A stretch of DNA of 64,000 nt from Amycolatopsis lurida (GTDB lineage: Bacteria > Actinomycetota > Actinomycetes > Mycobacteriales > Pseudonocardiaceae), in the NCBI RefSeq assembly GCF_900105055.1, contig NZ_FNTA01000004.1, positions 7,223,501 through 7,287,500 on the forward strand, written 5' to 3'. The notes under the pieces are model-generated. The model did not search any database. It was not told the DNA's origin and was given only the letters and a program-made list of their open reading frames with translations. This document shows positions 1-64,000 of this stretch, piece after piece. Positions within the stretch are counted from its first letter, which is position 1; every line of letters begins with the position of its first letter. Position numbers and translations under genes: made by a program.

Positions 1-575
1 CCGCGGCGCGGGGCACCTACGTGACGGTTCACGCCCACAACAACGACGGCATCCGGAACGCGGTCGAGGCCGGGGCGCGCTGTGTCGAACACGGCACCGA
101 CCTCGACGAGCCCACGGCCACCCTGATGGCCGCTCGCGAGGTCGCCCTCGTGCCCACGTTCGCCGTCGTCGAGCAACTGCTGCACGACACCGCCGGCGCC
201 GGCCTCGGCGAATCGACCCGCGATCGTGTGCTGGGTGTTCGCGAGCGGATGACCGAGGCGCTCGCCGTCGCCAAGGCGGCCGGAGTACGGATCGGGCTGG
301 GCTCCGACCTCATCGGCCCGGCTCAGAACCGTCGAGGCGAAGAGCTCAGGTTGCGCGCAGAACTCGAGACGCCGATGGAAGCCCTCGTGGCGGCCACCAA
401 GACCAACGCCGAGATTCTCGGCCTGTCCGGCCAAGTCGGGATCATCGCTCCCGGCGCACAGGCCGACCTCGTGTTGTGGAACGGCAACCCGGTCGAAGAC
501 CCGGGGCTGTTCGCTGATCCCGCCAATGCCGTCCTCGTTCTCAAGGCCGGCCGAATCGTGAAGGACCTCCGATGA
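1..575 (+). CDS. Metal-dependent amidohydrolase, C-terminal part (5' end outside window)
   Basis: This is the last 190 codons of a gene that starts upstream of the window. The frame is open from base 3, so the GTG at 21 is internal. The fragment shows the second half of an amidohydrolase-superfamily barrel: His residues in VHAHN and CVEHGTDLD, the Asp of GLGSDL that closes the metal site, and the C-terminal beta-domain (APGAQADLVLWNGNP). The pattern is closest to imidazolonepropionase/Xaa-Pro-dipeptidase-like hydrolases, which open amides or cyclic ureides. The metal-binding HxH of the first strand lies outside, so the substrate cannot be told. The stop overlaps the next ATG (ATGA), which makes this the first visible gene of a plus-strand group with an esterase and a flavin oxidase. 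Confidence 0.85.
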   Translation, partial: AARGTYVTVHAHNNDGIRNAVEAGARCVEHGTDLDEPTATLMAAREVALVPTFAVVEQLLHDTAGAGLGESTRDRVLGVRERMTEALAVAKAAGVRIGLGSDLIGPAQNRRGEELRLRAELETPMEALVAATKTNAEILGLSGQVGIIAPGAQADLVLWNGNPVEDPGLFADPANAVLVLKAGRIVKDLR

Positions 576-1426
576 GCACCATGTGGCACGGCTGCCTCGC
601 CGACACCGACTACTTCGAGATGCGCTCCAGCGGAGGGCACGACTACGGCATCTGGGTCACCACACCACCGGGCTACGACCCCGCCACGACGCGAACGCCT
701 GCCGTGTATGTGCTCGACGGCAACTGGGCCGTGGGCCAGACGGCTCCGCTCATCGTCACCCAGGCGGACCCCATGCAACGGATACAGCCCTACATCCAGG
801 TCAGCGTCGGCTACGCGGGCGAGGAAGCACAGCACTGGGACCGGCTGCGGAACCGGGACCTCGTGCCGCCCGGCGAACCCGTCGCCAAGGAGCTCGTCGA
901 TGCCGTGGAGATGGGGGTTCGAATGGGCGCGAGGACCCGAGAGGAATCCGACGCCTACCTCGCCGAACTACGCGACACCCACGCCGACGCGTTCCTGAAC
1001 TTCCTCACCGCGGAACTGCACCCGAGGATCGAACGCGACTACGACACGGCCACGAGCGGTCACGGCCTTTTCGGCTACTCCTACGGCGGCCTTTTCAGCC
1101 TCTACACCTGGCTCACCGGCAACACCCTCTTCGAGAGCATCGGAGCGGGGAGCCCCGGCGTCGCCAGTGAAGACAGCCAGATCTTCACCCAGCTCCAAGA
1201 GATGGGTGACCGGCACCCTGCCGCCAAACTGCACGTGACCCTCAACGAGCAAGAGTTGCTCGGGGACTTGGCCATCTACCAAAGCCTCACGAAGAACACG
1301 GCCACCGTCCTGCACCGCCTCTCCTCCCGTGGGGGAGCCGTCACCAGCGCGGTCCTGCGCGAAACGCACGTGACCGGGCTGCAGGCTTCGTTCCTCAGTT
1401 ACCTCAGGACCTGCCGTGCCCGGTAA
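572..1426 (+). CDS. Alpha/beta-hydrolase, esterase-D/Fes-like
   Basis: This 284-residue cytoplasmic hydrolase belongs by pattern to the putative esterase family (PF00756: esterase D, enterochelin esterase). A beta-sandwich start is followed by the nucleophile elbow GYSYGG (Ser near residue 170) and a late ETHVTG segment whose His (near 267) fits the catalytic triad. No signal peptide is seen. The ATG at 572 overlaps the upstream stop by 4 bp and the gene overlaps the following oxidase by 11 bp, so the three are translationally coupled. Together they could open an ester or amide and oxidise the released amine. The family is well supported; the substrate is unknown. Confidence 0.85.
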   Translation: MSTMWHGCLADTDYFEMRSSGGHDYGIWVTTPPGYDPATTRTPAVYVLDGNWAVGQTAPLIVTQADPMQRIQPYIQVSVGYAGEEAQHWDRLRNRDLVPPGEPVAKELVDAVEMGVRMGARTREESDAYLAELRDTHADAFLNFLTAELHPRIERDYDTATSGHGLFGYSYGGLFSLYTWLTGNTLFESIGAGSPGVASEDSQIFTQLQEMGDRHPAAKLHVTLNEQELLGDLAIYQSLTKNTATVLHRLSSRGGAVTSAVLRETHVTGLQASFLSYLRTCRAR

Positions 1427-2711
1427 GCGTCCGAGCGCCGACGCGGTCGTGATCGGGGCAGGGGTGATCGGTTCGTCGATCGCCCTTGAGCTCGCGCGGG
1501 CGGGACATCAGGTGATCGTGCTCGATCGGGCCCCAGGAGCCGGACAGGGGTCGACCTCGGCATCGAGTGCGATCGTCCGATTCAACTTCTCCACCACCGC
1601 CGGGGTGGCGACGGCGTGGGAGGCGCATTTCGGCTGGCTCGACTGGGCCGGCCACCTCGGGTCCGAGGTCGGCGACCTCGCGATGTTCCGCAAGAGCGGA
1701 CTGGTCATGCTGGACGTCGAGGCGGCCCCGCGTATGTCGTGGCTTCCGTTGTTCGACGAGATCGGTGTTCCCTACGAGGAATGGGACAGCGCGACCTTGG
1801 CCGAGCGCGTTCCCGGTATCGACGCCGGCCGCCATTGGCCGCCGAAGCGGCTCGACGACGAGGAATTCTGGGAGGACGCGAAACACTCGCTCGGTGGGGT
1901 GTACACCCCCGACGCCGGTTACGTCTCGGACCCGGGCCTCGCCGCCGTGAACCTCGCCGCCGCGGCCTCGGCACGCGGGGCGGAGTTCCGCTTCCGCAGC
2001 ACGGTGACAGTGGTGGAGAAGGCAGGCGGGCGCGTGACGTCGGTGCGGCTGTCGGACGGCACCCGGATTCCCTGTGCCGTCGTGGTCAACGCGGCCGGTC
2101 CGTGGTCGGGCGCGGTCAATCACTTGGCAGGCGTGGGTTCCGATTTCACGGTCGGTGTGCGACCGATGAGGCAGGAAGTAGCGCATGTGCCGGTCCCGGA
2201 GGGCTACGGAGGGCCCGTGGTGGCGGACATGGATCTGGGCACCTACTTCCGCGGTGAAGCTGGGGGCCTGCTCGTCGGCGGAACGGAACCGGAGTGTGAT
2301 CCGCTGCAGTGGATCGACGACCCGGACGCCGTCGACATCCACCCGACGGCCGCGGTCTTCGAGGCCCAGGTGACGCGGGCCGCGCGGCGACTGCCCGACC
2401 TGGCGGTGCCCAACCGGGCGCGTGGCGTGGTGGGCGTCTACGACGTCGCCGACGATTGGACTCCGATCTACGACCGCACCGAACTCGAGGGCTTCTACGT
2501 CGCGATCGGAACGAGCGGCAACCAGTTCAAGAACGCGCCGGTCGTGGGGCAGTTGATGACGGAGCTGATCGACCAGGTGGAGAACGGCGCCGACCACGAC
2601 GCGTCGCCCGTCCGGTTCCGGGCCCCGCGCACCGGCCTGGAGATCGACCTGGGTGCGTTCTCCCGTAAGCGCAACCGAAACACCGCGAACTCGGGCACGG
2701 TGCTCGGCTGA
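1416..2711 (+). CDS. FAD-dependent oxidoreductase, DAO family (sarcosine/glycine-oxidase-like)
   Basis: This 431-residue flavoprotein starts at a GTG inside the end of the esterase gene. The N-terminal dinucleotide fold reads VVIGAGVIGSS (about residues 10-20), followed by the acidic residue of VIVLDRAPGAG. The C-terminal segment DDWTPIYDRTELEGFYVAIG is typical of the DAO family (PF01266), whose members oxidise the C-N bond of sarcosine, glycine, dimethylglycine or related secondary amines. No second domain is present, so it resembles single-subunit or beta-subunit oxidases. It is the last gene of the plus-strand trio and converges on the leftward amine-oxidase operon. A role in amine catabolism is inferred from context. 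Confidence 0.85.
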   Translation: MPGKRPSADAVVIGAGVIGSSIALELARAGHQVIVLDRAPGAGQGSTSASSAIVRFNFSTTAGVATAWEAHFGWLDWAGHLGSEVGDLAMFRKSGLVMLDVEAAPRMSWLPLFDEIGVPYEEWDSATLAERVPGIDAGRHWPPKRLDDEEFWEDAKHSLGGVYTPDAGYVSDPGLAAVNLAAAASARGAEFRFRSTVTVVEKAGGRVTSVRLSDGTRIPCAVVVNAAGPWSGAVNHLAGVGSDFTVGVRPMRQEVAHVPVPEGYGGPVVADMDLGTYFRGEAGGLLVGGTEPECDPLQWIDDPDAVDIHPTAAVFEAQVTRAARRLPDLAVPNRARGVVGVYDVADDWTPIYDRTELEGFYVAIGTSGNQFKNAPVVGQLMTELIDQVENGADHDASPVRFRAPRTGLEIDLGAFSRKRNRNTANSGTVLG

Positions 2712-2789
2712 GCCGGAGCTCGGACGAAGCCGATGTTCTCCGTCGGAGCCGCGGGTCGATGCTCGCCCGGGCCAGCGAGCGCCAGTGGA

Positions 2790-3046
2790 CGCGACCTGTC
2801 TGTGTAGGTCTGTTTCGTGCGGCGGAGCTTGCCGCCGGTGCGGATGGTGTCGATGCGGTAGCCGCCACCGGGAAGCGGGCTGACCGCGGTGACCGTGGTC
2901 AGCGGATGGACGGTCGCCCCGGTTTGTTCCGCGAGGTACAGGGAGTTCTTGACGGTGGTGTTCTTCGCGTTGTGACGGCACCCGACGATGCATTCTCCGC
3001 ACAGCAGGCAGGTGTTGCGCGCGGGCCCCGAGCCGCGTCTTCGCAT
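2790..3046 (-). pseudogene. Remnant of a GMC-family oxidoreductase (cholesterol-oxidase-like)
   Basis: About 85 codons read as an internal piece of a GMC flavin oxidoreductase. The Cys-rich run TCLLCGECIVGCRHNAKNT is followed by YLAEQTGATVHPLTTVTAV and GGGYRIDTIRTGG, the order seen in cholesterol-oxidase-like GMC enzymes. Neither the N-terminal FAD fold nor the C-terminal His domain is present on either side, so the gene has been reduced to about a seventh of its usual length. It sits directly behind the amine oxidase and on the same strand, so it was probably the last gene of that operon, oxidising an alcohol. The limits are approximate because both ends run into unrelated frames. Confidence 0.7.
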
Positions 3047-3130
3047 CCGGGATCACGCCCCGGCGGGCGGCGGAGAGGCCGGTCGCCAGGCCGATGCCAC
3101 GGGACATGAACAGAGTGCGGCCGGCGAGGC

Positions 3131-4555
3131 TTATCCGGTGTGCCGCCGGCGGGCGAAGCCGAGGCTTCCGAGCGCCTGGATTGCGTCGCGGGCTTCCGTC
3201 GTCAGAGAGCTGAGCGCCAGGCTCGCCAGAACCTGCTTGGCCGCCCGTTCGCCTGATGAGGCCGCGTCGGCGAGTGAGGGCATGTCGAGCTGGTAGTCGC
3301 CGGCAAGGTAGACGGGGCCGAGGTGTTCGCGCAGCGTCGGTAGTGAGGCGCGTCCGCCGGGCGCCCAGAACGGCACGACGCGGTGGTGGCGCCGGACGAT
3401 CCCCTCGCCGAGTTTCCCCTCGAGTTCGGGGTAGAGCGAGAGGAGGTCCGCGGTGAACCGGGTGACGATCTCCTCGTCGGTGAGCTTGAAGAGGTCGTCG
3501 GCCACGGCGCCGCCGGCGAAGCAGGCGAGCGCGCCGCCCGGTTTGCGTGGGCCGGGGCCGCGCAGGGCGGCGGCGTGGTTGAACATCGCCTGGAACGACA
3601 GCTGGGGCGTCGACACGGCGATGTAGTCGTCCCACTGCTGAGGGCCTTCCTCGCTGGTGAAGAAGCCCACCACCACGTACCGGCCGTAATGGATGTCGTC
3701 GAACGCCGTCCGGTACTCGGCCGGGAGGCCGGGCAGGATCTTGATCGCGACATCGCTGGGAACGGCCACGATCGCGCGGCGGGCTCGGATACGCGCCGGT
3801 CCGTTCTCGTCGTGGTAGTCCACGACGACGCCGTCTTCGGTTCGCTTCACCGATTTCACCGGGGAGTTCAGCCGCAGCCGATCGCCGAGGTCGTCGGCCA
3901 GGATGTCGGTGAGGGTCTGGTTTCCTCCTGCCGGCAGGGAGAAGTTGGGCACCTTCGCCGGGTCGGTCAGGAGAATGCCCATCGAGATGACGAACTGGGT
4001 CGCGGCGGTCTCCTCGGGTTCGCAGCCCATCCATTGCCCGGACCACGACCGGACCATGTCCCGCGCGACCTTTGACTTGACCCCTCGGAGCACGTACGAC
4101 GCGGAGAGGGCATCGAGTTTCGCCCGGAGGCGCTTCGCGAGGCGGTTGTTCGACTGCAGGAACGGTGCCGCCGCGAGGATGCGGGCGCCGACGGCCGCGA
4201 GCGCGACTCGGTCGCGCAAGGTCATGCGGGAGCGGAACATCAGGGCGAACGGATTCGAGGTGTCGACCTGCTTTCCGTGGAGCGCGAGGGCCACCTTCTT
4301 GCCGGCCAGTGTCCCCATGTGGACCCGGTGGCGTTCGAGGGCTTCGATCAGCGGGCCGGTCCCTTCGGTGAACTGGGTGCCGAGGTTGATCCAGTAGCCG
4401 CCCTGGCGGACCGACTCCACGCGTCCTCCGGCTCGGCTGCCGGCTTCGAGTACGACGATGTCCTGATCGGACAGTGTGGTCGCCGCCATCAAGCCCGCGA
4501 TACCGGCGCCGACCACGACGACTTCCGCCGTGTGCTCGTGGAGGGATTCGGTCAT
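3131..4555 (-). CDS. Flavin-containing amine oxidase
   Basis: This 474-residue protein begins with a Rossmann FAD motif (VVVGAGIAGLMAA, about residues 13-25), then the second flavin segment EAGSRAGGRVES. It ends with the C-terminal FAD loop VYLAGDYQLDMPSLADA. This layout is that of the flavin monoamine oxidase family (PF01593), which includes bacterial cyclohexylamine oxidase and putrescine oxidase. No signal peptide is seen. The ATG overlaps the stop of the upstream hydrolase (ATGA), placing it as fourth gene of the operon starting at 7489. Next to a Baeyer-Villiger monooxygenase and a hydrolase, an attractive inference is oxidation of a primary amine on a secondary carbon to a ketone that feeds the monooxygenase. 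Confidence 0.88.
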   Translation of the reverse strand: MTESLHEHTAEVVVVGAGIAGLMAATTLSDQDIVVLEAGSRAGGRVESVRQGGYWINLGTQFTEGTGPLIEALERHRVHMGTLAGKKVALALHGKQVDTSNPFALMFRSRMTLRDRVALAAVGARILAAAPFLQSNNRLAKRLRAKLDALSASYVLRGVKSKVARDMVRSWSGQWMGCEPEETAATQFVISMGILLTDPAKVPNFSLPAGGNQTLTDILADDLGDRLRLNSPVKSVKRTEDGVVVDYHDENGPARIRARRAIVAVPSDVAIKILPGLPAEYRTAFDDIHYGRYVVVGFFTSEEGPQQWDDYIAVSTPQLSFQAMFNHAAALRGPGPRKPGGALACFAGGAVADDLFKLTDEEIVTRFTADLLSLYPELEGKLGEGIVRRHHRVVPFWAPGGRASLPTLREHLGPVYLAGDYQLDMPSLADAASSGERAAKQVLASLALSSLTTEARDAIQALGSLGFARRRHTG

Positions 4556-5595
4556 GATGTGCTCCGTTCACGTGTCGACGTCAGCGCCGAGGAAATGGCC
4601 CGTACCAGCCGTCTCGTGGCCCTTCTGCTGCTTGGGCTGACAGCGGTGAAGGCGATGTAGCCGTGCACGAGTTCGGGTTCGTGGATCACCTCCGCCGGTA
4701 CGCCGCTTTCCGCCAGCGCGGCCGCGTAAGCGAGTCCGTCGTCGCGGAGCGGGTCGAATCCGGCGACCGTCACGATGGCCCGGGGGAGACCTGCCAGGTC
4801 TCCGGCGAGCAAAGGGGAAACCCGGGGGTCGAGATGGTCGGTCCCGTCGGGGAGGTAATGGTTCATGAACCACGCGATCTGCTTCGCCGACAACGCGGGG
4901 GACCCCGCGAACTCGTGCTGCGAGGGCCGTCGTTCCGAGATGTCGGTGACCGGCTGGATGAGCACCTGCATCATCGGCTGGACAGGAAGGCCGCGAAGCT
5001 GCTGGCAGAGCACGGCGGCGATATTGCCTCCGGCGCTTTCACCAGCGACGACGATCCGGTGCGGGTCGGCTCCCCACTCGGCGGCGTGGTCGACGGCGTA
5101 CCGCCACGCGGCGAGCGCGTCGTCGTGCGCCGCCGGGAACGAGTGCTCGGGTGCGAGCCGGTACTCGACGGACAGGACTTCAGCGCCCGTTCCCTGGGCG
5201 AGCATCCGCGCCGGGGCGGCGTAACTCTCGCGGCTCCCCAGCACGAATCCGCCGCCGTGGAAGAAAAGGATCAACCCGCGGTCCGGGATTCCGCAGCTGT
5301 AGCGGGTCGCCCGCAGCCCGTCGCCGAGATCCACGTCCTGCTCGACGGGACAAGGTGCGATCCGGTCGGCGAACAGTGCCGCGTCACGTTCGGTGACCTC
5401 CCGGGCGGCGGCCACCGGCAGGTCGCTGTAGTCGCCACCGGCTTCCGTGAGCTTGATCAGGAGGGCGACGTCGGGCGCCATCCGATCGCCGGCGCTGTTG
5501 ACCGGAGGGCGTGCCAGCAGTTTGAGGAGCGGGGGAGGAGTGCGGCTCAGAGCGATGACGAAGGCCCGCTGGAGACGCCGGCGTGCCCCGGTCAT
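4552..5595 (-). CDS. Alpha/beta-hydrolase, hormone-sensitive-lipase family
   Basis: This 347-residue serine hydrolase has the HSL hallmarks: oxyanion motif HGGG (113-116), nucleophile GESAGG (Ser187), Asp281 in FDPLRDDG and His311 in ELVHGY. The true start is the ATG at 5595, which overlaps the stop of the monooxygenase gene by 4 bp; the longer open frame upstream is a shadow of that gene. HSL-type enzymes cleave short esters or lactones. Lying between a Baeyer-Villiger monooxygenase and an amine oxidase, it is the obvious candidate to hydrolyse the ester or lactone that the monooxygenase makes, giving a hydroxy acid for the dehydrogenases in the neighbouring operon. Confidence 0.9.
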   Translation of the reverse strand: MTGARRRLQRAFVIALSRTPPPLLKLLARPPVNSAGDRMAPDVALLIKLTEAGGDYSDLPVAAAREVTERDAALFADRIAPCPVEQDVDLGDGLRATRYSCGIPDRGLILFFHGGGFVLGSRESYAAPARMLAQGTGAEVLSVEYRLAPEHSFPAAHDDALAAWRYAVDHAAEWGADPHRIVVAGESAGGNIAAVLCQQLRGLPVQPMMQVLIQPVTDISERRPSQHEFAGSPALSAKQIAWFMNHYLPDGTDHLDPRVSPLLAGDLAGLPRAIVTVAGFDPLRDDGLAYAAALAESGVPAEVIHEPELVHGYIAFTAVSPSSRRATRRLVRAISSALTSTRERSTS

Positions 5596-7112
5596 GAGTC
5601 GGCCGTCGCGCCCGTGAGGTCGGCGGCGGGTGCCCGGACGGCGAACCGGATGTTCCGGTCGATGAGCCGCCCTTTGAAGAGCCGGTTGTCCTTGACGAAG
5701 GTCGTGTGCATCTGCCACGGCAGTTCGGTGCCCTGGCGGGGAAGTTCGGGTTTGGCCCTTTGCATGTAGCCCGCGGTGAGGTCGAGGAGGTCCGTGGTGG
5801 CGAGTCCGTCCGGGACGACCGGGACCGCGATGTCGTACCCGTTGGCGTCCATGCGGCGGAGCACGTCGCCGACCAGGCGGCACACGTTGCTCAGGCGGAG
5901 CGTCCAGGACGCCTTCGTGTAACCGAGCATCATGGCCCAGTTCGGGATGCCGGAGATGAGGGCGCCGCGGTAGAGGAGGGTGTCGGACATCTTCACCAGG
6001 TGACCGTCCACTGTGGGCTGGATACCGCCCAGCATCTGCATGACGAGGCCGGTCGCGGTGACGATGAGGTCGGCCTCCAGTTCCTGGCCCGACTCCAGCA
6101 GGATGCCGTCCTCGGTGAAGCGGTCGATCCGGTCGGTGACAACGTCGGCGCTGCCACCGCGGAGTGCCTTGAAGAACTCTCCGTCCGGGGTGACGCAGAG
6201 ACGCTCGTCCCACGGCTCGTACGGCGGGTTGAAATGCGTGTCCACATCGATGTGCGGCGGAAGCTCCTTGAGTGTCCACTTGCGAAGCGCTTTCCGCCCG
6301 AAGTCGGGGAATTTGCGCAGGGTGGAGACGAGCAGGAAGTCGATCCAGATGTTCTTCAGCCGTGTGGCCGCGTAGCCGCGCTTGGCCCCGAGCAGCTTGG
6401 TGAGCTTGACGGCGATGTTGTCGAACCGCGGCTGGGAGGCGATGTAGCTGGGAGTGCGCTGGAGCATCGTCACGTGTGCCGCGGCGCCCTCTCCGCTCAG
6501 CATGGCCGGGAGCATGGTCACGGCCGTCGCGCCACTTCCGATGATCACGACGCGTTTGCCGCGGTGGTCGTAGTCGTCGGGCCAATGCTGCGGATGCAGG
6601 ATGTCGCCCCGGAAGTCGTCACGACCCTCGAAGTGGGGCGTGAACCCCTCGTCGTATCGGTAGTAGCCGGTCGCGCTGAAGACGAAGCCGGTCTTGATCG
6701 TCTTCGTGCGTTCAGTGCCGGCGTCGTCGGTCACGGTCACCTGGAGCGTCCACTGCGCCTCGGCGCTCGACCAGTCGGCGGAGGTCACCCGGTGCCGGAG
6801 CCGAAGGACGTTGTCGAGGCCGAACTCGCTCACCGTCTCGGCGAGATATTCGCGGATCAGCGGCGCTTCGGCGATCGCGCTCCGATGCCGCCATGGCTTG
6901 AACTCGTAGGCGTAGGTGTGCAGGTCGGAATCGGACCGGACGCCCGGATAGCGGAACAGGTCCCAGGTACCGCCGATCGAGTCGCGAGATTCCAGCAGGA
7001 TGACCTTCTTGCCGGGGAAGTCGTTCCTCAGGTGCTGAGCCGCGCCGATACCGGAGATGCCGGCGCCGATGACGACGATGTCGGCGGCCTCCGTCGCGTC
7101 TGCGTCGTTCAT
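5592..7112 (-). CDS. Baeyer-Villiger monooxygenase (EthA-like flavoprotein)
   Basis: This 506-residue FAD/NADPH monooxygenase has both fingerprints of Baeyer-Villiger enzymes: FRGDILHPQHWP (167-178, FxGxxxHxxxWP) between two Rossmann folds (VVIGAGISG at 13 and VVIIGSGATA at 188), and GGTWDLFRYPGVRSD (47-61). Such enzymes insert an oxygen next to a ketone to form an ester or lactone; the closest type by length and sequence style is EthA/ketone monooxygenases of actinobacteria. It overlaps the hotdog gene upstream and the HSL hydrolase downstream by ATGA junctions, so ketone oxidation and ester cleavage are co-produced. The substrate is unknown. Confidence 0.92.
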   Translation of the reverse strand: MNDADATEAADIVVIGAGISGIGAAQHLRNDFPGKKVILLESRDSIGGTWDLFRYPGVRSDSDLHTYAYEFKPWRHRSAIAEAPLIREYLAETVSEFGLDNVLRLRHRVTSADWSSAEAQWTLQVTVTDDAGTERTKTIKTGFVFSATGYYRYDEGFTPHFEGRDDFRGDILHPQHWPDDYDHRGKRVVIIGSGATAVTMLPAMLSGEGAAAHVTMLQRTPSYIASQPRFDNIAVKLTKLLGAKRGYAATRLKNIWIDFLLVSTLRKFPDFGRKALRKWTLKELPPHIDVDTHFNPPYEPWDERLCVTPDGEFFKALRGGSADVVTDRIDRFTEDGILLESGQELEADLIVTATGLVMQMLGGIQPTVDGHLVKMSDTLLYRGALISGIPNWAMMLGYTKASWTLRLSNVCRLVGDVLRRMDANGYDIAVPVVPDGLATTDLLDLTAGYMQRAKPELPRQGTELPWQMHTTFVKDNRLFKGRLIDRNIRFAVRAPAADLTGATADS

Positions 7113-7489
7113 GCTGCACTTCCTTCTCGGTTGGCGGGGACGACGCCGGTCCCGCGGGCGCGGGTGGCGACGATGGGTTCGGCGAGGATTTCCGCTCCGC
7201 CCGTGCCGTCGACGGACCGGGCGATGACGCGCAGCTCGAAGTCGATCGTCCGGCTCCTGGTGCCTTTCGCCGCGAGCCGTGCCTCGACCTCGATGACGTC
7301 GCCGCCGCGCACCGGCGCCAGGAATTCCACGGACGAGTAGCCCGCGAAGAGGCCCTCGTGGCCGTCCGTGACGATCGCGAGATGAGTTCCGGCGTCGCCG
7401 AACAGCGCCAGGCCGTACGCGCCGTCGACGAGATTTCCGGCGTAGTGAGCATCGGAGTAGGCGACGTAGCGCTGGTGGATGACGTGCAT
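7109..7489 (-). CDS. Hotdog-fold protein, 3-aminobutyryl-CoA ammonia-lyase-like
   Basis: This 126-residue single hotdog domain carries the pattern of 3-aminobutyryl-CoA ammonia-lyase: NLVDGAYGLALFGDAGT, then DGHEGLFAGYSSVEFLAPV, then the RSRTIDFE strand. In lysine-fermenting bacteria that enzyme removes ammonia from a beta-amino acyl-CoA to give an enoyl-CoA. A generic thioesterase is the alternative. It is the first gene of the leftward operon, read from a control region that also serves the rightward operon, and its stop overlaps the monooxygenase start. A deaminating lyase next to amine-degrading enzymes and an acyl-CoA synthetase is suggestive, but the assignment rests on pattern only. 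Confidence 0.7.
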   Translation of the reverse strand: MHVIHQRYVAYSDAHYAGNLVDGAYGLALFGDAGTHLAIVTDGHEGLFAGYSSVEFLAPVRGGDVIEVEARLAAKGTRSRTIDFELRVIARSVDGTGGAEILAEPIVATRARGTGVVPANREGSAA

Positions 7490-7503
7490 CAGAACTCCTA
7501 GTA

Positions 7504-7521
7504 GGTCATCCGATTAAGTCA
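7504..7521 (-). promoter_or_regulatory. Operator copy 1 (leftward amine operon)
   Basis: On the minus strand these bases read TGACTTAATCGGATGACC. They match the elements at 7625-7642, 15967-15984 and 16018-16035, all in control regions around the amine-catabolism genes. The site lies 15 bp in front of the hotdog gene. An extra related half, TGATCGAGTGT, follows at 7524-7534. A TetR-family gene at 15334-15942 is the likely source of the binding protein. Confidence 0.65.
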
Positions 7522-7624
7522 GGTGATCGAGTGTGTGACAACTTCGAGTCCTCGTCAAGGGCTGGTTCTGGCGCTCCCTCGAATGGGGCTGTTGACAAAC
7601 GCGCGGCAGGGCGCTCATCATCTT

Positions 7625-7642
7625 CGTCAATTGATCGAGTCA
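7625..7642 (-). promoter_or_regulatory. Operator copy 2 (rightward amine operon)
   Basis: On the minus strand the bases read TGACTCGATCAATTGACG. They match 16018-16035 at 13 of 18 positions, and the match continues to both sides. Next to it, TGACTAACTCTGGC (7645-7658) matches TGACTAAGACTGGC (16031-16044) at 12 of 14. The site lies about 50 bp before the ATG at 7690 and overlaps a TTGACT that could be a -35 box. Bases 7638-7649 also form a perfect inverted repeat (AGTCA, 2-nt gap, TGACT). Confidence 0.65.
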
Positions 7643-7689
7643 TTTGACTAACTCTGGCTCGATCCTCGCCAAGATCGAAAGGGCCGCTG

Positions 7690-8349
7690 ATGGCCGAGAT
7701 CATGACGTTCCCCGAGGCGCCCGTGAGGGAGGGCTCGATCTTTCCCGTCACCATCGAAGACGACGCGAGTCCGGTCGTCCGGCTGATCGGACGCACGTTG
7801 CGTGACTCCTCGCGGATCGGTCACGCACAGGAGGTCTTGGGCCGGTCCGCCGGTACCGTGGCGGTGCGCTCCCACGACACGCCGCAGGCCGCGACGATTT
7901 CCTTCGACGGCAAGGCGATCACGGTGACCGGTGGAGTCGTGGGCGAGCCCGACGCGACGGTGGCCGTCGATCTGCTGGCGCGCTTCGCCACGGTGGGGGA
8001 GCCCGCCGGCGACGTCGTCCTGGCCTCCGGAGTCCTGCGCGTGTTGACGCCGCCGCTGCCGCACTGGCGCGAGGCCGCCCGGAATTTCTGGGCGGTGACA
8101 AGGAAAATCCCCGGCATTCCCGACGTGTTGATCGTCGACGCGGATGGCCCCGGCGGCCCGGAGCGGCACCGGTTCGGCGATGGGCCGACCGAGTACCTGA
8201 TCGCGGGACCGCCCGACGTGCTCGCCGGTGTCCTCAGTGGAGCGGACGACTTCGCCGCTTCCTTGGCGGCCGGCCTTCAGGTCAAAGGCACGCTGTCGCA
8301 ACTGTCGGTCATGACGGCCGCTTCCTGGAGGGTTCGTTTCGATGTCTGA
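7690..8349 (+). CDS. SCP2-like (sterol-carrier-type) protein
   Basis: This 219-residue soluble protein has no catalytic motif that I recognise. The C-terminal part (about 165-217: YLIAGPPDVLAGVLSG, then LAAGLQVKGTLSQLS) resembles the last strands and helices of an SCP2 lipid-binding domain, and the N-terminal half (DGKAITVTGG, VLASGVLRVL) looks like a second, weaker copy. The ATG follows AAAGGG at proper spacing. It is the first gene of the rightward operon and overlaps the glutamine-synthetase-like gene by 8 bp. By analogy it could bind a hydrophobic substrate or a CoA ester. The family call is tentative; the gene itself is clear. Confidence 0.75.
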   Translation: MAEIMTFPEAPVREGSIFPVTIEDDASPVVRLIGRTLRDSSRIGHAQEVLGRSAGTVAVRSHDTPQAATISFDGKAITVTGGVVGEPDATVAVDLLARFATVGEPAGDVVLASGVLRVLTPPLPHWREAARNFWAVTRKIPGIPDVLIVDADGPGGPERHRFGDGPTEYLIAGPPDVLAGVLSGADDFAASLAAGLQVKGTLSQLSVMTAASWRVRFDV

Positions 8350-9679
8350 TCTCAAGGACCGCGCCGTGCGCCTCGAAGCGACGAACCACGAGGGAAGCTT
8401 TCTGGGCAAGACCGTGTCGAGCACGAAGTTCGCGTCAGGCAGGAACAGCGGCTTCGCTTTCGCCGACCTCCTGTTCGCGATCGACCTCGGCAACGAGATC
8501 GTCCTCGGAGACGCCTTCCCGGACTGGCGCGGCAACCTCTACGACATCCAGATGATCCCTGACATGTCGACCCTCGTCGAATGGAAGCCGGGTCTGGACT
8601 CGGTCATCGGCGACTACTGGCTGAAGGACGGCACACCCGTGCCGATCTGCCCGCGGAACCTCGTGCGGAAGCTGGTGGCCCGGCTCGCCGTTCTCGGGTA
8701 CACCGCGACCGTCGCCGTGGAGATCGAAGCGACCCTGTTCGAGGAATCCGTTCAGGAGGCGCGAAAACGCGGGTACCGGGACCTGACGCCCTTGGGCGGC
8801 GGCACGGGAGCCACGTATCACTTGGCGAGGTCCAAGGACTGGGTCGACTACATGGAAGCGGTCGTCGACCGCCTCGATCGGCTCGGCATCGCGTGGGAGG
8901 CCTGGACCGACGAGGCCGCCGCCGGGCAGACGGAGCTGAACCTGCCGCCGGCGGACCCGATCACGCTGGCCGACTCCTGGGCACGGACCCGACAGGTCAT
9001 GCGTGAGGTCGCGTTCGAGCGGGACCACACGGTGACCTTCATGGCCAAACCGACGGCGGGCTATGGCCAAGGGGCCCACATCAACCTGTCACTGCAAAGC
9101 GACGGAGTGAACCGGTTCTTCGCCGAGGACGGGCCGTCCCCGCTGATGCGGCACGCGGTCGGCGGGCTGCTGGCCACGATGGCGGGAAACACCTCGCTCG
9201 CGTTGCCGCAGATCACGTCCTACCGGCGACTGGTCGACTTCACCGGACCGCCCACCGTCATCAGCTGGGGCGAAAACAACAAAACGGCCGCGGTGCGCGC
9301 CATCACCGGCCACTCAAAGTATTCGCGGCTCGAGTACCGGCTTCCCGGCGCCGACGTGAACCCCTATCTCGCGCTCGCCGGAGTGCTCGCCGGGGTGCTG
9401 GCGGGCATCGAGCGGGAGATCGAACCGCCGGAGCAGGTCACGGACATGGCCTGGTGCCTGCCCGACAGCGCAGGCGTGCCCCGGATCCCCGACACGATGT
9501 CGAAGGCGGGCGCGGCCCTGGACGCCGACCCGCTTCTTCGCGAGTACCTCGGTGACGAGTTCGTGGACTTCTGGGTCGCGTCGCGGCGCTGGGAGTGGAT
9601 GGAGTTCCACACCAAAGGCGGCGATCCGTTCGCCGAACTCTCCCAGTGGGAGTCCACCCGCTACTTCGAGTTCCCGTGA
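8342..9679 (+). CDS. Glutamine-synthetase-family gamma-glutamyl-amine ligase
   Basis: This 445-residue protein has the glutamine synthetase layout: a short N-terminal beta-grasp part and a catalytic part with EIEATLF (first metal Glu), TELNLPPADP (second Glu pair region), FMAKPT and GQGAHINLSLQ (ammonia/ATP loop His) and EYRLPGADVNPY. In the GS-I-like families of catabolic clusters (PuuA, IpuC, gamma-glutamylanilide synthetase) such proteins join glutamate to an amine with ATP. Directly behind it lies a gamma-glutamyl hydrolase, the partner expected for a PuuA-PuuD type route, so amine ligation is much more likely than nitrogen assimilation. It overlaps both neighbours (8 bp and GTGA). Confidence 0.85.
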   Translation: MSDLKDRAVRLEATNHEGSFLGKTVSSTKFASGRNSGFAFADLLFAIDLGNEIVLGDAFPDWRGNLYDIQMIPDMSTLVEWKPGLDSVIGDYWLKDGTPVPICPRNLVRKLVARLAVLGYTATVAVEIEATLFEESVQEARKRGYRDLTPLGGGTGATYHLARSKDWVDYMEAVVDRLDRLGIAWEAWTDEAAAGQTELNLPPADPITLADSWARTRQVMREVAFERDHTVTFMAKPTAGYGQGAHINLSLQSDGVNRFFAEDGPSPLMRHAVGGLLATMAGNTSLALPQITSYRRLVDFTGPPTVISWGENNKTAAVRAITGHSKYSRLEYRLPGADVNPYLALAGVLAGVLAGIEREIEPPEQVTDMAWCLPDSAGVPRIPDTMSKAGAALDADPLLREYLGDEFVDFWVASRRWEWMEFHTKGGDPFAELSQWESTRYFEFP

Positions 9680-10437
9680 GGGCGCGTCCGCTGATCGGCA
9701 TCACCGGCAGGCGGTTCCGGCTGGAGCTGTTCAAGGGAGCCGACGAGCGATACGGAGACCGTTGCCTCGACGGCTACATGTCGGACTTCGCGAGCCGGAT
9801 CGCGCAGGCCGGTGGGCTTCCGGTGCATCTCTCCTACGACACCGACGCGAAGGCCATCAGCCAGTGGCTGTCCGGTGTCGTGATCACCGGCGGTCAGGAC
9901 ATCCATCCAGCGTATTGGGGCGGGGACACGACGGTGGTCCGCGACATCGATCCGCGGATGGACCCGATGGTCCACGACGCGGTCCGCGACGAGTACGAGA
10001 TCACGCTCGTCCGTGCTGCTCTGGAGCAGGGGATTCCAGTGCTCGGTGTGTGCCGCGGCATGCAGGTGCTCAACGTCGCTCTCGGCGGCACCCTCGTCGC
10101 CGACCTGCCGGCCGGGTCCGTGAGCCATCTGTCGGCGGAGGCCGCGCCGACCGACGGCACCGCCGATCATCTCGTGTCCTTCGAAAAAGGCTCGATCGCC
10201 GCCGGCCTGTTCGGCGAGCACGCGATGACCAACTCGTGGCACCACCAGGCCGTCGACCGCTGCGGCACCGGCCTGGTCGTGACCGGACGGACGAGCGATG
10301 GCGTGGTCGAAGCGGTCGAGCTCCCGGGCGCACCGGTGCTCGGCGTCCAGTGGCACCCGGAGTGGATGAAGAGCGAGGACCCGGCGATGACGTGGATCGT
10401 CCAGGCCGCGGCGAAGAGGCGAAGGAGCATGCCATGA
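9676..10437 (+). CDS. Gamma-glutamyl hydrolase, peptidase C26 (PuuD-like)
   Basis: This 253-residue class I amidotransferase-like hydrolase starts at the GTG that overlaps the upstream stop (GTGA); the longer upstream frame is a shadow. The nucleophile is Cys126 in LGVCRGMQ and the other triad residues are His227 and Glu229 in QWHPEW. The front segment PLIGITGRR is typical of PuuD, which releases glutamate from gamma-glutamyl-aminobutyrate. With the ligase just upstream, an oxidase at 16859 and an aldehyde dehydrogenase at 13877, all four enzyme classes of the Puu polyamine pathway are present in one regulon. Confidence 0.88.
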   Translation: MRARPLIGITGRRFRLELFKGADERYGDRCLDGYMSDFASRIAQAGGLPVHLSYDTDAKAISQWLSGVVITGGQDIHPAYWGGDTTVVRDIDPRMDPMVHDAVRDEYEITLVRAALEQGIPVLGVCRGMQVLNVALGGTLVADLPAGSVSHLSAEAAPTDGTADHLVSFEKGSIAAGLFGEHAMTNSWHHQAVDRCGTGLVVTGRTSDGVVEAVELPGAPVLGVQWHPEWMKSEDPAMTWIVQAAAKRRRSMP

Positions 10438-12761
10438 CCGCGAAAGTGGCGCCCGGACAGGCGGGCGACGACCCCGCCACCCCGACCCTGACGGAACTGC
10501 TGTCGCAACGCGCGAAGGACTCGCCGGATCGGGAATTCCTGCGTTACGGGGAATGGTCGTGGAGCTTCGCCGAGATCGACGACTGGACCTCCAGGCTGGC
10601 GCACCGGCTGATCGAGGTCGACGGTGTCCGGCCGGGCGAGCGTGTCGCGATCATGCTGCCGAACGTCGTGCACTGGCCTGTCGTCTGGCTCGCCACGCTG
10701 AAAGCGGGTGCGGTCGGCGTACCGATCAACAGCTCGTACCAAAGGGCCGACCTCGCCTTCGTCCTGCGGGACTCCGGCGCACGCGTCGTGTTCACCGACG
10801 CCGACCGCGCGGATCTGATCGCCGATGTCGTCGCCGGTGAGGGCGTCCGCGTCGTCGACGTCGCCGACGACGGGTCGGAGAAGTTTCCGGCGACGCCTCC
10901 AGCCGCACCGATCGAAGGCGGGGCGCTGGCGAACCTGCAGTACACGTCGGGAACGACCGGTTTCCCCAAGGCGTGCATGCTCACCCACGACTACTGGGTC
11001 CGGCTGGGCTGGATCTGCGCCTCGGTGACCGGACTGGGGCCTGACGACGTTCTCCTGACGGCGCAACCGTTTTCCTACATGGATCCACAGTGGAACACCG
11101 CGCTGGCGCTCACGGTCGGTGCTCCGCTGGTCGTGCTGCCACGGTTCTCGGCGTCGACCTTCATGGCGGACGTCCGGCGGCATCGGGCGACCTTCTTCTA
11201 CGTCCTCGGGTCCATGCCGACGTTGCTGTCCAAGCAACCGCCGACCCCCGAAGACCGCGACAACGACCTCCGCCTCGTCTTCTGCTCGGGAATTCCGGCC
11301 GGACTCCACGCCCGGCTGGAGGAACGATGGGGCGCTCCGTGGCGCGAGGTCTACGGAATGACCGAGTCCGGGATCGACCTGTTCAGTCCCTTCGACGACT
11401 CCGACGCCGTGGGAAGCGGCAGTCTGGGGCGGCCGGTACCGACGAAACAGATCCGCGTCGTCGATCCCGACGGTTCCGAGGTGCCCGACGGTGAAGCCGG
11501 TGAGCTGGTCATCGCGGGCAGGCCGATGATGGACGGTTACTGGAACCGCCCTGAAGACACCGCCCGGGTGCTGCGGGACGGCTGGCTCCACACCGGCGAT
11601 GTCGTCGTCCGCCGCCCGGGCGACGGAATCCGGTTGGTCGGCCGGATCAAGGACATGGTGCGGCGTGGCGGCGAGAACGTCGCGAGCGTCGAAGTCGAAG
11701 CCGCCCTGGAGCGTGACGACCGGGTGGTCTCGGCAGCCGTCGTCGCCGAACCCGACGAGACCCTCGGCGAGGAGGTCAAGGCGTTCGTCCAACTGGCGGC
11801 AGGCGTCCCCGCCGAACTGGCGACGGCCGAGCGGATCGTCGAGCGGGCAGGCAAGGAACTCGCGCGGTTCAAGCTGCCGCGCTATGTCGAGTTCGTCGCA
11901 GATTTTCCTCGCACACCGTCTGAACGCATTGCCAAAACGGCACTCAAGGCCCGGGCCGCGGCCGATCGCGGCGTGACGTACGACCTCGGCGCACGACGGG
12001 GATTCCTCGGCATCGAAGTCGTCCACGACGTAGCGGTGCTGACCCTCCGGCGCCCCGAGAAGCTCAACGCCATGGACGTCGCCACCCGGCGGCGGCTGGC
12101 GTCCGTCATCCGCGAGTTCGGTACCGGCGAGACCGTGCGCGGGATCGTGCTCACCGGTGAGGGCCGGGCTTTCTCCGCGGGAGAGGATCTCGACAGCGTG
12201 CCGTCGACGGAAGCCGGGATGCGTGAGGCGTTCGCGAGTTTCCACGACATCACCAGGGCGATCCTGGAGACGCGGATCCCTGTGGTCGCGGCCGTCAACG
12301 GCATTGCGGTCGGCGGAGCCTCGGAGATCACCCTGTGCTGCGACACCCGCATCGGTACTCCGAAAACTGTTTACTACCAACCGGAAAACGGCCGGGGCAT
12401 CACGATCTCGAACGCGTCCAGCGTGCTGCTGAGGCGGCTCATCGGAAACCACGCCATGCGTGTGGTGCTCGGCTCCCCTCGTATCCGGGCCGACGAAGCC
12501 CTCCGGATCGGCCTGCTCGACGAGATCGTGGAGCCCGGTGCCCTGATCGGCCGTGCCATCGACACCGTCGTCGAGTGGACGCCGGAGGGCAACACGACGG
12601 CCTTGCATCTCGCGCTCCTGCGCCCGACGGCAGAGGACGTCGAAGCGGCCTTCGCCCGGGAAGACCTCGCCGCCGCCCAGGCGTGGGAGAGCGGAGTTCT
12701 GGCCGCGGGCATCCAGGCCTTTCTGTCCACAAGGGACACCGAAAAGGAGACCTCGACATGA
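10434..12761 (+). CDS. Acyl-CoA synthetase fused to enoyl-CoA hydratase
   Basis: This 775-residue two-domain protein starts at an ATG overlapping the upstream stop; the long frame from 9552 is not real in its first part. Residues about 15-515 are an ANL acyl-CoA ligase: YTSGTTGFPK (phosphate loop, about 171-180), VYGMTESG, DGWLHTGD, RIKDMVRRGGEN and a late conserved Lys in SERIAKTALK. Residues about 522-775 are a crotonase: RRPEKLNAMDV, GEGRAFSAGEDL (oxyanion) and GIAVGGASEI (catalytic Glu). The usual ligase is about 510 and the usual hydratase about 255 residues, so both domains are complete. Activation and hydration of the same acyl chain are implied. Confidence 0.9.
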   Translation: MTAKVAPGQAGDDPATPTLTELLSQRAKDSPDREFLRYGEWSWSFAEIDDWTSRLAHRLIEVDGVRPGERVAIMLPNVVHWPVVWLATLKAGAVGVPINSSYQRADLAFVLRDSGARVVFTDADRADLIADVVAGEGVRVVDVADDGSEKFPATPPAAPIEGGALANLQYTSGTTGFPKACMLTHDYWVRLGWICASVTGLGPDDVLLTAQPFSYMDPQWNTALALTVGAPLVVLPRFSASTFMADVRRHRATFFYVLGSMPTLLSKQPPTPEDRDNDLRLVFCSGIPAGLHARLEERWGAPWREVYGMTESGIDLFSPFDDSDAVGSGSLGRPVPTKQIRVVDPDGSEVPDGEAGELVIAGRPMMDGYWNRPEDTARVLRDGWLHTGDVVVRRPGDGIRLVGRIKDMVRRGGENVASVEVEAALERDDRVVSAAVVAEPDETLGEEVKAFVQLAAGVPAELATAERIVERAGKELARFKLPRYVEFVADFPRTPSERIAKTALKARAAADRGVTYDLGARRGFLGIEVVHDVAVLTLRRPEKLNAMDVATRRRLASVIREFGTGETVRGIVLTGEGRAFSAGEDLDSVPSTEAGMREAFASFHDITRAILETRIPVVAAVNGIAVGGASEITLCCDTRIGTPKTVYYQPENGRGITISNASSVLLRRLIGNHAMRVVLGSPRIRADEALRIGLLDEIVEPGALIGRAIDTVVEWTPEGNTTALHLALLRPTAEDVEAAFAREDLAAAQAWESGVLAAGIQAFLSTRDTEKETST

Positions 12762-13855
12762 TCGACACCCAGGCCGCGGTGCTGACCGCCGTCGGCGAAC
12801 CGCTCGCGCTGACCGTCATCCGGGTGGACGACCCGGAACCGCACGAGGTGCGGGTCGCGGTCACCAACGTGGGGCTGTGCCACAGCGACCTGCACTACAT
12901 GACCGGAACGGTGCCGACCGAGCTGCCGGTCGTGGTCGGCCACGAGGTGGCCGGTGTGGTCGAGGCGGTCGGCTCGCAGGTGTCCGGGCTGCGCCCCGGG
13001 GACCGCGTGGTCGGCGCGCTGACCCCCTCCTGCGGCCGCTGCACGAACTGTGAGGCGGGGCGGTCGACCCAATGTCGGAGGCTGGGGGAGATCCGCCGCC
13101 GCCCCCGGCCCGCGTTCCAGACCACGGACGGCGAGCCGATCGAGCGGCTCGGCGACATCGGGGCGTTCTCCCGGCATGTCCTCATGCGCGAGAACTCGCT
13201 GGTACGGCTTCCCGACGACGTGCCACTGCACGTCGGCTGCCTCCTGGCCTGCTGTGTCATCACCGGTGTCGGCGCGGTCTTCCGCGGCGCCAAGGTGCGA
13301 CCGGGCAGCACGGTCGCGGTCATCGGGTGCGGCGGCGTCGGATCGGCCATCGTCCAAGGCGCGAGGCTCGCCGGCGCCTCGGCCATCGTCGCGATCGACC
13401 TGGACGACGACCGGCTCAAGGCCGCGCGCGGCTACGGCGCCACCCACGTCGTCAACGGCGGGGACGAAGACCTGGTCGCGGAGGTTCACCGCCTGCTCGG
13501 TGACGGAGTGGACTACGCCTTCGAAGCGGTCGGCTCGGCCCGCACCGCCGCGACGGCCCTCGCCCTGGTGCGCCCGACGGGGACCGCGTGCCTGGTCGGG
13601 ATCGCACCCGGGGGCACCGAACTCAACGTCCCGGCATCGGACTTCTTCTTCGAGGAGAAGCGGCTCATCGGCTCCTACATGGGGTCGGGTCAAGCGCGGC
13701 AGGACATCCTCCAGCTCGCCCGCCTGTACCAGCAGGGACGTCTGCTGCTCGACGAGATGGTCACGCGCGTCGTCCCCTTCGGCGAGATCAACGAAGGCTT
13801 CGAGGCGATGAAGTCCGGCGACGTCACCCGCATCGTCGTCGATCTCCAGTCCTGA
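12758..13855 (+). CDS. Zinc-dependent alcohol dehydrogenase (MDR superfamily)
   Basis: This 365-residue medium-chain dehydrogenase has the catalytic zinc Cys in GLCHSDLHY, the GHEVAGVVE box, the structural zinc cysteines CGRCTNCEAGRSTQC and the coenzyme fold [12 protein letters not shown] followed by AIDLDDDR, whose Asp favours NAD+. The ATG overlaps the stop of the fusion gene. In pathway order it would oxidise the hydroxy acid left by ester cleavage, handing an aldehyde to the dehydrogenase 21 bp downstream. The alcohol actually used is not known. Confidence 0.9.
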   Translation: MIDTQAAVLTAVGEPLALTVIRVDDPEPHEVRVAVTNVGLCHSDLHYMTGTVPTELPVVVGHEVAGVVEAVGSQVSGLRPGDRVVGALTPSCGRCTNCEAGRSTQCRRLGEIRRRPRPAFQTTDGEPIERLGDIGAFSRHVLMRENSLVRLPDDVPLHVGCLLACCVITGVGAVFRGAKVRPGSTVAVIGCGGVGSAIVQGARLAGASAIVAIDLDDDRLKAARGYGATHVVNGGDEDLVAEVHRLLGDGVDYAFEAVGSARTAATALALVRPTGTACLVGIAPGGTELNVPASDFFFEEKRLIGSYMGSGQARQDILQLARLYQQGRLLLDEMVTRVVPFGEINEGFEAMKSGDVTRIVVDLQS

Positions 13856-13876
13856 CCGACCGAAGGAAACGTGAAG

Positions 13877-15331
13877 ATGAGCAACGAGATTCCCCGGCCG
13901 GTGAACTACATCGCCGACACCTGGAGCGAAGCCGAGACGGTGCCCGACGCGTGGAACGTCGACCCCAACACGCGCGAACCCGTCCACCGTTCTGTCACGA
14001 CGGCCCAGGACGACGTCGAGCGGGCGCTACGGCACGCGGAGCGCGTGTACGACATCGGCCGCTGGGACGACGACGCTCGGCGTGAGCGTGCCGCGATGCT
14101 CGAACGCGTGGCGGACATCGTCGAGACCCGGGCCGAGGACATCGCCCGCACGGACTCGCTGACCAGCGGCACGCCGATCAGCGTAACTCGCAAGGTCGCC
14201 GCCTTCCTGCCCATGAGGATCTGGGCGTCGGCGGCGGATCTGGTGAACATCCCACGCGTCACCGCGCTGGCCGCGGGCGGCCGCGACGTCCGCCTCCACA
14301 AAGTGCCGTGGGGGCCCGCCGCGATCCTCACACCGTGGAACGGCCCGAGTTTCATCCCGGCGGCCAAGATCGCCGGCGCCGTGGCCGCGGGGTGTCCCGT
14401 CATCCTCAAACCTTCGGAGCACGCGCCGGGCAGCGCACAGATCATCGTCGAATGCTTCGTCGAGGCGGGCCTGCCCAGCGGCGCGCTGCAGCTCGTGCAC
14501 GGCGCCGGCGACGTCGGCGCCCGGCTGACCACCGACCCCCGCGTCAAGATCGTCTCGTTCACCGGCGGGCCCGCCGCCGGGCGCGCCATCGCACGGGCAG
14601 CTGCGGAAGACTTCAAGGTCCTGCAGCTGGAGCTCGGCGGGAACAATCCGGTGCTCGTGCTGGACGACGCCGACCTCGACGTCACAGCGGACGGCATCCT
14701 CGACGGCATGACCAAACTCAATGGTCAATGGTGCGAAGGACCGGGCAAGATCCTCGCTCACCGCAGCCTGATCGCCCCTCTCCTCGAAGCACTGACCGAG
14801 CGGATCTCCAAGCTCGTCGTCGGTCACTCCCTCGATGAGGACGCCGAAATCGGCCCGATCTCCAACGCCCCGCATTTCCGGACCCTCCAGAGCAGGATCG
14901 ACGGGTTGCGCGACCTGGGGGCGAGCATTCGGCAGCCCGCCCGCCTGCCCGAGCTCGACGGCTACTTCCTGTCTCCGACCGTGGCCGTCGGCGCGGATCC
15001 CGCTCAGGCCACCGCCGAGCTGTTCGGCCCGGTCGTCTCGCTGCACGCCGTGGACTCCGGTGAACAGGCGCTGCGCATCGCCAACGCCCATCCGTCAGGG
15101 CTCGACGCGTACGTGTTCGGCGCCGATACGGACCGGGCGATCGACGTCGGCTCCCGCATCCTGGCCGGCGAAGTGCGCGTCAACGGCGCCAAGGTCGCCG
15201 ACCTCGGTGACGACTCGGCACAGAGCTTCTGGGGCCCGGCAGGCATCGGCGGCCACGGCCCGGCGGAATCGGTGCGCGTCTTCTGCGGCGACCGGGTCGT
15301 CGGTGTCGATTCGCCCGACTTACCGCTGTGA
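13877..15331 (+). CDS. Aldehyde dehydrogenase
   Basis: This 484-residue NAD(P)+-dependent aldehyde dehydrogenase has Glu252 in LELGGNNP and the nucleophile Cys286 in GQWCEGPGK, with the cofactor segments WGPAAILTPWN, KPSEHAPG and FTGGPAAGRA. ATG 13877 is preferred over GTG 13871 because GAAGGA lies 9 bp before it. In Puu-type routes this class oxidises gamma-glutamyl-aminobutyraldehyde; in the ketone branch it would oxidise an omega-oxo acid. It ends 2 bp from the stop of the convergent TetR gene, leaving no room for a terminator. Confidence 0.9.
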   Translation: MSNEIPRPVNYIADTWSEAETVPDAWNVDPNTREPVHRSVTTAQDDVERALRHAERVYDIGRWDDDARRERAAMLERVADIVETRAEDIARTDSLTSGTPISVTRKVAAFLPMRIWASAADLVNIPRVTALAAGGRDVRLHKVPWGPAAILTPWNGPSFIPAAKIAGAVAAGCPVILKPSEHAPGSAQIIVECFVEAGLPSGALQLVHGAGDVGARLTTDPRVKIVSFTGGPAAGRAIARAAAEDFKVLQLELGGNNPVLVLDDADLDVTADGILDGMTKLNGQWCEGPGKILAHRSLIAPLLEALTERISKLVVGHSLDEDAEIGPISNAPHFRTLQSRIDGLRDLGASIRQPARLPELDGYFLSPTVAVGADPAQATAELFGPVVSLHAVDSGEQALRIANAHPSGLDAYVFGADTDRAIDVGSRILAGEVRVNGAKVADLGDDSAQSFWGPAGIGGHGPAESVRVFCGDRVVGVDSPDLPL

Positions 15332-15333
15332 CG

Positions 15334-15942
15334 TCATCGCCCGACGGGGGTGGCTCCGAGCCGGGCCGCGAGCCAGCTGTCGAGGACCGACGTGGCGATT
15401 TCCATCTGCCCCAGCGCGGCGGTCCGATCCCCGTAGGTCAACCAGTTCGCGGCGAAGCCGTCGGCCAAGGTGGCGAGGACGAAGGCGATCTCGTCGATGA
15501 CCTCCGGTGCGATCGGATGGTCCGACTCGGCGTCGCGAAGTGCGGCGCGCACCGTTTCGAGAGCCTTGTCGTACACCGCGATGCCGCGGTCTCCGTGCTG
15601 GCGCCGTGCCCAGCTGATGAGTTCCACCGTCGCCGCGGTGAAGCTGGCCGACTCGAGGTAGCACTCCATGACTCCGCGCAGGAGCCGTCGAGCCGTCTCT
15701 CGCACGTCACCGGGGGAGTCGTCGCCCTCGAGCGCGTCGCGGTACCGGCCCGCCACGAACTCGTAGACGTCGGCGAAGAGGTCCTCTTTGGAGTCGTAGC
15801 AGTAGTGCAGCATCGCCAGATTCGCTTGCGCCTGCTCGGCGATGCGCCGGGTCGTCGCGCCCTCGATGCCGTAGGTGGCGATGACCTCCACCGCGGCCTT
15901 GATGAAGTCGCTGCGCCGCTGGGCGGCGGAGATCCGTGGCAC
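15334..15942 (-). CDS. TetR-family regulator of the amine-catabolism genes
   Basis: This TetR-like repressor of 202 residues has the N-terminal helix-turn-helix AAVEVIATYGIEGATTRRIA followed by AQANLAMLHYCYDSKEDLF. The GTG at 15942 is chosen because GGGAGG sits 5 bp before it; a GTG at 15960 lacks such a site. The C-terminal ligand domain is of the common all-helical kind. The gene is divergent from the membrane-protein/oxidase pair at 16155, and the intervening 200 bp hold two copies of an element that recurs between the operons at 7.5-7.7 kb. It therefore probably represses itself and the whole set, with an amine or a CoA ester as inducer. Confidence 0.85.
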   Translation of the reverse strand: MPRISAAQRRSDFIKAAVEVIATYGIEGATTRRIAEQAQANLAMLHYCYDSKEDLFADVYEFVAGRYRDALEGDDSPGDVRETARRLLRGVMECYLESASFTAATVELISWARRQHGDRGIAVYDKALETVRAALRDAESDHPIAPEVIDEIAFVLATLADGFAANWLTYGDRTAALGQMEIATSVLDSWLAARLGATPVGR

Positions 15943-15966
15943 GAAGTCCTCCCGGTGCACGTAGTT

Positions 15967-15984
15967 GGACGCTTGATTAAGTCA
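15967..15984 (-). promoter_or_regulatory. Operator copy 3 (TetR gene promoter)
   Basis: On the minus strand the bases read TGACTTAATCAAGCGTCC. The first ten positions are identical to copy 1 and the rest diverges. The plus-strand core TGATTAAGTCA is nearly palindromic. It lies about 25 bp before the GTG of the TetR gene, where it could mediate autoregulation. Confidence 0.55.
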
Positions 15985-16017
15985 CGGCCAGCTTAGCAGC
16001 GAGACTTCTTGGACAAA

Positions 16018-16035
16018 TGACTTGATCGTATGACT
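16018..16035 (+). promoter_or_regulatory. Operator copy 4 with promoter of the 16155 operon
   Basis: The bases read TGACTTGATCGTATGACT, the best-conserved form of the element. It overlaps TTGATC (16023-16028), which is 17 bp from TAGCCT (16046-16051), a plausible -35/-10 pair for the rightward genes. A repressor bound here would block that promoter directly. Confidence 0.65.
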
Positions 16036-16154
16036 AAGACTGGCGTAGCCTATGAACCGGATCACAAATCCGCGCAGCTCCCCAGGGCTTCGGCCGCCGG
16101 CCCGAACTCCGCCTTCTGCTCAGCGGTGAAGGCACGACCTGAAGGAAACATGAC

Positions 16155-16862
16155 ATGAAGAACCTGCTCTTCATGCTGGCCGATCTCTGGATGATCTTCG
16201 CCGGCTTCTATTTCGGCTGGAAGTTCATTCGGCGCTACGGCAACTACCTGCTCGGCCTGGAATGGATGATCGTCGCCACGTCGGGCTCGAACTTCTTCCT
16301 GTGGGCCCTTCTGGGTGGAGCCGAGGACGGCTTTCTGTACAACGTCGCATACTTCTTCGACGCCTTTTCGCGATCCGTCGGCATCACCCTCATCCTCGTC
16401 ATGGGCCTGATGCGCGTGACGCATCGGTACAAGCCGTCCGTCGTGGTCGATGTCGGCGTGTTCGCGCTCGCCGCCGTCGCCGGGCTTTACCTCCAGCAAT
16501 TCCGCGCCGACGAGCTGCACGTCGGTCCGGCGACGTTCTACGTCGTGGTCAACGTGCTCACTACGGCGTTCCTCGCCTACTTCGTTTGGCGGCTCTGGCG
16601 TATCGGTGCCAAGAAGCAGGCCGTGAGCGCCGCGCTGGTCACCATCGCGGGATCCGTCATCGCGATCACCTACGACTTCTTCCCGCTCCCGGGCGACGAT
16701 GCGCACCGAACGTTGTTCTACAGCGCCGCGCTGGCCGCCTGGGGATTCCAGATGTTCGTGTACTACTTCGCTTACCGCGCTCTTCACGACCACAACGTGA
16801 CGGCAGGCGCCGGACCTGTTTCGGAACAACGAGCTGCCGCTTACGCGAGGAAAGACCGATGA
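16155..16862 (+). CDS. Polytopic membrane protein of unknown function
   Basis: This 235-residue protein has about seven hydrophobic segments: residues 3-20, 33-52, 70-90, 98-112, 125-145, 157-174 and 188-208. Between them lie short charged loops (WKFIRRYGN, RLWRIGAKKQ) and the C-terminus is charged. I do not recognise a family. The ATG follows GAAGGA at good spacing. It overlaps the flavin oxidase downstream (ATGA) and sits behind operator copy 4, so it is co-regulated with amine breakdown. Uptake of the amine or holding the oxidase at the membrane are possible roles but not shown. Confidence 0.8.
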   Translation: MKNLLFMLADLWMIFAGFYFGWKFIRRYGNYLLGLEWMIVATSGSNFFLWALLGGAEDGFLYNVAYFFDAFSRSVGITLILVMGLMRVTHRYKPSVVVDVGVFALAAVAGLYLQQFRADELHVGPATFYVVVNVLTTAFLAYFVWRLWRIGAKKQAVSAALVTIAGSVIAITYDFFPLPGDDAHRTLFYSAALAAWGFQMFVYYFAYRALHDHNVTAGAGPVSEQRAAAYARKDR

Positions 16863-18199
16863 AGACAGAAAACGTCGAGTACACGGCCTTCTGTGGCTGG
16901 GTTGATCCGCCCGCCGACGTCCGGCCTTCGCTGGCCGGGGACCTCACTTGTGAGGTCGCGGTCGTCGGGGGTGGTATCGGCGGCATGTCGACTGCGTTGC
17001 GGCTGGCCGAACGAGGGCAGGACGTGGTGCTGCTGGAAGCCGAGTTCTGTGGGCACGGCGCCAGTTCGCGCAACGCCGGGCAGCTCGCGGGAGCCCCAGG
17101 TGGAGACCTTCAGCTCCTCGACCTGTTGTACCGCAAGAAGATGCCCGGCATGATCCGCCTCACCGAACATGCCGCACACCACGTCGAGAGCCTCATCGAA
17201 AAGTACGGCATCGACTGCGGCTACGAACGGACGGGCAATGTCTTCGCGGCGGTCTCCCGAGGACAGATGGGCCGGGTGCGCCGCGTGACCAGGATCCTTC
17301 GGCGCGTCGGCGCCGACGTGAAACTGGGAACGAGCGAAGAACTCGGCATTCCCCGCGGCTTCCTCGGCGGAATGCGTGAAAACGTCGGGGGGATCATGAA
17401 CCCCGGTCAGTTCACCGCGGGGATGCGTCGAGCGCTGCTCAATACCTCCGCGCGAGTCTTCGAGCAGACGAAGGTCACCGACGTCGGGCGTGACCGCGGC
17501 CAAGCGGTCATCACCACTCCTCGGGGTCTGGTGCGGGCGAACAAAGTGGTTCTGGCAACGAATGCGTACGCGGGGGAGTGGGATATCACGCCTCCTCGGC
17601 TCTCCGTGCCCATCTGGGTCGTCGAAGTGGAAACCGAGCCCATCGACCCCGCCCGGCTGGAGGCACTGGGATGGTCCAGCCGATCGGGGCTCGTCACCCA
17701 GCACAACATCATGGAGAACTACCGGCTGACCTCACGCAACACCATCGTCTTCGGTGTCCGGCGGCTCGAGCGGGGCAGGACGTATCCACTCCCTCAAAAG
17801 CTGCCGGACCCGGCGCTCGTCGAGGAACTTGCCGAGGCCTTCACGACGCGGTTCCCGGCTCTGTCGGACGTCGCGATCGAGCGCACCTGGGGAGGATGGA
17901 TCGCGATCACTTCGTCCTGGCTGCCCATAGCCGGGCAACTGGACGATGCCACCTACTACTCGATCGCGTGCAACGGTCACGGCCTGGCGCAAGCGCCCTA
18001 CGTCGGCTCCCTCATCGCTGATCTGATCGTCGACGGAGAGCGCCATGAGGACCTGGAGGAATTGTGGGTGAAGAAGCCCAAGTTCCCACGCCCGCTGATG
18101 ATGGGCTCCTTGGGGCTTCGTGCGATCTGGACTGTCGACCGCTTCAACGATTTCGTGAACGGAAGCAAACGCAAGAGCGCCCGGCAGAAGGCCGGGTAA
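16859..18199 (+). CDS. FAD-dependent oxidoreductase, PuuB-like DAO family
   Basis: This 446-residue flavoprotein resembles gamma-glutamylputrescine oxidase in order of motifs: a leader with an aromatic segment, VAVVGGGIGGMSTALRLAE (about residues 33-51), GHGASSRNAGQL (flavin-proximal), a NAYAGEWD segment, and the C-terminal TWGGWIAITSSWLPIAG and ACNGHGLAQAP. PuuB oxidises gamma-glutamyl-putrescine to the aldehyde. Together with the ligase at 8342, the hydrolase at 9676 and the aldehyde dehydrogenase it completes a Puu-like set. ATG 16859 overlaps the membrane-protein stop by 4 bp. Confidence 0.88.
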   Translation: MKTENVEYTAFCGWVDPPADVRPSLAGDLTCEVAVVGGGIGGMSTALRLAERGQDVVLLEAEFCGHGASSRNAGQLAGAPGGDLQLLDLLYRKKMPGMIRLTEHAAHHVESLIEKYGIDCGYERTGNVFAAVSRGQMGRVRRVTRILRRVGADVKLGTSEELGIPRGFLGGMRENVGGIMNPGQFTAGMRRALLNTSARVFEQTKVTDVGRDRGQAVITTPRGLVRANKVVLATNAYAGEWDITPPRLSVPIWVVEVETEPIDPARLEALGWSSRSGLVTQHNIMENYRLTSRNTIVFGVRRLERGRTYPLPQKLPDPALVEELAEAFTTRFPALSDVAIERTWGGWIAITSSWLPIAGQLDDATYYSIACNGHGLAQAPYVGSLIADLIVDGERHEDLEELWVKKPKFPRPLMMGSLGLRAIWTVDRFNDFVNGSKRKSARQKAG

Positions 18200-18206
18200 A
18201 TGAGGT

Positions 18207-18997
18207 ATGTCGTCCGTCGCGCGTAGACGCCATACGGTGCCGAGGTTCTACCTCGACGCGTTCGCGCGTGACGGCCAGATCGGGACTGTGGAACTTCCGG
18301 GTGGTCGGCGCTTCGTGCGATCCGTGAAGAACGCGGCCACCATCAAGAACTTCTACACGCTCGACACAGCCGATTCGTCGCACTCGGACGCGTTCGAGGT
18401 GGCGTTCGGCAAGTTGGAGAACTCGGTGGCGCCGATCCTTCGCAAGGTGATCGGTGATGACACGTGGCCCCTCGATCCGGAGGAGCGGCAGGCTCTCGCA
18501 GAGTTCGCGGCTGGGCAATGCTTTTCGCTGGAGGACCGTCCGGCGAATGATCGAGACACTTCCGGAAATCCTGCCTTACTTCCTCGGGTGGCCTTGGGTC
18601 CTGGTCCGCTTCACCCGCGAGACGCTGCTTAGCGATACCCCGTTGACGCTCATGCGGAACGCGAGCGGGCCGAACGAACCTACCGGGCTGGCGACGGCGT
18701 GGGGTATCACTTTCCCGCTGGCGCGCACTGCAGGAAGCCTTGGGCGAACTCGCGAAGTTCGACACCGTGGCCGCAGGTGGCCTGGATGTGCAGGAACGAG
18801 GGACTGCTCAGCTCGCCAATGCCTTCAATTCCGCGACGATCCGGCACACGCGCCGCTGGATCCTCCATCACCCTGTCGACGCGGACCTCGCCGGTGCTGA
18901 CCTGCGCCGACCGCGTACGACGGAAATCACCGTGCCCGACGGAGACTTCGCCCGGATGGGAGAACTCCTGTGCCGAGCTTCGCGCAACGGTGGCTGA
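18207..18997 (+). pseudogene. DUF4238 protein, broken by two frameshifts
   Basis: A DUF4238-type gene is spread over three frames. Frame one starts at ATG 18207 with the family signature HTVPRFYLDAFA and runs to LAEFAAGQ near 18520. Frame two continues with RMIETLPEILPYFLGW and GLATAWGITFPLA to about 18720. Frame three gives ALQEALGELAKFDTV and ANAFNSATIRHTRRW to 18997. Joined, they give about 260 residues, the usual length of the family. DUF4238 has no established function and is common in mobile or defence-rich DNA. Two independent shifts make sequencing error less likely, though it is not excluded. Confidence 0.75.
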
Positions 18998-19311
18998 GCA
19001 TCGTTCGATTCAGCCGAGTCCGGCGGAGGAGCTGGATGACATCGATCAGTGCACCGAGCAGCTTTGGTGGTACTTGCCAGGTTGAGTGCCAGGTGTGGCA
19101 GCGCGTCCAGAAGGTCGATGTTCGTTGCGTCGAGCCAGTGTGGCTCGGCCTTGTCGGCTTCGTCGAGTCGTTCCCGTTCGTTCTGGCGATCCTGAGCTGT
19201 GCGGTCATCGCGTCATCGTGCGGTCGGATCGACGTCAGGGCGTCGATTCGGCAAGTATTCGTTCTGTGACGTCGTTGCTTGGGCCTCGGGGCGGCACCAT
19301 GTTGATGATTA
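18998..19311. other. Non-coding stretch between broken DUF4238 gene and sigma operon
   Basis: About 310 bp without a convincing gene. Short open frames on both strands have no recognisable pattern and mixed codon use. No strong hairpin was seen. It is probably decayed sequence that belongs with the adjacent pseudogene. Confidence 0.5.
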
Positions 19312-20436
19312 TCAAGTTGTCGCATGGGTATTGAGTCGTGGATCTTCTCGAATCTCGAAGAGGTCAGGGGAGACTTCGATTGATGTCAGCTGGATCAACG
19401 TCGTCCAATTGTCTGGCCAGCGAGTCGTGGGTGACCAGCGGATTCCTGCCAGTGGAACCCCATGTAGGTCGAACGTGGTGAGGTCTGCGCCCGTGAAGTT
19501 GGTCGTTGCTTGGGTAATGTTCTCGATGCCGCTTGCCAATGCCATGGTCAGTGCACGGTTAAAACCGTGTTCGCGACCGTGGTGCATATCGCTGTTCAGT
19601 GCGTCGGCGAGTTCTGGATTAGGCCTTGCCCGGGAGTGGGCTGCGGCAAGGGTTCGCTCCAGGTTGCAAAGTCGGGCAAGTTCGCCTGAGAGCTGATCTG
19701 CGAGGTCGAGCACTTCGTTCAGGGTCTTGGTGAGGATGTTATGGTTCAGAAAACCCTGGCTGAGTTGTTCGCGGCTCAGATGGCCGATATCTTCGACTGT
19801 GATCCGGTCGGCGAGCCCATTTGTGAGGCTTTGGCTGTGTTTGAGGTGGCCGGTCAGCACTAGCAGGTGGGCTCGTGTGCGCCACAGCCTCGCGCCGTGG
19901 GTGAGGGTGTTCTTGATCTGCCGGGCGGTCCTTCGTGCGCCTTCAAGTAGTTCTTCGATCTCTGTCGCAAACTCCGAGATGGGTATCTCGTGACTGAGTG
20001 ATTGCGCACATTGTACTGCTTGCACGACCTTGCCGACGATTCGTTCGCTGTGGTCGATAGCTCTGTCCAAATCGTGCTTCAACGCTGCGAAGCGTACCTC
20101 TTCCAGTTCTTGGCGTGGCAACCTGATTCGAACCTCGAGGCGTCGTTGCCAGGGGCTGGCCATGAGGCGTTCGGCGTAGGCGGCGACTTCTGAAATCGTT
20201 GGTGAAATCGCCGATACTGGTTCTGGGCGTGGAACTATGGCTTCGAGGCCTGCTTCTACGTCGACTAGAGTGGCAATTGCCTTGTTGAGCCGGGTGGGCT
20301 CACCAAGATCTTTAGCGTCGTGAAGTCCCGATTCGACGTCCAATGCTCGGCCGATAGAGAGATCCAACTCGCGGATCTGCGCGCTGAGCCACTGGTTGAG
20401 ACTGGTTTCGTCCTCGAAATAAGGGAAGACGGTCAT
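19312..20436 (-). CDS. Sigma-operon partner with pentapeptide-like C-terminus
   Basis: This 374-residue soluble protein is mostly helical. Its C-terminal part, NFTGADLTTFDLHGVPLAG followed by IRWSPTTRWPDNW, is the short pentapeptide-like tail found in many actinobacterial proteins encoded next to ECF sigma factors. ATG 20436 is chosen because AGGAGGA lies just before it and because it overlaps the sigma stop (ATGA); the longer frame to 20568 is inside the sigma gene. By position it may be an anti-sigma or effector protein, but no anti-sigma zinc or membrane motif is present. GC content is lower than in neighbouring genes. Confidence 0.8.
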   Translation of the reverse strand: MTVFPYFEDETSLNQWLSAQIRELDLSIGRALDVESGLHDAKDLGEPTRLNKAIATLVDVEAGLEAIVPRPEPVSAISPTISEVAAYAERLMASPWQRRLEVRIRLPRQELEEVRFAALKHDLDRAIDHSERIVGKVVQAVQCAQSLSHEIPISEFATEIEELLEGARRTARQIKNTLTHGARLWRTRAHLLVLTGHLKHSQSLTNGLADRITVEDIGHLSREQLSQGFLNHNILTKTLNEVLDLADQLSGELARLCNLERTLAAAHSRARPNPELADALNSDMHHGREHGFNRALTMALASGIENITQATTNFTGADLTTFDLHGVPLAGIRWSPTTRWPDNWTTLIQLTSIEVSPDLFEIREDPRLNTHATT

Positions 20437-20981
20437 CGGTCTTCCTCCTGTGCTTGAAGATGACGTATCAGCGATCGGCGAGCTTTCTTCAGGTTGGAGC
20501 GGACCGCGCTCGGCTCGATGGATATTTCGTGCGCGATTTCGGCTGGGGTGTAGCCGTAGAGGGTCCATGCCATGACTTGTCGCTGGCGAGGTGGTAACAG
20601 TTTCAGTAATCTAATGGATTCCTGTCCCTGCTCCCAGCCTTCTATGTCTGCGGTTCGAAGTAGCGGAGATGGTTCGACGGGTTCTTCGGCTGCGTTCTCG
20701 ACCTCGGCGAACTTGCGAATCAGTGCACGGGAGGCGACTCGATACGTCCATGCGCGAGGGTGGTCGATCGTGCTCCAGCGCCGATAGACGTCGCTCATGG
20801 TGTCCTGGGCGATGTCTGCAGCGTCGCCCAGCCGAGCACCTTGAACGACCAGGAAACCGATTAGCCCCTTCACGGTCTCTCGGTAGAAGGCGCTGAACGC
20901 AAGATCGACTAGCTCGGTGTCTGTTCTCTCACTGGTCGCATGTGGCTCAGTGGTGGCCTTGGTGCGTTCATGATCGGGCAT
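20433..20981 (-). CDS. ECF-type RNA polymerase sigma factor
   Basis: This 182-residue sigma-70-family protein has region 2 (FSAFYRETVKGLIGFLVVQG, then GDAADIAQDTMSDVYRRW) and region 4 (LPPRQRQVMAWTLYGYTPAEI and PSAVRSNLKKARRSL). The start is ATG 20981, preceded by GGGGAG and overlapping the upstream small gene by 14 bp; the longer frame to 21128 runs through that gene. It heads no visible classical anti-sigma gene, but is followed at once by the pentapeptide-tailed protein and preceded by a one-helix membrane protein, so control by one of these is likely. Confidence 0.9.
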   Translation of the reverse strand: MPDHERTKATTEPHATSERTDTELVDLAFSAFYRETVKGLIGFLVVQGARLGDAADIAQDTMSDVYRRWSTIDHPRAWTYRVASRALIRKFAEVENAAEEPVEPSPLLRTADIEGWEQGQESIRLLKLLPPRQRQVMAWTLYGYTPAEIAHEISIEPSAVRSNLKKARRSLIRHLQAQEEDR

Positions 20982-21231
20982 CGTTCTCCCCGGCCAGGTC
21001 GGAGGCCGGACGACCGATGCGAATCCGGAGTCGGCTTCCGTCGTCGCGAACATCGTCCAGTTCGACCCTGCCCTCAGCGGGTAGGCGCGCCGCCAGTACG
21101 CGCAAGGTTTCTTGCCGCCTTCGATCACGTACTGCCTGCCAGTAGAGCCGCAAGCCGATCACCGCTAGAGGGATCACGGCAGTAGTGATGCCGGACATTA
21201 TCACCAACGTGGAGGGCACTTGATCTTCCAC
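20968..21231 (-). CDS. Small single-helix membrane protein of the sigma operon
   Basis: An 87-residue protein with one hydrophobic segment near its N-terminus (STLVIMSGITTAVIPLAVIG, residues about 7-26), then a basic stretch (RLYWQAVRDRRRQE) and a mixed charged tail. It overlaps the sigma gene by 14 bp and is its first operon partner. No family was recognised. Its size and topology would suit a membrane tether or a signal sensor for the sigma factor; this is inference. Confidence 0.65.
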   Translation of the reverse strand: MEDQVPSTLVIMSGITTAVIPLAVIGLRLYWQAVRDRRRQETLRVLAARLPAEGRVELDDVRDDGSRLRIRIGRPASDLAGENDARS

Positions 21232-21436
21232 CGCCTTCTACTTGTCGAACTAGTCAGAAGCTAAGAGGGCGCAGGGCTCGCTTGCGTGAACTTGGGCCTC
21301 GAACTCTTTCGGGCTTCGTTCGGTAGCTACGGACTCGTTGCCGCGCAGCCGAGGGCGACGATGACGGTGTGGACGATTCCATAGAGGCTGTGACCAGCGC
21401 CCTGGTCGGCGACGTCGGCAGCTTCGTCGGTGAGGG

Positions 21437-21690
21437 GGCTGACCGGGTTCATTCGCGACCGCGTGAACGCCCGCGACGGCTTGGTCTTCTTCATGATGAT
21501 CGGGAACCCGACCTACAAGAACCTCAACGTCACCCTGACCGTCGACACCGGCTCGCCGGCACCGTGCCGACCTCGCTCACGCCGACCCTGCCGGTCAAGC
21601 CCGTGACCGACCCTGATGGCGATCCGGTCAAGTACTGCTTCCGCGTCGCTACCAGCGCCGATGTCAAATCCGGCTGCCTTCCGACACCGA
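21437..21690 (+). pseudogene. Fragment of an RHS/DNRLRE-type surface protein gene
   Basis: Two frames together read as a piece of the non-repeat front region of actinobacterial RHS-type secreted proteins. First comes GLTGFIRDRVNARDG and NPTYKNLNVTLTVDTGSPA (to about 21560), then after a frame change GTVPTSLTPTLPVKPVTDP and DGDPVKYCFRVATSADV (to about 21660). Such proteins are usually over 1500 residues; only about 80 remain here, with no start and no toxin end. It is a relic of a deleted large gene. Confidence 0.6.
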
Positions 21691-21854
21691 CCTCGTGTTC
21701 GCCGCGGCGAGTCAACCGGTCTCCGTGTGGTCGCCACGTTCCGCGCGATTCCAACAGTGCCGCGGTATCCAGTTTCCGCTGGTCGCGGGTCGACTCGTCC
21801 GCCGTCCGTCTCAAGGCGGCGATCCCTCGTGCGCGTCCGTGTCCAAGCTGCAGA

Positions 21855-21892
21855 TTGACTTAGTCATGAAAAGACTAGTAAGGTCATGACTA
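21855..21892 (+). promoter_or_regulatory. Promoter and palindromic operator of the PadR gene
   Basis: TTGACT (21855-21860) and TAAGGT (21878-21883) are 17 bp apart and make a good -35/-10 pair. They are enclosed by a perfect 9-bp inverted repeat, TAGTCATGA (21861-21869) and TCATGACTA (21884-21892), with ACTAGT in the spacer. The repeat overlaps an ATG at 21886, which therefore is unlikely to be the start. Autoregulation by the PadR protein is inferred. Confidence 0.7.
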
Positions 21893-21906
21893 TTAGGCTG
21901 GCCGCC

Positions 21907-22533
21907 ATGAGCAGAGAGAATCGCCGCTCGGCCTTGGGGCTGACCGTCCTCGGCGTGCTCGCCGAGGAGCCCATGCACGCCTATCGCATCCAGGAGGTGA
22001 TCAGGGAGCGCGGAAAGGACCGAGTGGTCAACATCCGCCAGCGGGCCAGCATCTACCAGACCATCGACCGGATGCAGCGGCTCGGCCTGATCGCCGTGCA
22101 CAGCACCGGACGAGTGGCGGGCCGACCCGAACGCACCGTTTACGAACTCACCCCGGCCGGGCGGGAAACCACGCGCACGTGGGTCAGGGAAATGCTGTCC
22201 AGCACCGGAAACGAGTTTCCGGAGTTTCCGGTCGGACTGTCTTTCGTCATGGCACTTGCCCCCGAAGAAGCTCTCGAGCAACTCCAGCTCCGTGCGGACG
22301 CGATCGCCGCCGACCTGGCCGACATCGAGGCCGTCCGCGAGACGGCGGACGTGCCCCGGCTTTTCCTGCTGGAGGAGGAATACCGGCAGGTCACCAGAAA
22401 AGCCGAGCTGGACTGGCTGCGCTCGGTGCTCACCGACCTGCGCACCGGCCGGCTGACCTGGACCGAAGAGTGGATCCGGCAACTGGCCGCCGAATACAAC
22501 CAGAAACAGAGAGAACCTCATGACCGAAACTGA
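21907..22533 (+). CDS. PadR-family transcriptional regulator
   Basis: This 208-residue regulator has the PadR winged helix: SALGLTVLGVLAEEPMHAYR, RQRASIYQTIDRMQRLGLI and VAGRPERTVYELTPAGR, then a C-terminal helical dimer domain. ATG 21907 is chosen over 21886 because the latter lies in the operator palindrome. It overlaps the flavin monooxygenase gene by 14 bp, so it very likely controls that enzyme in response to the enzyme's aromatic substrate. PadR proteins of this length commonly sense phenolics or drugs. Confidence 0.88.
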   Translation: MSRENRRSALGLTVLGVLAEEPMHAYRIQEVIRERGKDRVVNIRQRASIYQTIDRMQRLGLIAVHSTGRVAGRPERTVYELTPAGRETTRTWVREMLSSTGNEFPEFPVGLSFVMALAPEEALEQLQLRADAIAADLADIEAVRETADVPRLFLLEEEYRQVTRKAELDWLRSVLTDLRTGRLTWTEEWIRQLAAEYNQKQREPHDRN

Positions 22534-24013
22534 AGAGCACTTTCCCGTCCTGATCTGCGGTGGCGGGCTGGTCGGCTTGGCCGGCGCGGTTTTCCTGGCA
22601 CGGCAGGGCGTTCGCCCGCTTCTGGTCGACCGTCACCCCGGCGTCTCGATCCACGGCCGGGCTCGCGGGATCAACCAGCGGACGATGGAAATCTATCGCG
22701 CTTACGGGATCGACCAGCAGGTGCACGCGGCCGGCAAGCCCTTTGACGCGGAGGCTGGGGTCGCCCGCTGTGAAACGCTGGCAACTGCATGGCAGTGGCT
22801 CTACGACGCCGAAGAACCACGGGAATGGCCGGAGCTGACCGCTGGCACTTTCTGCATGGCCGACCAGAACACCGTCGAACCGATCCTGGTCGACACCGCC
22901 CGCCGGGACGGTGCCACACACCGCTTCAACACCGAGCTGACTTCCTTCGAAGCCAGCGAAAACGGTGTCATCGCGACGACGACCGATCGTACGACCGGAG
23001 AAAAGCGCACCATCCGCGCCGACTACCTGATCGCAGCGGACGGAAACCGCAGCCCGATTCGGCGAAAGCTCGGCATCAACCGGGCCGGCGAGACCACCTT
23101 CATGCACTCCATGAACATCGTTTTCCGCGCCGACCTCAGCGCCTTCCTGCCCAGAAGGGCGCTGTTCTGGATCATCACGGGCGTTGGTGGCGGCCTTGTC
23201 AGCACCGCCGACCCGCACCGCTGGCAGCTGACCGTCTCCTACGACCCGACCACAGAAGGCGTCGAGAACTTCACCGACAACCGGTGCGTTTCCCTGGTGC
23301 GCGGTGCCATCGGCAAGCTCGGCCTCGACGTCACCATCGAGGACGTGGCCGCCTGGGAGCAGGGCGTCGGCGTCGCCGAACGCTACCGGGACGGCCGCGT
23401 CTTCCTGGCCGGCGACAGCGCCCACACCTGGCCGCCGGCCGGTGCGCTGGGCGCGAACACCGGCGTGCAGGACATCCACAACCTGGCTTGGAAAATCGCC
23501 GCCGTCGCCAAGGGGTGGTCCGACCCGGCGCTGCTCGACACGTACGAAATGGAGCGGCTGCCGATCGCTCACGAGCTGGCCCCGATGATCGTCCGCCACC
23601 AGCAGGCCCGGATGAGCGGTGAGACAGCAGAGGAAATGGATCCCCAACGGCAGACCCTCGGCCAGCTCTACGGCCATGAAAAGGTCTTCGCACACGACCT
23701 GAACGCGCCGGCGACCGAAGGAGCGAGGGCACCACACCTGTGGCTGACAGTCGGCGGCCGGCGAGCCGCCGCCCAAGACCTGTTCGTCGGGGAACACGTC
23801 CTCCTCTGCGACAACCCCGCGTGGGAACAAGCAGCCGCCGAGCAACCATTCCCGATCAAGGCCGTGCGCGCCGAACACGCCGACGGGTGGAAAGCCCGCT
23901 ACGGCGGCAGCGCCACCCTGGTCCGCCCAGACGGCTACATCGCCAGGCAGTACGCAGCACTGCCCGCCGATCCTGCGCAAGCCCTTCGACATGCCGCCTA
24001 CTCACTGGCCTGA
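22520..24013 (+). CDS. FAD-dependent aromatic monooxygenase (PheA/TfdB family)
   Basis: This 497-residue class A flavin hydroxylase has GGGLVGLAGAVFLARQG (about 13-29), the NAD(P)H/FAD motif DYLIAADGNRSPIRRKLGI (about 170-188) and the FAD motif VFLAGDSAHTWPPAGALGAN (about 294-313), then a C-terminal thioredoxin-like tail. Members hydroxylate phenols, polyketides or drugs such as rifamycins and tetracyclines. With its PadR regulator it forms a two-gene inducible unit. The substrate could be a phenolic antibiotic or a plant aromatic; nothing in the sequence decides this. Confidence 0.9.
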   Translation: MTETEEHFPVLICGGGLVGLAGAVFLARQGVRPLLVDRHPGVSIHGRARGINQRTMEIYRAYGIDQQVHAAGKPFDAEAGVARCETLATAWQWLYDAEEPREWPELTAGTFCMADQNTVEPILVDTARRDGATHRFNTELTSFEASENGVIATTTDRTTGEKRTIRADYLIAADGNRSPIRRKLGINRAGETTFMHSMNIVFRADLSAFLPRRALFWIITGVGGGLVSTADPHRWQLTVSYDPTTEGVENFTDNRCVSLVRGAIGKLGLDVTIEDVAAWEQGVGVAERYRDGRVFLAGDSAHTWPPAGALGANTGVQDIHNLAWKIAAVAKGWSDPALLDTYEMERLPIAHELAPMIVRHQQARMSGETAEEMDPQRQTLGQLYGHEKVFAHDLNAPATEGARAPHLWLTVGGRRAAAQDLFVGEHVLLCDNPAWEQAAAEQPFPIKAVRAEHADGWKARYGGSATLVRPDGYIARQYAALPADPAQALRHAAYSLA

Positions 24014-24357
24014 CCGGCCCAACGACGACCGGCCGGACTCGTCGGCTATGAGCGAGCGTCAAGACAGTTCGGTGAACACCGATCCCGGCAAGAAGAGCTA
24101 CGAGGGCTGGCCGCGTTTCGACAGCGCCGACTACCTGTGGGACAAGCAAACGATCCCAAAGTGTCCCGCCACGCCGAATTCCGTCGTCGGTCTGCGTCGT
24201 GATCAGGATGTCGTCACAGCTGGCCTGACCTTGCCCTGGAGCATCGCTACCAAAGTTGCAAGTGCTTACTCCGCAAGGACCGTTGTCCACGCTTCACCGC
24301 GGTTGGATACTGAAGCTTTCAGGGGAACTGGTACCGACCGGCCGACGGGGGATCCCC
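24014..24357. other. Gap between the monooxygenase and haloperoxidase genes
   Basis: About 340 bp. Directly behind the stop at 24013 lie CCGGCC (24014-24019) and GGCCGG (24031-24036), a short GC hairpin that may end transcription. A short open frame starting at ATG 24048 has no recognised pattern, no ribosome site and runs into the next gene, so it is not called. Confidence 0.4.
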
Positions 24358-25662
24358 ATGACACTTCGTGTTCGTGAGCCTGGAACATTCCGCAGGTTGT
24401 GCGGGGTAGCCCTGATTATCACGCTTTCCGTGACCGTGCCGGTGGTGTTCACGGCCACTGCGGCACACGCCCGGCCGGACGCCGCGGCCGAACCCCGACC
24501 CAACGCCGTCATCACCTGGAACCTCCATGCCCAGACCGCCATCCACGATGTCGCCCGGCAGTCGCCGACCGCGGCCACTCGCAGCTTCGCGATAGTGCAG
24601 GGCGCGGTGTACGACGCGGTCAACGCGATCGCCGGCACCCCGTATGAGCCGTACCTGATCGCTCCCCGCAGCCGGCCCGGCGACTCGACTCCAGCGGCCG
24701 TCGCCACTGCGGCCTACCGCACGCTCGTATGGATGTTCGCCGCCCAGGCCGACTCCCTGCGCGCGCGGTACGAGGAGTCGCTCGCCGCGATCCCCGACGG
24801 CCGTTCCAAGCGCGGCGGCATCGCTGTCGGCCAGGCCACCTCCACGGCCATGATCAATGCCCGTCGCAACGACGGTGCGTTCTCCGACGTGACCTGGCCC
24901 GTCGGCACCGCCCCGGGCCAGTGGCGGCCGACCCCGCCAGGCTTCCTCCAGGTCGGTGCCTGGTTCGCCACCCTGAAGCCGTTCATCATCGACCCCGGCC
25001 GATACCGCACCCCCGGGCCACCGGCACTGAACAGCGCCACCTACGCCCGCGACCTGAACGAGGTCAAGGCCCTCGGCTCGGCTACCAGCACGACGCGTAC
25101 GACCGACCAGACCGAAGCGGCTATCTGGTGGGACGACCCGCGACTGGTGGAGTGGTCGATCAAACGCCAGCTCGCCACGACCCACCGGCTAGGCACCCTG
25201 CAGACAGCCCGCATGTTCGCGATGGTGGACCTGGCCACCGCCGACGCGCTCATCGCCTGCTACAAGGAGAAGAAGCACTGGAGCTTCTGGCGTCCGGTGA
25301 CAGCGATCCCGCTCGCCGACACCGACAACCACCCTGCCACCGACGCCGATCCAGCTTGGAGTCCGCTGCGGATCACCGCGCCGTCACCGGAATACCCGTC
25401 AGGGCACGCCTGCTTCACCGCAGCCACCACGTCAGCCTTGCGCAAGTTCTTCGGCCGCGACGACCTGGCCTTCAGCGCCCACAGCGCCGACTCCGGCACC
25501 ACCCGCCACTACCGCAGCCTCTCCCAGGCCATGGCAGAACTGATCCCGGCCAGGATCTGGGCCGGGGTGCACTACCGCTTCGCGAGCCAGGACGGGCATC
25601 AGCTCGGCGTCATCGTTGCCCGCGACGTCCTCGATCACGCCTTCGGCCCGCGCGACGACTAG
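24358..25662 (+). CDS. Secreted vanadium-haloperoxidase-like protein (PAP2 superfamily)
   Basis: This 434-residue protein starts with a signal peptide (hydrophobic residues about 13-36, likely cleavage after AAHA near 38). Residues about 295-420 carry the vanadate/phosphate site: KKHWSFWRPVTAI (Lys and Arg312), YPSGHACF (Ser348, His350) and ARIWAGVHYRFASQDG (Arg399, His405). The spacing fits bacterial vanadium-dependent haloperoxidase-like proteins, which halogenate with peroxide or act as phosphatases. Peroxidase and phosphatase activity cannot be separated by eye. It acts outside the cell. It stands alone between two weak hairpins. Confidence 0.85.
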   Translation: MTLRVREPGTFRRLCGVALIITLSVTVPVVFTATAAHARPDAAAEPRPNAVITWNLHAQTAIHDVARQSPTAATRSFAIVQGAVYDAVNAIAGTPYEPYLIAPRSRPGDSTPAAVATAAYRTLVWMFAAQADSLRARYEESLAAIPDGRSKRGGIAVGQATSTAMINARRNDGAFSDVTWPVGTAPGQWRPTPPGFLQVGAWFATLKPFIIDPGRYRTPGPPALNSATYARDLNEVKALGSATSTTRTTDQTEAAIWWDDPRLVEWSIKRQLATTHRLGTLQTARMFAMVDLATADALIACYKEKKHWSFWRPVTAIPLADTDNHPATDADPAWSPLRITAPSPEYPSGHACFTAATTSALRKFFGRDDLAFSAHSADSGTTRHYRSLSQAMAELIPARIWAGVHYRFASQDGHQLGVIVARDVLDHAFGPRDD

Positions 25663-25818
25663 GACGTGTCCCGCGGATCTCGTTCATGATCGTGTGCGGA
25701 CAATGAGGGTGTGGTGGCCTTGGGCGGCTCGGAATCCTGCGACACCGCCTGGCCGTCTTCTCCGGTCGCCCGAAAAAGGCCACCCGACCCCTCGGGCCCG
25801 CGCCTTCCTCGTGCTGGG

Positions 25819-26220
25819 TCAGGGGGTGGCCGACGGAAGGTCCATGATGCCGGTGGCTTGCGACCAGACACATCGCCACGTGCCGCCGGACTTGGTGTAG
25901 ACGTCGGTGTGCCACGCCTCGTGCCGCGGGATGTCCGCGCCGTCGACGGTGAGTTCGATGACGCACCGGTAGCGGAGGACGACGACGTCGGTGCCGACGA
26001 TGGCGTCCACGTCGCCGGTCAGCCCCAGTTCCCGGTAGACGACCCTCCCGGTGGTGAGGAGATCCAGGTACTCGGCCTTCGTCCACACGGTGCCGGTCGG
26101 GTTGCACAACCGGTACTCCGCGGCGTGCAAGCGTTCGTAGGTGTCGCGATCCACGTCGAGGAGACATCGGATCCGATCCTGCTCAGCCTTGATCACTTGG
26201 CCTGCCACGTCGTCGGTCAT
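25819..26220 (-). CDS. SnoaL/NTF2-like protein
   Basis: A 133-residue alpha+beta barrel protein. The helix QVIKAEQDRIRCLLDVDRDT, the LHAAEYRLCNPTGTVWTKAE segment and the late strands DVVVLRYRCVIEL, RHEAWHTDVYTKSGG and TWRCVWSQATGI are the usual order of DUF4440/SnoaL-like NTF2 proteins. Family members range from polyketide cyclases to dehydratases and detoxifying enzymes; no catalytic residue can be assigned here. It converges with the haloperoxidase gene and stands alone. Confidence 0.8.
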   Translation of the reverse strand: MTDDVAGQVIKAEQDRIRCLLDVDRDTYERLHAAEYRLCNPTGTVWTKAEYLDLLTTGRVVYRELGLTGDVDAIVGTDVVVLRYRCVIELTVDGADIPRHEAWHTDVYTKSGGTWRCVWSQATGIMDLPSATP

Positions 26221-26630
26221 ACCCGCTCCTCTTCACTTTTGCCTGACTGTGGTCGCGCCGGTCGACCACTCCACCCAGGGCCTCGGTTTGTGTTCCGTCT
26301 TGCGCGGACGGCGTCGTGCTGTCGGCCGCGACCGGTGTCTCCCGCGGTTGTCAGGTTCCACGATCCCACGCCGGCCGCGGCGTTCGCCTTTCCGAACGAA
26401 CCGCTCGTCGGTTGAACGTCCGAAGTGGACAGACTGGTCCGGCCGGCATCGGCCGTCAAGCTCGGGACCGGGGGATGGACCTGATCGGCCGCGGCGAGTG
26501 CATCGACCCGGTCACTGCGCAACCGGGTCGATGCACCTGACGCCGCCTCCGCCGGACGACCATCCGGCCGGGCGCGCACGCTTCGTCTCGGCCGAGGCCG
26601 AGAGTGCGGAGCCCTTTCGGTGAACCCGGC
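26221..26630. other. Intergenic region with one strong hairpin
   Basis: About 410 bp upstream of the SnoaL-like gene and downstream of the secreted-protein gene. Open frames here look like noise. The only clear structure is the 15-bp hairpin listed separately. Confidence 0.5.
26498..26536 (-). terminator. 15-bp perfect stem-loop behind the secreted-protein gene
   Basis: GTGCATCGACCCGGT (26498-26512) and its exact complement ACCGGGTCGATGCAC (26522-26536) enclose a 9-nt loop. The stem is 94 bp past the stop of the minus-strand gene at 26631. There is no T-run, which is common for actinobacterial terminators. Confidence 0.65.
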
Positions 26631-27110
26631 TCAGCGCCGGTAGTGGACCTCACCACGCAGAGCAGGTGACGTGAGGCTGCCGCAGTGCTGCTCGAACGTC
26701 GCGTCGAGCGCGACGAGCCCTTCGGTACCGCGTTCGATGTGGTCGATCGTGAACGTCGAATAGTCGTCGACGCAGCCCAAGCCGTTGGAGACGGCCAGGA
26801 TATGCGCTCCCTCTGCGTGGCCGTAGGTTCCGGCTTGCACGGGTCCGGACGCCGCGGTGAAGTCGAGCGTGATGTAGTCGAAACCGTGGTCGGTCTCGGC
26901 GTCCACGCGCAGGGTTCCGCCGTTCTCCCAAACCCGAACCTCGGTCTCCGGCGAGGCGGTCCAATGACCGCTGCGGCCGCTGACGGGATGTGCGCCCTGC
27001 TCGGCAGTGAAGTCCAGGCTCGCGACGGTGTCGGCGGCCGCGGCAGGCGCCAGCACGGTGGCCAGGCCGGCGGCAATGGCGAGCGCGGTGACGGTACGCG
27101 GAAACTTCAT
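26631..27110 (-). CDS. Small secreted protein of unknown function
   Basis: A 159-residue exported protein. A basic start (MKFPRTV) is followed by a hydrophobic stretch ALAIAAGLATVLAPAAAADT, with likely cleavage after AAA near residue 27. The mature part is about 130 residues, rich in strands and acidic residues, with two cysteines (GLGCVDD and EQHCGSL) that could form a disulfide. I do not recognise a family. ATG 27110 is preferred because GGGGGG lies just in front; an ATG four codons earlier has none. It stands alone, with a hairpin in its leader and a terminator behind. Confidence 0.75.
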   Translation of the reverse strand: MKFPRTVTALAIAAGLATVLAPAAAADTVASLDFTAEQGAHPVSGRSGHWTASPETEVRVWENGGTLRVDAETDHGFDYITLDFTAASGPVQAGTYGHAEGAHILAVSNGLGCVDDYSTFTIDHIERGTEGLVALDATFEQHCGSLTSPALRGEVHYRR

Positions 27111-27582
27111 GGAACCCCCCATGTCAGCCGCTCCCAGCGGAGCGGGTCCTTACCGATATTGCCAGTGTTCCTGCTGCCTACCACGAGTAGAACTACTCAA
27201 CCCGGGTGTCCGCTGCCCGCCGAGCAACGCGTGGATGACCGGCAGTGGCAGTTCACCCCCCGAGAGGTCCTGGGAACCGTGGCCGTCGGACTGCGAAGTG
27301 TTTATTCACCCGGTTCCCGGGCGGGCTGTTCGGGCGGATCGAGATCGACAGCCCGATCGCGAACGACAACGCCTGAACGACGAGGATCTCGAGTAGCCGA
27401 ACCGGGGGCTGGCCCGTCAGAGCGCGGGCGAATGGCGTGAGCATCCCGGGCCGGTCGCCCAGTTCTTCTCAGAACCTCACATCCCTTCTCCGGCCGCGAG
27501 TGAATTCGATTGTGGTGAAGTCGTATGACAAAGCCCACTGCGCGCGTGGTGGTGCCCCGGAGTGACTCGTAACGTTCACAGA
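27111..27582. other. Intergenic region with leader hairpin
   Basis: About 470 bp between the divergent genes at 26631 and 27583. CCGCTCC (27128-27134) and GGAGCGG (27139-27145) form a perfect 7-bp stem with a 4-nt loop about 20 bp before the start of the secreted-protein gene, close enough to touch its ribosome site. Nothing else was recognised. Confidence 0.45.
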
Positions 27583-28185
27583 ATGAATTTCCTTGATCAT
27601 GTTCTTCTGGGAGTGCACGATCTCAAGGCAGCGGCAGACCGGCTTCATCGCGAGTGGGGCCTGGGAACCGTGCCCGGCGGAGGGCCGGTGCCAGGGGTCG
27701 CCAACGTGATCGTTCCCCTCGCGCCGCCGGTGTATCTGGAGCTCGTTGCCGCCACGGATCCCGGTGCAAGTGAGGCTGCGGCGCGTCTGGCGGCCTTTAC
27801 CGCGGCGGGAGATCGGTTGTTCACTTGGGCGATGGAGCCGGACGATTTCGATGCTCGCGCGGCGGGATCGGGGATGGTGCCGGTGAGCGGGGGCGGTGAC
27901 ACCGGGCGGTGGCGGTTGCTCGGGGAGGTGGAACAGGGTCGGCCGTTCTTCATCGAATACGACATCGTTCGCACCGGTCGTATCGAGGGATGGCAACGAG
28001 CCTATGACGAGGCGGCGCATGACTGTGCGCCCGGCCGGGTGACATATCTGGAGGTTGGCGGCGACGAGTCCGATATGCGGCAGTGGGTGGGAGAGGTTGA
28101 TGTGCCACTTCGGATGGTCGGCGGCGAGCCGCGTCTTGCGGCTGCGGGGATCGCCACCGCCCGAGGCGAGATCCTGCTGCGCTGA
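27583..28185 (+). CDS. VOC-superfamily glyoxalase-like protein
   Basis: A 200-residue protein of the glyoxalase-like domain type (PF13468). It begins with the typical FLDHVLLGVHDLKAAADRL, whose His is the first metal ligand position of VOC proteins, and has YLELVAATDPGA and GWQRAYDEAAHDCAPGRVTY later. The enzyme class covers dioxygenases, isomerases and resistance proteins; the reaction is not identified. ATG 27583 gives the family start; a GTG at 27562 would add seven residues. No operon partner. Confidence 0.8.
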   Translation: MNFLDHVLLGVHDLKAAADRLHREWGLGTVPGGGPVPGVANVIVPLAPPVYLELVAATDPGASEAAARLAAFTAAGDRLFTWAMEPDDFDARAAGSGMVPVSGGGDTGRWRLLGEVEQGRPFFIEYDIVRTGRIEGWQRAYDEAAHDCAPGRVTYLEVGGDESDMRQWVGEVDVPLRMVGGEPRLAAAGIATARGEILLR

Positions 28186-28499
28186 AAGGATCACTGCCAC
28201 GATGAACGGTGTGTGGGCAGTACCGGCTTCGGCCGACCGATGCGCAGGAGGTGGCCTGCCCGTAGAACCACGCGCTTCCGGCCCACGGGCTCGGCCTGCT
28301 CACACGACGCCACCACACATCGACGATGGCTGGCCATAGCCTGTACGGAACGCACCGTATCACCAGGTGCACACCGAGGACTGCCTTGTGCGCTCAAGAA
28401 GCCTTGAAGCAAATCGTCGTCGCTGTTACCTCTGAACCGGCTCATCCGTCATAGAGACGGAAGCGCACTATTGGCTGAGACCCCTGGAGCCGTGGCCCT
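28186..28499. other. Intergenic stretch without recognised features
   Basis: About 310 bp between the VOC gene and the DoxX-like gene. No open frame with sensible codon use, no hairpin and no obvious promoter was found. Confidence 0.4.
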
Positions 28500-28844
28500 A
28501 TGAGTATTGCCTACGTCATCGTCGCCGTGACGACCGTCGCGTACTGCCTGTTTTCGGCCGGTGCCGACTTCGTGCGGTGGGAACGTGTCGGCGTCGCCAT
28601 GGACACGGTCGGCGTGCCTCGGCGGTGGATGCCCTGGCTGGGAGTCCCCAAGGCAGTGGCCGCGCTGGGACTGCTCATCGGTTTCTGGATACCGATGATC
28701 GCCACCGCCGCCGCGGCCGGTCTCGTTCTCTTCTTCGGCGCAGCCATCGCGACCCACTTGAGAGCACGCGACTACTCCTTTGGTCTGCAATACCCGTTCC
28801 TCCTCCTGGCCATCGCCACTTTGGCCTCGAGCACTGCCGTCTGA
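28500..28844 (+). CDS. DoxX-like small membrane protein
   Basis: A 114-residue protein with four hydrophobic helices (about 3-22, 46-63, 67-84 and 96-112) and the loop WERVGVAMDTVGVPRRWMPW, the layout of the DoxX-like family (four-helix proteins related to DoxX subunits of quinol oxidases). In most bacteria these have no known function. The gene stands alone on the plus strand, followed by a broken gene. Confidence 0.8.
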   Translation: MSIAYVIVAVTTVAYCLFSAGADFVRWERVGVAMDTVGVPRRWMPWLGVPKAVAALGLLIGFWIPMIATAAAAGLVLFFGAAIATHLRARDYSFGLQYPFLLLAIATLASSTAV

Positions 28845-28901
28845 GGAGCGGCCCGTGACCGCTCTGTGCCGTGAGAGTGCGGATCAGGGGAGGATCATCG
28901 C

Positions 28902-29497
28902 GTGAAACTGCCGCACGAGGTTGACGATCTGCGCGCGCGTTTCGAGGCAAGCCTGAGCAGGCTTCGGGGCCGCCGGCTCTTGGCAGCGGACTACTGGGGA
29001 TGTCCACAACTTCGCCTCCGAACCCGCGCGATGGGACTACGGAAACTGGCATCACGCTGTCATGGGCGTCGGACTCAGCACCGACGCGGGGCCCGCGACC
29101 ATCACCTTCTGCAGCTACGGGGTCGAAGTCCTCGACGGCCGGATCGAAGACCACCTCAGCTCGGGCGACGAGGGCCCGGAGCGCATCGGGCCCGATGTCG
29201 GCTCCAACAGCCCGTGGGACCAATATCTGCGACGCCGATATGCGAGACCTCGGCTTATTGGGAACGAATGGAACTGGGGCAGGGTCGGCGAGCCGACGGC
29301 AGCGTCGTCGAGCCCGCGACATCTGTGGACGAACCGATGGCTGTGCGTCTCGACTCCGCCGCGGGAGCGGTGTGGTTCGTCGCCGCCATACCGGCACCGC
29401 GGAGAGGCAACGCGTGTTCGTCGGAGGTGACGAGATCATGGTCGTCTTCTCGCACGAGAAGTCGATAGTCCAGTTACCCCCTCGTCGGCATGACTAG
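28902..29497 (+). pseudogene. Frameshifted gene of unknown family
   Basis: A GTG at 28902 behind GGGGAGGA opens a good frame (KLPHEVDDLRARFEASLSRL, then LLAADYWG), which is lost at a run of four G (28996-28999). Sense continues one frame over (DVHNFASEPARWDYGNWHHA, GVGLSTDAGPATITFCSYG), returns to the first frame near 29240 (AYWERMELGQ, MAVRLDSAAGAVWFVAAIP) and ends in the third frame (QRVFVGGDEIMVVFSHE). The joined protein would be about 195 residues. I cannot name the family. At least three shifts suggest real decay. Confidence 0.6.
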
Positions 29498-29557
29498 ACG
29501 TTGGCAGGATGCGGACAGCAGCGCCGGAACCGCGTGCCGGAGGGCTAGCCTGCGCTC

Positions 29558-30277
29558 GTGGAGCGACAGGGGCAGCAGCAGTGGTTTCCGGATTTCCCGT
29601 CCCAGCCCGGTTACCCGGCGCCTTCGCCGAAACGGCCTCGCACGGGGATGATCGCCGGGATCACCGTCGGCGTGCTGGTGGTGATCGCCGGTCTGGTGGC
29701 CGGGCTGCTGGTGCTCCTGAACAGCAAGGACGACAGCGCTGCCTCATCCTGGCCTCTCAGCGAGAGCAGTACCTCCCGAACCCCGCCGGCGCCGGGCTGG
29801 AAGACGCTGGAGCTCGGGCTGGGCGTGTTCGTCGAGGTGCCACCCACCTGGCAGCCGGTCGATGGAACCTACATCCCGGAAGTTCGAACCCGAGGGGCGC
29901 GGTACAAACCGGGCTACTGCGCAGCGAATCCGAAAGCCATCCTCGGCCAGCTGTACCTCGACCGGGCGCGTATCACCGATCCGATGGCGGCCGCGGCGGA
30001 CGCGTTGATGTATCGGGGAACGCGGGCTTTCCGCAGCGGCGGTCAGGTGTCTTCCGGCCCTGTCGGACGCCGCCCGGACGGCGGGGCGCAGGTGCAGGGC
30101 ACGGTCACCCCGCACGGCAGGGACGACTGCGACCCGCCGTCGACCACCTACCGGGTGGTCGCCTTGCCCTCCGCGCAGGGGACGCTGCTGGTCGTGGTGT
30201 GGGGTGACCTGCAGATGCCGGACTCGCCTGCCGAAGAGGACCTCACCAGGATCGCCGACAGCGCGCGCCTCGGGTGA
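29558..30277 (+). CDS. Membrane-anchored extracytoplasmic protein
   Basis: A 239-residue protein beginning at GTG 29558. A proline-rich cytoplasmic leader (QQQWFPDFPSQPGYPAPSPK) is followed by one membrane helix (residues about 30-54, MIAGITVGVLVVIAGLVAGL), a Ser/Thr/Pro linker and an outer domain of about 165 residues with two cysteines (KPGYCAAN and RDDCDPP). This topology is common in actinobacterial cell-envelope proteins of unknown role. It converges on the HelR gene. Confidence 0.75.
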   Translation: MERQGQQQWFPDFPSQPGYPAPSPKRPRTGMIAGITVGVLVVIAGLVAGLLVLLNSKDDSAASSWPLSESSTSRTPPAPGWKTLELGLGVFVEVPPTWQPVDGTYIPEVRTRGARYKPGYCAANPKAILGQLYLDRARITDPMAAAADALMYRGTRAFRSGGQVSSGPVGRRPDGGAQVQGTVTPHGRDDCDPPSTTYRVVALPSAQGTLLVVVWGDLQMPDSPAEEDLTRIADSARLG

Positions 30278-30421
30278 CCGGGCTCCGCCTTTCCCTTGAA
30301 AAGAACGACTCAAAACGCTCACACACCTCCCGATGACCGTCCACAAGGGACACGAGGCAGGGAGCCGTCCAACGTGCGCTTCACGGCATGAGCGGACGGA
30401 CGTGGAGGTCGAGCGGTGTCG

Positions 30422-32479
30422 TCAGGGTGTGAGTTCCGGGATGGCCGACAGCTCTTCCGGTGGGGGGCCGGGATGCACGATGCCCAGCCGGTGGGTGGCT
30501 CTGGTCATGGCGACATACAGGTCGTTGTGGCCCAGCGGTCCCGCGGTGAGGATCGCCACCGGGTCGGTGATCAGGACCGAGTCGAATTCCAGTCCCTTGG
30601 CCTGCTGGGGAGCCAGTAACACCACTTCATCCGTCAGGTCCGGCAGCGTGGCCAGGGACAACTCGGCGGCCAGCCGTCCGAGATGCCTGCTCGGAGCGAT
30701 GATCGCCAGCTGGCCCTCGGAGTGCGTCGCGACCAGGTCGGCGACGACCTTTGGCAGCTCGGCGGGGGTGGTGCGCAGGCGCCACGGGGGCCGGCCGGTG
30801 AAGCGGACCGACCGGGGTGGCCGCAGCCCCGGATGGTTGGCGGCGAGCAGGTCCGCGGTGGCGGCCATGATCTCCGATGGTGTGCGGTAGTTGACGGTGA
30901 GCTCGGCCAGCCGCCAACGGTCGTTCAGATGAGGCCGCAGCACCCGTTCCCACGAAGAGGCGCCCGCCGGGTTCCCCGTCTGAGCGAGGTCGCCGAGGAC
31001 GGTCATCGATCTGCTGGGGCAGCGACGCATCAGCATCCGCCACGCCATGGCGGAGAGTTCCTGTGCCTCGTCGACGACCACGTGTCCGAACGTCGCCGGG
31101 CTGCCGCCCTGGCCGATCAAGGCAGCGGCCTCGTCCAACAGCGGGACGTCGGCGACGCTCCAGTCGGCGCCCGGACTGTCGACGACGTCCGACACCGTCT
31201 GCTGCGGAGTCAGCAGCGGCCAGAGGCCGTCGAGCACGTCCTGGACGGCGGCATCGATCAGGAGGCTGTCCCGGAGACGGGCCTTGTCGGTCTCGTCCAG
31301 CAGGTTTGTCGGTCCGTCGTGATCATTGTGGCCGATCACGACACCCGCGGCCGCCAACCCGCGCAGGTCGGCTTCGCTCAGCCGGCCATCAAGGCTGCCG
31401 CCATCCAGTGCTTCACCGGTATCGGAGAGCACCACCGTCTCGATGTCCTCGATCAGTCCCTGTGCGAGTGCGTCCACGATCTCCCGTGCGAACACGAGCC
31501 TGGCCTGGTTATGCGGCAGCCCGGTCTGCCGCGCCCTCTGCACAGCACGGCGGCAGGTCTCCGGCTCGAGCCGCAGTTCCTGCTGTTCGAACTCGATGTC
31601 GATCGGCTCGTCGGGAATCAGGACCCGGGCGCGCACCGCTGCCCTCAGCCGTTCGGCCATGTCCACCCGGCCCTTCAGTTCGGCGGTCTCGGGTGGATCC
31701 ACGCGGCTGACGCCGACGCCCGGGCACAGGTCGGCGATGGTCGCAGTCACCACGGTGTTCTCGCCCAGACCGGGCAGGACCTGGCCGATGTAGTCGAGGA
31801 AGAGCCGGCTGGGGCCCACGACCAGGACACCGCGGGCACGTAGGTGGAGATGCGTATAGAGCAGGTAGGCGACCCGGTGCAACGCGACGGCGGTCTTTCC
31901 CGTGCCCGGGCCACCCTGCACCACGAGCACTCCCTGGTGCCCACTCCGGATGATCCGGTCCTGCTCGGCTTGCAGGGTCGTGACGATGTCGCGCATCCTC
32001 CCGGTCCTGTCCGCTGTCACCGCCGCCAGCAGCGCGCCCTCCCCGACCAGACTGTCGTCGGCGGCGCTGTCCGGGTCGAGCAACTCGTCGTCGAGCGCAA
32101 CGACCCTGCGGCCTCGCGTGGTGATGTGCCGCCGTCGGCGGACGCCGTGCGGCTCGGTCGCGGTCGCGACGTAGAACGGCTGAGCCGCCGGTGCGCGCCA
32201 GTCCACCATCAAGGGCTCGTCATCCGTGTCCAGGAACAACCCCAGCCGACCCACGTAAACACGGCGGCCGTCGCGCATGTCCAGCCGCCCGAAACACAGC
32301 CCCTGTTCCACCGCGTCGAGACGGGTCACCTCCGCTTGCCAGGTAGCTATCGCCGCGTGGTCTTCGCCCGCACGACCCACGGCCGCCAACCGCGTGGCCG
32401 CCTGTTCGCGCAGGGCATCCACCCGAGCGTACAAAACCGCCAGGTACTCCTGCTCGATGTCGATCTCAGTGATGGTCAC
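30422..32479 (-). CDS. helR: HelR-like RNA polymerase recycling ATPase (HelD/UvrD superfamily)
   Basis: This 685-residue SF1 ATPase has an N-terminal coiled segment (residues 1-60, EIDIEQEYLAVLYARVDALR), Walker A GGPGTGKTAVAL (about 188-199), Walker B VVVDEAQELSAM, LGDLAQTGNP, the motif TVNYRTPSEI and late motifs PQQAKGLEFD and YVAMTRATH. This is the HelD/HelR architecture, in which the protein removes stalled RNA polymerase and in actinomycetes can protect it from rifamycins. The length is slightly short for HelD (about 700-770). No convincing copy of a rifamycin-associated element was seen in front. The symbol rests on family resemblance. Confidence 0.85.
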   Translation of the reverse strand: MTITEIDIEQEYLAVLYARVDALREQAATRLAAVGRAGEDHAAIATWQAEVTRLDAVEQGLCFGRLDMRDGRRVYVGRLGLFLDTDDEPLMVDWRAPAAQPFYVATATEPHGVRRRRHITTRGRRVVALDDELLDPDSAADDSLVGEGALLAAVTADRTGRMRDIVTTLQAEQDRIIRSGHQGVLVVQGGPGTGKTAVALHRVAYLLYTHLHLRARGVLVVGPSRLFLDYIGQVLPGLGENTVVTATIADLCPGVGVSRVDPPETAELKGRVDMAERLRAAVRARVLIPDEPIDIEFEQQELRLEPETCRRAVQRARQTGLPHNQARLVFAREIVDALAQGLIEDIETVVLSDTGEALDGGSLDGRLSEADLRGLAAAGVVIGHNDHDGPTNLLDETDKARLRDSLLIDAAVQDVLDGLWPLLTPQQTVSDVVDSPGADWSVADVPLLDEAAALIGQGGSPATFGHVVVDEAQELSAMAWRMLMRRCPSRSMTVLGDLAQTGNPAGASSWERVLRPHLNDRWRLAELTVNYRTPSEIMAATADLLAANHPGLRPPRSVRFTGRPPWRLRTTPAELPKVVADLVATHSEGQLAIIAPSRHLGRLAAELSLATLPDLTDEVVLLAPQQAKGLEFDSVLITDPVAILTAGPLGHNDLYVAMTRATHRLGIVHPGPPPEELSAIPELTP

Positions 32480-32664
32480 TCAAGCACTCCCCGCAATCGA
32501 TGCTCAGTGACGTCGAGGATGCACAGCGGTCGGACGGAAAAAACAGTCTTGTTCTTTCCCAAGGCCTCAGCCGCTGGGACAGTAGTCGCCGCAGCACGAC
32601 CCGCTCACGGCCCACTACGACCGCGACGCCTCGAACACCCTCTACTCGGCCCGAGAGTGCGTTC

Positions 32665-33474
32665 ATGGCAAAGTGCTCGACAGCGGTCCAAGGTGGTGAG
32701 CACACTGCCACGGTGATCCGTTTTCATTTCCGGCTGAGGCCGTTGGCCGAGGTGGAGCCCTGGGGTGATCACCGTCTGCATTGGTTCGCTTTGACTGACG
32801 GCTGGTACTGGATCGAAGTGAATGGGCACAAGCTGTTCCAGCATCCGTCGAACGCCGATACGGGACAGCCCGTGCCGGTCGACTACTACGTCGTCCGGCT
32901 GTGGGAGGACCTTCTGGAAGTGCTGCCGTCTGTGCTGGAACCGGTGCCCGCGGACCTTGCCGACCGCATGACCAGCGATCTGGATGCCTGGTGCGGGGCA
33001 GATGTCGAGGGCGCGGAGGCAGCTCTCGACTGGTACAGCAGCCACTTCATGTACACCAGTTACCTTGTCGCCTCGCCATCCATCTTGTGGTGGCGGTCGG
33101 TCGGCGGCCGGGACACGATCACCGTCGACTGGCGGCACACCGCCGAACACGGACTTGACTGCACTGTGCCGGGGCAAGGACGGGCAAGCGTCCCCACCGA
33201 GCTGTTCCTGCGAGCCGTGGAGGAGTTCGACCGAGAACTGATTGCCGCGGTGGGCCGGCGCATCACGGAGATCGAGGCATGCGGGCCGGATCCAGACATC
33301 CAACTCGACCTCGAGCAGCTCCGCCACGAACACCAGCAGCGTTCAGGATCCCTGACCGCAGCCATACAGCACATACATGCGACGGACTGGACAGCCGTTC
33401 GCGAGGGTGTCGCGCGCATCTTCTCGACGCGAAGTCGGAAGCCGCCCTCCGTCGCCACAGACCTGGGTCGTTGA
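32665..33474 (+). CDS. DUF5984-family protein
   Basis: A 269-residue soluble protein whose N-terminal part, IRFHFRLRPLAEVEPWG then LHWFALTDGWYWIEVNG, is the signature of the actinobacterial DUF5984 family, followed by YYVVRLWEDLLEVLPSVLEP and a helical end. No function is known. ATG 32665 follows GAGAG; a GTG at 32713, where the conserved family sequence begins, is an equally good start. The longer frame from 32500 has an unlikely Arg/Ser/Thr-rich leader. Confidence 0.75.
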   Translation: MAKCSTAVQGGEHTATVIRFHFRLRPLAEVEPWGDHRLHWFALTDGWYWIEVNGHKLFQHPSNADTGQPVPVDYYVVRLWEDLLEVLPSVLEPVPADLADRMTSDLDAWCGADVEGAEAALDWYSSHFMYTSYLVASPSILWWRSVGGRDTITVDWRHTAEHGLDCTVPGQGRASVPTELFLRAVEEFDRELIAAVGRRITEIEACGPDPDIQLDLEQLRHEHQQRSGSLTAAIQHIHATDWTAVREGVARIFSTRSRKPPSVATDLGR

Positions 33475-33540
33475 CTGCACTGTCGTAGCCGCCCATCGGC
33501 ATATCGGCGCGCTTCGCGGCACGACAGCACGTCCGGCGAT

Positions 33541-34026
33541 TCAGCTGCTAGACGAGTGAACCACGCGCCGGGCGATCTCCGCGTCCAGCGGGCTCATATC
33601 CTCGCTCACCGGCTCCGATGGCGACCACCATCGAAAGTCCAGCGCTTCGTCGTTGACGGTCAGCCGAGGCACGACCTGGAGCTGAACCCGATATACGGCA
33701 AGGAGTTCCCGACGCTCCGGCTTCGTGAGATCGAACTCGGCCACGGCGGCGAACGACAAGTCCACGCCGTGAATGCCGGTCTCCTCACCCAGCTCCCGCG
33801 CCGCGGCCTCGCGCGGGCTCTCACCCGCCTCCCTCATCCCTCCCGGAAGCTCCCAGTGCCTCCGCCGGCTATCGAAGATCAGCAGAACTGCTTGCGCGTG
33901 GATAGCGACAACCAACGACGCGGGCACGGGCACCTGCTTGCCCAGACGCCCCAGCTCGTCTTCCGTGACGAAACGAAACTCGATCAAGGCGTTGCCGGCA
34001 CGATCTCGGATCGGCAGTTCGACCAT
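33541..34026 (-). CDS. NUDIX hydrolase
   Basis: A 161-residue protein with a full Nudix box, GGMREAGESPREAAARELGE followed by ETGI (GX5EX7REUXEEXGU). Such enzymes cleave nucleoside diphosphates linked to another group. The front segment FRFVTEDELGRLG and the late FRWWSPSEPVSEDM are typical of the core family; the substrate is unknown. ATG 34026 follows GGTGGG and gives the natural length. An alternative ATG at 34146 overlaps the upstream stop (ATGA) but adds 40 residues with no family resemblance. Confidence 0.85.
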   Translation of the reverse strand: MVELPIRDRAGNALIEFRFVTEDELGRLGKQVPVPASLVVAIHAQAVLLIFDSRRRHWELPGGMREAGESPREAAARELGEETGIHGVDLSFAAVAEFDLTKPERRELLAVYRVQLQVVPRLTVNDEALDFRWWSPSEPVSEDMSPLDAEIARRVVHSSSS

Positions 34027-34142
34027 GACGCCATCCCACCACGACAACGACAGAATGCACGCGAGACGAACCAGCCGGCAGTGTCCGCTCATCGGCATGA
34101 GCGTGTCTTTCTCAACGCGCGACTCGCGGCAGGATTTCAGAT

Positions 34143-34991
34143 TCATTCGTTGTGGCCGTTGATGCTGAACTGCGGTATTCCGTGGCGTGCCTGTGCGGCG
34201 CGGGCGATCGGGATCATTGTCGGTTCCATGGCGGGGGTGACAGAGATGTGCCGCACCCAGCCATAGTCGGCCAGCTTGATTCCGGTCGGGATGCCGTGGA
34301 ACGTGATTTGGCCGTGCTCACCGGGTCCGATGAAAGATGCTTCAGGGTTGCCGAAGGAGAAAGTCTTGATCTCGCCCGCGTTCAGGAGTTCGGCCGCCTC
34401 TTCGGGTGTGATCCACCGGCCACCGGGGGAGGACGGATCAAGCGGATTGTCACTGTTGTGGTAGTGGATCACTCCGACCTGGTCGCGGACGTCGTTCGCG
34501 GCCGCCACGCACTCGGAATAGTCTCGCGGGTCCGCGCGACGTGTCCGCACCATGTCCTTCCCGGTCGGGTCGGGTTTGAGGAACATCTGCAAGCTTTCCT
34601 GTCGCTTCGCGAAACGTTCGACCTCGCCCGATCTGATGAGTGCGAGCACTTCCGTCCTGCTCAAGATTCGCTTGCTGCGGCGATTCTGACGACGAGTCAG
34701 CCACCCCTGGCGGATGACCTGCGCGGTGCACAGCACGGCGCCCGCGAGCAGGAGGATCGCGATGGCGGTGACGACGACCCGGGCTGGTGACCGGTCATCG
34801 AGCACCGTGGTGAGCAGCAGGCCGCAGGCCCCAGCGGGGAACATCAGCACATATGCGCAGCCGATCAGTGGAGCCATCCAGAAAGCGGGGGTTTCGCTCG
34901 CACGAAGCAGGTGCACCGCCATGCTCCCGAAGACGGCCATGACGGCGAGAACCGAGATCGCGAGCACTGACCACATCGCCGCTGCCAGCAT
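34143..34991 (-). CDS. Membrane protein with a cytoplasmic domain of unknown type
   Basis: A 282-residue protein with three to four N-terminal membrane helices (about 2-22, 33-57, 68-90) followed by a soluble part of about 180 residues. That part has SRTEVLALIRSGEVERFAKR and a repeat-like second ITPEEAAELLNAGEIKTFSF, so two related helix-strand units may be present. ATG 34991 follows GGGAGG; the frame further upstream lies in the regulatory gap. A TTGACA on this strand near 35051-35058 and a palindrome at 35066 suggest joint control with the divergent TetR gene. Confidence 0.7.
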   Translation of the reverse strand: MLAAAMWSVLAISVLAVMAVFGSMAVHLLRASETPAFWMAPLIGCAYVLMFPAGACGLLLTTVLDDRSPARVVVTAIAILLLAGAVLCTAQVIRQGWLTRRQNRRSKRILSRTEVLALIRSGEVERFAKRQESLQMFLKPDPTGKDMVRTRRADPRDYSECVAAANDVRDQVGVIHYHNSDNPLDPSSPGGRWITPEEAAELLNAGEIKTFSFGNPEASFIGPGEHGQITFHGIPTGIKLADYGWVRHISVTPAMEPTMIPIARAAQARHGIPQFSINGHNE

Positions 34992-35065
34992 GGCGCCTCC
35001 CAGGGCGATTCCTGCGCTGTGCCGTCCAGGATGCGGCCCGCCGGGACAGGCTGTCAAGACACAAC

Positions 35066-35086
35066 GTCCGGACACTCTGTCCGGAC
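35066..35086. promoter_or_regulatory. Perfect palindromic operator in front of a TetR gene
   Basis: GTCCGGACA (35066-35074) and TGTCCGGAC (35078-35086) are exact inverted copies 3 bp apart, and a further half (CGTCCGG) lies at 35091-35097. The site lies between the divergent genes at 34991 and 35139, where TetR proteins usually bind their own operator. Confidence 0.7.
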
Positions 35087-35138
35087 CGGCCGTCCGGCTA
35101 CCATCCAGCAGACCGCATCCCCTCACGTGGAGCCGCCC

Positions 35139-35774
35139 ATGCCTTCAGTCACCCGGCCCGCCGGCAGCAAGCGTCATGGCCGTCGAGAAGAGCTGGAGCG
35201 ACGCCTGTTCGCGGCGACGGAGGAACTCGTCAGCCACGGCGCCGGCTTCACCGAGCTCAGCGTCGAGAGACTGGCCGCTGCGGCCGGCATCTCCCGCTCC
35301 ACGTTCTACGTCCACTTCGAAGACAAAGGCGACCTGGTCCGGCGACTCGCCACCACTGTGCTCGCCGAACTCCGCGACGTGTCCAGCGACTGGTGGGACA
35401 CGGCGGAACACGCCGTTGCCGCCGACCTCACCGCGGCCGTCTCCGCGATCGTGGACATCTACCGCCGTCGCGCAGCCGCCTTCACCATCATCACCGAAAC
35501 GGCGGCCTACGACTCCACCGTCGCCGACGAGGTGCGCACTCTCATGCAGTCGATCATCGACGCCACCCGGAACGCCATCGAACGCGGCCAGGCCGCCGGC
35601 GTGATGCGCCAGGTCGCCCCGGCCGAGACCGCCGCCGTCCTCACTTGGATGGTCGAACGCGCCGGCTACCAACTCATCCGCGGTTCCGAACCGGCACACG
35701 ACCACACCATCATTCAGGTCCTCACCGACATAATCCGGACAACGCTCTACACCACCACACCCTCATCGGCGTGA
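35139..35774 (+). CDS. TetR-family transcriptional regulator
   Basis: A 211-residue repressor with the TetR helix-turn-helix (ELERRLFAATEELVSHGAGF, ELSVERLAAAAGISRSTFYV, HFEDKGDLVRRLA) and a helical ligand domain ending in an amphipathic helix (TIIQVLTDIIRTTLY). The start at ATG 35139 removes a proline/threonine-rich leader that lies in the operator region. The palindrome at 35066 is its probable target. The divergent membrane protein is the most likely regulated gene. Confidence 0.85.
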   Translation: MPSVTRPAGSKRHGRREELERRLFAATEELVSHGAGFTELSVERLAAAAGISRSTFYVHFEDKGDLVRRLATTVLAELRDVSSDWWDTAEHAVAADLTAAVSAIVDIYRRRAAAFTIITETAAYDSTVADEVRTLMQSIIDATRNAIERGQAAGVMRQVAPAETAAVLTWMVERAGYQLIRGSEPAHDHTIIQVLTDIIRTTLYTTTPSSA

Positions 35775-35832
35775 GCGAGCGGTAGTGCCGTGGCGAGGGA
35801 AGGACCGCGGCGTCGCGGACATGTACCTGGGC

Positions 35833-36100
35833 TCAGGTGAGTGTTGCGATGATGGTGAAGCAGGTGTTGTACAGCAGATATGAGCCGTCGGACCGACGGT
35901 AGGGCGCGATGGACTCGGCGATGGTCTCCGTCACCTGCGCGAGCCCCGCATGGGCGATCGCGGCCGCCGCGGGGCCGGTGGAGAGCAGCCCGCGCAGGGC
36001 GGTCTCGTTCGGAACAGGAACTGTGCCGATCCGGCGTACTCGTGGCCGCACGCGAGCCAGTGTGTTGCCCAGAAAGGGAATTCGTTCAAGCGGCGGGCCG
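35833..36100 (-). pseudogene. C-terminal remnant of an unnamed gene
   Basis: An open stretch without a proper start or ribosome site reads ERIPFLGNTLARVRPRVRRI, TALRGLLSTGPAAAAIAHAG and ends SDGSYLLYNTCFTIIATLT. The ending is like the tail of some SAM-dependent methyltransferases, but no cofactor motif is present. It begins about where the SMI1 gene stops, in another frame. It is best read as the last third of a lost gene. Confidence 0.4.
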
Positions 36101-36106
36101 ATCTTG

Positions 36107-36733
36107 CTATTCCCAGGTCAGTACTCCGTCGTCGCGGATCGTCACCTGTCCTGGCTGCGGTCGGGTGCCTGGTGCGGTGATGTACTGCTCGAGACGGCCG
36201 GCGGTGTCGGTGAGCATGGCGCTGATGCCTGCCCAGGTGGTGCGGTGGGCGCCGGCTTGGGCCATCCAGTCCATCACGCGGCCGTGGTGGGTTCCGGGGC
36301 GCAGGTCGACGGCGAGGACGGCACCATCGACGGCGCGGCAGACGGGGAGCAGGGCGGTGCAGAACCCGAGGACGGGGTCGCCGGCGGCGCGCTGGTGGTG
36401 TCCGTCGGGGCGGCAGCAGTCTTGGTCGGGGTAGGCGCTGAGGCCGGCCCATTCCTCCCGTACGCGCGCAACCGCCAGTGGCATGTACACGCCGGGGACG
36501 GTGAAGGCGGTGCGGTAGTCGGCGTCGTCGTCGACACCGTCCATCAGTCGCCACCACGCCAGCAGATCGTCCGGGAGCGGCCGCCCCACCGCGTTCTGCA
36601 CGGCGCGGACGTCGTCGGCGGATGCCGGGGGCCGGAGCGTGGCCGCGGTGACCGGTGTATGGAGGCGCAGCCAGGCCGTGATCCGTTCCCACACCGAGTC
36701 GACGTCGCCGTTCACCGCCACAGGCTCCTTCAT
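36107..36733 (-). CDS. SMI1/KNR4-family protein
   Basis: A 208-residue soluble protein with the family order WERITAWLRLHTP, RPPASADDVRAVQNAVGRPL, PDDLLAWWRLMDGVD and the late DRYITAPG-like helix near TDTAGRLEQYITAPG. Bacterial SMI1/KNR4 proteins often act as immunity proteins against contact-dependent or polymorphic toxins. No toxin gene is adjacent, but an RHS-type relic lies 15 kb away, so this could be an orphan immunity gene. Confidence 0.8.
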   Translation of the reverse strand: MKEPVAVNGDVDSVWERITAWLRLHTPVTAATLRPPASADDVRAVQNAVGRPLPDDLLAWWRLMDGVDDDADYRTAFTVPGVYMPLAVARVREEWAGLSAYPDQDCCRPDGHHQRAAGDPVLGFCTALLPVCRAVDGAVLAVDLRPGTHHGRVMDWMAQAGAHRTTWAGISAMLTDTAGRLEQYITAPGTRPQPGQVTIRDDGVLTWE

Positions 36734-36994
36734 CGCTGCCGGGTGCTGTCAGGGGTTGAGCGGGTGACGACGGTACCAAAGTGTGGCATCGGGCCTGCCC
36801 GAAGCCAGTCAACCCATGGTTCAGCGGAACCTACGGGCAATTCCCGCGTCGGGAGTGACTTCGGTGGTGCACATGGTGATCGACCCGCCTTGCGCTCGCC
36901 GCGACCCGTGAACGGGAAACCGGCACCGCCCCGCATCTTCCCAGGTATGTCGTGAAACGTATGGCCAGTGCGTCGCAGTACTGTAGGGAGACGA

Positions 36995-37237
36995 ATGGGG
37001 GGAGGAGGGTTCCTTGGGGCTATGACGATCGATAGCGGGAGAAACCTTTGTCGCCGCCGGAACTGCGACGAGGTGGAGTTCTGGCTGGGTTTGTGCGTCC
37101 AGGACTGGGTGCGGTGGCAGGACGGCTTGGAAGCCCTCGACCTGCCCGATGACGAGAGGCTGGCGCCGCCTCGTAGTGTGTTCATCGCCCCGGTGCACGC
37201 TGGCAGCGTGTCGCAACGGGTGCCGGCGATGGGGTGA
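36995..37237 (+). CDS. Possible small protein
   Basis: An 80-residue frame with ATG 36995 about 5 bp behind GGGAG. The sequence RNCDEVEFWLGLCVQDWVRW followed by DGLEALDLPDDERLAPPRSV looks protein-like and has three cysteines, but no family was recognised and the first ten codons are Gly-rich. The surrounding 680 bp (36734-37418) hold no better candidate. Confidence 0.35.
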   Translation: MGGGGFLGAMTIDSGRNLCRRRNCDEVEFWLGLCVQDWVRWQDGLEALDLPDDERLAPPRSVFIAPVHAGSVSQRVPAMG

Positions 37238-37418
37238 TCCCGAGGCCCGCCCAGCCTGCGGGAGCGGAATCGACTTGTCGCTGTCGTCGCACGGGGTGCG
37301 GCACCAGGACCGCTGCACCGACGAGTGGGTTCGCCTCGTCGCTGCGGACAACTCGAGACGATGCCGTAGGTGGCCGCCTGTCACGTCCGCATGACGGGCT
37401 TGCTGATCGACGCCCGCC

Positions 37419-38669
37419 TCAGAGGCCGGTGATTCCGGCGCTCAAGGCCAAGGCCGCCGCTTCACCGCGTGAGGTGACGCCGAGCTTTTTCAGCAGACCG
37501 GTGACGTGGAACTTGACCGTGCTTTCGGTGATCCCGAGTGTGCCGGCGATGGTCTTGTTGCGTTGCCCTTGAGCGACCAGCCGTAGCACCTCGAGTTCGC
37601 GACGGTTGAGAGTCGATGGCAGCGTCTCGTCGGGCCTGCCGCCCGCGGGGTCGAAGGGAACGCTGATGGCGACGTGGCTCCCCCAGCCGGGGAGGGTGTC
37701 GATTTCGACGGTGGCGCCGAGGGTTTTCGCGCGCCCGTCGAGTTGCAGGCGCAGGCCGGCGCTGTCGAGGCTGCCCGATCCTTGATCGCGGACGTCCAGG
37801 TGCAGTGCGGTGCTGTCGCTCGACCAGGCGACCCGGAGCCGGGTCAGCTCGGGTTGGCTGGTGAAGGTCAGGACCGCCGTGCAGGTCATCGCGCGGGCGG
37901 CGTGGGCGATCTCGCCGGGTATCGGCCGCCCGTTCTTCGGCGGGGCGGCGAAGTCCAGTTGCGCGTCATGGTGGCGCAGCATTTGCCGGATTTCCCGCCG
38001 CAGCCTGGCGAACGCGGTGTGCATGGGTTCTTCGGACTGAGCGAGATCGGTTTTCTGGGCCGACCGGAGCGCCACCAGCGCGGCCGAGGCGGTGTCGGTC
38101 GCGGCGAGCCGGGCGCGGTGGTCGTCCAGCCGGGAAGACCGCAGGGTGGTGAGGATCGTGACGAGCGCGGTTTCGTGCGCCGCGGCCATTTCGGCGATCG
38201 TCCTGGCGCGTTCGCTGGAGGCGGCGCGGGATTCGGCGAGGTAGTCGGGGCTGGCCTGGGTGACCTGCTGGCGGATCGAGGTCGCGACGATGCCGAAGAC
38301 CCCGGCCAGGGGAGCGGGGTGCGGGAACCGGGCCCGGCTCGACCGGGGGACGAGCACGAGCAGGGTGCCGATCGGGTCCTGCACGGCCCAGACCGTCCGG
38401 ACGGCGCCGCCGAGCGTGGCCGTCGTGGTCACCTGCCGGCCGGGTGGCACGTTCGCCTTGAGCGCTTCGAGTTCGGCGATGGTGACCTTGTCGGTGATGT
38501 CCCGGGTGCCGGTGACCTTGCGTGGCCGCCCGGTGCACTCCCGGGTGAAGATGACGAGAGCCTGATGCGGCCAGCCGTCGGCGAGGAAGCGGGAGAACCG
38601 GTCGGCGATTTCGCGCAGCGGGCCCTCGATGACTTCGCGCAACGCGGTCAGGCCTGCGGGATCGGGCAT
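37419..38669 (-). CDS. LuxR-type regulator with histidine-kinase-like middle part
   Basis: A 416-residue cytoplasmic regulator. Residues about 1-145 look like a GAF-type sensor. Residues about 150-235 form a helical dimer-like part (LAESRAASSERARTIAEMAA and LARSQ-like helices). Residues about 255-345 resemble a degenerate HATPase domain (TALHLDVRDQGSGSLDSAGL, LPGWGSHVAISVPF). Residues about 350-416 are a LuxR helix-turn-helix (RRELEVLRLVAQGQRNKTIA, ESTVKFHVTGLLKKLGV). No phospho-acceptor receiver domain is seen. It is divergent from the mycothiol-dependent dehydrogenase gene, which it may control. Confidence 0.8.
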   Translation of the reverse strand: MPDPAGLTALREVIEGPLREIADRFSRFLADGWPHQALVIFTRECTGRPRKVTGTRDITDKVTIAELEALKANVPPGRQVTTTATLGGAVRTVWAVQDPIGTLLVLVPRSSRARFPHPAPLAGVFGIVATSIRQQVTQASPDYLAESRAASSERARTIAEMAAAHETALVTILTTLRSSRLDDHRARLAATDTASAALVALRSAQKTDLAQSEEPMHTAFARLRREIRQMLRHHDAQLDFAAPPKNGRPIPGEIAHAARAMTCTAVLTFTSQPELTRLRVAWSSDSTALHLDVRDQGSGSLDSAGLRLQLDGRAKTLGATVEIDTLPGWGSHVAISVPFDPAGGRPDETLPSTLNRRELEVLRLVAQGQRNKTIAGTLGITESTVKFHVTGLLKKLGVTSRGEAAALALSAGITGL

Positions 38670-38769
38670 CCGGCGAGCCTAGCCGCCGGCTTGCCTGGTC
38701 GAAAGGACAGGATCCACTGGACCGATGACCAGGTCGCCCCCGCGGCCTCCCGGCCTAGCCTCACGTGAA

Positions 38770-38789
38770 GCATGCGCCGGTGCGCATGC
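38770..38789. promoter_or_regulatory. Perfect inverted repeat in front of the mycothiol-dependent dehydrogenase
   Basis: GCATGCGC (38770-38777) and GCGCATGC (38782-38789) are exact inverted copies with a 4-bp spacer (CGGT), 31 bp before the ATG at 38821. It may be an operator, possibly of the divergent LuxR-type protein, or a 5' leader hairpin. Confidence 0.5.
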
Positions 38790-38820
38790 CTGTGTCGTCG
38801 AGCGGTGGAGGAAACAGGGA

Positions 38821-39906
38821 ATGCCACAGCAGGTGCGCGGAGTGATCGCCCGGTCCAGGAACGCCCCGGTGGAGCTGACGGACATCGTGATCCCGGATCC
38901 GGGCCCCGGCGAGGTCGTCGTGTCGATCGCGGCCTGCGGGGTCTGCCACACCGACCTGACCTACCGTGACGGTGGCATCAACGACGAGTTCCCGTTCCTG
39001 CTCGGTCACGAGGCGGCGGGCACCGTGGAAAGTGTCGGCGACGGCGTGGATTCGGTGCGGCCGGGGGATTTCGTCGTCCTCAACTGGCGTGCGGTGTGCG
39101 GGCGGTGCCGGGCTTGCAGGCGCGGGCGTCCGCAGTACTGCTTCGACACCTTCAACGCGACACAGAAGATGACGCTGACCGACGGCACCGAGCTGACCCC
39201 GGCGCTGGGCATCGGCGCGTTCGCGGACAAGACGCTCGTCCACGCCGGACAGTGCACCAAGGTCGATCCCGCCGCGGACCCGGCCGTCGCGGGCCTGCTC
39301 GGCTGCGGCGTGATGGCCGGTCTCGGCGCGGCGGTCAACACCGGCGCCGTCGGCCGCGGGGATTCGGTCGCGGTCATCGGCTGCGGAGGAGTCGGCGACG
39401 CCGCCATCGCAGGGGCCCGGCTGGCGGGCGCGGGCACGATCATCGCGGTCGACCGCGACGAGCGGAAGCTCGTGTGGGCCCGCGAACTCGGCGCGACCCA
39501 CGTCGTGAACGCCTCGGAAACCGACACGGTCGCCGCGATCCAGGAACTGACCGGCGGTTTCGGCGCAGACGTCGTCATCGACGCGGTCGGCCGTCCGGAG
39601 ACGTGGAAAGCGGCCTTCTACGCCCGTGACCTCGCGGGCACGGTGGTCCTGGTCGGTGTTCCGACGCCGGACATGCGCTTGGACATGCCGTTGATCGACT
39701 TCTTCTCCCGGGGTGGCGCGCTGAAGTCGTCCTGGTACGGCGATTGCCTGCCGGAGCGGGACTTCCCCATGCTGGTCGACCTTTACCTGCAGGGCCGGCT
39801 GCCGCTGGAGCGGTTCGTGACGGAGCGGATCCCGCTCGACGGTGTCGAGAAGGCCTTCGACGCCATGCACGCCGGCGAAGTGCTGCGTTCGGTGGTGATC
39901 CTGTGA
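38821..39906 (+). CDS. mscR: S-(hydroxymethyl)mycothiol dehydrogenase (MscR-like)
   Basis: This 361-residue zinc alcohol dehydrogenase matches the mycothiol-dependent formaldehyde dehydrogenase type: [25 protein letters not shown], the structural zinc cysteines [25 protein letters not shown] and a conserved [10 protein letters not shown] segment. It oxidises the formaldehyde-mycothiol adduct, a detoxification step found only in mycothiol producers, and so supports an actinobacterial host. ATG follows AGGAAACAGGGA. Its stop overlaps the GTG of a metallo-hydrolase gene, a common pairing. Confidence 0.9.
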
Positions 39907-40535
39907 GCGGGAACCTGCGGATCGAACGCGTCGTCACCGCCGGGGTCTTCGAACTCGACGGCGGGTCGTGGGACGTCGACAACAACGTCTGGCTCGTCGG
40001 AAACGACGACGAGGTCGTGATCGTGGACGCCGCGCACGATGAGAAGACGATCACCGAGGCCGTGGGCGGCCGTGAAGTGATCGCCGTCGTCTGCACCCAC
40101 GGGCACAACGACCACGTCACCGTCGCCCCGCGGCTGAGCGAACACCAGGATGCCCCGGTCGTCCTGCATCCGGGGGATCGTGAGCTGTGGGAGATGACCC
40201 ACCCGGGCCACCGCTTCCGGGACACGGAGGACGGTGAGCGGATCTCCGTCGCCGGCACGGAACTCGAAATCATCCACACCCCAGGGCATTCACCCGGATC
40301 GGTATGCCTGTACCTGCCCGAGGCCAAAGCGCTCTTCTCCGGGGACACGCTCTTCGCGGGCGGCCCCGGCGCGACAGGGCGCTCGTTCTCCGACTTCCCG
40401 ACGATCATCTCCTCGATCAGGGAACGGCTTTTCGCGTTGCCCGAGGACACGACCGTCCACACCGGACACGGCGATCCCACCACCATCGGCGCCGAAGCGC
40501 CGCACCTGGCCGAATGGATCGCCCGCGGACACTGA
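39903..40535 (+). CDS. MBL-fold hydrolase paired with mycothiol dehydrogenase
   Basis: A 210-residue metallo-beta-lactamase-fold protein starting at the GTG that overlaps the upstream stop. Metal motifs are THGHNDHV (HxHxDH), [19 protein letters not shown] and HTGHGD, the glyoxalase-II-like order. Next to MscR this class probably hydrolyses S-formylmycothiol to formate and mycothiol. The reaction is inferred from the pairing and the glyoxalase-II likeness. Confidence 0.88.
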
Positions 40536-40546
40536 GCCGGCCGTGG

Positions 40547-41020
40547 TCAGCACAGCGGTGGCAGGTATTTCCGGGTGAACCGGACGCCGTTGAAGGTGTG
40601 GGTGCAGCACGGGCAGGCCGGGGCCAGGTCGTCGGCACCCAGTTCTGGGGCGACGGCCCGCAACCGGTTGTCGTCGTCCACGTAGAGGCCGCTGTAGTAA
40701 CTGGCCTCGCCGATCCGCACGTATTCGCGTCGTTCGTGCGGCCGCCGGGCGACCAGCCAATGGATCGGGTCGGCGGAGTCGAGCCGGGCGGCGGCCTCGT
40801 CGCGCACCTCGTCCCAGTCCTCGCCGATCTTGCCGAGCAGGAATCGGAACAACGGCGTGTAGTCCAGCCCCCGGCGTTCCCGGCGTCTCATGGACCCGCG
40901 CGTCACGTCGGAGACGCGTTCGGCTTTCGTGTTGCGCTGGTGCCGGTAGTCCCCACCGTGGTCGTGGTGGACGGCCCTGGCCCGAGTGTTCACGCGGCGG
41001 TAGAGCGGCTCCTTCACCAC
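40547..41020 (-). CDS. Conserved hypothetical protein with a CxxC end
   Basis: A 157-residue, highly charged protein. The basic front (RRVNTRARAVHHDHGG) is followed by LDYTPLFRFLLGKIGEDW, DPIHWLVARRPHERREYVRI and GLYVDDDNRLRAV, and ends with PACPCCTHTFNG, a possible metal knuckle. I do not recognise the family. It starts 33 bp behind the tyrosine phenol-lyase gene on the same strand, but its character does not suggest a biosynthetic role. Confidence 0.7.
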   Translation of the reverse strand: MVKEPLYRRVNTRARAVHHDHGGDYRHQRNTKAERVSDVTRGSMRRRERRGLDYTPLFRFLLGKIGEDWDEVRDEAAARLDSADPIHWLVARRPHERREYVRIGEASYYSGLYVDDDNRLRAVAPELGADDLAPACPCCTHTFNGVRFTRKYLPPLC

Positions 41021-41053
41021 GCCAGCCTTCCACAGTTCGCGTACGGCGCTGGT

Positions 41054-42451
41054 TCACCTGACGTAGATGCCGGTGCCGGTGGTGGGGGCGAAGCGGGCTT
41101 GGAAGAAGCGGAGGTGGGGCGGTTCGTGGGTGAAGGTGAGGCCGTGGGTGATGTCGTGGCGGTTCTTGTGGACGCGGACGAGAGTGTCGGCGACGTGGTC
41201 GATGTGGCTTTGCGTGTAGACGCGGCGGGGGATGGCGAGCCGGAGGAATTCCAAGGGTGGGTAGCGGTTTTCGCCGGTGGCCGGGTCGCGTCCGGCTGAG
41301 ACGGTGCCCCGTTCGACGCCGCGGACCCCGCCTTCGAGGTAGACGGCGGCGGCGAGGGTCTGGCCGGGGAGTTCGGTGCGAGGCAGGTGGGCGAGGACGG
41401 CGGTGGCGTCGACGCAGACGCAGTGCCCGCCGACGGGGTGGACGATCGGGACGCCCGCCGTGTCGAGCCGGTGGCCGAGGTATTCGATCTGGGCGATGCG
41501 CGCGCGGATGTGGTGTTCGTCGACGGATTCGGTGATGCCTTGGGCGATGGCTTCCATGTCGCGGCCCGCCATTCCGCCGTAGGTGTGGAGGCCTTCGAAA
41601 AGCAGGACGAGGCCTCGTGCCTGTTCGGCGAGATCGGGATCGCGAAGGGCGATCCAGCCGCCGATGTTGGCGAGACAGTCCTTTTTGGCCGACATGACGG
41701 CGCCGTCGGTGGGAGCGCACAGCGCGAGGAGGATGTCCGCGATCGAGCGGTGCGCCCAGCCCGGTTCGCGTTGTTTGACGAACCAGGCGTTCTCGACGGC
41801 GCGGGCGGTGTCGAGGAAGACGGGGATTCCGTGGGCGTGGGCGAGGTCGCAGGCGGCGGTGAGGTTGGCGACGCTGATCGGCTGGCCGCCCGCCATGTTC
41901 ACGGTGGCGGCGAGCGAGACGTAGGGGATGGCGGCGCCGTGTTCGGCGATGACGGCCTGCAGCTTGGCGAGGTCGACGTTGCCTTTGAACGGGTGTTCGC
42001 CGGCGGCGTCGTGTGCTTCGTCGATGATGACGTCGTGGAAGGTGGCGCCGTTGAGTTCCTGGTGGGCGCGGGTGCTGGGGAAGTACATGTTGCCGGGGAC
42101 GTGGCTGCCCGGGCGGATGAGACAGCGGGAGAGGATGTTCTCGCCGCCGCGGCCTTGGTGGACGGGAATGACGTGTTCGTAGCCGTAATGGCCGCGGACG
42201 GCCTCTTCGAAGAGGTAGAAGCTACGCGCACCGGCGTAGGCTTCGTCGCCGCGCATGAGCGCCGACCACTGCCGGTCGGACATCGCGCTGGTGCCGGAGT
42301 CGGTGAACAGGTCGATGTAGACGTCGTCGGAGCGGAGCAGGCAGGGATTCCATCCGGCCGCCCGTAAGGCTTCCTCTCGGTGTTCGCGGGTGGTGGTGCG
42401 GATCGGTTCGACCATCTTGATCCGCCAGGGTTCCGCTGGGTGGTCAGGCAT
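41054..42451 (-). CDS. Tyrosine phenol-lyase-like beta-eliminating lyase
   Basis: A 465-residue PLP enzyme of the tyrosine phenol-lyase/tryptophanase family. Lys257 in MSAKKDCLANIGG holds the cofactor. Arg381 (GVRGVERG) and Arg404 match the numbering of Citrobacter tyrosine phenol-lyase, and tryptophanase lacks the Arg at 381. Motifs TDSGTSAMSDRQW, HQGRGGEN and YGGMAGRDMEA also follow the phenol-lyase type. The enzyme splits tyrosine into phenol, pyruvate and ammonia, reversibly. The Thr124 equivalent that contacts the phenol is Pro125 here (NMYFPSTR). It is the last gene of the halogenase operon, overlapping the antiporter gene by 8 bp. Confidence 0.88.
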   Translation of the reverse strand: MPDHPAEPWRIKMVEPIRTTTREHREEALRAAGWNPCLLRSDDVYIDLFTDSGTSAMSDRQWSALMRGDEAYAGARSFYLFEEAVRGHYGYEHVIPVHQGRGGENILSRCLIRPGSHVPGNMYFPSTRAHQELNGATFHDVIIDEAHDAAGEHPFKGNVDLAKLQAVIAEHGAAIPYVSLAATVNMAGGQPISVANLTAACDLAHAHGIPVFLDTARAVENAWFVKQREPGWAHRSIADILLALCAPTDGAVMSAKKDCLANIGGWIALRDPDLAEQARGLVLLFEGLHTYGGMAGRDMEAIAQGITESVDEHHIRARIAQIEYLGHRLDTAGVPIVHPVGGHCVCVDATAVLAHLPRTELPGQTLAAAVYLEGGVRGVERGTVSAGRDPATGENRYPPLEFLRLAIPRRVYTQSHIDHVADTLVRVHKNRHDITHGLTFTHEPPHLRFFQARFAPTTGTGIYVR

Positions 42452-43613
42452 CTCGGTTCACCTTGTTCCGTTCGAAGTGGTTGAGGAGCGGGCCGGTCAT
42501 GGCCGTCGTCACGAGGGCCATGGCGACCATCGCGGTGTAGAAGGCGCTGTCGATGACGCCGAGGCCGAGCCCGATGCCGAGGAAGACGAGTTCGGTGACG
42601 CCGCGGGTGTTCATCAGGGTCGCGAACACCGCCGCCGGATGGGGAGGCTGTCCGGCGAGGCGGGCGCCGAGGTAGGCGCCACCACCTTTCGCGACGACGG
42701 CGACCGCGATGATCGCGAGGGTTTCGGTCACCAGGGCGCCGTCGAGCTCGCCGAGGTCGACCTTCCGTCCGATGAGGACGAAGTACAGCGGGACCAGCAG
42801 GGACGCGAGGGGGGTGATCAGCGCGACGGGGTCGTGCCGGGACGCGGGCCGCCCGGCGGCCACACCGACCAGGAACGCGCCGATCGCGGCGTGCAGGCCG
42901 ATGGCATCGGTCATCGCGGCTCCGGAGCAGGCGAGGGCGACCATGGTCGCGACCGCGGTCGGCCCGGACACGCGATCCATCGTCCGGCCGAACCACGGCC
43001 GGCCGAGGATGAGCAGGCCCAGCAGGAACGGGAACGCCCCCAGGAGCGCCCAGGCCTGCACTCCACTGTGGACGGACGCGACGACGGCGAGCGCCGCCCA
43101 TGCGGTGGCGTCGGTGAGCGCCGCGGCGGTGAGCGCGCAGCGGCCGCGGTCGTCGTCCAGCATCCGCCGTTCGGCCAGAATTCGCGCCAGCACGGGAAAG
43201 GCGGTCACCGCCATGGCCGCGGCGGCGAACAGGACGAACGGGGCGACCCCGGCCGGAGCGTGGCGGGTGGCCAGCCAAACCGCCAGCAGCGCGCCGAGGA
43301 CGATCGGGACGACGGTCGCGCCCAGCGCGGGCACGAACGCCGCCGTGATCCGTGCCGCGGGCATCGACGGCGCGAGGCGGGCGCCGACCCCGAACAGGAA
43401 CAGGATCAGGCCGAGTTGGGCGAGCGCGTCCAGCGTCGTGTCGACGCCACCGGGCAGGCCCGGACCGGCCTGCAGGGCGAGGCCGACGACGAGCCCGCAG
43501 GTGATCTCCCCGAGGACGGCGGGCTGTCCGGCCCGGGTGAACACCCAGCCGAAACAGCGGGCCAGGGCGAGCAGGACGGCGAGGGCGGCGAGCAGAACGG
43601 CCAGATCAGGCAT
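42444..43613 (-). CDS. Cation:proton antiporter (CPA2 family)
   Basis: A 389-residue protein with about twelve membrane helices, of the Kef/NapA-like exchanger family: GEITCGLVVGLAL, LILFLFGVGARL, ALTDATAWAAL (ion-site Asp) and a late MNTRGVTELVFL. ATG 43613 lies inside the end of the halogenase gene (8-bp overlap); the frame in front is a shadow. It has no C-terminal nucleotide-binding domain. In a biosynthetic operon such antiporters may export product or balance ions during self-protection; this is inference. Confidence 0.85.
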   Translation of the reverse strand: MPDLAVLLAALAVLLALARCFGWVFTRAGQPAVLGEITCGLVVGLALQAGPGLPGGVDTTLDALAQLGLILFLFGVGARLAPSMPAARITAAFVPALGATVVPIVLGALLAVWLATRHAPAGVAPFVLFAAAAMAVTAFPVLARILAERRMLDDDRGRCALTAAALTDATAWAALAVVASVHSGVQAWALLGAFPFLLGLLILGRPWFGRTMDRVSGPTAVATMVALACSGAAMTDAIGLHAAIGAFLVGVAAGRPASRHDPVALITPLASLLVPLYFVLIGRKVDLGELDGALVTETLAIIAVAVVAKGGGAYLGARLAGQPPHPAAVFATLMNTRGVTELVFLGIGLGLGVIDSAFYTAMVAMALVTTAMTGPLLNHFERNKVNRDA

Positions 43614-44970
43614 CGGGCACCCGCCACCGCCTGCCGTCCGCGGTGGGGACGAGCCCACCGGGGAACATCGGCGGTTCGTCGCCCGCGGCTTCGCCGAGCA
43701 GGCCGCGTAACTGCAGTTGCACACCTTCGGCGAGCACGTCGCCGAACATCGCGCGAGAGAAGTCCTGTGAGGACACTCCGCCGACGAGACCGGCGAAAGC
43801 CGCTTCGGCGGCACCGTGATGGCCGGTCAGCCGTCGCGCCTGCCGGAAGTAGTCGTCTTCGTCGGAGTCCAGTTGGTAGAAGGTGATGAGGAAATCCCGG
43901 AACAGTCCGAATTCCCGGCGGTAGCGGGCTTCGAACTCGGCGAAGCAGCGCTTCTCGTCCGAGAAACCCGCGAGTGTGCTGTTGATCGACCGGGCGGCCA
44001 GCAACGCGCTGTAGGTGGCCAGGTGCACCCCCGAGGAGAACACCGGGTCGATGAAGCAGGCGGCGTCTCCGACGAGCACCATGCCCGGGGACCACAGCAC
44101 GGTCCGGTCGTAGGAGTAGTCCTTCCGCACACGGAGGCGGTCGTAGGGTGGCTCGGTCGCGCGGCGCGCGTCGCGGAGGTACTCCTCGATGAGCGGGCAA
44201 TCCTCGATCAGCGCCGAGTAGGCCACGTCAGGATCGCCCTGGACGCGATCCGCCGATTCGTGTCTGACGACGGCTCCGACGCTGGTCAAGGTGTCCGACA
44301 GCGGGATGTACCAGAACCAGCCGTCGGGGAACGAGACGCACAGGATGTTCCCGGTGTCGGGCGCGGGCATCCGGCGACCGCCCTCGAAGTACCCGAACAG
44401 CGCCAGGTTCCGGAAATGCGGCGAGTACTCGCGGGTGCCGCCGACGTCGTGGTGGAGCCTGCTCCCGTGCCCCGAGGCGTCGACCACGAACCTGGCCGTC
44501 GCCCGCCGTTCGTGCCCGGCTTCGTCGAGGTAGCGGACGCCGCCGACCCGCTCGCCCACCCGGATGGTGCCGAGTGCTCGATGTCCTTGCCGGATCTCGG
44601 CGCCGAGCCGGCGGGCGCCGTCGAGCAGCAGCGCGTCGAACCGGGTGCGCTCGACCTGGTAGGCGTACGACGTGGGCCCGGCCATGCGGTCGGACGCGGC
44701 GAAGGAGAACGTCCACGGTTCGGCACCGGTGCCCCATTTGAAGGTGCCGCCCCGTTTGCGGACGAATCCGGCCCGTTCGATCTCGTCGCGGACCCCGAGC
44801 ATCGCGCAGATCCCGTGGATCGTGGCGGGCAGCAGGGATTCCCCGATCTGGTAGCGCGGGAAGTGGTCCTTGTCCAGCAGCAGCACCCGGTGACCTTCCG
44901 CGGCGATGAGGCCGGCGGCGGTGGAACCACCCGGCCCGCCACCCACGACGATCACGTCGTAGTCGTCCAT
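43606..44970 (-). CDS. FADH2-dependent halogenase (carrier-bound tyrosine type)
   Basis: A 454-residue flavin halogenase. GGGPGGSTAA (10-19) binds FAD, Lys78 lies in GGTFKWG where these enzymes have the catalytic lysine, and DGWFWYIP (216-223) is the WxWxIP signature that separates halogenases from monooxygenases. Segments FPRYQIGESLLPAT, YFEGGRRMP, GDAACFIDPVFSSGVHLATY and the LFPGG-like end follow the glycopeptide chlorinases that act on tyrosyl groups bound to a peptidyl carrier. The start forms TGATG with the stop of the adenylation-carrier gene. No flavin reductase is adjacent, so reduced flavin must come from elsewhere. Confidence 0.92.
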   Translation of the reverse strand: MDDYDVIVVGGGPGGSTAAGLIAAEGHRVLLLDKDHFPRYQIGESLLPATIHGICAMLGVRDEIERAGFVRKRGGTFKWGTGAEPWTFSFAASDRMAGPTSYAYQVERTRFDALLLDGARRLGAEIRQGHRALGTIRVGERVGGVRYLDEAGHERRATARFVVDASGHGSRLHHDVGGTREYSPHFRNLALFGYFEGGRRMPAPDTGNILCVSFPDGWFWYIPLSDTLTSVGAVVRHESADRVQGDPDVAYSALIEDCPLIEEYLRDARRATEPPYDRLRVRKDYSYDRTVLWSPGMVLVGDAACFIDPVFSSGVHLATYSALLAARSINSTLAGFSDEKRCFAEFEARYRREFGLFRDFLITFYQLDSDEDDYFRQARRLTGHHGAAEAAFAGLVGGVSSQDFSRAMFGDVLAEGVQLQLRGLLGEAAGDEPPMFPGGLVPTADGRRWRVPDA

Positions 44971-46721
44971 CACGGCGTCACTCCTTTCTCTTGGGTGGGA
45001 ACGAGTTCGGCAATCCGGGCCACCGTGCGGCGCACCAGGACGTCCCGCAGCGAACACGGCACGCCCAGTGCCCGTAGCCGCGCGGCGAGCGCCGCGGCGG
45101 AGAGGCTGTGCCCACCGAGGTCGAAGAAGTCGCTGTCCGCGTCGACCGCCGGAATCTCCAGCTGGACCCGGAACGCGGCGGCGACGAGCTTCTGTGGGGA
45201 GGTCAGCACGACAGCCCGCCGCACCGGGACGGGCGGGGCGAGGGCGGCCCGGTCGATCTTCCCGGTCGGCCCGAGGGGCATGGCGTCGAGCGGGATCACG
45301 GCGGAGGGCAGCAGATACGCAGGCAGCACCGCCCGCAGCCGTTCTCGCAGCCGCGTGACGGTTCCCGTGTCGAGCACGACGTAGGCGACCAGCCGCGGGT
45401 CGGTGCCTTCGACCCGGACCGCGGCCTGCCGGACCCCGGGAGAGGCGAGTAGTGCCTGCTCCACCTCGCCCGGCTCGACCCGGTGGCCCCGGATCTTGAC
45501 CTGATCGTCCAGCCTGCCCAGCCATTCGAGGTGACCGTCGGCCGCGAGACGGCACCGGTCGCCGGTCCGGTACCGGCGTTCTCCCGCGGTGACGAACCGG
45601 TCCGCGGTCAGCTCCGGCCGCCCGAGGTAGCCCAGCGCGAGGCAGGAGCCGCTGATCAGGAGTTCGCCGGGTTCCCCGATCGGCACCGGCCGCAGCTCCT
45701 CGTCGACGACCTGGGCGGTGGTGTTGCCGATGGGCCGCCCGATCGACGGCGTCGCGCGTTCATCGAGACCGCAGGACGTGGTGAACACCGTGCACTCGGT
45801 CGGGCCGTAGAGGTTCACCGCGGTGACCTCCGCCGCGCCACGCAGCTGTGACCAGAGATCTTGCCCGATGGCCTCACCGCCCATCAACAGCATCCGCGGA
45901 CGAGCGGGCCCATCGAGTAATCCGGCTTCCAGCAGTGCCGACATGTGCGCGGGCACCGCTTCTACGACGGACAGCCGGTGCTCCCGCACGAAGTCCACAT
46001 AGGAACCTGGATCCGTACGGACCGGATCGGGGACCAGATGCAGTTCGTGCCCTCCCGCCAGCCACGACAGCGGGTTCCACGACGCGTCGAAGACCAGCGG
46101 CAGACCATGTGCCACCCGCTGCGGGCCTCGGCCCGCGGGAAAGAACCGGTCGGCGAGTTCGCCGCACAGGTTGACCAGGCTCCGATGTCCCACCAGGACC
46201 CCTTTGGGCAGGCCCGTCGAGCCGGAGGTGTAGACGAGGTACGCCGGGCCGGCGACGGCTCCGGGCGACCGGTGTCCGGTGTGCCCCGCGAGCTCCGCCT
46301 TCCAGTCCTCTGTGGACAGGACTACGTCCGCCCGCTCCGCGAGACTCTCGACGTCCGTCAGCACGACGGAGGGGCGGGCGTCGGCGAGGATCGCGTAGAG
46401 GCGTGCGGTGGGCAGGGCGGGGTCGATCGGAAGGTGCACCGCTGCCGCCTTCGCCGTCGCGAGCACGCCCAGCACGGCCCGGACGGACCGGGTCATCGCG
46501 CAGGCCACCACCGTCCCCGGCGACGCGCCCGCGTTCCGCAGCACCTGGGCGAGCCGCTCGGCCCAGAGGTCGAGTTCGTGGAACGTCCAGGAGACCTCGT
46601 CGGCCACCAGGCAGACCCGCCCGGGGGCCTTCCTGGCCTGAGACTCGAACAAGTCGCACCAGGTCACGCGGGGGAGCCGGCGCGCCACGCCGCTCACCGA
46701 GGACAACGCGGGGTCAGTCAT
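44970..46721 (-). CDS. Adenylation-peptidyl carrier didomain (NRPS loading protein)
   Basis: A 583-residue A-PCP protein without condensation domain. Adenylation motifs: YTSGSTGLPKG (164-174), FDASW (211-215), LYGPTEC, YRTGD, RLDDQVKIRGHRVE and the late Lys in GPTGKIDRA. The carrier has FDLGGHSLS with Ser539 for phosphopantetheine. The DA start and an LG pair in the pocket resemble codes for tyrosine or hydroxyphenylglycine, but this was aligned by eye and is tentative. ATG 46721 overlaps the thioesterase stop by 8 bp. With the halogenase next to it, the protein most likely presents tyrosine as a thioester for chlorination. Confidence 0.9.
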   Translation of the reverse strand: MTDPALSSVSGVARRLPRVTWCDLFESQARKAPGRVCLVADEVSWTFHELDLWAERLAQVLRNAGASPGTVVACAMTRSVRAVLGVLATAKAAAVHLPIDPALPTARLYAILADARPSVVLTDVESLAERADVVLSTEDWKAELAGHTGHRSPGAVAGPAYLVYTSGSTGLPKGVLVGHRSLVNLCGELADRFFPAGRGPQRVAHGLPLVFDASWNPLSWLAGGHELHLVPDPVRTDPGSYVDFVREHRLSVVEAVPAHMSALLEAGLLDGPARPRMLLMGGEAIGQDLWSQLRGAAEVTAVNLYGPTECTVFTTSCGLDERATPSIGRPIGNTTAQVVDEELRPVPIGEPGELLISGSCLALGYLGRPELTADRFVTAGERRYRTGDRCRLAADGHLEWLGRLDDQVKIRGHRVEPGEVEQALLASPGVRQAAVRVEGTDPRLVAYVVLDTGTVTRLRERLRAVLPAYLLPSAVIPLDAMPLGPTGKIDRAALAPPVPVRRAVVLTSPQKLVAAAFRVQLEIPAVDADSDFFDLGGHSLSAAALAARLRALGVPCSLRDVLVRRTVARIAELVPTQEKGVTP

Positions 46722-47493
46722 CGCACGGCTCCGTCCCGAGCCGGACCCGGTCCCAGAATCCGGCTTCCTTGCCTGGGGTGAGAACCGCCAGGTGGCCCCC
46801 TGGCACGGCACAGCCGGTGAATCGCCCGGTCGTCCAAGCCCGCCAAGCCCGGATCTCCTCGTCACCGGCCGCGAAGTCGAGGTCGTCCTCTCCCCGGATC
46901 GCGACTATCGGGCAGGACAACGGCGTTTTCGCGGGGCCGGGGTAGGCGCTGGTCAACCGCAGGTCGCCGAGGAACAGATCGAGCGCGTACTCCCGGAGTT
47001 CGGGGCAGTCGAGGTAGCCCGCCGACGAGGGCGGGCAATGCTGGTCGAGCAGCCGGCCCGCCTCGGCGGCGTCCGCCTTCGCGTATCTCCCTGGAACTCG
47101 CCGCTGAGGCGCGCACGCCCCCACGACGACCAGCCCCGCGGGGCCCGGTCGTCCCCGGCCGAGAACGCGCTGGGCCACCTCGAGTGCGACGAACGCGCCC
47201 ATACTGAAGCCGATCAGCACCGTTCGTGAAAAACCTTCGGCACCGATACGAGCGACGCATTGCCGAGCGATTTCCTCGGCGAGGACGGTGAGCGATTCGG
47301 CGGGCGGCTCGGTGAGACGTGTGCCGTGCCCCGGATATTCCACGCCCCACACCACCGATCCCGCTGCTGTGGCGGCGAGCCCGCGCAGGCCGAGTGCCGT
47401 TCCCCCGGCAGGTGGAAAGCACAGGTATCCAGGGCCACGGCCGAGTTGTTTGTCTACTGTGGACAGTCGACTGACGGCAGTGTTCATCGCCAC
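46714..47493 (-). CDS. Type II thioesterase
   Basis: A 259-residue thioesterase of the GrsT/RifR type: FPPAGGTALGL at the front, nucleophile GFSMGAFVAL, acidic RGEDDLDF and His in VPGGHLAV. These hydrolases free amino acyl groups from carrier proteins. As first gene of the operon with a single A-PCP partner it may release the finished halo-amino acid rather than only edit. GTG 47493 follows GGGAGA at 6 bp; ATG 47487 two codons later is an alternative. Confidence 0.87.
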   Translation of the reverse strand: MAMNTAVSRLSTVDKQLGRGPGYLCFPPAGGTALGLRGLAATAAGSVVWGVEYPGHGTRLTEPPAESLTVLAEEIARQCVARIGAEGFSRTVLIGFSMGAFVALEVAQRVLGRGRPGPAGLVVVGACAPQRRVPGRYAKADAAEAGRLLDQHCPPSSAGYLDCPELREYALDLFLGDLRLTSAYPGPAKTPLSCPIVAIRGEDDLDFAAGDEEIRAWRAWTTGRFTGCAVPGGHLAVLTPGKEAGFWDRVRLGTEPCDD

Positions 47494-47991
47494 GTTCTTT
47501 CTCCCGAACCGGTTCGCCAACGGGGGGTCGCCGCCCGTTGAGGACGAAGCTGAAGGGCACAACGTCTCGCCTCGGCGTCCACATCGGACGAAGTGGTCCG
47601 GTGTCGCGCGCTGCGAGCGAATTTTCACGATGTCGCGCTATCCCGGTGCAGGTCCGGGCTCCGCGCGGATGACGCGCCTGGCGAAATCGGGTTTCGCCTC
47701 GCCCGCACCTTTGGGGTGCTTCCGCGACCGCGCCGACCGCGGGAAAGGTGCGGGCTCCTACTTGTTTCTCTTCCGTTGGGTGATAACCGTCAGAGGTGGT
47801 GACCCGAAAGATACGACGCCCTTAGACCGTTCGGGGTAACAGTTTGATGGCGAGATCAAACTGGCTGCAAGCGGCGATCCGCTCAGGGGGCCGCTCACCC
47901 GGCCGGGCTACCTCAGTGTGAGTGAGCGCGAGCAGGTGAAGTCTTCGAACTCAAGGTCGAGACCGGGCCGGGGCGAGCCCGCTCGACATGG
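47494..47991. other. Control region of the halogenase operon
   Basis: About 500 bp between the thioesterase start and the end of the transporter gene. AGTTTGAT (47841-47848) and ATCAAACT (47855-47862) form a perfect 8-bp inverted repeat with a 6-bp spacer, the best operator candidate for the halogenase operon although about 350 bp from its start. No regulator gene is adjacent. No coding pattern was seen. Confidence 0.5.
47841..47862. promoter_or_regulatory. Inverted repeat, possible operator of the halogenase operon
   Basis: Perfect 8-bp arms AGTTTGAT and ATCAAACT around GGCGAG. The A/T-rich arms stand out in this GC-rich gap. Which protein binds is not known. Confidence 0.45.
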
Positions 47992-49335
47992 TCACCTGCG
48001 GTCGGAATTCAGGTCGGTGCCCCGGGTTTCGGCGCTGAAGAGCAGGGCGACGAGGGTGACGGCGATGGTGCCGACGAGGTACAGCACGACCGCCGTGGGG
48101 CCCTGTTTTTCGGCCAGCCACACGGCGATGAGGGGCGCGGGCGCGCCGGCGATGATCGAGGAGCCTTGGAACACCAGGGAGGCACCGGCGAACCGGCGGC
48201 GGGTCGGGAAGAGCTCGGTGATCCACGCGGCTTCCGGGCCGGCCAGGAGCCCGTGCAGTGCCGCGCCGACGCCGATGCCGAGATAGAGCAGTGGCAGGTT
48301 GTCGGCTTGGACGATGGCGAAGAAGACCGGCGCCCACACCGCGAGGCCCGCCGCCGGGACCAGCATGGCGATACGCCGCCCGACGAGGTCCGACCAGTGG
48401 CCGCCGGCCAGCATCCCCGCGAACTGCAGCAGAGACCCGACGGCCACGGCGAGGAGGACGTCGGACTTGTCGTAGCCGAAGGTCTTCGTGGCGTAGGCGA
48501 CCACGAAGACGGTGTAGACGTAGAAGGCCACGTTCTCGCCGAGCCGCACGCCGAGGCCGCGGAGGAGGGGACCAGGGTGAGCGAGTGTCTCGAGGATGCT
48601 CGACCGCTCCCGGACGGCGTCCGCGGATACCGTGGCCCGCGCCTGCGCCTCCTGGAACACCGGCGACTCGTCGATGCGCCGCCGGATCCAGAAGCCGATG
48701 ACCAGAAGCGGGATCGCGAACAGGAAACCGACGCGCCAGCCCCATTGGTCGAAAGCGTTTTCGGGGAGGACCAAGGCGATCCCGCCGACCACGGCGGTGG
48801 CCAGCACCGCGCCCAGCGGCGCTCCCGCCTGCGGCCACGCCGACCAGAAGCCGCGCCGCTTCGGGCTTCCGTACTCGCTGACCATCAGCACCGCCGCGCC
48901 GAACTCGCCGCCGAGGGCGAACCCCTGGATCAGCCTCAGCACGACGAGCGAGATCGTCGCCCCGATGCCGACCTGCGAGTAGGTGGGGAGCAGCCCGATC
49001 GCGGAGGTCGACAGTCCGAGGAGCAGGAAAGTGGTCACCAGCATGGGTTTGCGGCCGAGGCGATCACCGAGATGCCCGAAGACGATGCCGCCGATCGGGC
49101 GCGCGACGAAGCCGAGCCCCTGTGTCGCCAGCGCGAGCAGCAACTGGGCGAACCCGTCGCCGCCGGGGAAGAACAGCGGCCCGAGCACAGTGGCGGCCAG
49201 GATCCCGTAAAGCGCGAAGTCGTACCACTCGAGCACCGCGCCGGCGGTACTGCCCGCCAGCACCCGCCTGAACGCCGACCGGCTGACGCCGGACCTCGGA
49301 TCGGCCGTTTCGTGCGAGGCGGGCACGTTCGACAC
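47992..49335 (-). CDS. MFS metabolite:proton symporter (MHS family)
   Basis: A 447-residue transporter with twelve helices and the MHS signatures: STAGAVLEWYDFALYG near the N-terminus, GHLGDRLGRKPML (loop 2-3) and GFALGGEFGAAVLMVSEYG. Members import organic acids such as shikimate, alpha-ketoglutarate or citrate. GTG 49335 has GAGGAG 5 bp in front and removes an unlikely basic leader. It is on the same strand as the halogenase operon but 500 bp upstream of it, so a shared role is open. Confidence 0.87.
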   Translation of the reverse strand: MSNVPASHETADPRSGVSRSAFRRVLAGSTAGAVLEWYDFALYGILAATVLGPLFFPGGDGFAQLLLALATQGLGFVARPIGGIVFGHLGDRLGRKPMLVTTFLLLGLSTSAIGLLPTYSQVGIGATISLVVLRLIQGFALGGEFGAAVLMVSEYGSPKRRGFWSAWPQAGAPLGAVLATAVVGGIALVLPENAFDQWGWRVGFLFAIPLLVIGFWIRRRIDESPVFQEAQARATVSADAVRERSSILETLAHPGPLLRGLGVRLGENVAFYVYTVFVVAYATKTFGYDKSDVLLAVAVGSLLQFAGMLAGGHWSDLVGRRIAMLVPAAGLAVWAPVFFAIVQADNLPLLYLGIGVGAALHGLLAGPEAAWITELFPTRRRFAGASLVFQGSSIIAGAPAPLIAVWLAEKQGPTAVVLYLVGTIAVTLVALLFSAETRGTDLNSDRR

Positions 49336-49655
49336 TTTCGCTCCTCGTCGAGTCGGCCGGTCAGGGGCGCGGCGTCCGATAAACGAACATGCTGGAACGC
49401 TAATCGGACACGTAGAAGATAGACCGCGCCGGCGGGATCGCGCAATCAACTGCGGCCGGACCGCTCTACCGTGACGGCGGCGAACTCTGAGCGACCATCC
49501 AGGCGCCTCGAGTCACTTCTGAGTCGAATACCCGGGGTTGATCCCGCGACGTCGATCCCGCGACGTCGATCGTGCGGCGACATTCGTCCAAGACCTGGTG
49601 GTCGGCGGCCGTGCACCATCCTCGTATGAGTGAGAACGGTGTCGAGCGTTCGCAG
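49336..49655. other. Intergenic region with a short tandem repeat
   Basis: About 320 bp between the MHS transporter start and a regulator relic. It holds a two-copy 14-bp tandem repeat (listed separately) and no credible gene on either strand. Confidence 0.4.
49541..49568. repeat. Two tandem copies of a 14-bp unit
   Basis: ATCCCGCGACGTCG occurs twice without a gap (49541-49554 and 49555-49568). Each copy contains the palindrome CGACGTCG. It may be a regulator site or a simple duplication. Confidence 0.6.
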
Positions 49656-49805
49656 GGGGTGCACGCCGGCGTCGCCGCCCGGTGCGGCTACGTCGACCAG
49701 TCCCATCTCCACCGCGAAGTCAAGGCATTCACCGGACTCACACCCTCGATCGTCGCCGTTGCGCCGTGGCTCGCCATCGACGACGTCGCGTGGCCGGCTT
49801 CATCA
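49656..49805 (+). pseudogene. C-terminal remnant of an AraC-family regulator
   Basis: About 50 codons read AARCGYVDQSHLHREVKAFT, then GLTPSIVAVAPWLAIDDVAW, the second helix-turn-helix and tail of AraC/XylS proteins. The N-terminal sensor and first DNA-binding helix are missing, so the relic cannot function. The short frame from ATG 49626 includes it but lacks a ribosome site. Confidence 0.65.
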
Positions 49806-50204
49806 TCAACCCGTCCTGCAACGGCCGGCCGGCGCATCCCCCAGCGTCGTTGAACAACTTGCGTCCGACGAGCCGGCTCCCAGCACCCGACGACGAGTCA
49901 GAACAGTCGAGCTGCTGCACCATTCCGGGTCCGAGTGCCTACACGCGTTGATCGGCGAGCCTCCCAGTCCACTGCATGGCGAAACTTCCGCCCATGCCGC
50001 TGGACCAGCCCACGCTGCTCGGTCGAGTCAGTCGCCAGGTGAGAACGCCGAGGTCGACATGTCATCGGTGGCGAGAATCTTCAGTGGTTACATGTTCTGG
50101 ATTTCCGCGACCCAGCCTGATTGACCTTGGCCGACGTTGATCTGCCTGCCACTGGCCGTACGGCTGGCGAGCGTGCATCGGACGTGCCTGGTTACACTTG
50201 TGCA
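49806..50204. other. Intergenic stretch without recognised features
   Basis: About 400 bp between the AraC remnant and the gene at 50205. No frame with coherent codon use and no strong hairpin was found. Confidence 0.4.
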
Positions 50205-50780
50205 ATGAATATTGCGGCCTGGTGGGTTCCGCTCGGAGCTGCTGCGATAGCGCTCATTGGCGTTGTGACAGGTCAGGCGTTGAGCATATCGGGCGAGAAC
50301 CGTAGGCAGCGTCGGGAAATCAAGCAGCGGACATTTGAGCATTGGCGAGATCAAAGAATTGAAGCCTACTCGAACTTCCTGCAATACTCCTATTTGTGGA
50401 GCACTGCGGCACATGCGCTTCTTCTGGAATTGTATGCGGCGGTCGACAACGGCAAGACTTTGTCGGACGCTGGTCGCCTTCTTCGAGAACAGCTGCATGA
50501 ACCCATGCGTGTCACTGGTCAAATTCTCGTAAGTATCGAATTGCTGGCGTCGGATTCATGGCGCGAGACCGCGAAAGGGATCCGGCAGCAAATGCTGCTT
50601 GAACACGGAATAATCACGAGAATGAATCCAAATGGCATGATGGGATTTGACAGCACCGATAAAGAATCGCTAGACCGTGTACAGGCCCGGCTGAATTCGC
50701 TCGATGTCAAAATCTCCTCGCTCAGAGAAGTATCGCGCGCAGAACTCGGTATTTCGAAGTCGGACGATCGAAAAGCGTAG
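50205..50780 (+). CDS. Membrane-anchored hypothetical protein
   Basis: A 191-residue protein with one N-terminal membrane helix (WWVPLGAAAIALIGVVTGQA, about 5-24), a basic segment (ENRRQRREIKQRTFEHWRDQ) and a helical cytoplasmic part of about 140 residues. Many codons end in A or T, unlike all neighbours, so the gene has probably been acquired from another source. ATG 50205 puts the helix at the natural end; the frame from 50121 adds 28 residues of doubtful quality. The family is not recognised. Confidence 0.7.
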   Translation: MNIAAWWVPLGAAAIALIGVVTGQALSISGENRRQRREIKQRTFEHWRDQRIEAYSNFLQYSYLWSTAAHALLLELYAAVDNGKTLSDAGRLLREQLHEPMRVTGQILVSIELLASDSWRETAKGIRQQMLLEHGIITRMNPNGMMGFDSTDKESLDRVQARLNSLDVKISSLREVSRAELGISKSDDRKA

Positions 50781-50996
50781 CCGAAGCGCGCAAGGTGCGT
50801 CGACAGCAGCTGGAATCGTGTCATCGACATAAGTTGCACCGGCCTGATCGAGACCTCGCGGATCCACGTCTGCGGATACTGTGACGCAAACGAACCAGTA
50901 GCGTCCGCTCCTGCCGACGTCAGGACATCGGATGCTGGTGTCCGCAGAGGTCGCACGACAGCCGGGCCGGGCAGGCCACCTGCTCGCCTGCACGGC

Positions 50997-51938
50997 TCAG
51001 AGGGGCCAGCGGGCGCGGACGATTCCGTCGTCGTCCGGTCGCACGGCCACGAGCAGTGGGTTGTGGCCGTCGGTGGTGTGCGGCAGGAGGATGGCCGCGC
51101 GTGCGCCGGCGAACGCTTCGGCCAGGCACGCTCGGTCATCGCTGTCGGCGTGGAAGCCGTGGATGCGGCCGTCCGCGTGCTTCAGGACGGCCCAGCCGGC
51201 GAAGTCCGGCGTAATCGTGCGTAGCACCGCTGGAACGTCTGTGGACAGGTCCGGCCACACGTTCAGCAGGGCGCGCGGTCCGAGGTCGGGCACGGCGTCG
51301 GCGGTGAGCAGATGCCAGCGGGAGAGATTGGCGACGACCTGTTCTTCCAAGAGGAGCCTGCCGTGCTGTGCCAGGAGTGCCGCCACCTCGGCCCAGAACG
51401 CCGCGTCGGCCGGAACCGTTTCGTACGGTCCGTCGGCCGGGGCGTAGGGCGAGGCGTCCAGGGGCTCGACGAACAACCCGCTCGCGGTGGTCAGCGTGAC
51501 CGCGTGTCCGCACGGTTGCTCGCTTCCGATGTACATGTACTGGTCGTAGCCGATGTGGACGAAGAACCGGTCTTCGGTCTCGAGCCGGCACCACGCGCCG
51601 TTGTCGCGCAGCATGACGCGCACCAGCTCACGCCCGACGTCCAGGGTGATCCGCGCGCCGTCGTGGTAGCCGGTGAGGTCGGCGGGGAACAGTCCGTGCA
51701 GTCCGTCGCCGTCGACGGGCGGCTCTGCTCCGAAGTGGACGAATCCATGGACCTCGGGGTCGCGGATGGTCAGCCGGGTCACGCCGGTGTCTTCGGCGAA
51801 GGCCGTCACGGCGGCGAGGTAGGCGGCCTCCACCGGACCGTGGTCGCTCGACACGTCCTCGGAACCGCGGTACGCGCCCCACTCGTCGCGATCGGCCGGG
51901 TCGTACTTGGTGATCCGGTAGACGTACGACGCGCTCAT
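50997..51938 (-). CDS. Conserved actinobacterial hypothetical protein
   Basis: A 313-residue soluble protein with the pattern YVYRITKYDPADRD, EDVSSDHGPVEAAYLAAVTA, DPEVHGFVHFGAEPPVDGDG, ELVRVMLRDNGAWCRLE and DQYMYIGSEQPC. I know this order from a family widespread in streptomycetes and relatives, but with no assigned function. No signal peptide or catalytic motif. It stands alone upstream (in strand sense) of nothing related. Confidence 0.78.
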   Translation of the reverse strand: MSASYVYRITKYDPADRDEWGAYRGSEDVSSDHGPVEAAYLAAVTAFAEDTGVTRLTIRDPEVHGFVHFGAEPPVDGDGLHGLFPADLTGYHDGARITLDVGRELVRVMLRDNGAWCRLETEDRFFVHIGYDQYMYIGSEQPCGHAVTLTTASGLFVEPLDASPYAPADGPYETVPADAAFWAEVAALLAQHGRLLLEEQVVANLSRWHLLTADAVPDLGPRALLNVWPDLSTDVPAVLRTITPDFAGWAVLKHADGRIHGFHADSDDRACLAEAFAGARAAILLPHTTDGHNPLLVAVRPDDDGIVRARWPL

Positions 51939-52116
51939 GATCGGCTGGGCCGTCCTTCGGAATCGCGGATGATCGGCGTGGTCACGCTAGCCGGGCCACC
52001 ACGGCGGCGGCGAACCCGATGAACCGCAAAGCCCTGGTTCGCCACCGCCCGACGACATCGAGCTGTCGTGTCCGATCTTCTCGGTGTCGCCCTGAGGTGG
52101 GTACCGGAGGAGGCCC

Positions 52117-53544
52117 CTAGGCTGACGGCCACTGGGCGGTGAGCCGTTCCACCGCCGCCTCGATGTTGACCGCACCGGCTCCATAGGTCCGGATGCTGGC
52201 TTCGACCCGCGGAGTCACGTCGTCCGGCATGCCGACGGCCACCACGATCGCGTCGGGCCGGGCGGTCAGGGCCTCGGCCAGCCGGGCCGCTTGCCAAGGG
52301 GTCCGGTAAGCGTCCCTCACCACCAGCACCACCGGGCCGGTCGACGGCAAGACCACCGGGTCGTCTTCGGCGGCGAGCACCGCCGAGTGGGCAGCGCCGA
52401 GTTCGGTCAGCCGGTCGGCGAGGCTCCAGTGGGCCTCGCCCAGCGCGTTGCCGCCGGCGCGCAGTTCGACCACGAAGGCGGGAGCGGTCAACGCGACCGG
52501 TCCGTGGACGCGCAGCGCGCGCCGCGCGGCCTCGAGCCCGAGATCGCGCGGAGCGGCCAGAGCGCGCAGAGTGGAAACTCGCGTGGCCGCGGTTTCCAGT
52601 GTCTCCAAAGAAAGTGTGCCGGCGCGGACTGCTTCGGAGACCGACGCGCGGATGACCGCGCAGAGCTCCTCACCCTCGGTCGGGCCGAGCAGCAGCAGAT
52701 CCGATCCCGCCCGCAGGGCACGGACGGCCACCGCGCCGATGTCCTGGTTGCCTTGGCCCGCTTCGATGGCGATCGCGCTGGACAGCAGCACACCTTCATA
52801 GCCCAGCTCGTCGCGGACGAGGTCGTGGAGCAGGCGGCGGCTCAGCGTCGCCGGGTTGTCCGGGTCCAGTGCGGGATAGAGCACGTGGGCGGTCATCATC
52901 GCGTGGACGCCCGCCTTGATCGCCGACACGAACGGCGCCAGCTCGCGCTCGCGGAACGTCGCATCCGGAATGTCCACAATGGGCAATGCGTGGTGCGGGT
53001 CGGTCACCGTCGCGCCGTGGCCGGGAAAGTGCTTGGCGCAGACGGACACGCCACCGTCCTGCATGGACTCGATGAACGCAGCGCCGTGTGAAGCGACCAG
53101 ATCCGGCCGGGCGCCGAAGGACCGGACGCCGATGATCGGGTTGTCGGGATCGCTGTTGACGTCGATCGACGGGGCCAGGTTGAGGTTGACGCCGCAGGCC
53201 TTCAGATCCGCCGCGATGGCCGCGGCGACCTCGGCGGTCAGCGTCAGGTCGTCGATCTCGCCGAGCGCCAGGTTGCCCGGATACGCGCTGCCGGTTTCGT
53301 AGTCGAGGCGGGTGACGTCGCCGCCCTCCTCGTCCAGCGCGATCAGCGCGTCGGGCGCCGTCCGCCGTAGCGCGCGGGTGTGCCGGACGATCGCTTGCCT
53401 GCCACCGTCCAGATTGGCCGGGAACAGGGTGACCCCGGCGAGCCCGTCATCGAGCGCCGAATGCACCCAGGCCGGCGGTGCGGCCCCGGTGTACCCGGCG
53501 AGCAGGCAGGCGTTGACGAGCCGGTCCAACTCATTCACCGACAA
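52117..53544 (-). CDS. GH3-family protein lacking the catalytic nucleophile
   Basis: A 475-residue protein with the NagZ-like glycoside hydrolase 3 barrel: ALDEEGGDVTRL (70-80), KHFPGHGATVTDPHHALP (171-188, with the His of the acid/base loop), AHVLYPALDP and a C-terminal second domain. In NagZ the nucleophile Asp stands in an SD pair of the GVxxSDxL motif; here the motif is GVLLSSAIAI with Ser256 at that place. The protein may bind rather than cut N-acetylglucosamine-type sugars, or use another residue. It is the last gene of the nine-gene operon, overlapping the HAD gene by 14 bp. Confidence 0.85.
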   Translation of the reverse strand: MSVNELDRLVNACLLAGYTGAAPPAWVHSALDDGLAGVTLFPANLDGGRQAIVRHTRALRRTAPDALIALDEEGGDVTRLDYETGSAYPGNLALGEIDDLTLTAEVAAAIAADLKACGVNLNLAPSIDVNSDPDNPIIGVRSFGARPDLVASHGAAFIESMQDGGVSVCAKHFPGHGATVTDPHHALPIVDIPDATFRERELAPFVSAIKAGVHAMMTAHVLYPALDPDNPATLSRRLLHDLVRDELGYEGVLLSSAIAIEAGQGNQDIGAVAVRALRAGSDLLLLGPTEGEELCAVIRASVSEAVRAGTLSLETLETAATRVSTLRALAAPRDLGLEAARRALRVHGPVALTAPAFVVELRAGGNALGEAHWSLADRLTELGAAHSAVLAAEDDPVVLPSTGPVVLVVRDAYRTPWQAARLAEALTARPDAIVVAVGMPDDVTPRVEASIRTYGAGAVNIEAAVERLTAQWPSA

Positions 53545-54346
53545 CGGAGTTCTCCTTCGCGTAGAGCTGTTCGAGTACGACGGCGACGCCGTCTTCGCTG
53601 TTGCTGCCGATCACGTGGTCCACCAGTGCGAGCACGTCGGGATGAGCGTTGGCCACGCCGTACGCCGTACCTGCCCAGGACAGCATCGGCAGGTCGTTGG
53701 GCATGTCACCGAACGCGATCACGTCCGAGGCCGCCACCCCGCTCCGCGCGGCCAGCCGGGCCAGCGCGGCCGCCTTGTTCACGCCGATCGCGATCGCTTC
53801 GACCAGGCGTGAGCCGTTGGAGTGGTACGCGGCGACGAGCCCCTCCAAGGCCGGCTTGGCCAGCGCGAGGAGTTCGTCGGCGGACAGCGAGGGGTGCCTG
53901 CCGAGCAGCTTCGGCGCGGGCAGGCTCAGCAGCGTCGCGTCGTCGGCGCGTTCGATCGTGGCGCCGCGGTCCCATTCCCACGGCTCGTAAACCGAGTCCG
54001 CGACCAACCGGTCGGCGTGCTCCACGGCGATACCGATGCCGGGGATCGCCGCCCGCAGCCTGGCGACCGCTTCGGCCAGATCCGGGGTCGTGATGGCGTA
54101 TTCCTCGACGACCGTCCTGGTGTGCATGTCGTACAGGTAGGCGCCATTGGAGCAGATCGCGAGGCCCCGGTCACCGAATCGGCCGGCGATCTCCGCCACC
54201 AGCCGCGGTGGGCGGCCGGTGGCGACCACGAATTCGGCGCCCGATTCTTCGACGAGCGCGAACGCCGACACCGTGCGGTCGGAGATCGTGCCGTCCGGGC
54301 GTACCACCGTGCCGTCGAGATCCGTCGCCACCAGCAAGGGCGTCAT
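53531..54346 (-). CDS. HAD-superfamily phosphatase (Cof type)
   Basis: A 271-residue HAD-IIB phosphatase: motif I LLVATDLDGTVV (Asp8/Asp10 region), VVATGRPPR (motif II Thr), late NKAAALARLA (Lys) and motif IV FGDMPNDLPML. Such enzymes remove phosphate from sugar phosphates or nucleotides. ATG 54346 overlaps the glycosyltransferase stop (ATGA); the longer frame is a shadow. In this operon it may dephosphorylate a sugar intermediate. Confidence 0.88.
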   Translation of the reverse strand: MTPLLVATDLDGTVVRPDGTISDRTVSAFALVEESGAEFVVATGRPPRLVAEIAGRFGDRGLAICSNGAYLYDMHTRTVVEEYAITTPDLAEAVARLRAAIPGIGIAVEHADRLVADSVYEPWEWDRGATIERADDATLLSLPAPKLLGRHPSLSADELLALAKPALEGLVAAYHSNGSRLVEAIAIGVNKAAALARLAARSGVAASDVIAFGDMPNDLPMLSWAGTAYGVANAHPDVLALVDHVIGSNSEDGVAVVLEQLYAKENSVVGE

Positions 54347-56124
54347 GGAATCAATCCTTCGTCCGAGAACAATCCGGTCCAGGCGTCCCGGCTGGTCAGC
54401 CGCGGCAGCGCCGCGCGGTACCGCTCGCGGACGGCGGCGCCGTCGCGGATGAACCGGGTGAGCACTCGGGCGCCCTGGTACGCCAGCCGGACCAGGTGAG
54501 CCCGGTCGTACGTGCGGACGCGGACACCTCGTTGCGACGCGTCGGTCACCACCGCCGTGCGCAGCGCGCCGACCCGCCACCAGTCGGCCTCCGAAACCGG
54601 CACGGAGCCCAGGGCGAGCCGGTGCACGCCGAGCAACGGCCCGAGTGCCAGCCGGTCGAAGACACTCGGTTCGCTGATCGCGATGTCGTTCGACGCGAGC
54701 CCCGGGACGGCCGTCGGTGGATGCGCGACGGTCTCCGGATGGCGGGAACGCACCTCGCGGATCCGCGCCAGCGCCGCGACCCCGCCATCGCGCAGGATGT
54801 CCGGCCCGTCGAGAAAGTCCGACACCGCTTGGATCAGGGTCGCCGCGGCGCCGTATCGCATGCCCAGCAGCGAGGGGATCAGCTCGGCGAGCAGGGTTCC
54901 GGCGATCTTCAGCACCGGGAAATCGCCGTGCAGCGCCGAGATGATCGTGTAGTTGCGCAGGATGAAGTACCGATTGAGCTCGTCGGAGTCCTTCCACGGG
55001 AAGTCGGTGTGCCACAGGCCCGCGCCCGGCAGTGTCACCGTCGGGAATCCGTGTGCCCGTGCCCGGTAGGAGTACTCGGCGTCGTCACCCTGGAAGAAGA
55101 GGGGGAGCGGATAGCCGGTCTCCTTGACCACCTCGTACGGGATCAGGCACGCCCACCAGCCGTTGTAACCCGCGTCGACGCGGAACTCCTGCCGGTACGG
55201 CCTGCCGGTGGCCGGATCCGTGGCCAGCAGGTCGACCGCGTGCAGGCTGTGCCGGATCGGCATGCCCGGCCGGATGCCGTCCAGGTCGGTGTACTCGGCC
55301 GCCGCGTGCAACCGCGTGGGGTGCAGCAGGTTCAGCATCTGGCCGCCGAGGATCAGCGGTTCCGCCGTGGACGCCGAAAACGCCGTCATCCGGACGAGCA
55401 GGTCGGGTTCCAGCACGATGTCGTCGTCCATGAACAGCATGTTCACGTTCTCGCCGTCGACCTCGTACAGGCCGCGCGTGAAACCGCCCGCGCCACCCAG
55501 GTTCGGCTGCCGCAGGTACCGCAGCTTGCCCGGCGGCAGAACGCCCTCGGCCGGCACCGGGTCGGTGCCCTGATCGACGACGTACACGGCGTGCACCGTG
55601 GCCTGCGCCAAGTCGTCATCGGCGATCGCGGTCAGCGTGGCGAGGCAGTCGGCCGGGCGGTTCATCGTGCAGATGGTCACCACCGTCGGCCGTGACCGCT
55701 CCGCCGCCGGAACCGTCCAGCGCACGTCGCGGACGACAAGCCGTTGGCCCGGTTCGGTTTCCCAGTCCAGCCACAACGCGCCGCCGTCGACGAACCGGTC
55801 GAGGGGGGCGACCAGCGAGATCGGCCCGCCGTCCACCACCCGCGCCGCCACCACGCGCGGCTCGCCCTCGAAGTCCGACGCCAGCAGGGAAACCGTGCCG
55901 GAACCAGCGGCCTCCAGTCCGACCTCGACGACGCCGGCCGTCGTCCAGCGCTGCCAGTAGCTGGCCGGGAACCGTCCGAAGTACGTGTTGCCGGAGACCT
56001 TCGACGCGGATTCGAGGGTGAGTGTGGTCCGCTCGCGGCGAGCGCCGCCCGAGACGACCTGAACGTAGAGATCCTTGCCGATCACCCCATCGGGCCCGGC
56101 GAACAGCCCGCGCTGCGCGATCAC
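54343..56124 (-). CDS. GT2 glycosyltransferase, GlfT2-like
   Basis: A 593-residue transferase starting at the GTG that overlaps the upstream stop. Residues about 1-145 form a beta-rich front domain (GNTYFGRFPASYWQRWTTAG). The GT-A domain follows: VVTICTMNRPADC, the DxD motif in MLFMDDDIVL, YNGWWACLIPYEVV, FFQGDDAEYSYRARAHGFPT and the LWHTDFPWKD His. This order matches GlfT2, the galactofuranosyltransferase of mycobacterial cell-wall galactan. Whether the donor is UDP-galactofuranose here is not known; the setting with Dcd-like and AurF-like genes is unlike a galactan locus. Confidence 0.85.
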   Translation of the reverse strand: MIAQRGLFAGPDGVIGKDLYVQVVSGGARRERTTLTLESASKVSGNTYFGRFPASYWQRWTTAGVVEVGLEAAGSGTVSLLASDFEGEPRVVAARVVDGGPISLVAPLDRFVDGGALWLDWETEPGQRLVVRDVRWTVPAAERSRPTVVTICTMNRPADCLATLTAIADDDLAQATVHAVYVVDQGTDPVPAEGVLPPGKLRYLRQPNLGGAGGFTRGLYEVDGENVNMLFMDDDIVLEPDLLVRMTAFSASTAEPLILGGQMLNLLHPTRLHAAAEYTDLDGIRPGMPIRHSLHAVDLLATDPATGRPYRQEFRVDAGYNGWWACLIPYEVVKETGYPLPLFFQGDDAEYSYRARAHGFPTVTLPGAGLWHTDFPWKDSDELNRYFILRNYTIISALHGDFPVLKIAGTLLAELIPSLLGMRYGAAATLIQAVSDFLDGPDILRDGGVAALARIREVRSRHPETVAHPPTAVPGLASNDIAISEPSVFDRLALGPLLGVHRLALGSVPVSEADWWRVGALRTAVVTDASQRGVRVRTYDRAHLVRLAYQGARVLTRFIRDGAAVRERYRAALPRLTSRDAWTGLFSDEGLIP

Positions 56125-57191
56125 CGGCACACCTCGGCGGTCACGGCCGCCAGGCCTGCGGCGGTCCCGGACAGCGGGAACCGGGCCGCGTTGCGCAGTC
56201 CGGCCGCACGCAGGTCCGTCAACGCGCTGTCGTCCTTGGCCAGGAGACGGACGGTGTCCGCGAGCGTGGACCGGGTGAACCGCAGCGCCGAATCGCCCAG
56301 CACCTCGGTCAACCCCGGCACCGGCTGATACGCCACCGGCAACCCGCAGGCCTGCGCCTCGACCGCGACGAGCCCGAACGCTTCCAACGTCGTCGACGGC
56401 ATCACGAGCAGGTCGTGCCGCGCGAAGGCCTGCCACAACGCGGGGCGGTCGAACCAGCCGAGGTAGTCGACTTGAGTCGTGTCCACCGGTAGTGCGGCGA
56501 ACTCGTGCTCGGGAGCCGCGACGCACAACGTCACGCCGGGCAGCCCCGTCAGGTCCGCGATCAGCTCGGCCGCCCCCTTCTCCGCGGTCAGCCGCCCGGC
56601 GTACAGCACCCGGAAGCCGTCCCGCGTCCCGGGCCGCGGCGGCGGCGAGTGCAGCAGCCGATCGGGGATTCCCCATGGCACGTGCACGATCCGCTTCGGT
56701 TCGACCGGCGTGACCTCGCGCAGGAGGCCGGCCATCGCCGAGGTCGGCACGACGACCGCGCCTGTCGACGCGGCGGCTTCGCGCAGCACGTCACGCTGGG
56801 TGGGATGCTCGGCCGCGAAGAGCAGATCGGTGCCGTGCACCAGGGCGATCCGCGGATGGTCCGGGAACGCACGGAGCAACGCGGGCGTGGCACCGAAACT
56901 CAAGTGCTGCCAATGCACCGCGTCGAAATCGGCCGGATCGAACCGACGTCGGATCGCGGTCGCCAACGCGTCCACATAGGACCAGAATCCCGGACCGTCG
57001 AGCTGCTTTCCCGGCACGTCGAGCAGGTGCGGCCCGCCGGGCTGCGCGCCGGAGCCGAGCATGAAGACGTCGGCCGCGATCGGCGCTTCCGGCGCGAGGT
57101 AGAGATCCTTGAGGAGCTCGACGCTCCCGCCGGGGCTGCCCGGCGGGAGGTCGATCCCGGTCAGTGTCTTCGGTGTCTTCGGTGTCTTCAC
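56121..57191 (-). CDS. GT4-family glycosyltransferase
   Basis: A 356-residue GT-B enzyme. The N-terminal half has GSPGGSVELLKDL (acceptor/nucleotide loop); the C-terminal half has VLYAGRLTAEKGA, DYLGWFDR and the donor site STTLEAFGLVAVEAQACGLP with the E-x7-E pattern. The first ten residues (KTPKTPKT) come from a 9-bp tandem repeat, so the start may be variable. It overlaps both neighbours by 4 bp and probably adds the first or second sugar of the product. Confidence 0.87.
   Translation of the reverse strand: MKTPKTPKTLTGIDLPPGSPGGSVELLKDLYLAPEAPIAADVFMLGSGAQPGGPHLLDVPGKQLDGPGFWSYVDALATAIRRRFDPADFDAVHWQHLSFGATPALLRAFPDHPRIALVHGTDLLFAAEHPTQRDVLREAAASTGAVVVPTSAMAGLLREVTPVEPKRIVHVPWGIPDRLLHSPPPRPGTRDGFRVLYAGRLTAEKGAAELIADLTGLPGVTLCVAAPEHEFAALPVDTTQVDYLGWFDRPALWQAFARHDLLVMPSTTLEAFGLVAVEAQACGLPVAYQPVPGLTEVLGDSALRFTRSTLADTVRLLAKDDSALTDLRAAGLRNAARFPLSGTAAGLAAVTAEVCR
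57166..57189. repeat. 9-bp tandem repeat at the start of the GT4 gene
   Basis: The unit GTCTTCGGT is present 2.7 times. It encodes the KTP repeats at the N-terminus of the glycosyltransferase. Because the unit is a multiple of three, changes in copy number would not shift the frame. Confidence 0.7.
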
Positions 57192-57712
57192 GACAGTTCC
57201 TCGTACAGCCGGGAAATGTCGATACCGGACGTGCTCGTGTACTTCACGCCGACGTGCTGATAGCTCGCCAGGGACCCGTGCGCGACCAGGAAGATGATCT
57301 TGCCGAAGGTCATCAGCGGATAGACCCGGACCGGCCTGGCCACCCTGATCTCCAGCGTCCAGTTGATCGCGTGGCCGACGTGCCCGAGCGGCGCCGAGAC
57401 ATGGACCCAGATACCGAGCCCGCCGATCGTGTGGTCACCGTTGATCATCTGCGCGTAGCGCTCGGAACGTGTCCGCTCGTGGGTGACACCGAGGTACAGC
57501 CGCCCCGGCTCGAGCACCAGCCCCTCGGGCGGGATGACGAGTTCGGTGAACGGGGTCGACCTCGCCGCGTCCAGCTCCGTGTCGAAGACGCGCATCTTCT
57601 CGCCGAGGCGCCAGTCGTACGCGTTGGGCGACAACCGGTCCGGCTCGAACGGGTCGATCACGATGTCCCCGCTCTCCAGTGCCTTCTCGATCGCCTTGCG
57701 GGTGAGGATCAC
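57188..57712 (-). CDS. Dcd/dUTPase-like protein A (has catalytic Glu, lacks RSS motif)
   Basis: A 174-residue protein of the dCTP deaminase fold: ILTRKAIEKALESGDIVIDP, then LSPNAYDWRLG and late WTLEIRVARPVRVY. Glu121 in INWTLEI aligns with the catalytic Glu138 of E. coli Dcd. The other conserved element, the RSS loop of the neighbouring subunit (GRSSxxRxG), is replaced by GDHTIGGLG (92-100). GTG 57712 overlaps the stop of the second Dcd-like gene (GTGA), so both are made in step. Alone it should be inactive; a shared active site with protein B is a testable idea. Confidence 0.85.
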   Translation of the reverse strand: MILTRKAIEKALESGDIVIDPFEPDRLSPNAYDWRLGEKMRVFDTELDAARSTPFTELVIPPEGLVLEPGRLYLGVTHERTRSERYAQMINGDHTIGGLGIWVHVSAPLGHVGHAINWTLEIRVARPVRVYPLMTFGKIIFLVAHGSLASYQHVGVKYTSTSGIDISRLYEELS

Positions 57713-58239
57713 GACGTGACCGCCACCCGGTCGCGCCAATAGCGGGATTCTTGCGGGCCGACCGCCGACTGGTACTTCCCCGCGTAGAGATCGATCTCAC
57801 CGGAGGACACGAAGAACATGATCTGGCCGATCTTCATGCCGTGGTAGACCCGCAACGGCTGCACGGGGGAGAGCATGAGCGTCCACTGGCCGTGGAAACC
57901 GATGTCCCCGATCGGTGCGGTGATCTCGACGAACAGCCCGAGCCTGCCGACCGAGGACCGGCCGAACAGCAGCGGCACGTAGATGTCCGAGCCGATGCGC
58001 TCCTCGGTGTGCCCGAGATAGAGCTGGTCGGGCTGGAGCACGTACCCGTCCTCGGGCAGCTGGATCGTCTCGGTCGGGTTCGGGTGGTAGGCGTCGACGA
58101 CCTTGTCCCGATAGGACATCAGCGTGCCGCCGAGCTTGACGTTGTAGCTGTTCGGGTTGACCTGGTCCGGGCTGAACGGGGAGATCGCGATCCGGCCGTC
58201 GGTCACCGACTCGGTGATCTCGGGCCCGGTCAGGATCAT
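57709..58239 (-). CDS. Dcd/dUTPase-like protein B (has RSS motif, lacks catalytic Glu)
   Basis: A 176-residue Dcd-fold protein: MILTGPEITESVTDGRIAIS, NPNSYNVKLG, then GRSSVGRLGLFVEITA (93-108) with Arg94, Ser95, Ser96 and Arg99 as in active deaminases. The position of the catalytic Glu holds Met122 (GQWTLMLS). It lies directly in front of the partner gene and overlaps the AurF-like gene by 4 bp. Dcd enzymes are trimers with sites between subunits, one side giving the RSS loop and the other the Glu, so A and B have complementary defects. Confidence 0.87.
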   Translation of the reverse strand: MILTGPEITESVTDGRIAISPFSPDQVNPNSYNVKLGGTLMSYRDKVVDAYHPNPTETIQLPEDGYVLQPDQLYLGHTEERIGSDIYVPLLFGRSSVGRLGLFVEITAPIGDIGFHGQWTLMLSPVQPLRVYHGMKIGQIMFFVSSGEIDLYAGKYQSAVGPQESRYWRDRVAVTS

Positions 58240-59204
58240 TTGACGCCGCCCTTGGCCGTCACGAAGTGATACTTCACCTTGTCTTCGATCCCGAGGTCCC
58301 GCAGCAGCCGGTGCACCGTGGCGAAGTCGTTCATCATGACTTCGCCGTCCTCCTTGGCTCGGCAGTCGGCGATGATCTCGTCGACGTGCTCGATACCGGC
58401 GAACCGGAGCACCTGCGGCCACAGCTCGTAGTCCTCGGCGCCGAACGCGGTGATCGCCTCGGGGAGGTACCGGATGAAGAACTCCTGCCGCTCCGGCTCC
58501 AGTTTCGGGTAGATCTCCTTCATCAGTTCGGCCAGCACGGGACCGTGCGCCGCCTCGTCGCGGGCGTGCAGCCGGGCGATGAGCGCGTGCATCGGCTGGA
58601 TGGACTTGTCGCCGGCCAGCAGGTCGAGGAAGGCGTTGATGCTGACCTCGCCGACGACCGTCCACATGAGATAGAGCAGATCGCGCTGCCACTGCTCGTC
58701 CATGCTCTCCGCGAGCGCGTAGAGCCTGCGGTTCGTCACCGGCTCCACAAAGGACTCTTCGAGACCGATCCCGCGTGCCTCACGGGTGCGCTGCATCGCC
58801 ATCATGTGCATGTAGGTGTGCCACACCTCGTCGATATGGGACTGCTGGACGACTTCCTTGACCTCGTAGCGGTCGACACCGGGGAAGACGCCGTGCGCGA
58901 GCTTCTCGAAGGTCGGGTTCGCCACGTGTTCCTCGGCGGCGATGACGCGCTCGTTGTAGGCGATCCACGCCAGCGTGTTGACGAGCAGCCGCTGCTCGTC
59001 CGACGCTTCGAGGAACCGCGGGTGCTCCGAGAACGGCATGAGGTGCAGCGGGTAGTCCAGCAGGCTGGGATCGTATTCGCCGGGGTTGACCACTCCGGCC
59101 ATGTCGGTGCGGATGGTCGCGCGCTTGGGCCAGGCCGCTGCCAGCCTGCGCAGCATGCTCGGTCCGACGTGGGTCTCCGCAAGCTCGATGGGATGCATCG
59201 TCAT
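58236..59204 (-). CDS. AurF/CmlI-type diiron N-oxygenase
   Basis: A 322-residue helical diiron protein. The seven ligands of AurF (Glu101, Glu136, His139, Glu196, His223, Glu227, His230) reappear with identical spacing as Glu91, Glu126, His129 (EVWH), Glu186 (VVGEVS), His213, Glu217 and His220 (HARDEAAH). AurF-type enzymes turn amines into hydroxylamines, nitroso or nitro groups with oxygen. ATG 59204 overlaps the deacetylase stop; ATG 59198 is an alternative. In this operon an amine freed by the deacetylase would be a natural substrate; that is inference. Confidence 0.9.
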   Translation of the reverse strand: MTMHPIELAETHVGPSMLRRLAAAWPKRATIRTDMAGVVNPGEYDPSLLDYPLHLMPFSEHPRFLEASDEQRLLVNTLAWIAYNERVIAAEEHVANPTFEKLAHGVFPGVDRYEVKEVVQQSHIDEVWHTYMHMMAMQRTREARGIGLEESFVEPVTNRRLYALAESMDEQWQRDLLYLMWTVVGEVSINAFLDLLAGDKSIQPMHALIARLHARDEAAHGPVLAELMKEIYPKLEPERQEFFIRYLPEAITAFGAEDYELWPQVLRFAGIEHVDEIIADCRAKEDGEVMMNDFATVHRLLRDLGIEDKVKYHFVTAKGGVK

Positions 59205-60271
59205 CTCTCTCCTGTCGCGAAGTTCGGGGTCACCAGGTCTTCGACGCGGACGAACTCGAGTCCGCGGGCCAGTAGTCCTTCGATCACCGACGGCAAGGCG
59301 GTGACGGTCTGGGAACGGTCGCCGCCACCGTCGTGCATCAGCACGATCGAGCCGGGAATCGTTTGCCGCAGCACGGTTCGCGCGATCACCTCCGGGCCGG
59401 GCATCGCCCAGTCCTCGGTGTCGACGTCCCACAGCGCGAGCCGCGCGCCGAGGTCCGTCAGCGAGCGGAGCACCGCGGGGGTCCGTGATCCGTAGGGCGG
59501 GCGGAAGAACGCGGGCACGGCGCCGAAAGCGTCCGCGATCACGTCGCCGGTCCGGTTGAGCTGGTCGGCCAGCTCCGTCGCCGAGAGATCCGGAAGATAG
59601 GGATGGGACCACGTGTGATTGCCGACGCCATGGCCCTGTTCCGCCATCCGCCGCAGATCTTCGCCGCGCGCGCCCGCGTTCAGCCCGACACAGAAGAAGG
59701 TGGCGCGGACCCCGTAGGACTCGAGAATGTCGAGGATCCGCCCGGTGTACGGAGGATGCGGGCCGTCGTCGAACGTGAGCGCGATCTGCCCGCGGGTCCG
59801 GTCGCCGTGCTCCAGTGAGCGCCCGGCCGCGGTCATCGCGGCCAGCGCTTCGTCGCTGGAGGCCATCGCCGCGTGATGTTCGTCCAGCCGCCCGGTGAGC
59901 GAACCCGACTCGATCTTCAAGCGCACCAACGAGCCGGGATCTCGCCACGCCGCGCGCGCCAGCTCGACGGCGGGCACCGAGCCGAAACCCGGCCTCGGCG
60001 GCAGGATGGCCGGGTCGGCGCGGTACATGTCCAGGCCGGCGGCCATGAAACCGCCGTCGAGCATGCCGTTGGTGCTGTCGACGACCGCGGTCACCGAGCG
60101 GCCGAGGCCGTTCAGATAGGACGCGATCTCCTTGCTCCGGTCCGCGGCGAACCGCACGGCCGGCCGGTCACCGTGCCCGTTCCCGTCGAGGACCGCGATC
60201 TCGAAACCCGAGGCGGTCCAGCCGATTCCGGCGTACAGCATCGATTTACCCCCATGGTGCGTGTCACTCAA
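59201..60271 (-). CDS. NodB polysaccharide deacetylase with RNase-H-like front domain
   Basis: A 356-residue protein. Residues about 162-345 are a complete NodB domain: LTFDDGPHP (Asp168/169), NHTWSHP (His219, His223), FRPPYG, WDVDTEDW and VLMHDG. These zinc enzymes deacetylate N-acetylglucosamine-type residues. Residues about 11-110 (LYAGIGWTASGFEIAVLDGN, TAVVDSTNGMLDGGFMAAGL) resemble the RNase-H-like start of IS110 transposases, but with Gly in place of the first catalytic Asp (YAGIGW for YAGIDW). No signal peptide is seen, so it acts in the cytoplasm. It overlaps both neighbours by 4 bp. Confidence 0.85.
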   Translation of the reverse strand: MSDTHHGGKSMLYAGIGWTASGFEIAVLDGNGHGDRPAVRFAADRSKEIASYLNGLGRSVTAVVDSTNGMLDGGFMAAGLDMYRADPAILPPRPGFGSVPAVELARAAWRDPGSLVRLKIESGSLTGRLDEHHAAMASSDEALAAMTAAGRSLEHGDRTRGQIALTFDDGPHPPYTGRILDILESYGVRATFFCVGLNAGARGEDLRRMAEQGHGVGNHTWSHPYLPDLSATELADQLNRTGDVIADAFGAVPAFFRPPYGSRTPAVLRSLTDLGARLALWDVDTEDWAMPGPEVIARTVLRQTIPGSIVLMHDGGGDRSQTVTALPSVIEGLLARGLEFVRVEDLVTPNFATGER

Positions 60272-61473
60272 TCCAGTCCGGCTGTGGTGAGGTGCCTGGC
60301 GGTCGCCCGCCGGACGACGACCGGTCCGGCGATGGCGATCACCGCCGCGAGCAGGCCGGGTACCACCATGGCGGTGCCCAGCGAGGTGGCGTCGGCGAGC
60401 GGGCCGATGACCGCGGGCCCGCCGAGCTGCCCGGCGTAGGCCATGGTGGTCACCCAGGAAAGCGCGCGCCCGACGTTCGCGCCACCCGCGCCGACGGCGC
60501 TGAAGATCGCCGGTACGACGGTCGCCAGACCGGCCGCCACGACCACCCAGCCGACCAGGCCGAAAGCCAGCCGTGCCCCGGGAAGCAGCGGCGCGACGAG
60601 AACGAGCGCGTACCCCAGCACGGCGACCGATCCCGCGTACCGCATCCAGCTCGCCGGGTTCACCTTCGACCGGATCCGGTCGGCGGTGAGCCGGGAAACG
60701 GTCAGCGCGGCGGCGAACGCCGTGTACGCGAACGACGCCGTCGCCGGATCCGCGCCGAGCATTCCTTGCGCGTGCAGGGAAGCCCAGCTGTAACCGGCGC
60801 CCTCGCTGACGAAACCGGCCAGTGCGACCAAGCCGAGCAGCATGATGGTGCTCGTCGGCAGCCCGGCGGAAGAGACGACCGGGTCATCCGTCACCTCGCC
60901 TTGTGTCTTGCCGGTCAGCAAATGCTTGCCGGGCAAGAGAAACAGTGCTGCCGCGACCACACCGGCGCCGACCATCAGCGCCGGGCCACCCGTTTCGAGA
61001 TGCAGGCCGATGGTGATCGTGAGGCCGCCGGCCACTCCTCCCAGGCTCCACACCCCGTGGAACGCCGACATGATCGAGCGTCCGTAGCGGGTTTCCACCT
61101 CGACCGCGTGGCCGTTCATCGCGACGTCCAAGGAGCCGAGCGCACCGCCGAGCACGAACGCGGCGACCAGCAGTACCGGAAAATTCGGGGCCAGCGCGGG
61201 GCCGAGCAGCGTGAGCGCCGCGACGGGCGCGATCACCCGTAACACCGCGCGGCTCGACCAGGCGTCGGCCAGCCGCCCGGCCACCGGCATGCAGGCCATC
61301 GAGCCGAGCGCGGTGCTCAGCAGGACCAGCCCGATCCGGCCTTCGCCGAGGTGGAGCCGGGCGTTGATCGACGGCAGTGACGCGCTCCAGACGGCGCAGA
61401 TCAAGCCGCAGAGCCCGAAAACGCCCATCACGGCCAATCTGGCGCGACGAACGGCGGGCTCGGGACGCGTCAC
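60268..61473 (-). CDS. MFS transporter, first gene of the nine-gene operon
   Basis: A 401-residue major facilitator with about twelve helices: VFGLCGLICAVWSASLPSIN, LADAWSSRAVLRV (loop 2-3 motif), GALGSLDVAMNGHAVEVE and FHGVWSLGGVAGG, a pattern like the FucP/YbjJ-type group. It starts at GTG 61473 behind GAAGGAAG and overlaps the deacetylase gene by 4 bp. It is the first gene after the operator at 61592 and could export the product or import a sugar precursor. Confidence 0.87.
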   Translation of the reverse strand: MTRPEPAVRRARLAVMGVFGLCGLICAVWSASLPSINARLHLGEGRIGLVLLSTALGSMACMPVAGRLADAWSSRAVLRVIAPVAALTLLGPALAPNFPVLLVAAFVLGGALGSLDVAMNGHAVEVETRYGRSIMSAFHGVWSLGGVAGGLTITIGLHLETGGPALMVGAGVVAAALFLLPGKHLLTGKTQGEVTDDPVVSSAGLPTSTIMLLGLVALAGFVSEGAGYSWASLHAQGMLGADPATASFAYTAFAAALTVSRLTADRIRSKVNPASWMRYAGSVAVLGYALVLVAPLLPGARLAFGLVGWVVVAAGLATVVPAIFSAVGAGGANVGRALSWVTTMAYAGQLGGPAVIGPLADATSLGTAMVVPGLLAAVIAIAGPVVVRRATARHLTTAGLD

Positions 61474-61524
61474 GGCGGTGGACTTCCTTCTCTGCTGGCG
61501 GGCATGACAAAGGAGGAGTCCTCA

Positions 61525-61541
61525 TTGTCCACATAGGACAA
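61525..61541. promoter_or_regulatory. Short inverted repeat in the leader of the nine-gene operon
   Basis: TTGTCC (61525-61530) and GGACAA (61536-61541) are exact inverted copies 5 bp apart, about 50 bp before the GTG of the transporter gene. It may be part of a binding site or a weak leader hairpin. Confidence 0.35.
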
Positions 61542-61591
61542 AGCTGCGAACCGTCCCCCAGTTCGACCGGATCCGCGACGGTGCGACCGGT

Positions 61592-61612
61592 TTAGTAAAG
61601 AAACTTTCCTAA
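61592..61612. promoter_or_regulatory. Palindromic operator of the nine-gene operon (ROK-like)
   Basis: TTAGTAAAG (61592-61600) and CTTTCCTAA (61604-61612) are inverted copies with one mismatch and a 3-bp spacer (AAA). A/T-rich sites of this kind are bound by ROK-family sugar-responsive regulators in actinomycetes; that is from general knowledge and not specific to this gene. It lies 119 bp in front of the transporter gene and near the 3' end of the HIT gene. Confidence 0.6.
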
Positions 61613-61653
61613 TTAGGATGCAGGCCCGATGGTCCCGCTGTCAAGGGACAAAC

Positions 61654-62085
61654 TCACCGTTCGAGCGGCGTCGCGAGCAGGGCGCGCACGGCCGCCAGCT
61701 CGTCGTCACCTTTCACCGAGGCGACCCAAGGCCTCGTCAAATGATCACCCGCCCTCCTGGGCACCAGGTGGACATGAAGGTGGAAGACGTCCTGCCAGCC
61801 GGCGGATCGGTTGGCCTGGAACAAGGTCAATCCGTCCGGCCGCAGCACTTCGCGGATCCGGGCGGCCATCGAGTGGACGGTCCGCATGACGGCGGCCGCG
61901 CCCTCGGCGGAGATCTCCCAGATGTCGGCGGCATGGGCCCGGGGTATCACCAGGGTGTGTCCCGGCGTCACGGCGGTGTGGTCGAGGAACGCGATCGTGG
62001 TCTCGTCCTCGAACAGTACGCGCCCGGTGTCCTGCCGGCCGGCCGCGATCTCGCAGAAAACGCAAGCGGTGTCGGTTTCGTCCAT
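61654..62085 (-). CDS. HIT-family hydrolase
   Basis: A 143-residue histidine triad protein. CVFCEIAAG (zinc-type front), GHTLVIPRAHAADIW and the triad HLHVHLVPR (HxHxHxx) identify it. HIT proteins split nucleoside phosphoramidates or dinucleotides such as ApnA. It lies upstream of the nine-gene operon on the same strand but is separated from it by the operator, so it is probably separately expressed. Confidence 0.9.
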   Translation of the reverse strand: MDETDTACVFCEIAAGRQDTGRVLFEDETTIAFLDHTAVTPGHTLVIPRAHAADIWEISAEGAAAVMRTVHSMAARIREVLRPDGLTLFQANRSAGWQDVFHLHVHLVPRRAGDHLTRPWVASVKGDDELAAVRALLATPLER

Positions 62086-62164
62086 GCCGCCGACTGTAGA
62101 GCGACCCGGCGAACGACGGCACTGTCCACAGTGGATTTTCGGAATGGTGGTGACGAGTGGCGGT

Positions 62165-62186
62165 GTTCATGTCCTGGTCACCTGGC
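62165..62186 (+). promoter_or_regulatory. Pho-box-like direct repeat in front of the phytase gene
   Basis: GTTCATG (62165) and GGTCACC (62176) are 11 bp apart, close to the GTTCACC direct repeats bound by PhoP in streptomycetes. The inverted repeats GTTAC/GTAAC (62193-62208) and GTCAC/GTGAC (62211-62223) follow. Phosphate control of a secreted phytase would make sense. Confidence 0.45.
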
Positions 62187-62267
62187 CGTGCTGTTACTTT
62201 CGGGTAACTTGTCACGTGGTGACTTCATAGTGGGCTGTCCGATTCGCTCCAGGGAAGGAACACCTTG

Positions 62268-63566
62268 ATGGCTCAGGCATCCAGAGCCCGCGTCACCGTC
62301 GGCGGTCTCGTGCTCGCCGTGACGCTCGCCGCGGTCTTGCCCCCTTCGGCCGTCGCGGCCGGCGAACTGCCGAGCGTGAAGCCGACGACCGAAACCCCTG
62401 CCGTGTACGACGACGAGGCAGGCGGCAACGCGGACGCCGACGACCCGGCGATCTGGCGCAACCCGGCGGCTCCGGATCGCAGCCTCGTCGTCGCCACGGT
62501 CAAGGAAGGCGGCCTGCGCGTCTACGACCTCGACGGCCGCGAAGTGCAGTCGATACCGGCGCCGAAAGCGCCCGGCCCGGACGATGCCCCCGGCCGGTTC
62601 AACAACGTCGACCTCGTGCACCGGATGAAGGTCGGCTCCCGGGTGAGCGACCTGGCCGTCGCCAGTGATCGCGGCCGCGACCGGCTGCGGATCTACCGTA
62701 TCGACGGCGGAAACGCCGGTGCCCCGCTCACCGACATCACCGATCCCTCGGCGCCGGCGATCTTCTCCGCGTCGCCGGAGGAGATCAACGAGCAGCGCAC
62801 CGCTTACGGCCTCGCCACGTGGACCGACCCCTCCAGCGGCCGCTCGTACGCGGTGGTCAGCCAGCGGGAACGCACCGCGCTCAGCCTGCTGGAGCTGACC
62901 GCGGGAGCCGGAGGCACGGTCTCCTACCGCAAGGTGCGCACTCTCGCGTTGCCGTCCCAGTTCCGGTTGCCGAACGGCAAATCGTGGACCCCGTGCGGCG
63001 AGCCGGGCGAACTGCCCCAGATCGAAGGTATGGTCGTCGATCCCGCGAACGGCACCCTCTACGCAGGGCAGGAGGACGTGGGTATCTGGCGGGTGGACGC
63101 CGACCTCGAAGGCACTCCGAAGCTCATCGACAAGGTCCGCGAGTACGGCATCCCCGGAACCTACGACGAGGCGACCGAAGAATGCGTACCCGGATCCGAC
63201 CCGGGCTACGGCGGCACGCGGCTGTCGGCCGACGTCGAAGGTCTCACCCTGCTCAAGGAGAGGGACGGTGACGGCTACCTGCTCGCTTCCAGTCAGGGGG
63301 ACAACAGCTTCGCCGCCTACGACCGCGAACTCGGCGACGACAACGAGTACGAAGGCGGCTTCCGGGTGATCGCCGCGTCCGCGACCCTCGACGGCACCGA
63401 GGAAAGCGACGGCGCCGCCGTCCTCAACGAGCCGCTCGGCAGCAAGTACCCGAACGGCCTGCTCGTCGTCCAGGACGGTGACGACAAGCCGGGGGAGCCG
63501 GGTCGCGACGCCACGAACTTCAAGTTCGTCGACCTCAAACGCGTACTCGACGCCCTCGACGACTGA
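62268..63566 (+). CDS. Secreted beta-propeller phytase
   Basis: A 432-residue exported protein. The signal peptide covers about the first 30 residues (VTVGGLVLAVTLAAVLPPSA, then AVAA). The mature part has the phytase order GNADADDPAIWRNP, VVATVKEGGLRVYDLDG, FNNVDLVHRM, SDLAVASDRGRDRLRIYRID and ADVEGLTLL, GDGYLLASSQGDNSF, whose acidic residues bind calcium and phosphate in the six-bladed propeller. It frees phosphate from phytate. ATG 62268 is behind GGAAGG. A Pho-box-like repeat lies upstream. Confidence 0.9.
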   Translation: MAQASRARVTVGGLVLAVTLAAVLPPSAVAAGELPSVKPTTETPAVYDDEAGGNADADDPAIWRNPAAPDRSLVVATVKEGGLRVYDLDGREVQSIPAPKAPGPDDAPGRFNNVDLVHRMKVGSRVSDLAVASDRGRDRLRIYRIDGGNAGAPLTDITDPSAPAIFSASPEEINEQRTAYGLATWTDPSSGRSYAVVSQRERTALSLLELTAGAGGTVSYRKVRTLALPSQFRLPNGKSWTPCGEPGELPQIEGMVVDPANGTLYAGQEDVGIWRVDADLEGTPKLIDKVREYGIPGTYDEATEECVPGSDPGYGGTRLSADVEGLTLLKERDGDGYLLASSQGDNSFAAYDRELGDDNEYEGGFRVIAASATLDGTEESDGAAVLNEPLGSKYPNGLLVVQDGDDKPGEPGRDATNFKFVDLKRVLDALDD

Positions 63567-63607
63567 CCCGACGTCGGCCCGTTCTTCGATGTTGCCATTG
63601 AGGGGTA

Positions 63608-63679
63608 AGGGCAACCGTGGCGTGGTGCGAAAGCCACTTTCACAACGTCAGCGGACTGTCCACCGGACACGGTTGCCCT
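63608..63679. terminator. Nested hairpin between convergent genes
   Basis: AGGGCAACCGTG (63608-63619) and its exact complement CACGGTTGCCCT (63668-63679) enclose 48 bp. Inside this lies a smaller hairpin, GAAAG-CCA-CTTTC (63629-63641). It sits between the phytase gene and the convergent TPR gene and may end both transcripts. Hairpins with this GAAAG/CTTTC core seem common between genes in this group of organisms (general impression). Confidence 0.5.
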
Positions 63680-63705
63680 ATCTCTCAACAGAACGCTCCT
63701 TGTCC

Positions 63706-64000
63706 TCACGTTCGGCCGGGAGACGACCCTGTCGAACGCGCGTCCGACCTGAGCCGGTCGCGGACCTCGACGGCCTCCGGCACCCCCATCTCGGTGTACG
63801 CGGTATGCGCGGTCTGCCAGTGTTTCCGCGCGGTGACCGGATCCCCGGCGGCGAACAGCGCGTCACCGAGCCCGCTTTGGGCTCTGGCCAGTTCGTAGCG
63901 GCTGTCCGCCGCGGTCGCCGACTCGATCGACCGCCGCAGGCAACGCACGGCGTCGGCTGCCCGCCCGGCGGTGAGCAGGGTCGCCGCCAGGTCGTTGTTC
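63706..64000 (-). CDS. TPR protein, C-terminal part (5' end outside window)
   Basis: The last 97 codons of a larger gene; the frame is open to the window edge, so the GTG at 63948 is internal. The sequence NDLAATLLTAGRAADAVRCL, then ELARAQSGLGDALFAAGDPV and TARKHWQTAHTAYTEMGVPE shows two tetratricopeptide repeats and ends with a Ser/Arg-rich tail. This is how many actinobacterial AfsR/SARP-like or NB-ARC regulators end, but the DNA-binding and ATPase parts are not in view. Confidence 0.8.
   Translation of the reverse strand, partial: NNDLAATLLTAGRAADAVRCLRRSIESATAADSRYELARAQSGLGDALFAAGDPVTARKHWQTAHTAYTEMGVPEAVEVRDRLRSDARSTGSSPGRT

Follow-up and report, generated by a model that had tools for sequence, protein, structure and literature searches.

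The stretch analysed here (the window, 64,000 nucleotides from Amycolatopsis lurida) carries nine collinear genes on the minus strand between positions 52117 and 61473, and profile searches confirmed the families that a first-pass annotation had given them. A tenth gene, encoding a HIT protein, lies outside this interval on the same strand, 180 bp upstream of the MFS gene. From upstream to downstream the genes are:

61654..62085, minus strand: HIT-family nucleotide hydrolase/transferase, core gene (PF01230, 77 bits)
60268..61473, minus strand: MFS transporter, predicted as a probable exporter (401 aa; PF07690, 55.6 bits)
59201..60271, minus strand: NodB/CE4 deacetylase (346 aa if started at ATG 60241, the likelier start, or 356 aa if at TTG; PF01522, 124 bits)
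58236..59204, minus strand: AurF-like diiron N-oxygenase (322 aa; PF11583, 125 bits)
57709..58239, minus strand: DcdB, dCTP-deaminase-like subunit (PF22769, 141.6 bits)
57188..57712, minus strand: DcdA, dCTP-deaminase-like subunit (PF22769, 90.7 bits)
56121..57191, minus strand: GT4 glycosyltransferase, core gene (PF00534)
54343..56124, minus strand: GT2 with GlfT2-like domains, accessory (593 aa; PF17994, 75 bits; PF19320, 73 bits)
53531..54346, minus strand: HAD-IIB (Cof-type) phosphatase (PF08282, 154 bits; TIGR00099, 138.7 against a cut-off of 137)
52117..53544, minus strand: GH3/NagZ-like protein without the catalytic nucleophile Asp (PF00933, 217 bits)

Five junctions show a secure 4-bp overlap: AurF/DcdB (58236-58239), DcdB/DcdA (57709-57712), DcdA/GT4 (57188-57191), GT4/GT2 (56121-56124) and GT2/HAD (54343-54346). 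The remaining three hinge on the start codon chosen. An overlap of MFS and NodB requires the NodB start TTG 60271, and the in-frame ATG 60241 leaves a 26-bp gap; from this ATG the protein begins with MLYAG, which matches the starts of its orthologs (MLYAG, MLYSG, MLYAG). NodB and AurF overlap with ATG 59204 and do not with ATG 59198, and the 14-bp overlap of HAD and GH3 requires TTG 53544. The first-pass annotation had described nine overlapping genes that are all translationally coupled. Genes, families and the five 4-bp overlaps stand, while coupling throughout is plausible but overstated, since three junctions depend on the choice of start.

Four further Amycolatopsis keep the whole order, upstream HIT gene included, which shows that the arrangement is not confined to the genome studied here. 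MFS orthologs in these four are 72-92% identical, and against the most diverged of them dN/dS lies between 0.19 and 0.34 for all ten genes. Conserved order and these ratios indicate that the cluster is not a product of chance. The HIT gene, overlooked in the first pass, is a member of the conserved set, and the nine-gene unit is therefore incomplete.

Beyond this genus the set AurF-DcdB-DcdA-GT4-HIT is found in Planotetraspora, Nonomuraea, another genome of the family Streptosporangiaceae, Actinomadura and Streptomyces, with differing accessory genes. Every one of the 14 called AurF-type loci has a GT4 gene next to the Dcd pair, as do loci L087, L088, L107 and L108, and the HIT motif HLHVHLVPR is present in 14 of 14 AurF-type loci. 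The MFS gene is restricted to Amycolatopsis-type clusters, and so is the GlfT2-like GT2, which is absent from the non-Amycolatopsis loci and is not a defining part of the pathway. Across Dcd-pair loci NodB, GT2, GH3 and AurF are optional, and clusters without NodB still carry AurF. The constant theme among relatives is the Dcd pair, usually with a GT4 and with phosphate-handling enzymes. Besides HIT, NUDIX genes occur near the pair. P-loop kinase and cytidine-deaminase-like genes adjoin it on plasmids, and two Rhizobium plasmids carry it. In L087 and L107 an EPSP/MurA-like protein is encoded next to the pair and its GT4, a sugar-related setting. Near the Actinomadura clusters lies an EF-G/TetM-like gene, and Streptomyces has YcaO/nitroreductase-like genes; both were taken as local context, as they are not common to several genera.

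Both Dcd-like proteins exceed the PF22769 cut-off of 27 bits, in line with the first-pass annotation; what went unnoticed there is a complementary loss of active-site residues. At least 32 bacterial loci carry the pair, and residues were tabulated for 32 pairs (64 subunits; E. coli numbering, e.g. catalytic Glu138), those on two Rhizobium plasmids included. In 32 of 32 loci DcdA keeps Glu138 and has lost Asp128, while in DcdB Ser111, Arg115 and Asp128 remain and Glu138 is replaced by Met or Gln. These counts reflect conservation, since the key substitutions arose in a small number of evolutionary steps and were then passed on to many loci; they are not 32 independent tests. The full set of Ser111, Arg115, Asp128 and Glu138 is found in a single polypeptide in none of the 64 paired subunits. 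DcdB of the window retains motif II (GRSSVGR), the motif IV Gln and Asp128, and Glu138 is replaced by Met. Its partner DcdA retains Glu138 and has lost motif II (GDHT...G), with Asp128 and the aromatic residue 131 both changed to His and the motif IV Gln to Lys. In the AurF/GT4 lineage DcdA likewise lacks the phosphate-binding motif II, and the motif I Asp of DcdB is changed to Asn. Motif II is still present in DcdA of the kinase-linked plasmid, L083/84, L088 and Rhizobium lineages, and Ser111 and Arg115 are retained by DcdA too in some lineages.

In a phylogenetic tree DcdA and DcdB each group on their own (clade support 0.96 and 0.91), distinct from housekeeping Dcd. Each tested genome has one such further, housekeeping Dcd, and two extra copies occur only in pair-bearing genomes. 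Values of dN/dS are 0.24 for DcdB and 0.31 for DcdA. An AlphaFold2 model predicts for DcdA the fold of M. tuberculosis Dcd (4a6a; E=2.5e-12, TM 0.83); in the DcdA alignment (A9) behind the model and the profile search, row L065 is a DcdB sequence and the remaining rows are DcdA. A phage origin is unsupported, all phage Dcds being below 60% identity (34-37% for the best among the matches listed). Most of the phage Dcds bear the annotation dCTP deaminase or dUTPase.

In this superfamily the active site is built from motif III of one subunit and motifs I, II and IV of its neighbour. Together with the complementary losses, this makes a heteromer of DcdA and DcdB with composite sites most likely as judged from the sequences. 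DcdA would give motif III with the catalytic Glu, and DcdB would give motifs II and IV, holding the triphosphate, plus the Ser and Arg of the reaction centre; a functional site would arise solely at the A-B interface. This neighbour-supply model leaves the change of the motif I Asp in DcdB unexplained. By their residues, composite sites are not obligatory in those lineages whose DcdA keeps motif II. With motif II and Glu138 a DcdA homotrimer could work there, as expected if each of the two proteins formed a homotrimer of its own with a distinct new function and operon inheritance had kept their genes adjacent. We regard this as very unlikely, because in the AurF/GT4 lineage a DcdA homotrimer would lack the triphosphate-binding motif, a DcdB homotrimer would lack the catalytic Glu, and the two proteins are never apart in the scored set (32 of 32 together).

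The loss of catalytic residues in each subunit would also suit a self-protection or regulatory device off the biosynthetic path, one that senses nucleotides or that binds or breaks down a toxic nucleotide analogue; the nearby NUDIX, HIT and second CTP synthase genes would fit protection as well. However, Glu138 of DcdA and Ser111 and Arg115 of DcdB are invariant rather than decaying and jointly make up one complete set, and such a device seems quite unlikely to us. The pair looks like an unrecognised two-part enzyme of uncharacterised, probably nucleotide-related, biosynthetic pathways. The annotation "dCTP deaminase" in these clusters is probably misleading, as DcdB passes the NCBI equivalog cut-off (TIGR02274; 96.2 against 92.8) yet lacks the catalytic Glu; DcdA, which has it, reaches 66.4. 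If the pair is a heteromer, it would be a clear natural example of a homotrimeric enzyme whose roles are shared out between two paralogs that depend on each other. Adjacent Dcd paralogs that lack Glu138 in one and Asp128 in the other could then serve as a sequence tag for mining uncharacterised biosynthetic clusters on chromosomes and plasmids.

Regarding the other enzymes, relatives of NodB, GT4, GH3 and HIT were sought in the PDB for motif placement. The AurF-like protein has all seven ligand positions of an AurF-type diiron N-oxygenase (E91, E126, H129, E186, H213, E217, H220), invariant in 15 homologs; we take their AurF counterparts to be E101, E136, H139, E196, H223, E227 and H230. No AurF relatives were found in viral contigs, and phylum-wide sampling gave a sole relative at 33% identity. 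NodB combines the PF01522 domain (residues 157-278) with an additional N-terminal domain of about 150 aa. The CE4 motifs TFDDG, HTWSH (HxxxH) and RPPYG are present and, together with HDGGGD, invariant in seven homologs, and a fold search with the predicted model (pLDDT 79) gave CE4-type matches only, mostly through the C-terminal domain. GT2 has Glft2_N and domain 3 above cut-off, galactofuranose transfer being a prediction, and the source genome has a second Glft2_N copy. In the GH3 protein the template VTD aligns with LSS, and SS or ST is found in six of six homologs, so that Ser or Thr takes the place of the nucleophile Asp of GH3/NagZ beta-N-acetylhexosaminidases; PRK05337 is matched with 183 bits against a cut-off of 207. 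A function as activating glycosidase is therefore rejected, and the role in the pathway given to this protein in the first pass is doubtful.

The first-pass annotation had proposed an undescribed glycoconjugate or amino-sugar pathway, with transfer by GT4 and GT2, deacetylation by NodB, oxidation by AurF and Dcd proteins that supply or process a nucleotide; in the form weighed here they only tune its supply. A conserved uncharacterised pathway with intact CE4 motifs and AurF ligands is upheld; GT2 as a defining part and a catalytic GH3 are not. The searchable open-access literature gave no described locus with a matching gene combination, cell-wall and antibiotic loci included. Conserved NodB and GT4 motifs speak for such a glycoconjugate, as do deacetylases of two unrelated families in clusters with the pair and GT4 (NodB in the window, PIG-L in L088). 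In addition, AurF relatives without the pair (L020, L021, L024), nested among the Dcd-linked ones, adjoin genes for Gfo/Idh, DegT aminotransferase and inositol-phosphatase-like proteins, a set of the amino-sugar or aminocyclitol kind; AurF and the pair thus need not share a molecule. More distant AurF relatives lie with class-III aminotransferase, glutamate-mutase-like or PKS-like genes, which weakens an amino-sugar-only role. We nevertheless consider the glycoconjugate pathway unlikely, since the Dcd pair is the most widely shared element and maintains diverged sites that would not be expected of a supply enzyme, a housekeeping Dcd is already present in each tested genome, and NodB, GT2 and GH3 are optional.

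Instead, with a probability of roughly 0.6, we read the operon as an uncharacterised specialised-metabolite cluster with a heteromeric DcdA:DcdB at its heart, together with GT4 and the HIT/HAD hydrolases. Genes for kinases, cytidine-deaminase-like proteins, GT4s and phosphatases occur in the Dcd-pair clusters, in one case along with an additional CTP synthase gene, and point to pyrimidine-nucleotide chemistry and not to a cell-wall pathway. The theme common to the relatives, with NodB and AurF optional, speaks more for a specialised metabolite derived from a nucleotide than for a glycoconjugate pathway in general. The sugar-related genes near the pair (GT4 with NodB or PIG-L, and the EPSP/MurA-like protein) and the intact AurF ligand positions agree with this reading. 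As a clue to the substrate the CTP synthase is thin evidence, being one gene in one genome (N. typhae, within its cluster). We infer substrate, reactions, order of steps and product as follows. An ordinary dNTP is improbable as substrate because both 2'-deoxyribose-reading residues of DcdA are His; more probably it is a ribonucleotide, for example CTP, or else a pyrimidine nucleotide modified in its sugar. GT4 would glycosylate the resulting pyrimidine nucleotide, and HIT and HAD would then trim it. In the Amycolatopsis version NodB would expose an amine on the added sugar, AurF would oxidise an amine to the hydroxylamine, nitroso or nitro level, a further sugar may be attached by GT2 and the MFS protein would export the product, possibly one with an N-oxidised amino-sugar part. 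As a long shot, DcdA:DcdB could be a heteromeric enzyme of a new kind for pyrimidine nucleotides, with ribonucleotides as substrates or with a substitution at C4 in which an amine or hydroxylamine takes the place of water, and could define a whole class of so far unrecognised nucleotide-glycoside natural products in actinobacteria and rhizobia.

Among known systems, dCTP deaminases and bifunctional dCTP deaminase-dUTPases (E. coli, M. tuberculosis, M. jannaschii, B. halodurans 4xjc) share fold, motif layout and PF22769 with the pair. These known forms are homotrimers with the full residue set in each subunit, whereas in the window the set is divided between two paralogs. The tandem two-domain Dcd of Agrobacterium (PDB 2r9q), with 370 residues about twice the usual length, is a structural match, but it is a single chain, and the DcdA profile hardly picks it up (E=0.54). 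AurF p-aminobenzoate N-oxygenase (3chh, E=4e-79) is a whole-length homolog of the window protein and shares all diiron-ligand positions, but with just 316 bits against the NCBIfam cut-off of 620 (NF045603) the latter is not AurF proper. The mycothiol and bacillithiol logic (MshA or BshA GT4, then a de-N-acetylase) likewise places a GT4 and a GlcN-type deacetylase in one cluster; the window GT4 matches MshA and BshA with 38 and 32 bits, far below the cut-offs. In monomeric herpesvirus dUTPases duplicated units keep one composite site, with motif III and motifs I/II/IV from different domains (PMC12524310). These enzymes are fused, eukaryotic-viral and hydrolyse dUTP, while the Dcd pair is deaminase-like and belongs to biosynthetic clusters.

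Gene calling and family profile matches confirm all nine genes listed by the first-pass annotation, each on the minus strand and in the family it was given; the genome comprises 9.05 Mb in 4 contigs. The overlap claimed for every junction is unambiguous at five of them (4 bp each), while at MFS/NodB, NodB/AurF and HAD/GH3 it depends on the start codon chosen. Because the protein beginning kept among NodB homologs favours ATG 60241, there is probably no overlap between MFS and NodB. Downstream lies a 313-aa gene (50997-51938, minus strand) without a match in Pfam or NCBIfam, which is absent next to the cluster in four other Amycolatopsis.

The operon is real and conserved. The same cluster is found in Amycolatopsis regifaucium (AurF 98% identity) and A. 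xylanica (94%). With 60 relatives sampled, AurF occurs at 82-98% identity in four other Amycolatopsis, and in 4/4 the nine genes are collinear, with a HIT gene directly upstream of MFS. For a wider survey 84,980 species genomes were scanned, followed by family-wide searches and gene calling at the loci. The order AurF-DcdB-DcdA-GT4-HIT was found in Planotetraspora (L016), Nonomuraea typhae (L017), two Actinomadura (L018, L019) and five Streptomyces-family loci, as well as in one more genome (L049) from the search of the family around N. typhae. Among these AurF-type loci (n = 15, five Amycolatopsis included) the accessory genes are patchy: NodB is limited to Amycolatopsis, L016, L017 and L049, GH3 to Amycolatopsis, L016 and L017, and the GlfT2-like GT2 and a close MFS to Amycolatopsis. 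Therefore the defining set is smaller than the nine genes first proposed as a unit, and HIT must be added to it. In the Streptomyces loci (L022, L023, L027, L053, L054) the core adjoins genes for YcaO, two nitroreductase-like proteins, an FAD enzyme, a P450, an O-methyltransferase and a CutC-like protein. The operon is most likely a specialised-metabolite cluster, and no description of it was found in the open-access literature searched.

The most informative feature of the operon is the complementary pair of Dcd-like proteins. When aligned to solved Dcd structures, the active-site residues are strictly split between the two (E. coli numbering). DcdB retains GRSSVGR (Arg110, Ser111, Ser112, Arg115), Asp128 and the motif IV Gln, and Glu138 is replaced by Met. 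DcdA retains Glu138; its motif II reads GDHT or GDRS with Arg115 changed to Gly or Ala, Asp128 and the aromatic residue 131 are both His, and the motif IV Gln is Lys. Deamination by Dcd needs Glu138. The PDB includes nucleotide-bound E. coli Dcd structures in which Glu138 is changed (1xs4, 2j4q), and these fit a catalytic role. The split is kept throughout: DcdA has Glu138 and lacks Asp128 in 32/32 pairs, and DcdB lacks Glu138 and has Asp128, Ser111 and Arg115 in all 32. Position 138 of DcdB is Met in the lineage with AurF and GT4 and Gln elsewhere; outside this lineage DcdA still has motif II, except in three loci (L085, L086, L095). DcdB-type proteins (e.g. L087:10001-10537) are annotated as dCTP deaminase despite the missing catalytic Glu, probably a misannotation. 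Exactly one more Dcd-like gene is present in the window genome, and likewise in each of nine others tested; it is presumably the housekeeping copy, and in the window genome it carries the full residue set.

Further pairs occur in other genomes of the family Pseudonocardiaceae, in 3/373 other genomes of the class (partial genome sampling), and on plasmids of Streptomyces, Nonomuraea, Nocardiopsis and Embleya. Two plasmids of Rhizobium also carry the complementary pair (L097:7496-8525, L098:8001-9057), which there adjoins a methyltransferase and a NUDIX gene, with a metallophosphoesterase nearby. The DcdA (0.96) and DcdB (0.91) clades are each monophyletic against housekeeping Dcd, pointing to a single ancient duplication. 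The residue losses represent a small number of events maintained by selection and not 32 independent ones.

Plasmid pairs adjoin genes for a P-loop kinase, a cytidine-deaminase-like protein, a methyltransferase, sugar-nucleotide enzymes, GT4 and HAD. A variable operon P-loop kinase-DcdA-DcdB-(cytidine-deaminase-like)-methyltransferase-sugar genes-GT4(-HAD) is seen on plasmids of Streptomyces, Nonomuraea and Nocardiopsis (L089, L090, L091, L093, L094, L096, the last without a called kinase). Other pairs have alongside them PPDK-like proteins; an EPSP/MurA-like protein, a metallophosphoesterase and GT4; or metallophosphoesterase-like, PIG-L deacetylase, GT4 and HIT genes. N. typhae possesses two CTP synthases, one within the cluster (L017:15352-16950), compared with one each in ten other genomes tested; the cluster copy keeps the overall sequence and lacks 15 residues found in both aligned housekeeping copies. 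What these contexts share is nucleotide handling and usually a GT4.

The amino-sugar pathway first proposed had its families right, and the AurF relatives leave room for it, although the Dcd pair is more informative. AurF has every diiron-ligand position and scores far under the cut-off for true AurF. Relatives nested in the same clade (L020, L021, L024) lack the Dcd pair and cluster with Gfo/Idh/MocA, DegT aminotransferase, inositol-phosphatase-like, NUDIX and MFS genes, possibly an N-oxidised amino-sugar or aminocyclitol pathway; because of these neighbours the AurF substrate may be an amino sugar or aminocyclitol. The GH3 protein is unlikely to be a normal hydrolase, because the catalytic Asp of the templates is Ser here and is absent in 6/6 homologs. 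The NodB protein (59201-60271, minus strand) has an extra N-terminal domain (residues 1-150), conserved across homologs and without a Pfam match, with a predicted beta-beta-beta-alpha-beta-alpha-beta-alpha order as in the RNase H-like fold.

In trimeric dUTPases base and deoxyribose lie in motif III of one subunit (A), whose Asp hydrogen-bonds the OH of the deoxyribose while a conserved aromatic side chain stacks on the sugar; a second subunit (B) grips the phosphates with its motifs I, II and IV (PMC3905902; PMC12524310). Dcds have the same homotrimeric core, and their three active sites lie in the clefts between subunits (PMC4827122). Mapped onto this arrangement, DcdA motif III facing DcdB motifs II and IV would give one complete deaminase-like site, and the reverse orientation a dead one. 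The predicted DcdA model (pLDDT 82) is consistent with the Dcd fold. Because DcdA lost both sugar-reading residues, an ordinary dNTP is probably not the substrate. The pair is most likely a heteromeric nucleotide enzyme; we found no report of this kind of enzyme in the open-access literature searched. Trimeric dUTPases and Dcds are homotrimers with intersubunit sites, whereas here the residues of such a site are divided between the paralogs DcdA and DcdB.

Follow-up and report, generated by a model that had tools for sequence, protein, structure and literature searches.

Two adjacent genes of Amycolatopsis lurida raise the question of whether two dCTP deaminase (Dcd)-like proteins, each lacking part of the active site of the family, can be partners in one enzyme. 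The genes lie on the minus strand of a 64,000-nucleotide stretch of the genome (contig NZ_FNTA01000004.1, positions 7,223,501 to 7,287,500), here called the window. The upstream gene encodes protein B (57709 to 58239; ATG start, 176 residues) and the downstream gene encodes protein A (57188 to 57712; GTG start, 174 residues), and the stop codon of B and the start codon of A overlap in the four bases GTGA (57709 to 57712, minus strand), as the first-pass annotation of this DNA had stated. Both proteins match PF22769 (E values of 1e-25 and 3e-41; bit scores of 90.7 for A and 141.6 for B, with a curated cut-off of 27), which places them in the DCD/dUTPase superfamily. Against the dCTP deaminase equivalog TIGR02274 (cut-off 92.8), B scored narrowly above the threshold at 96.2 bits and A below it at 66.4 bits; the match of B to PF06559 fell below the family cut-off. 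The genome encodes a third Dcd (C4:4293810) that is intact, with KSS, Arg, Asp and Glu in place, and the pair is therefore not the housekeeping enzyme. Full-text literature searches on dCTP deaminase clusters or paralogs and on heterotrimeric dUTPase paralogs turned up no account of Dcd pairs like these.

Active-site residues and fold of the window pair

Glu138 (E. coli Dcd numbering) is the residue responsible for deamination in the Dcd family, and the titles of PDB entries agree with this role. In B, the motif II loop Arg94-Ser95-Ser96-Val-Gly-Arg99 (57943 to 57960) and the motif III Asp, Asp112 (57904 to 57906; residue 128 of E. coli Dcd), are present, and Met122 (codon ATG, 57874 to 57876) stands at the position of the catalytic Glu. 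In A, this position is occupied by Glu121 (codon GAG, 57350 to 57352), that of the motif III Asp by His111 (57380 to 57382), and that of the RSS loop by Gly92-Asp93-His94-Thr95-Ile96-Gly97-Gly98 (57419 to 57439), all on the minus strand. The motifs read GRSSVGRLG ... WTLM in B and NGDHTIGGLG ... WTLE in A. Neither polypeptide combines Glu138 with an RSS loop and Arg115, B being without the Glu and A without the RSS loop and Arg115. The DNA confirmed the two loops, Met122 and Glu121 as they had been annotated; the contrast at motif III, His111 in A versus Asp112 in B, had been missed.

AlphaFold2 monomer predictions had mean pLDDT values of 93.5 for B and 86.4 for A, the latter with a weak C-terminal arm. 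The best PDB matches of the B model were dCTP deaminases (TMq up to 0.90; 0.89 for 4xjc) and those of the A model were the M. tuberculosis Dcd entries 4a6a and 2qxx (TMq 0.87); each protein is predicted to have the dCTP deaminase fold. In fold, PF22769 membership, motif order and chain length, the pair is like dCTP deaminases and bifunctional dCTP deaminase-dUTPases, for which we compared structures from E. coli (1xs1), M. tuberculosis (2qxx/4a6a), M. jannaschii (1ogh) and B. halodurans (4xjc). The known Dcd enzymes are homotrimers with RSS/KSS, Asp128 and Glu138 in each chain, whereas the pair splits the Asp and the Glu between paralogous chains.

DCD and dUTPase enzymes have a common trimeric core with sites in the clefts between subunits, and motif V is absent from DCD-type enzymes (PMC4827122). 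In the trimeric dUTPase site, motif III comes from one chain and motifs I, II and IV from its neighbor (PMC12524310), and because a site of this type is built from two chains, the RSS loop of B could face the Glu of A. Changing the motif III Asp to Asn in dUTPase hybrids abolished turnover and left binding in place (PMC4827122); from the alignment, we infer that Asp128 of Dcd is equivalent to this residue.

Judging by PDB titles, structures have been solved for E. coli E138A and E138D and for M. jannaschii E145A and E145Q, laboratory changes that hit the very residue naturally replaced in B (by Gln in groups II and III, described below). The E138A and E145A/Q entries are ligand complexes, and each chain of the pair is without a residue needed for catalysis in the family. 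Both points would suit a regulatory or scaffold module, in which the pair is a nucleotide sensor or a catalytic subunit with an allosteric partner, in the manner of the signaling dUTPases; signaling by phage dUTPases is established (PMC5593958). Plain sensing would not need a catalytic acid, however, and one is always kept in each chain, as the following comparison of pairs shows.

The division of Asp128 and Glu138 among related pairs

About 54 distinct pairs were found, in actinobacteria and two rhizobia. The pair is present in 5 of 80 genomes of the same genus, and the GTDB genome collection yielded about 30 further loci, with pairs in Amycolatopsis, Planotetraspora, Streptomyces, Kitasatospora, Nonomuraea, Paractinoplanes, Micromonospora and Microtetraspora. 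Searches at the level of order and class, together with plasmid records that include those of Rhizobium etli and R. sullae, added more divergent pairs. B lies immediately upstream of A in every close intact relative (30 loci), and an ATGA or GTGA overlap is common to 27 of the 28 loci examined, the exception (L069) having a broken B. No lone member of the A or B lineage turned up in the genomes and collections searched. What look like single genes lie at contig ends (L067, L068), are a remnant (L089) or belong to a pair 8 kb apart within one cluster (G282). In order, overlap and invariant motif states, the arrangement of the pair is not a matter of chance. A few relatives are broken: the B frame is disrupted in L069, both genes are truncated in L073, and only a remnant of A is left in L089. 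Lone Dcd proteins encoded on Aneurinibacillus and Paenibacillus plasmids (L154, L155) are some of the closest unpaired relatives of the pairs; they are 46-47% identical to B and have the canonical Asp and Glu.

We scored 11 active-site columns, with E. coli numbering assigned via an alignment in which the intact Dcd of the A. lurida genome served as the anchor. In 188 aligned sequences, a tally in which some genes are counted more than once via overlapping loci, positions 128 and 138 showed three combinations and no other: D/E in 61, (H,N,Q)/E in 65 and D/(M,Q) in 62. All 61 canonical sequences have both acids, and the canonical solo Dcd proteins, from actinobacteria, Bacteroidota, Paenibacillus plasmids and viral contigs, have [KR]SS, Arg115, Asp128 and Glu138. 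Every A protein has Glu138 and a replacement of Asp128 (His in 59, Asn in 5, Gln in 1), and every B protein has Asp128 and a replacement of Glu138 (Met in 36, Gln in 26).

The pairs fall into three groups, namely group I, the window type (about 36 pairs), group II (5 pairs) and group III (13 pairs). The replacement of Glu138 in B is Met throughout group I and Gln in groups II and III. In the first two groups, RSS and Arg115 are found in B only, where they are invariant, and Gln182 of the C-terminal arm, a residue of the known Dcd enzymes, is absent from A and B alike; the A loop of group I is conserved as NGD[HR][ST]. In group III, RSS and Arg115 are present in A, and the B loop is usually weakened to RSG or KSG, with both loops intact in three pairs (L094, L095, L152). 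Among close intact relatives of the window pair, the motif states are invariant. The original claim that the RSS loop belongs to B and the Glu to A thus stands for groups I and II and fails for group III, where A has both. Across the aligned sequences, the exceptionless split is that of Asp128 versus Glu138, and loss of RSS is a secondary layer.

These states bear on whether the partners could be separate, subfunctionalized homotrimers, A being Glu-dependent and acting on a new substrate and B being an Asp-dependent phosphohydrolase or a binding protein. The A proteins of group III retain RSS and Glu, the catalytic pair of bifunctional DCD-DUT enzymes consists of an Asp and a Glu, of which each partner has exactly one, and the genes of a divergent pair can stand 8 kb apart in their cluster, as in G282; all three observations would fit such a division of labor. 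However, translational coupling is near universal, no member was found alone in the genomes and collections searched, and an A homotrimer of group I or II would lack nucleotide phosphate binding because it has neither the RSS loop nor Arg115. We regard separate homotrimers as unlikely.

Descent, selection and genomic neighborhood

We built a tree of 71 rows from which the 11 scored motif columns had been removed. A branch with support of 99/97 separates the solo proteins from all pairs, and since all pairs lie on one side of it, the tree fits one old duplication. All A proteins form a single clade (98/94), within which those of groups I and II form a clade of their own (100/96), so that the loss of RSS in A fits a single event. 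Monophyly of B was absent from the best tree, yet it was not rejected (AU p of 0.37; 0.449 with an earlier set). In a mirror-tree comparison of 26 pairs, A and B distances were correlated with an r of 0.89, and 0 of 2,000 permutations gave a value as high; this correlation is no proof of contact, because joint inheritance in an operon would produce it as well.

Purifying selection acts on both genes, with dN of 0.008-0.25 versus dS of 0.18-0.86, which argues that the altered loops are not products of decay. If the two genes were redundant housekeeping dCTP deaminase copies on their way to loss, canonical residues would be missing from both, as they are, and a few broken relatives might be met, as they were (L069, L073, L089). 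Against this, the altered loops do not vary from genus to genus, dN/dS falls far short of 1, 29 of 30 loci have the pair in an operon with a glycosyltransferase gene, and the genome keeps an intact housekeeping copy. We give decay hardly any weight.

That glycosyltransferase, of the GT4 type (56121 to 57191, minus strand; PF00534/PF13692), is the third gene of the cassette, and B-A-GT4 is the constant core of the 30 group I loci (29 of 30). In the window, the operon reads, in order of transcription and all on the minus strand, a HIT (HinT-like) hydrolase (61654 to 62085), an MFS transporter (60268 to 61428; PF07690), a polysaccharide-deacetylase-like protein (59201 to 60241; PF01522, E value of 3.5e-36 over residues 147-268), an AurF-like diiron N-oxygenase (58236 to 59204), B, A, GT4, a GlfT2-like glycosyltransferase (54343 to 56124; PF17994, PF19320), a Cof-type HAD phosphatase (53531 to 54346; PF08282, TIGR00099) and a beta-N-acetylhexosaminidase-like member of glycoside hydrolase family 3 (52117 to 53538; PF00933, with NF003740 below its cut-off). 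Most of the junctions are 4-base overlaps. The HIT hydrolase is a recurrent partner (cluster c5, in 13 of 30 loci), and the AurF-like protein (PF11583, E value of 4.5e-36; NF045603 at 316 bits, below its cut-off), whose gene overlaps B by 4 bases, occurs in 6 of 30. The first 140 residues of the deacetylase-like protein match no Pfam family. Elsewhere in the window (43606 to 46721, minus strand), two adjacent genes read from the sequence as a FAD-dependent oxidoreductase/halogenase-like protein and an NRPS adenylation-carrier-like protein.

Other pairs keep different company. In 14 Streptomyces-type loci, genes for a MurA-like protein and a UshA-like metallophosphoesterase precede B, and a serine hydrolase gene follows GT4. 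This cassette (L056-L062, L064-L072, L151) lies beside XRE-type regulators, with relaxase-like genes in several loci; it is plasmid-borne in NBC_00161, and several copies are found at contig ends of S. roseicoloratus. The group I-type cassette also adjoins NRPS-like, YcaO-like, diiron-oxygenase, hydroxyphenylglycine (Hpg)-pathway-like and MurA-like genes; near that of Micromonospora phaseoli (L063:15621-18002), the Hpg-pathway-like genes, as read from the sequence, are of the aminotransferase-like and hydroxymandelate-oxidase-like types. Group II pairs neighbor a P-loop kinase and a PPDK-like protein, the latter fused to B in two genomes, where a B-type Dcd domain is joined to a PPDK_N and PEP-utilizer protein of 827-828 residues (L090:9944-12430, L096:8575-11058); in L091 and L092 the PPDK-like protein is encoded by a separate next gene. 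Group III pairs neighbor a P-loop kinase; in loci other than L094, the neighbors include a stand-alone cytidine deaminase, a methyltransferase, NUDIX or MazG, NDP-sugar genes and GT4. The kinase upstream of one pair (L094:7684-8709) has a C-terminal cytidine deaminase domain (PRK06848, E value of 1e-43), and a close homolog of similar length lies upstream of another (L095:7565-8623); the cytidine-deaminase-like gene of L153 and L158 stands by itself, after B.

These gene families point to nucleotide and sugar chemistry as the common theme of the neighborhoods, which are accessory operons that look like specialized metabolism. The HIT gene and MccH immunity suggest, as a guess, a nucleoside phosphoramidate as the product. 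The regulatory or scaffold module considered above finds no counterpart here: no regulator or target is conserved alongside the pair, whose constant partners are enzymes, and there was no match to a defense family. Such a module seems improbable to us. A role in anti-phage defense was rejected, with no match of PADLOC models to A, B or GT4, and so was a phage origin, the phage collection giving 7 weak matches and the relatives on viral contigs being canonical D/E proteins that occur solo.

An obligate heteromer as the favored explanation

The explanation that we favor, and consider probable, is that A and B are the obligate subunits of one heteromeric enzyme, a DCD/dUTPase superfamily member that was recruited for specialized metabolism; we infer the complex, its stoichiometry, its catalysis and its substrate from the comparisons above. 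Because each partner always has just one of the two catalytic acids, A and B probably function only jointly. Old co-occurrence, translational coupling, co-divergence and purifying selection are as expected of an obligate complex, which is thereby supported at the level of sequence. The neighbors that we count in its favor are the kinase, cytidine deaminase, PPDK-like protein, NUDIX, MazG, HIT, UshA-like phosphoesterase and GT4. Counted against it is that any Glu-bearing site of the pairs is without the motif III Asp.

By alignment and tree, a single duplication would have given rise to an A lineage that kept the deaminase-type Glu and lost the motif III Asp, and to a B lineage that kept the Asp and lost the Glu. 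In the window pair, a full RSS-plus-Glu site would arise only where motif III of A (His111, Glu121) comes to lie opposite the RSS loop of B, and since each site joins motif II of one chain to motif III of the next, a window-type trimer would have one such site. Group III has no need of this composite B-A site, because its A has both RSS and Glu. The loss of Gln182 from both partners of groups I and II means that dCTP deamination may be gone altogether, and suggests that the substrate in these groups is no longer dCTP. The substrate is most likely a pyrimidine nucleotide or an NDP-sugar, whose product would pass to the adjacent GT4 glycosyltransferase, and the joint product is probably a nucleotide-derived building block of a natural product.

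A more specific form of the heteromer, to which we assign a small share of probability, is a natural heterotrimer with three different sites, in which the Glu and the Asp act in sequence on a nucleotide of natural-product metabolism. In groups I and II, an AB2 trimer would have an RSS-plus-Glu site (B to A), an RSS-plus-Asp site (B to B) and a dead site (A to B). An A2B trimer of those group III pairs with a weakened B loop would have the same three kinds of site, with A and B trading places. Each of the two residues that a bifunctional deaminase-phosphohydrolase uses for catalysis would then occupy a site of its own within one trimer. This arrangement would cover groups I, II and most of III, provided that the RSS-bearing chain is present twice.

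Several known systems resemble an obligate heteromer in part. The Agrobacterium two-domain dCTP deaminase (2r9q, PF06559; TMq of 0.66 to B), whose second half is Dcd-like, has two Dcd-type domains per functional unit; unlike the pair, it is a single chain of 370 residues, about twice as long. The monomeric herpesvirus (EBV-type) dUTPase shares with the pair a duplication followed by motif loss from one copy, and its single active site takes motif III from one domain and motifs I, II and IV from the second (PMC12524310). It is one fused chain with a rearranged motif order, confined to eukaryotic viruses, whereas the pair consists of two separate bacterial genes of a different superfamily branch. 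The three-domain dUTPase of D. virilis and engineered linked human hybrids are trimers with nonidentical subunits, as proposed for the pair, and in these pseudo-heterotrimers the remaining sites work independently once others are broken (PMC4827122; PMC12524310). Unlike the pair, they are composed of near-identical domains or are laboratory constructs, with no natural split of catalytic residues.

The first-pass observation is thus confirmed and generalized, and its interpretation is partly supported and, in assigning the split to the RSS loop and the Glu, corrected. Genes of this kind are annotated in databases as plain dCTP deaminases and are probably something else, and they mark an uncharacterized operon family whose product is probably nucleotide-derived. 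Homotrimeric enzymes with intersubunit sites are a textbook setting in which to study the origin of heteromers after gene duplication. The pairs described here provide a natural series, from both loops intact through one weakened to one lost, always with one catalytic acid per partner, which makes the question of how such heteromers originate testable.

Follow-up and report, generated by a model that had tools for sequence, protein, structure and literature searches.

An operon of Amycolatopsis lurida encodes a diiron enzyme of the AurF clade next to two dCTP-deaminase-like proteins, DCD1 and DCD2, each of which has lost catalytic motifs that the other keeps. We consider it reasonably probable that the AurF-type protein is a competent diiron N-oxygenase, acting as a tailoring enzyme on a secondary metabolite that is glycosylated and nucleotide-derived, via the route proposed below. 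The DCD pair with its reciprocal motif loss, absent from the earlier note on this window (the whole stretch of 64,000 nucleotides that was analysed), is the most unusual part of the locus.

The predicted AurF-type diiron N-oxygenase (58236..59204, minus strand) is an open frame of 322 aa. In an alignment with AurF (132 identities in 304 positions, 43%), its residues E91, E126, H129, E186, H213, E217 and H220 are in register, one to one, with the ligands E101, E136, H139, E196, H223, E227 and H230, and none of the seven varies across an alignment of 14 relatives. The AurF-like ligand spacing claimed in the earlier note thus holds at every position. The protein passes the cut-off of the Pfam AurF family (PF11583; 124.9 bits vs 29.6), and its best match among PDB sequences in phmmer is AurF (3chh/2jcd; 269 bits, E 4e-79), followed by CmlI (5hyg; 177 bits). 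The predicted structure (pLDDT 85) has the AurF/CmlI helical fold: it superposes on AurF 2jcd with a Z of 39.0 (rmsd 2.1 over 301) and on CmlI 5hyh with a Z of 37.6, far above the next fold, ribonucleotide reductase R2 (Z ~16). A dN/dS of 0.10-0.19 indicates purifying selection on the gene; against A. xylanica, the values are 0.095 for AurF, 0.071 for DCD1 and 0.028 for DCD2.

The phylogenetic placement that had been proposed as a check groups the window protein with AurF and two relatives of 51-52% identity, with CmlI apart; some inner branches have low support. AurF Tyr93 and Arg96, which contact the carboxylate of p-aminobenzoate, are kept in the window protein, and the CmlI branch does not keep both together. 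A CmlI-type identity was rejected on the tree position and Arg96. AurF Thr100 and Leu202 are replaced by Ala and Phe. The protein misses the cut-off of NF045603 (4-aminobenzoate N-oxygenase; 316 vs 620 bits), and annotation under that name is therefore unsuitable. On these comparisons, it is an AurF-clade enzyme, more than merely ferritin-like, and a new member of a family that is already known.

The same genome encodes four further PF11583 proteins (L001, L002, L003, L005) outside the AurF/CmlI clade, three of which score 333-363 bits. The relatives of 51-52% identity (L018 8710-10930, L028 8156-10452) mark two more N-oxygenase clusters of unassigned type; they adjoin class III aminotransferases and ATP-grasp ligases (Nonomuraea, genome G456). 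Elsewhere, a protein 85% identical to AurF (L029 9328-10242) adjoins a very long ORF, probably in an aureothin-type cluster.

The AurF-type gene is part of a tightly coupled operon, all on the minus strand, that spans window positions 52117-61473, plus a gene for an HIT-family nucleotide hydrolase/transferase with an HLHVH triad (61654..62085). The AurF blocks of Planotetraspora and of two Streptomyces have also kept the HIT gene. The operon starts with an MFS transporter (60268..61473), a candidate exporter by family match and conservation. It is followed by a polysaccharide-deacetylase-family protein (PDA; 59201..60271) with TFDDGP, HTWSH, RPPYG and LMH motifs and no N-terminal hydrophobic, signal-like stretch. 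For the first ~150 aa of PDA, which are conserved as far as Planotetraspora, there was no Pfam match; to the eye, this stretch looks RNase H-like. After AurF, DCD1 and DCD2 come a GT4 glycosyltransferase with an E-x7-E motif (56121..57191), whose best NCBIfam matches are weak and include several UDP-GlcNAc-using families (MshA, BshA, GlcN-PG synthase), and a GlfT2-like family 2 glycosyltransferase (54343..56124), found only in the Amycolatopsis versions of the block and given a GTG start on the basis of a GTGA overlap. A Cof-type HAD phosphatase (53531..54346) and a GH3-family beta-N-acetylhexosaminidase-like protein (52117..53544), all these assigned by family match, complete the set. Four-base stop/start overlaps link MFS/PDA, PDA/AurF, AurF/DCD1, DCD1/DCD2, DCD2/GT4, GT4/GlfT2 and GlfT2/HAD; the HAD/GH3 overlap is longer. 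In the GH3-like protein, the catalytic Asp nucleophile is replaced by Ser (VTDCLEM of 6k5j aligns with LSSAIAI), and the four orthologs in which the motif was read have Ser or Thr there; judging from these residues, the protein may not be a hydrolase.

The family search revealed no aminotransferase or ligase gene within the block, and the nearest gene for a chorismate-binding enzyme (PF00425) is ~276 kb from the AurF gene. The statement that no arylamine synthesis gene is nearby thus holds for the chorismate route, the conserved block bears out the description of the neighbours as sugar and nucleotide enzymes, and the block matches none of the known nitro-compound clusters found. Beyond the operon, the window encodes a 313-aa protein (50997-51938) that has no Pfam or NCBIfam match and is not conserved with the cluster.

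The block is patchily distributed. Five of the 80 Amycolatopsis genomes, among them A. regifaucium, A. xylanica and that of the window itself, have a high-identity AurF gene, and the order HIT-MFS-PDA-AurF-DCD1-DCD2-GT4-GlfT2-HAD-GH3 is identical in the four other genomes. Planotetraspora carries PDA-AurF-DCD1-DCD2-GT4-GH3-HIT, with DCD1 (81%) and DCD2 (80%) best conserved and AurF at 68% identity. AurF-DCD1-DCD2-GT4-HIT is found in 2 of 295 Streptomyces genomes (genus assigned from their kinship group and from named plasmid records), both lacking PDA. In all eight orthologs of at least 60% identity (five Amycolatopsis, Planotetraspora, two Streptomyces), DCD1-DCD2-GT4 adjoin AurF, and no further strong AurF match emerged when 396 genomes of the phylum were surveyed.

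The Streptomyces AurF cassettes adjoin genes for P450, O-methyltransferase, SagB-like, apparent YcaO and glycosyltransferase proteins. Near them, a small ORF ending AILCACCCSWCGC (L105 4727-5038; L106 16101-16500) precedes YcaO/SagB-like and deoxysugar genes and looks like a thiazole-peptide precursor. With YcaO and precursor assigned by reading the sequence, both loci are candidate clusters for a glycosylated thiazole peptide, with the AurF-DCD cassette inside.

DCD1 (57709..58239, minus strand) and DCD2 (57188..57712, minus strand) were aligned with the M. tuberculosis enzyme (2qxx) and the genome's own housekeeping Dcd. DCD1 passes the TIGR02274 (dCTP deaminase) cut-off (96.2 vs 92.8 bits); DCD2 fails it (66.4 bits) and matches PF22769 (90.7 bits). 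DCD1 retains motif II (GRSSVGRLG) and motif IV (GMKIGQ). Its motif III reads TLML, with Met for the catalytic Glu, as in every type-A DCD1 read, and its motif I has Asn for Asp. DCD2 retains the motif III Glu, as TLE(I), its motif IV is degenerate, and its motif II is GDHTIGGLG instead of G-[RK]-S-S-x2-R, following G-[DN]-[HR]-[ST] in every type-A DCD2. This reciprocal loss is constant across all type-A pairs examined. Motifs II and III are both intact in two unpaired plasmid homologs (Paenibacillus, Aneurinibacillus) and in the housekeeping Dcd. Type B pairs (L095-L098) are again reciprocal, with Glu changed to Gln; in type C pairs (L052, L099, L116-L118), only one protein carries the Glu-to-Gln change, beside a complete partner. 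DCD1 and DCD2 have a dN/dS of 0.03-0.07 against A. xylanica and 0.24-0.30 against genome G033.

In trimeric dUTPases, two adjacent subunits build the active site together, one giving motif III and its neighbour motifs I, II and IV (PMC12524310). Because that site spans subunits, DCD1 and DCD2 are most simply read as partners in an obligate heteromer that has a single productive interface, and we infer from their motifs that the site is composite. Since motif I of DCD1 has Asn for Asp, this site may not carry out plain dCTP deamination. The structure model of DCD2 is weak (pLDDT 68) and its geometry not readable. An ordinary duplication of Dcd was rejected given the reciprocal loss and strong constraint. 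So was a phage origin of the pair, for which there was a single weak phage match, although one MurA-type cluster does lie on a Streptomyces plasmid. In one case (L097 4942-7446), a DCD domain is fused to a PPDK/PEP-utiliser ATP-binding domain, and the partner DCD is ~10 kb away.

DCD2 matches occur in 42 of 295 Streptomyces genomes, where pairs without AurF are far commoner; the AurF step is therefore optional to the DCD/GT4 core. The commonest Streptomyces type is MurA-like/metallophosphoesterase/DCD1/DCD2/GT4/serine hydrolase. It forms a highly conserved cluster (L049-L051, L087-L094, L100-L104, L114), plasmid-borne once, with genes for a flavoprotein, HTH regulator, HATPase, MurA-like protein, metallophosphoesterase, DCD1, DCD2, GT4 and serine hydrolase; it is not known to be tied to any product. 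A second type joins the DCD pair to a PIG-L de-N-acetylase, GT4, aaRS-like ligase, MurG-like protein, HIT protein, phosphodiesterase and an rRNA adenine methyltransferase-family gene. On a plasmid of Streptomyces NBC_00239 (L116 5864-15581), the pair accompanies TauD, PIG-L, WbqC, GT4, aaRS-like, MurG-like and HIT genes, and the methyltransferase-family gene is a candidate for self-resistance. By analogy, this gene hints at a ribosome-directed product, and the series of glycosyltransferase, deacetylase and ligase resembles mycothiol assembly.

In the route we propose, whose steps may run in the order given, DCD1 and DCD2 would act as an obligate hetero-oligomer on a pyrimidine nucleotide, the catalytic Glu coming from DCD2 and the motifs for nucleotide/phosphate binding from DCD1. 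The GT4 protein would add a sugar, probably of GlcNAc type, to the DCD product, and the HIT and HAD proteins would strip nucleotide or phosphate groups. In Amycolatopsis and Planotetraspora, the deacetylase would free a sugar amine. AurF would oxidise an amine with O2 to a hydroxylamine, nitroso or nitro group, and the MFS protein would export the product. The cluster may thus make an N-oxidised nucleotide- or sugar-derived metabolite. A fuller reading, put forward tentatively, is that AurF N-oxidises an amino-sugar or nucleobase amine, and not an arylamine, in an antibiotic family of undescribed type with a core of a split heteromeric dCTP-deaminase-like enzyme and a GT4.

N-oxygenases of the AurF/CmlI type characterised so far act mostly on arylamines. 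The amino sugar or nucleobase amine suggested as substrate in the earlier note fits the enzymes conserved around AurF (GT4, the dCTP-deaminase-like pair, HIT and a deacetylase-family protein in which the motifs of that family are present) and the series of GT4, PIG-L de-N-acetylase and aaRS-like ligase in a related cluster. It fits less well with the kept Tyr93 and Arg96, which are compatible with a carboxylated amine, including an arylamine, and with the two Streptomyces versions, which keep AurF without the deacetylase. A sugar amine gains from the pairing of GT4 with a deacetylase that has catalytic motifs and no signal-like N-terminus, and is weakened by these Streptomyces clusters, which also led us to drop the deacetylase as universal source of the amine. 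We modestly favour a sugar amine, with nucleobase amines and carboxylated amines as further candidates. Oxidation of an exocyclic nucleobase amine, e.g., that of a cytosine nucleotide on which the DCD pair acts, seems unlikely to us: AurF is directly coupled to DCD1, the AurF-DCD1-DCD2-GT4 core persists without the deacetylase and cytosine nucleotides are substrates of DCD-type enzymes, but the known substrate of AurF is small, and the occurrence of DCD pairs without AurF means that base chemistry and N-oxidation are not firmly linked.

The conservation of Tyr93 and Arg96 in the clade of the window protein and not in that of CmlI, together with the 43% identity to AurF, would suit p-aminobenzoate or another carboxylated arylamine drawn from general metabolism, as for AurF itself. 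We regard this as improbable, given the distance of ~276 kb to any chorismate-type gene, the score of 316 bits where the 4-aminobenzoate N-oxygenase model requires 620, the Ala and Phe at AurF positions Thr100 and Leu202, and the retention of Arg96 also in the relatives that adjoin class III aminotransferases. These nearest non-orthologous relatives (51-52%; Nonomuraea, G456), with their aminotransferases and ATP-grasp ligases, would fit an aliphatic amine, such as an amino acid, that is made elsewhere and joined later to the glycoside. Arg96 would suit its carboxylate, but with neither an aminotransferase nor a ligase gene in the window's block, we give this a low probability. Finally, the fold is catalytically versatile, and the protein could be a diiron oxidase that makes no N-oxide of the cluster metabolite, acting by C-oxidation or in the manner of DnfA. 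DnfA, described in a paper that also names AurF, converts hydroxylamine to N2 and offers a precedent for hydroxylamine oxidation (PMC9478400). The grouping with AurF and the full set of AurF ligands, including the seventh, make such an oxidase very unlikely.

If the natural substrate is indeed an amino sugar or nucleobase, the AurF/CmlI family would be widened, and there would be a route to sugars or nucleosides bearing a nitro, nitroso or hydroxylamino group. With the DCD1/DCD2 pair, the sharing of one active site between two coupled genes can be tested cleanly. The pair is also the hallmark of a family of nucleotide-linked biosynthetic clusters that about one in ten of the sampled Streptomyces genomes carry. 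We found neither this family nor the AurF block described in the literature searched, most subscription journals and MIBiG-type collections being outside its reach.

Compared with known systems, the window protein has the same seven ligands, fold and Tyr93/Arg96 as AurF, the p-aminobenzoate N-oxygenase of aureothin (2jcd/3chh), but it differs at pocket positions 100 and 202, and its block has no PKS and no PabAB-type gene. CmlI, the arylamine oxygenase of chloramphenicol (5hyg/5hyh), has the fold and ligands in common with it, and differs in its identity (31%), tree branch and lack of Arg96. The mycothiol route MshA-MshB-MshC follows a logic of GT4 and de-N-acetylase (plus ligase). The likeness, which is by analogy, extends to GT4 and de-N-acetylase, and to the aaRS-like ligase in related DCD-pair clusters, whereas the window's block has a deacetylase of another family, AurF, extra nucleotide enzymes and no ligase. 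DCD1 and DCD2 match the family of dCTP deaminases and bifunctional dCTP deaminase-dUTPases (TIGR02274; M. tuberculosis 2qxx), in contrast to which their catalytic motifs are divided reciprocally over two coupled genes. In the monomeric dUTPases of herpesviruses, complementary motif loss in duplicated units has left one composite active site (PMC12524310). The herpesvirus enzyme is one fused chain, whereas DCD1 and DCD2 are dCTP-deaminase-like and encoded by two translationally coupled bacterial genes.

What the first reader, a model, noticed from the sequence alone, without database searches (positions are those of the whole stretch)
59201..60271. RNase-H-like (IS110-transposase-type) domain fused to a NodB deacetylase
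Seen: residues 11-110 read like the front of an IS110 transposase (LYAGIGWTASGFEIAVLDGN, AVVDSTNGMLDGG), with Gly for the first catalytic Asp, followed by a complete zinc deacetylase domain. No signal peptide is present, although NodB enzymes are usually exported. Inference: a dead nuclease fold has been reused, perhaps as a nucleotide-binding or oligomerising part that fits the nucleotide theme of the operon.
Basis: partly seen in the sequence, partly recalled or inferred. Interest (0 to 1): 0.75.

Follow-up and report, generated by a model that had tools for sequence, protein, structure and literature searches.

The report
Transposase-derived domain fused to sugar deacetylase
A family of bacterial enzymes that probably remove acetyl groups from amino-sugar-like molecules inside the cell carries, at its front end, a worn-down piece of a jumping-gene (IS110) recombinase that has lost its DNA-cutting residues but is kept under strong selection, which shows that transposase parts can be recycled into metabolic enzymes.

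Summary
The gene is real; the start is ATG 60241 (346 aa), not TTG 60271. Residues 1-104 are an RNase H-like domain closest to the RuvC domain of IS110 recombinases: AlphaFold pLDDT 92.6; structural Z 13.0 to IS621 against 10.0 for RuvC and 9.2 for the best ASKHA kinase; profile comparison E 2.9e-7 to independently collected IS110 proteins and nothing to RuvC or RuvX. In 47 non-redundant actinomycete homologs the domain always precedes an intact CE4/NodB deacetylase, and both halves form one clade, so the fusion probably arose once. The first catalytic Asp is never acidic (0/47) and both last Asps are lost; the Glu position stays acidic (47/47). G59, D62, R74 and D76 are invariant, as strictly as the deacetylase catalytic residues: a repurposed site, not padding. 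Neighbourhoods (condensation domains, ATP-grasp ligases, AurF-type N-oxygenases, exporters; a GlcNAc-catabolism operon in the slot where NagA would be expected) favour a cytosolic de-N-acetylase that frees an amine for the next enzyme. What the IS110-like domain does is unproven; best guess, a substrate-binding or capping domain packed on NodB. 'Nucleotide-binding' and 'oligomerising' have no specific support. No Pfam model covers the domain.

The parts
59201..60241 (-). CDS of the fusion protein, 346 aa, start ATG at 60241; its stop overlaps the start of the next gene (ATGA)
59930..60241 (-). IS110/RuvC-like N-terminal domain, residues 1-104 (strands 2-9, 12-18, 24-31; helix 36-44; strand 50-54; helix 59-67; strand 71-74; helix 91-100)
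60221..60223 (-). Gly7, at the place of the first catalytic Asp of IS110 (IS621 D11); A/G/S/T in 47/47 homologs
60077..60079 (-). Asp55, at the place of IS621 E60; Asp or Glu in 47/47 homologs
60056..60058 (-). Asp62, invariant 47/47, not an IS110 catalytic position
60014..60022 (-). Arg74-Ala75-Asp76 (RAD-P motif), R and D invariant 47/47, not an IS110 catalytic position
59792..59929 (-). linker, residues 105-150, with conserved G117-R118 and two short helices
59228..59791 (-). CE4/NodB de-N-acetylase domain, residues 151-338, with motifs TFDDGP, NHTWSHP, RPPYG, DxxDW, LMHDGG
60268..61473 (-). MFS transporter directly upstream, probably same operon
58236..59204 (-). AurF-like diiron N-oxygenase directly downstream, start overlapping the stop of the fusion gene
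57709..58239 (-). dCTP-deaminase-like protein 1
57188..57739 (-). dCTP-deaminase-like protein 2
56121..57191 (-). family-4 glycosyltransferase
54346..56130 (-). GlfT2-like glycosyltransferase
53531..54346 (-). HAD-type phosphatase (named from sequence, not scanned)
52117..53544 (-). GH3 beta-N-acetylhexosaminidase-like glycosidase

Best explanation
The protein is a cytosolic CE4-type (NodB) metal-dependent de-N-acetylase whose N-terminal domain descends from the RuvC-like domain of an IS110-family recombinase. Shown by computation: fold, kinship to IS110, loss of three of the four DEDD residues, strict conservation of a new residue set (G59, D62, R74, D76 beside the acidic 55), an intact deacetylase site, one origin of the fusion, and purifying selection on both halves. 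Inferred: the deacetylase unmasks an amine on a small N-acetylated amino-sugar-like intermediate inside the cell, which the next enzyme then uses (condensation domain, ATP-grasp ligase, AurF N-oxygenase, or NagB-II in the GlcNAc operon). Also inferred: the IS110-like domain no longer cuts nucleic acid; it packs on NodB and uses the edge of its sheet where an IS110 nuclease binds metal and DNA, now with D/E55, D62, R74 and D76, to bind or cap the substrate or its phosphate, nucleotide or carrier part. Separate confidences: IS110-derived dead nuclease domain 0.93; cytosolic small-molecule de-N-acetylase 0.6; substrate-binding or capping role of the N-domain 0.4.
For: N-domain alone: pLDDT 92.6, pTM 0.86. 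Foldseek top hit IS621 recombinase E 2.3e-4. VIA-align: IS621 Z 13.0, rmsd 2.4, 99 residues, 21% identity; ISCro4 12.9; RuvC 10.0; ASKHA kinase 9.2. Non-member hits of the N-domain profile are IS110 N-termini at 18-30 bits. hhalign to IS110 collected independently through PF01548: probability 93%, E 2.9e-7; RuvC and RuvX 0.3% and 0.2%. 47/47 non-redundant members carry the NodB domain; each half is one clade, support 100/100 and 100/99. Residue counts: position 7 A30/G12/S4/T1; 55 D38/E9; D62, R74, D76 47/47; NodB D158, D159, H209, H213, R247, D277, H303 47/47. dN/dS of the N-domain 0.17-0.32 among the three species of the window's genus, much like NodB 0.11-0.24. Full model pTM 0.85, which suggests that the two domains pack in a fixed way. 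Contexts: C-domain directly upstream and MFS directly downstream in a large set of loci, AurF in 12 of 46; NagK-like kinase and NagB-II-like deaminase next to the fusion in L012, in the slot where NagA would be expected.
Against: No enzymatic or binding data. About a third of loci, among them the syntenic Kitasatospora group (L184, L188, L189, L201), show no recognised biosynthetic or amino-sugar neighbours, so one substrate class may not fit all. The window's own sequence alone gives no significant IS110 hit; kinship rests on profiles and fold.
Confidence: 0.55

Rival explanations
1. The IS110-like domain is only a solubility, oligomerisation or partner-docking module (for example for the condensation domain or a carrier protein) and takes no part in substrate binding.
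For: A standalone C-domain lies at the same distance upstream of the fusion gene in many loci, which fits a fixed enzyme pair; RuvC-RuvC contacts join the two dimers in the IS621 synaptic complex (PMC11208158).
Against: Invariance of charged residues D62, R74 and D76 and of the acidic 55 in 47/47, at the edge where RNase H-like folds bind ligands, looks like a binding site. The C-domain is absent in more than half of the loci.
Confidence: 0.25
2. The domain is still a catalytic or nucleic-acid-binding unit (a nuclease or phosphoesterase with a rebuilt metal site of D/E55, D62 and D76), so the protein is bifunctional.
For: Three invariant or always-acidic residues remain on one face of the fold.
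Against: The first Asp, which with E60 holds the metal in IS621 (PMC11208158), is Ala, Gly, Ser or Thr in all members, and both last Asps are gone. No member lies next to recognisable DNA or RNA enzymes as a rule.
Confidence: 0.1
3. The N-domain is an ASKHA-type or general RNase H-fold ligand domain that resembles IS110 only by shared fold.
For: ASKHA sugar kinases share the fold and reach Z 8-9; sugar kinases would suit a sugar deacetylase.
Against: IS110 structures lead by about 3 Z units over RuvC and 4 over ASKHA, and sequence profiles find IS110 alone.
Confidence: 0.05

Closest known systems
IS110-family recombinases (IS621, ISCro4), RuvC-like DEDD domain, PF01548
   Same: RNase H-like fold of about 105 residues, strand order and the acidic residue at the end of strand 4; nearest in structure and in profile.
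   Different: Three of four DEDD residues lost, D102 loop shortened, no coiled coil and no Tnp serine domain after it; fused to a deacetylase; new invariant D62, R74, D76.
Rhizobial NodB chitooligosaccharide deacetylase (TIGR04243) and CE4 peptidoglycan deacetylases such as Bc1960 and PdaC
   Same: Complete CE4 motifs MT1-MT5; Foldseek TM to Bc1960 0.88 by target length; NodB is the best NCBIfam model for the L012 homolog, below its cut-off.
   Different: Extra IS110-like N-domain; no signal peptide or membrane anchor, unlike most of the nearest unfused relatives; found beside biosynthetic genes.
NagA/NagK/NagB GlcNAc catabolism
   Same: One homolog (L012) sits between NagK- and NagB-II-like genes, in the place where the deacetylase NagA would be expected.
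   Different: NagA is an amidohydrolase, not a NodB-type enzyme; the L012 neighbours score below the equivalog cut-offs.

Membership tests
IS110 transposase/recombinase (PF01548 + PF02371) | RuvC/RNase H-like fold related in sequence to IS110 | tested here: met
IS110 transposase/recombinase (PF01548 + PF02371) | PF01548 gathering score reached | tested here: not met
   best single-sequence E 0.055 in one of 13 members
IS110 transposase/recombinase (PF01548 + PF02371) | DEDD catalytic tetrad | tested here: not met
   position 7 never acidic, positions aligned with D102/D105 without conserved acid, only position 55 acidic
IS110 transposase/recombinase (PF01548 + PF02371) | C-terminal Tnp domain with catalytic serine | tested here: not met
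   the rest of the protein is PF01522
IS110 transposase/recombinase (PF01548 + PF02371) | bridge RNA and element ends around the gene | not tested
   not searched; the gene sits inside an operon conserved in three species of the genus
CE4 / NodB deacetylases (PF01522) | Pfam domain over cut-off | tested here: met
   124.2 bits, cut-off 23.1
CE4 / NodB deacetylases (PF01522) | motifs MT1-MT5 with Asp-Asp, His-His metal site, Arg, Asp, His | tested here: met
   47/47 homologs; motif definitions from PMC10967932
CE4 / NodB deacetylases (PF01522) | metal-dependent deacetylase activity | not testable with these tools
   needs purified protein
ASKHA kinases | best structural or profile match to ASKHA families | tested here: not met
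   IS621 Z 13.0 against 9.2 for MK0840 sugar kinase; no ASKHA Pfam family hit

The most novel reading that the evidence does not exclude
A bridge-recombinase (IS110) nuclease domain was captured once in actinomycetes and turned into a small-molecule binding or catalytic module that is essential for a cytosolic deacetylase used in several natural-product pathways, i.e. a metabolic enzyme built partly from a transposase.
Probability: 0.4. Interest if true: 0.75.

Novelty: new variant of a known kind. Interest (0 to 1): 0.58.

Why it matters
Domesticated transposase domains are usually known as DNA-binding or DNA-cutting parts. Here an IS110 RuvC-like domain has become a fixed part of a metabolic enzyme, with its cutting residues gone and a new set of invariant residues in place. 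The family is widespread in actinomycetes, has no Pfam model for the N-domain, and marks several apparently uncharacterised biosynthetic clusters, so a structure and a few mutants would directly test how a nucleic-acid enzyme fold is turned to small-molecule work.

Tried and rejected
ASKHA kinase reading of the N-domain: rejected. RuvC or RuvX ancestry: no profile signal, though IS110 itself also gives almost none to RuvC in that test. Anti-phage defence link: no PADLOC hit for the N-domain. PDB search by sequence profile gave only chance hits. phmmer of the single window sequence against PDB gave nothing. The window's own genome holds no IS110 over the cut-off, so no local donor element was found. 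Nucleotide theme: dCTP-deaminase neighbours occur in 4 of 46 loci only. Literature: searches found no paper on an IS110 domain fused to a deacetylase or on this family; the library is open-access only.

Full report
1. The gene. The ORF of the finding is on the minus strand, 59201-60271. Twelve full-length homologs found first all start at the residue that is M31-like in the DNA, ATG 60241, with a GGGGGT run before it. The TTG at 60271 overlaps the end of the MFS gene and its extra ten residues have no counterpart. The protein is 346 aa. Its stop overlaps the start of the AurF-like gene (ATGA), and the MFS gene ends 26 bases upstream, so the three are probably one operon.

2. The N-terminal domain. 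Pfam finds only Polysacc_deac_1; the first 116 residues match nothing significantly on their own. With an alignment of eleven window/locus sequences AlphaFold gives the whole protein pLDDT 86, pTM 0.85 and residues 1-108 alone pLDDT 92.6, pTM 0.86, with the order beta-beta-beta-alpha-beta-alpha-beta-alpha. Foldseek against PDB puts the IS621 recombinase, an IS110 family member, first at E 2.3e-4, level with RuvC. VIA-align separates them: IS621 Z 13.0 and ISCro4 12.9, RuvC 10.0, RuvX/YqgF about 9, ASKHA sugar kinase MK0840 9.2.

3. Sequence kinship. A profile of 13 N-domains was run over three sets of actinomycete genomes (394, 394 and 297 genomes, overlapping slightly). Every hit over 80 bits is a NodB fusion. 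The next tier, 18-30 bits, consists of IS110 transposase N-termini of the GIDWAE type, plus a few short chance matches at the bottom. Because those IS110 were chosen by our own profile, a second set was taken through PF01548: hhalign gives probability 93%, E 2.9e-7 to it, against 0.3% and 0.2% for RuvC and RuvX control alignments built from the same genomes. With the profile-selected IS110 the value is E 4.5e-14.

4. What was lost and what was kept. IS621 uses D11, E60, D102 and D105 (PMC11208158). On the alignment these fall at residues 7, 55, and about 87 and 90. In 47 non-redundant members position 7 is A30/G12/S4/T1, position 55 is D38/E9, position 87 is mostly Gly and 90 is P, T, S, D, A or R. 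The last two placements are approximate because the loop is shorter. At the same time G59, D62, R74 and D76 are 47/47, as are the NodB residues D158, D159, H209, H213, R247, D277 and H303.

5. History. In a tree of N-domains with IS110 the 47 fusions form one group, 100/100, on a long stem. In a tree of NodB domains with 29 unfused relatives they also form one group, 100/99. Most of the nearest unfused relatives begin with a signal peptide or membrane segment by eye, the fusions do not. The simplest reading is one capture event in which the export signal was replaced. The direction and the donor are not resolved: the tree is unrooted and the columns are few. Close pairs give dN/dS of 0.17-0.32 for the N-domain in the window's genus, similar to the NodB half; one Kitasatospora pair is higher (0.59) but so is its NodB half.

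6. Neighbourhood. Forty-six loci were compared. A condensation domain occurs in 21, an MFS exporter of the two clusters used in 19, an adenylation domain in 16, KSIII-like genes in 14, AurF in 12, carrier proteins in 12. These counts include close relatives and are not independent. The commonest layout is C-domain, fusion, MFS. Others have PhyH, FAD-binding and ATP-grasp genes. In the Nocardioidaceae MAG locus L012 the fusion follows a GH4 glycosidase, a NagK-like kinase and a NagB-II-like deaminase (scores below equivalog cut-offs), and no nagA-like gene was noticed in the 17 kb. In the window the neighbours are MFS, AurF, two dCTP-deaminase-like genes, two glycosyltransferases, a HAD phosphatase and a GH3 beta-N-acetylhexosaminidase-like enzyme. 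About a third of loci, including a syntenic Kitasatospora group, show none of these.

7. Mechanism proposed. A common thread is that the fusion is next to an enzyme that would use a free amine: amide-forming (C-domain, ATP-grasp), N-oxygenating (AurF) or deaminating (NagB-II). This is the logic of Nod-factor synthesis, where NodB removes an acetyl and NodA puts an acyl in its place (established knowledge), and of deacetylate-then-ligate steps elsewhere. I therefore propose a cytosolic de-N-acetylase of small amino-sugar-like intermediates (0.6). CE4 specificity is set by elements that cap the substrate cleft (PMC5855634); a fixed extra domain could do the same, and pTM 0.85 for the pair suggests fixed packing. 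This is the basis for the capping or binding proposal (0.4). It is not shown.

8. Verdict on novelty. The NodB half is an ordinary CE4 catalytic domain by motif. The N-domain is IS110-derived but fails three defining features of an IS110 transposase (gathering score, DEDD tetrad, Tnp domain), so the protein is not filed as one. I found no Pfam model, no PADLOC family and no paper for the fusion. It is a new variant of a known kind, with a real evolutionary surprise and an open functional question.

Noticed in passing
57188-58239: Two adjacent dCTP-deaminase-like genes appear to split the usual motifs: protein 1 has GRSSVGRLG but WTLM where canonical enzymes have TLE, protein 2 has WTLE but GDHTIGGLG in place of the RSS motif. 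The split is conserved in three species of the genus, which suggests a heteromer with a shared site or non-canonical chemistry. The canonical motif comparison rests on memory; no canonical sequence ended up in the alignment.
   Followed up: partly
L012:2210-9023: Fusion gene in a GlcNAc-catabolism-like operon (regulator, MFS, GH4, NagK-like, NagB-II-like) in the slot where NagA would be expected.
   Followed up: partly
L191-L197, L199, L206: A recurring, apparently undescribed cluster: LuxR regulators, PNPOx-like, AurF, class-II aaRS-like protein, AcpS, two carrier proteins, LCM-type methyltransferase, KSIII, a gene without Pfam hit (272 aa), standalone C-domain, fusion, MFS.
   Followed up: partly
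L184, L188, L189, L201: In Kitasatospora-type genomes the fusion is in a conserved, non-biosynthetic chromosomal setting next to a lipoprotein-like gene and a LigT/2'-5' RNA ligase-like gene.
   Followed up: no
L187:10829-11557: A PIG-L/LmbE-type de-N-acetylase gene lies next to the fusion gene, together with a LegB-like dehydratase and a glycosyltransferase: two unrelated deacetylase families in one cluster.
   Followed up: no
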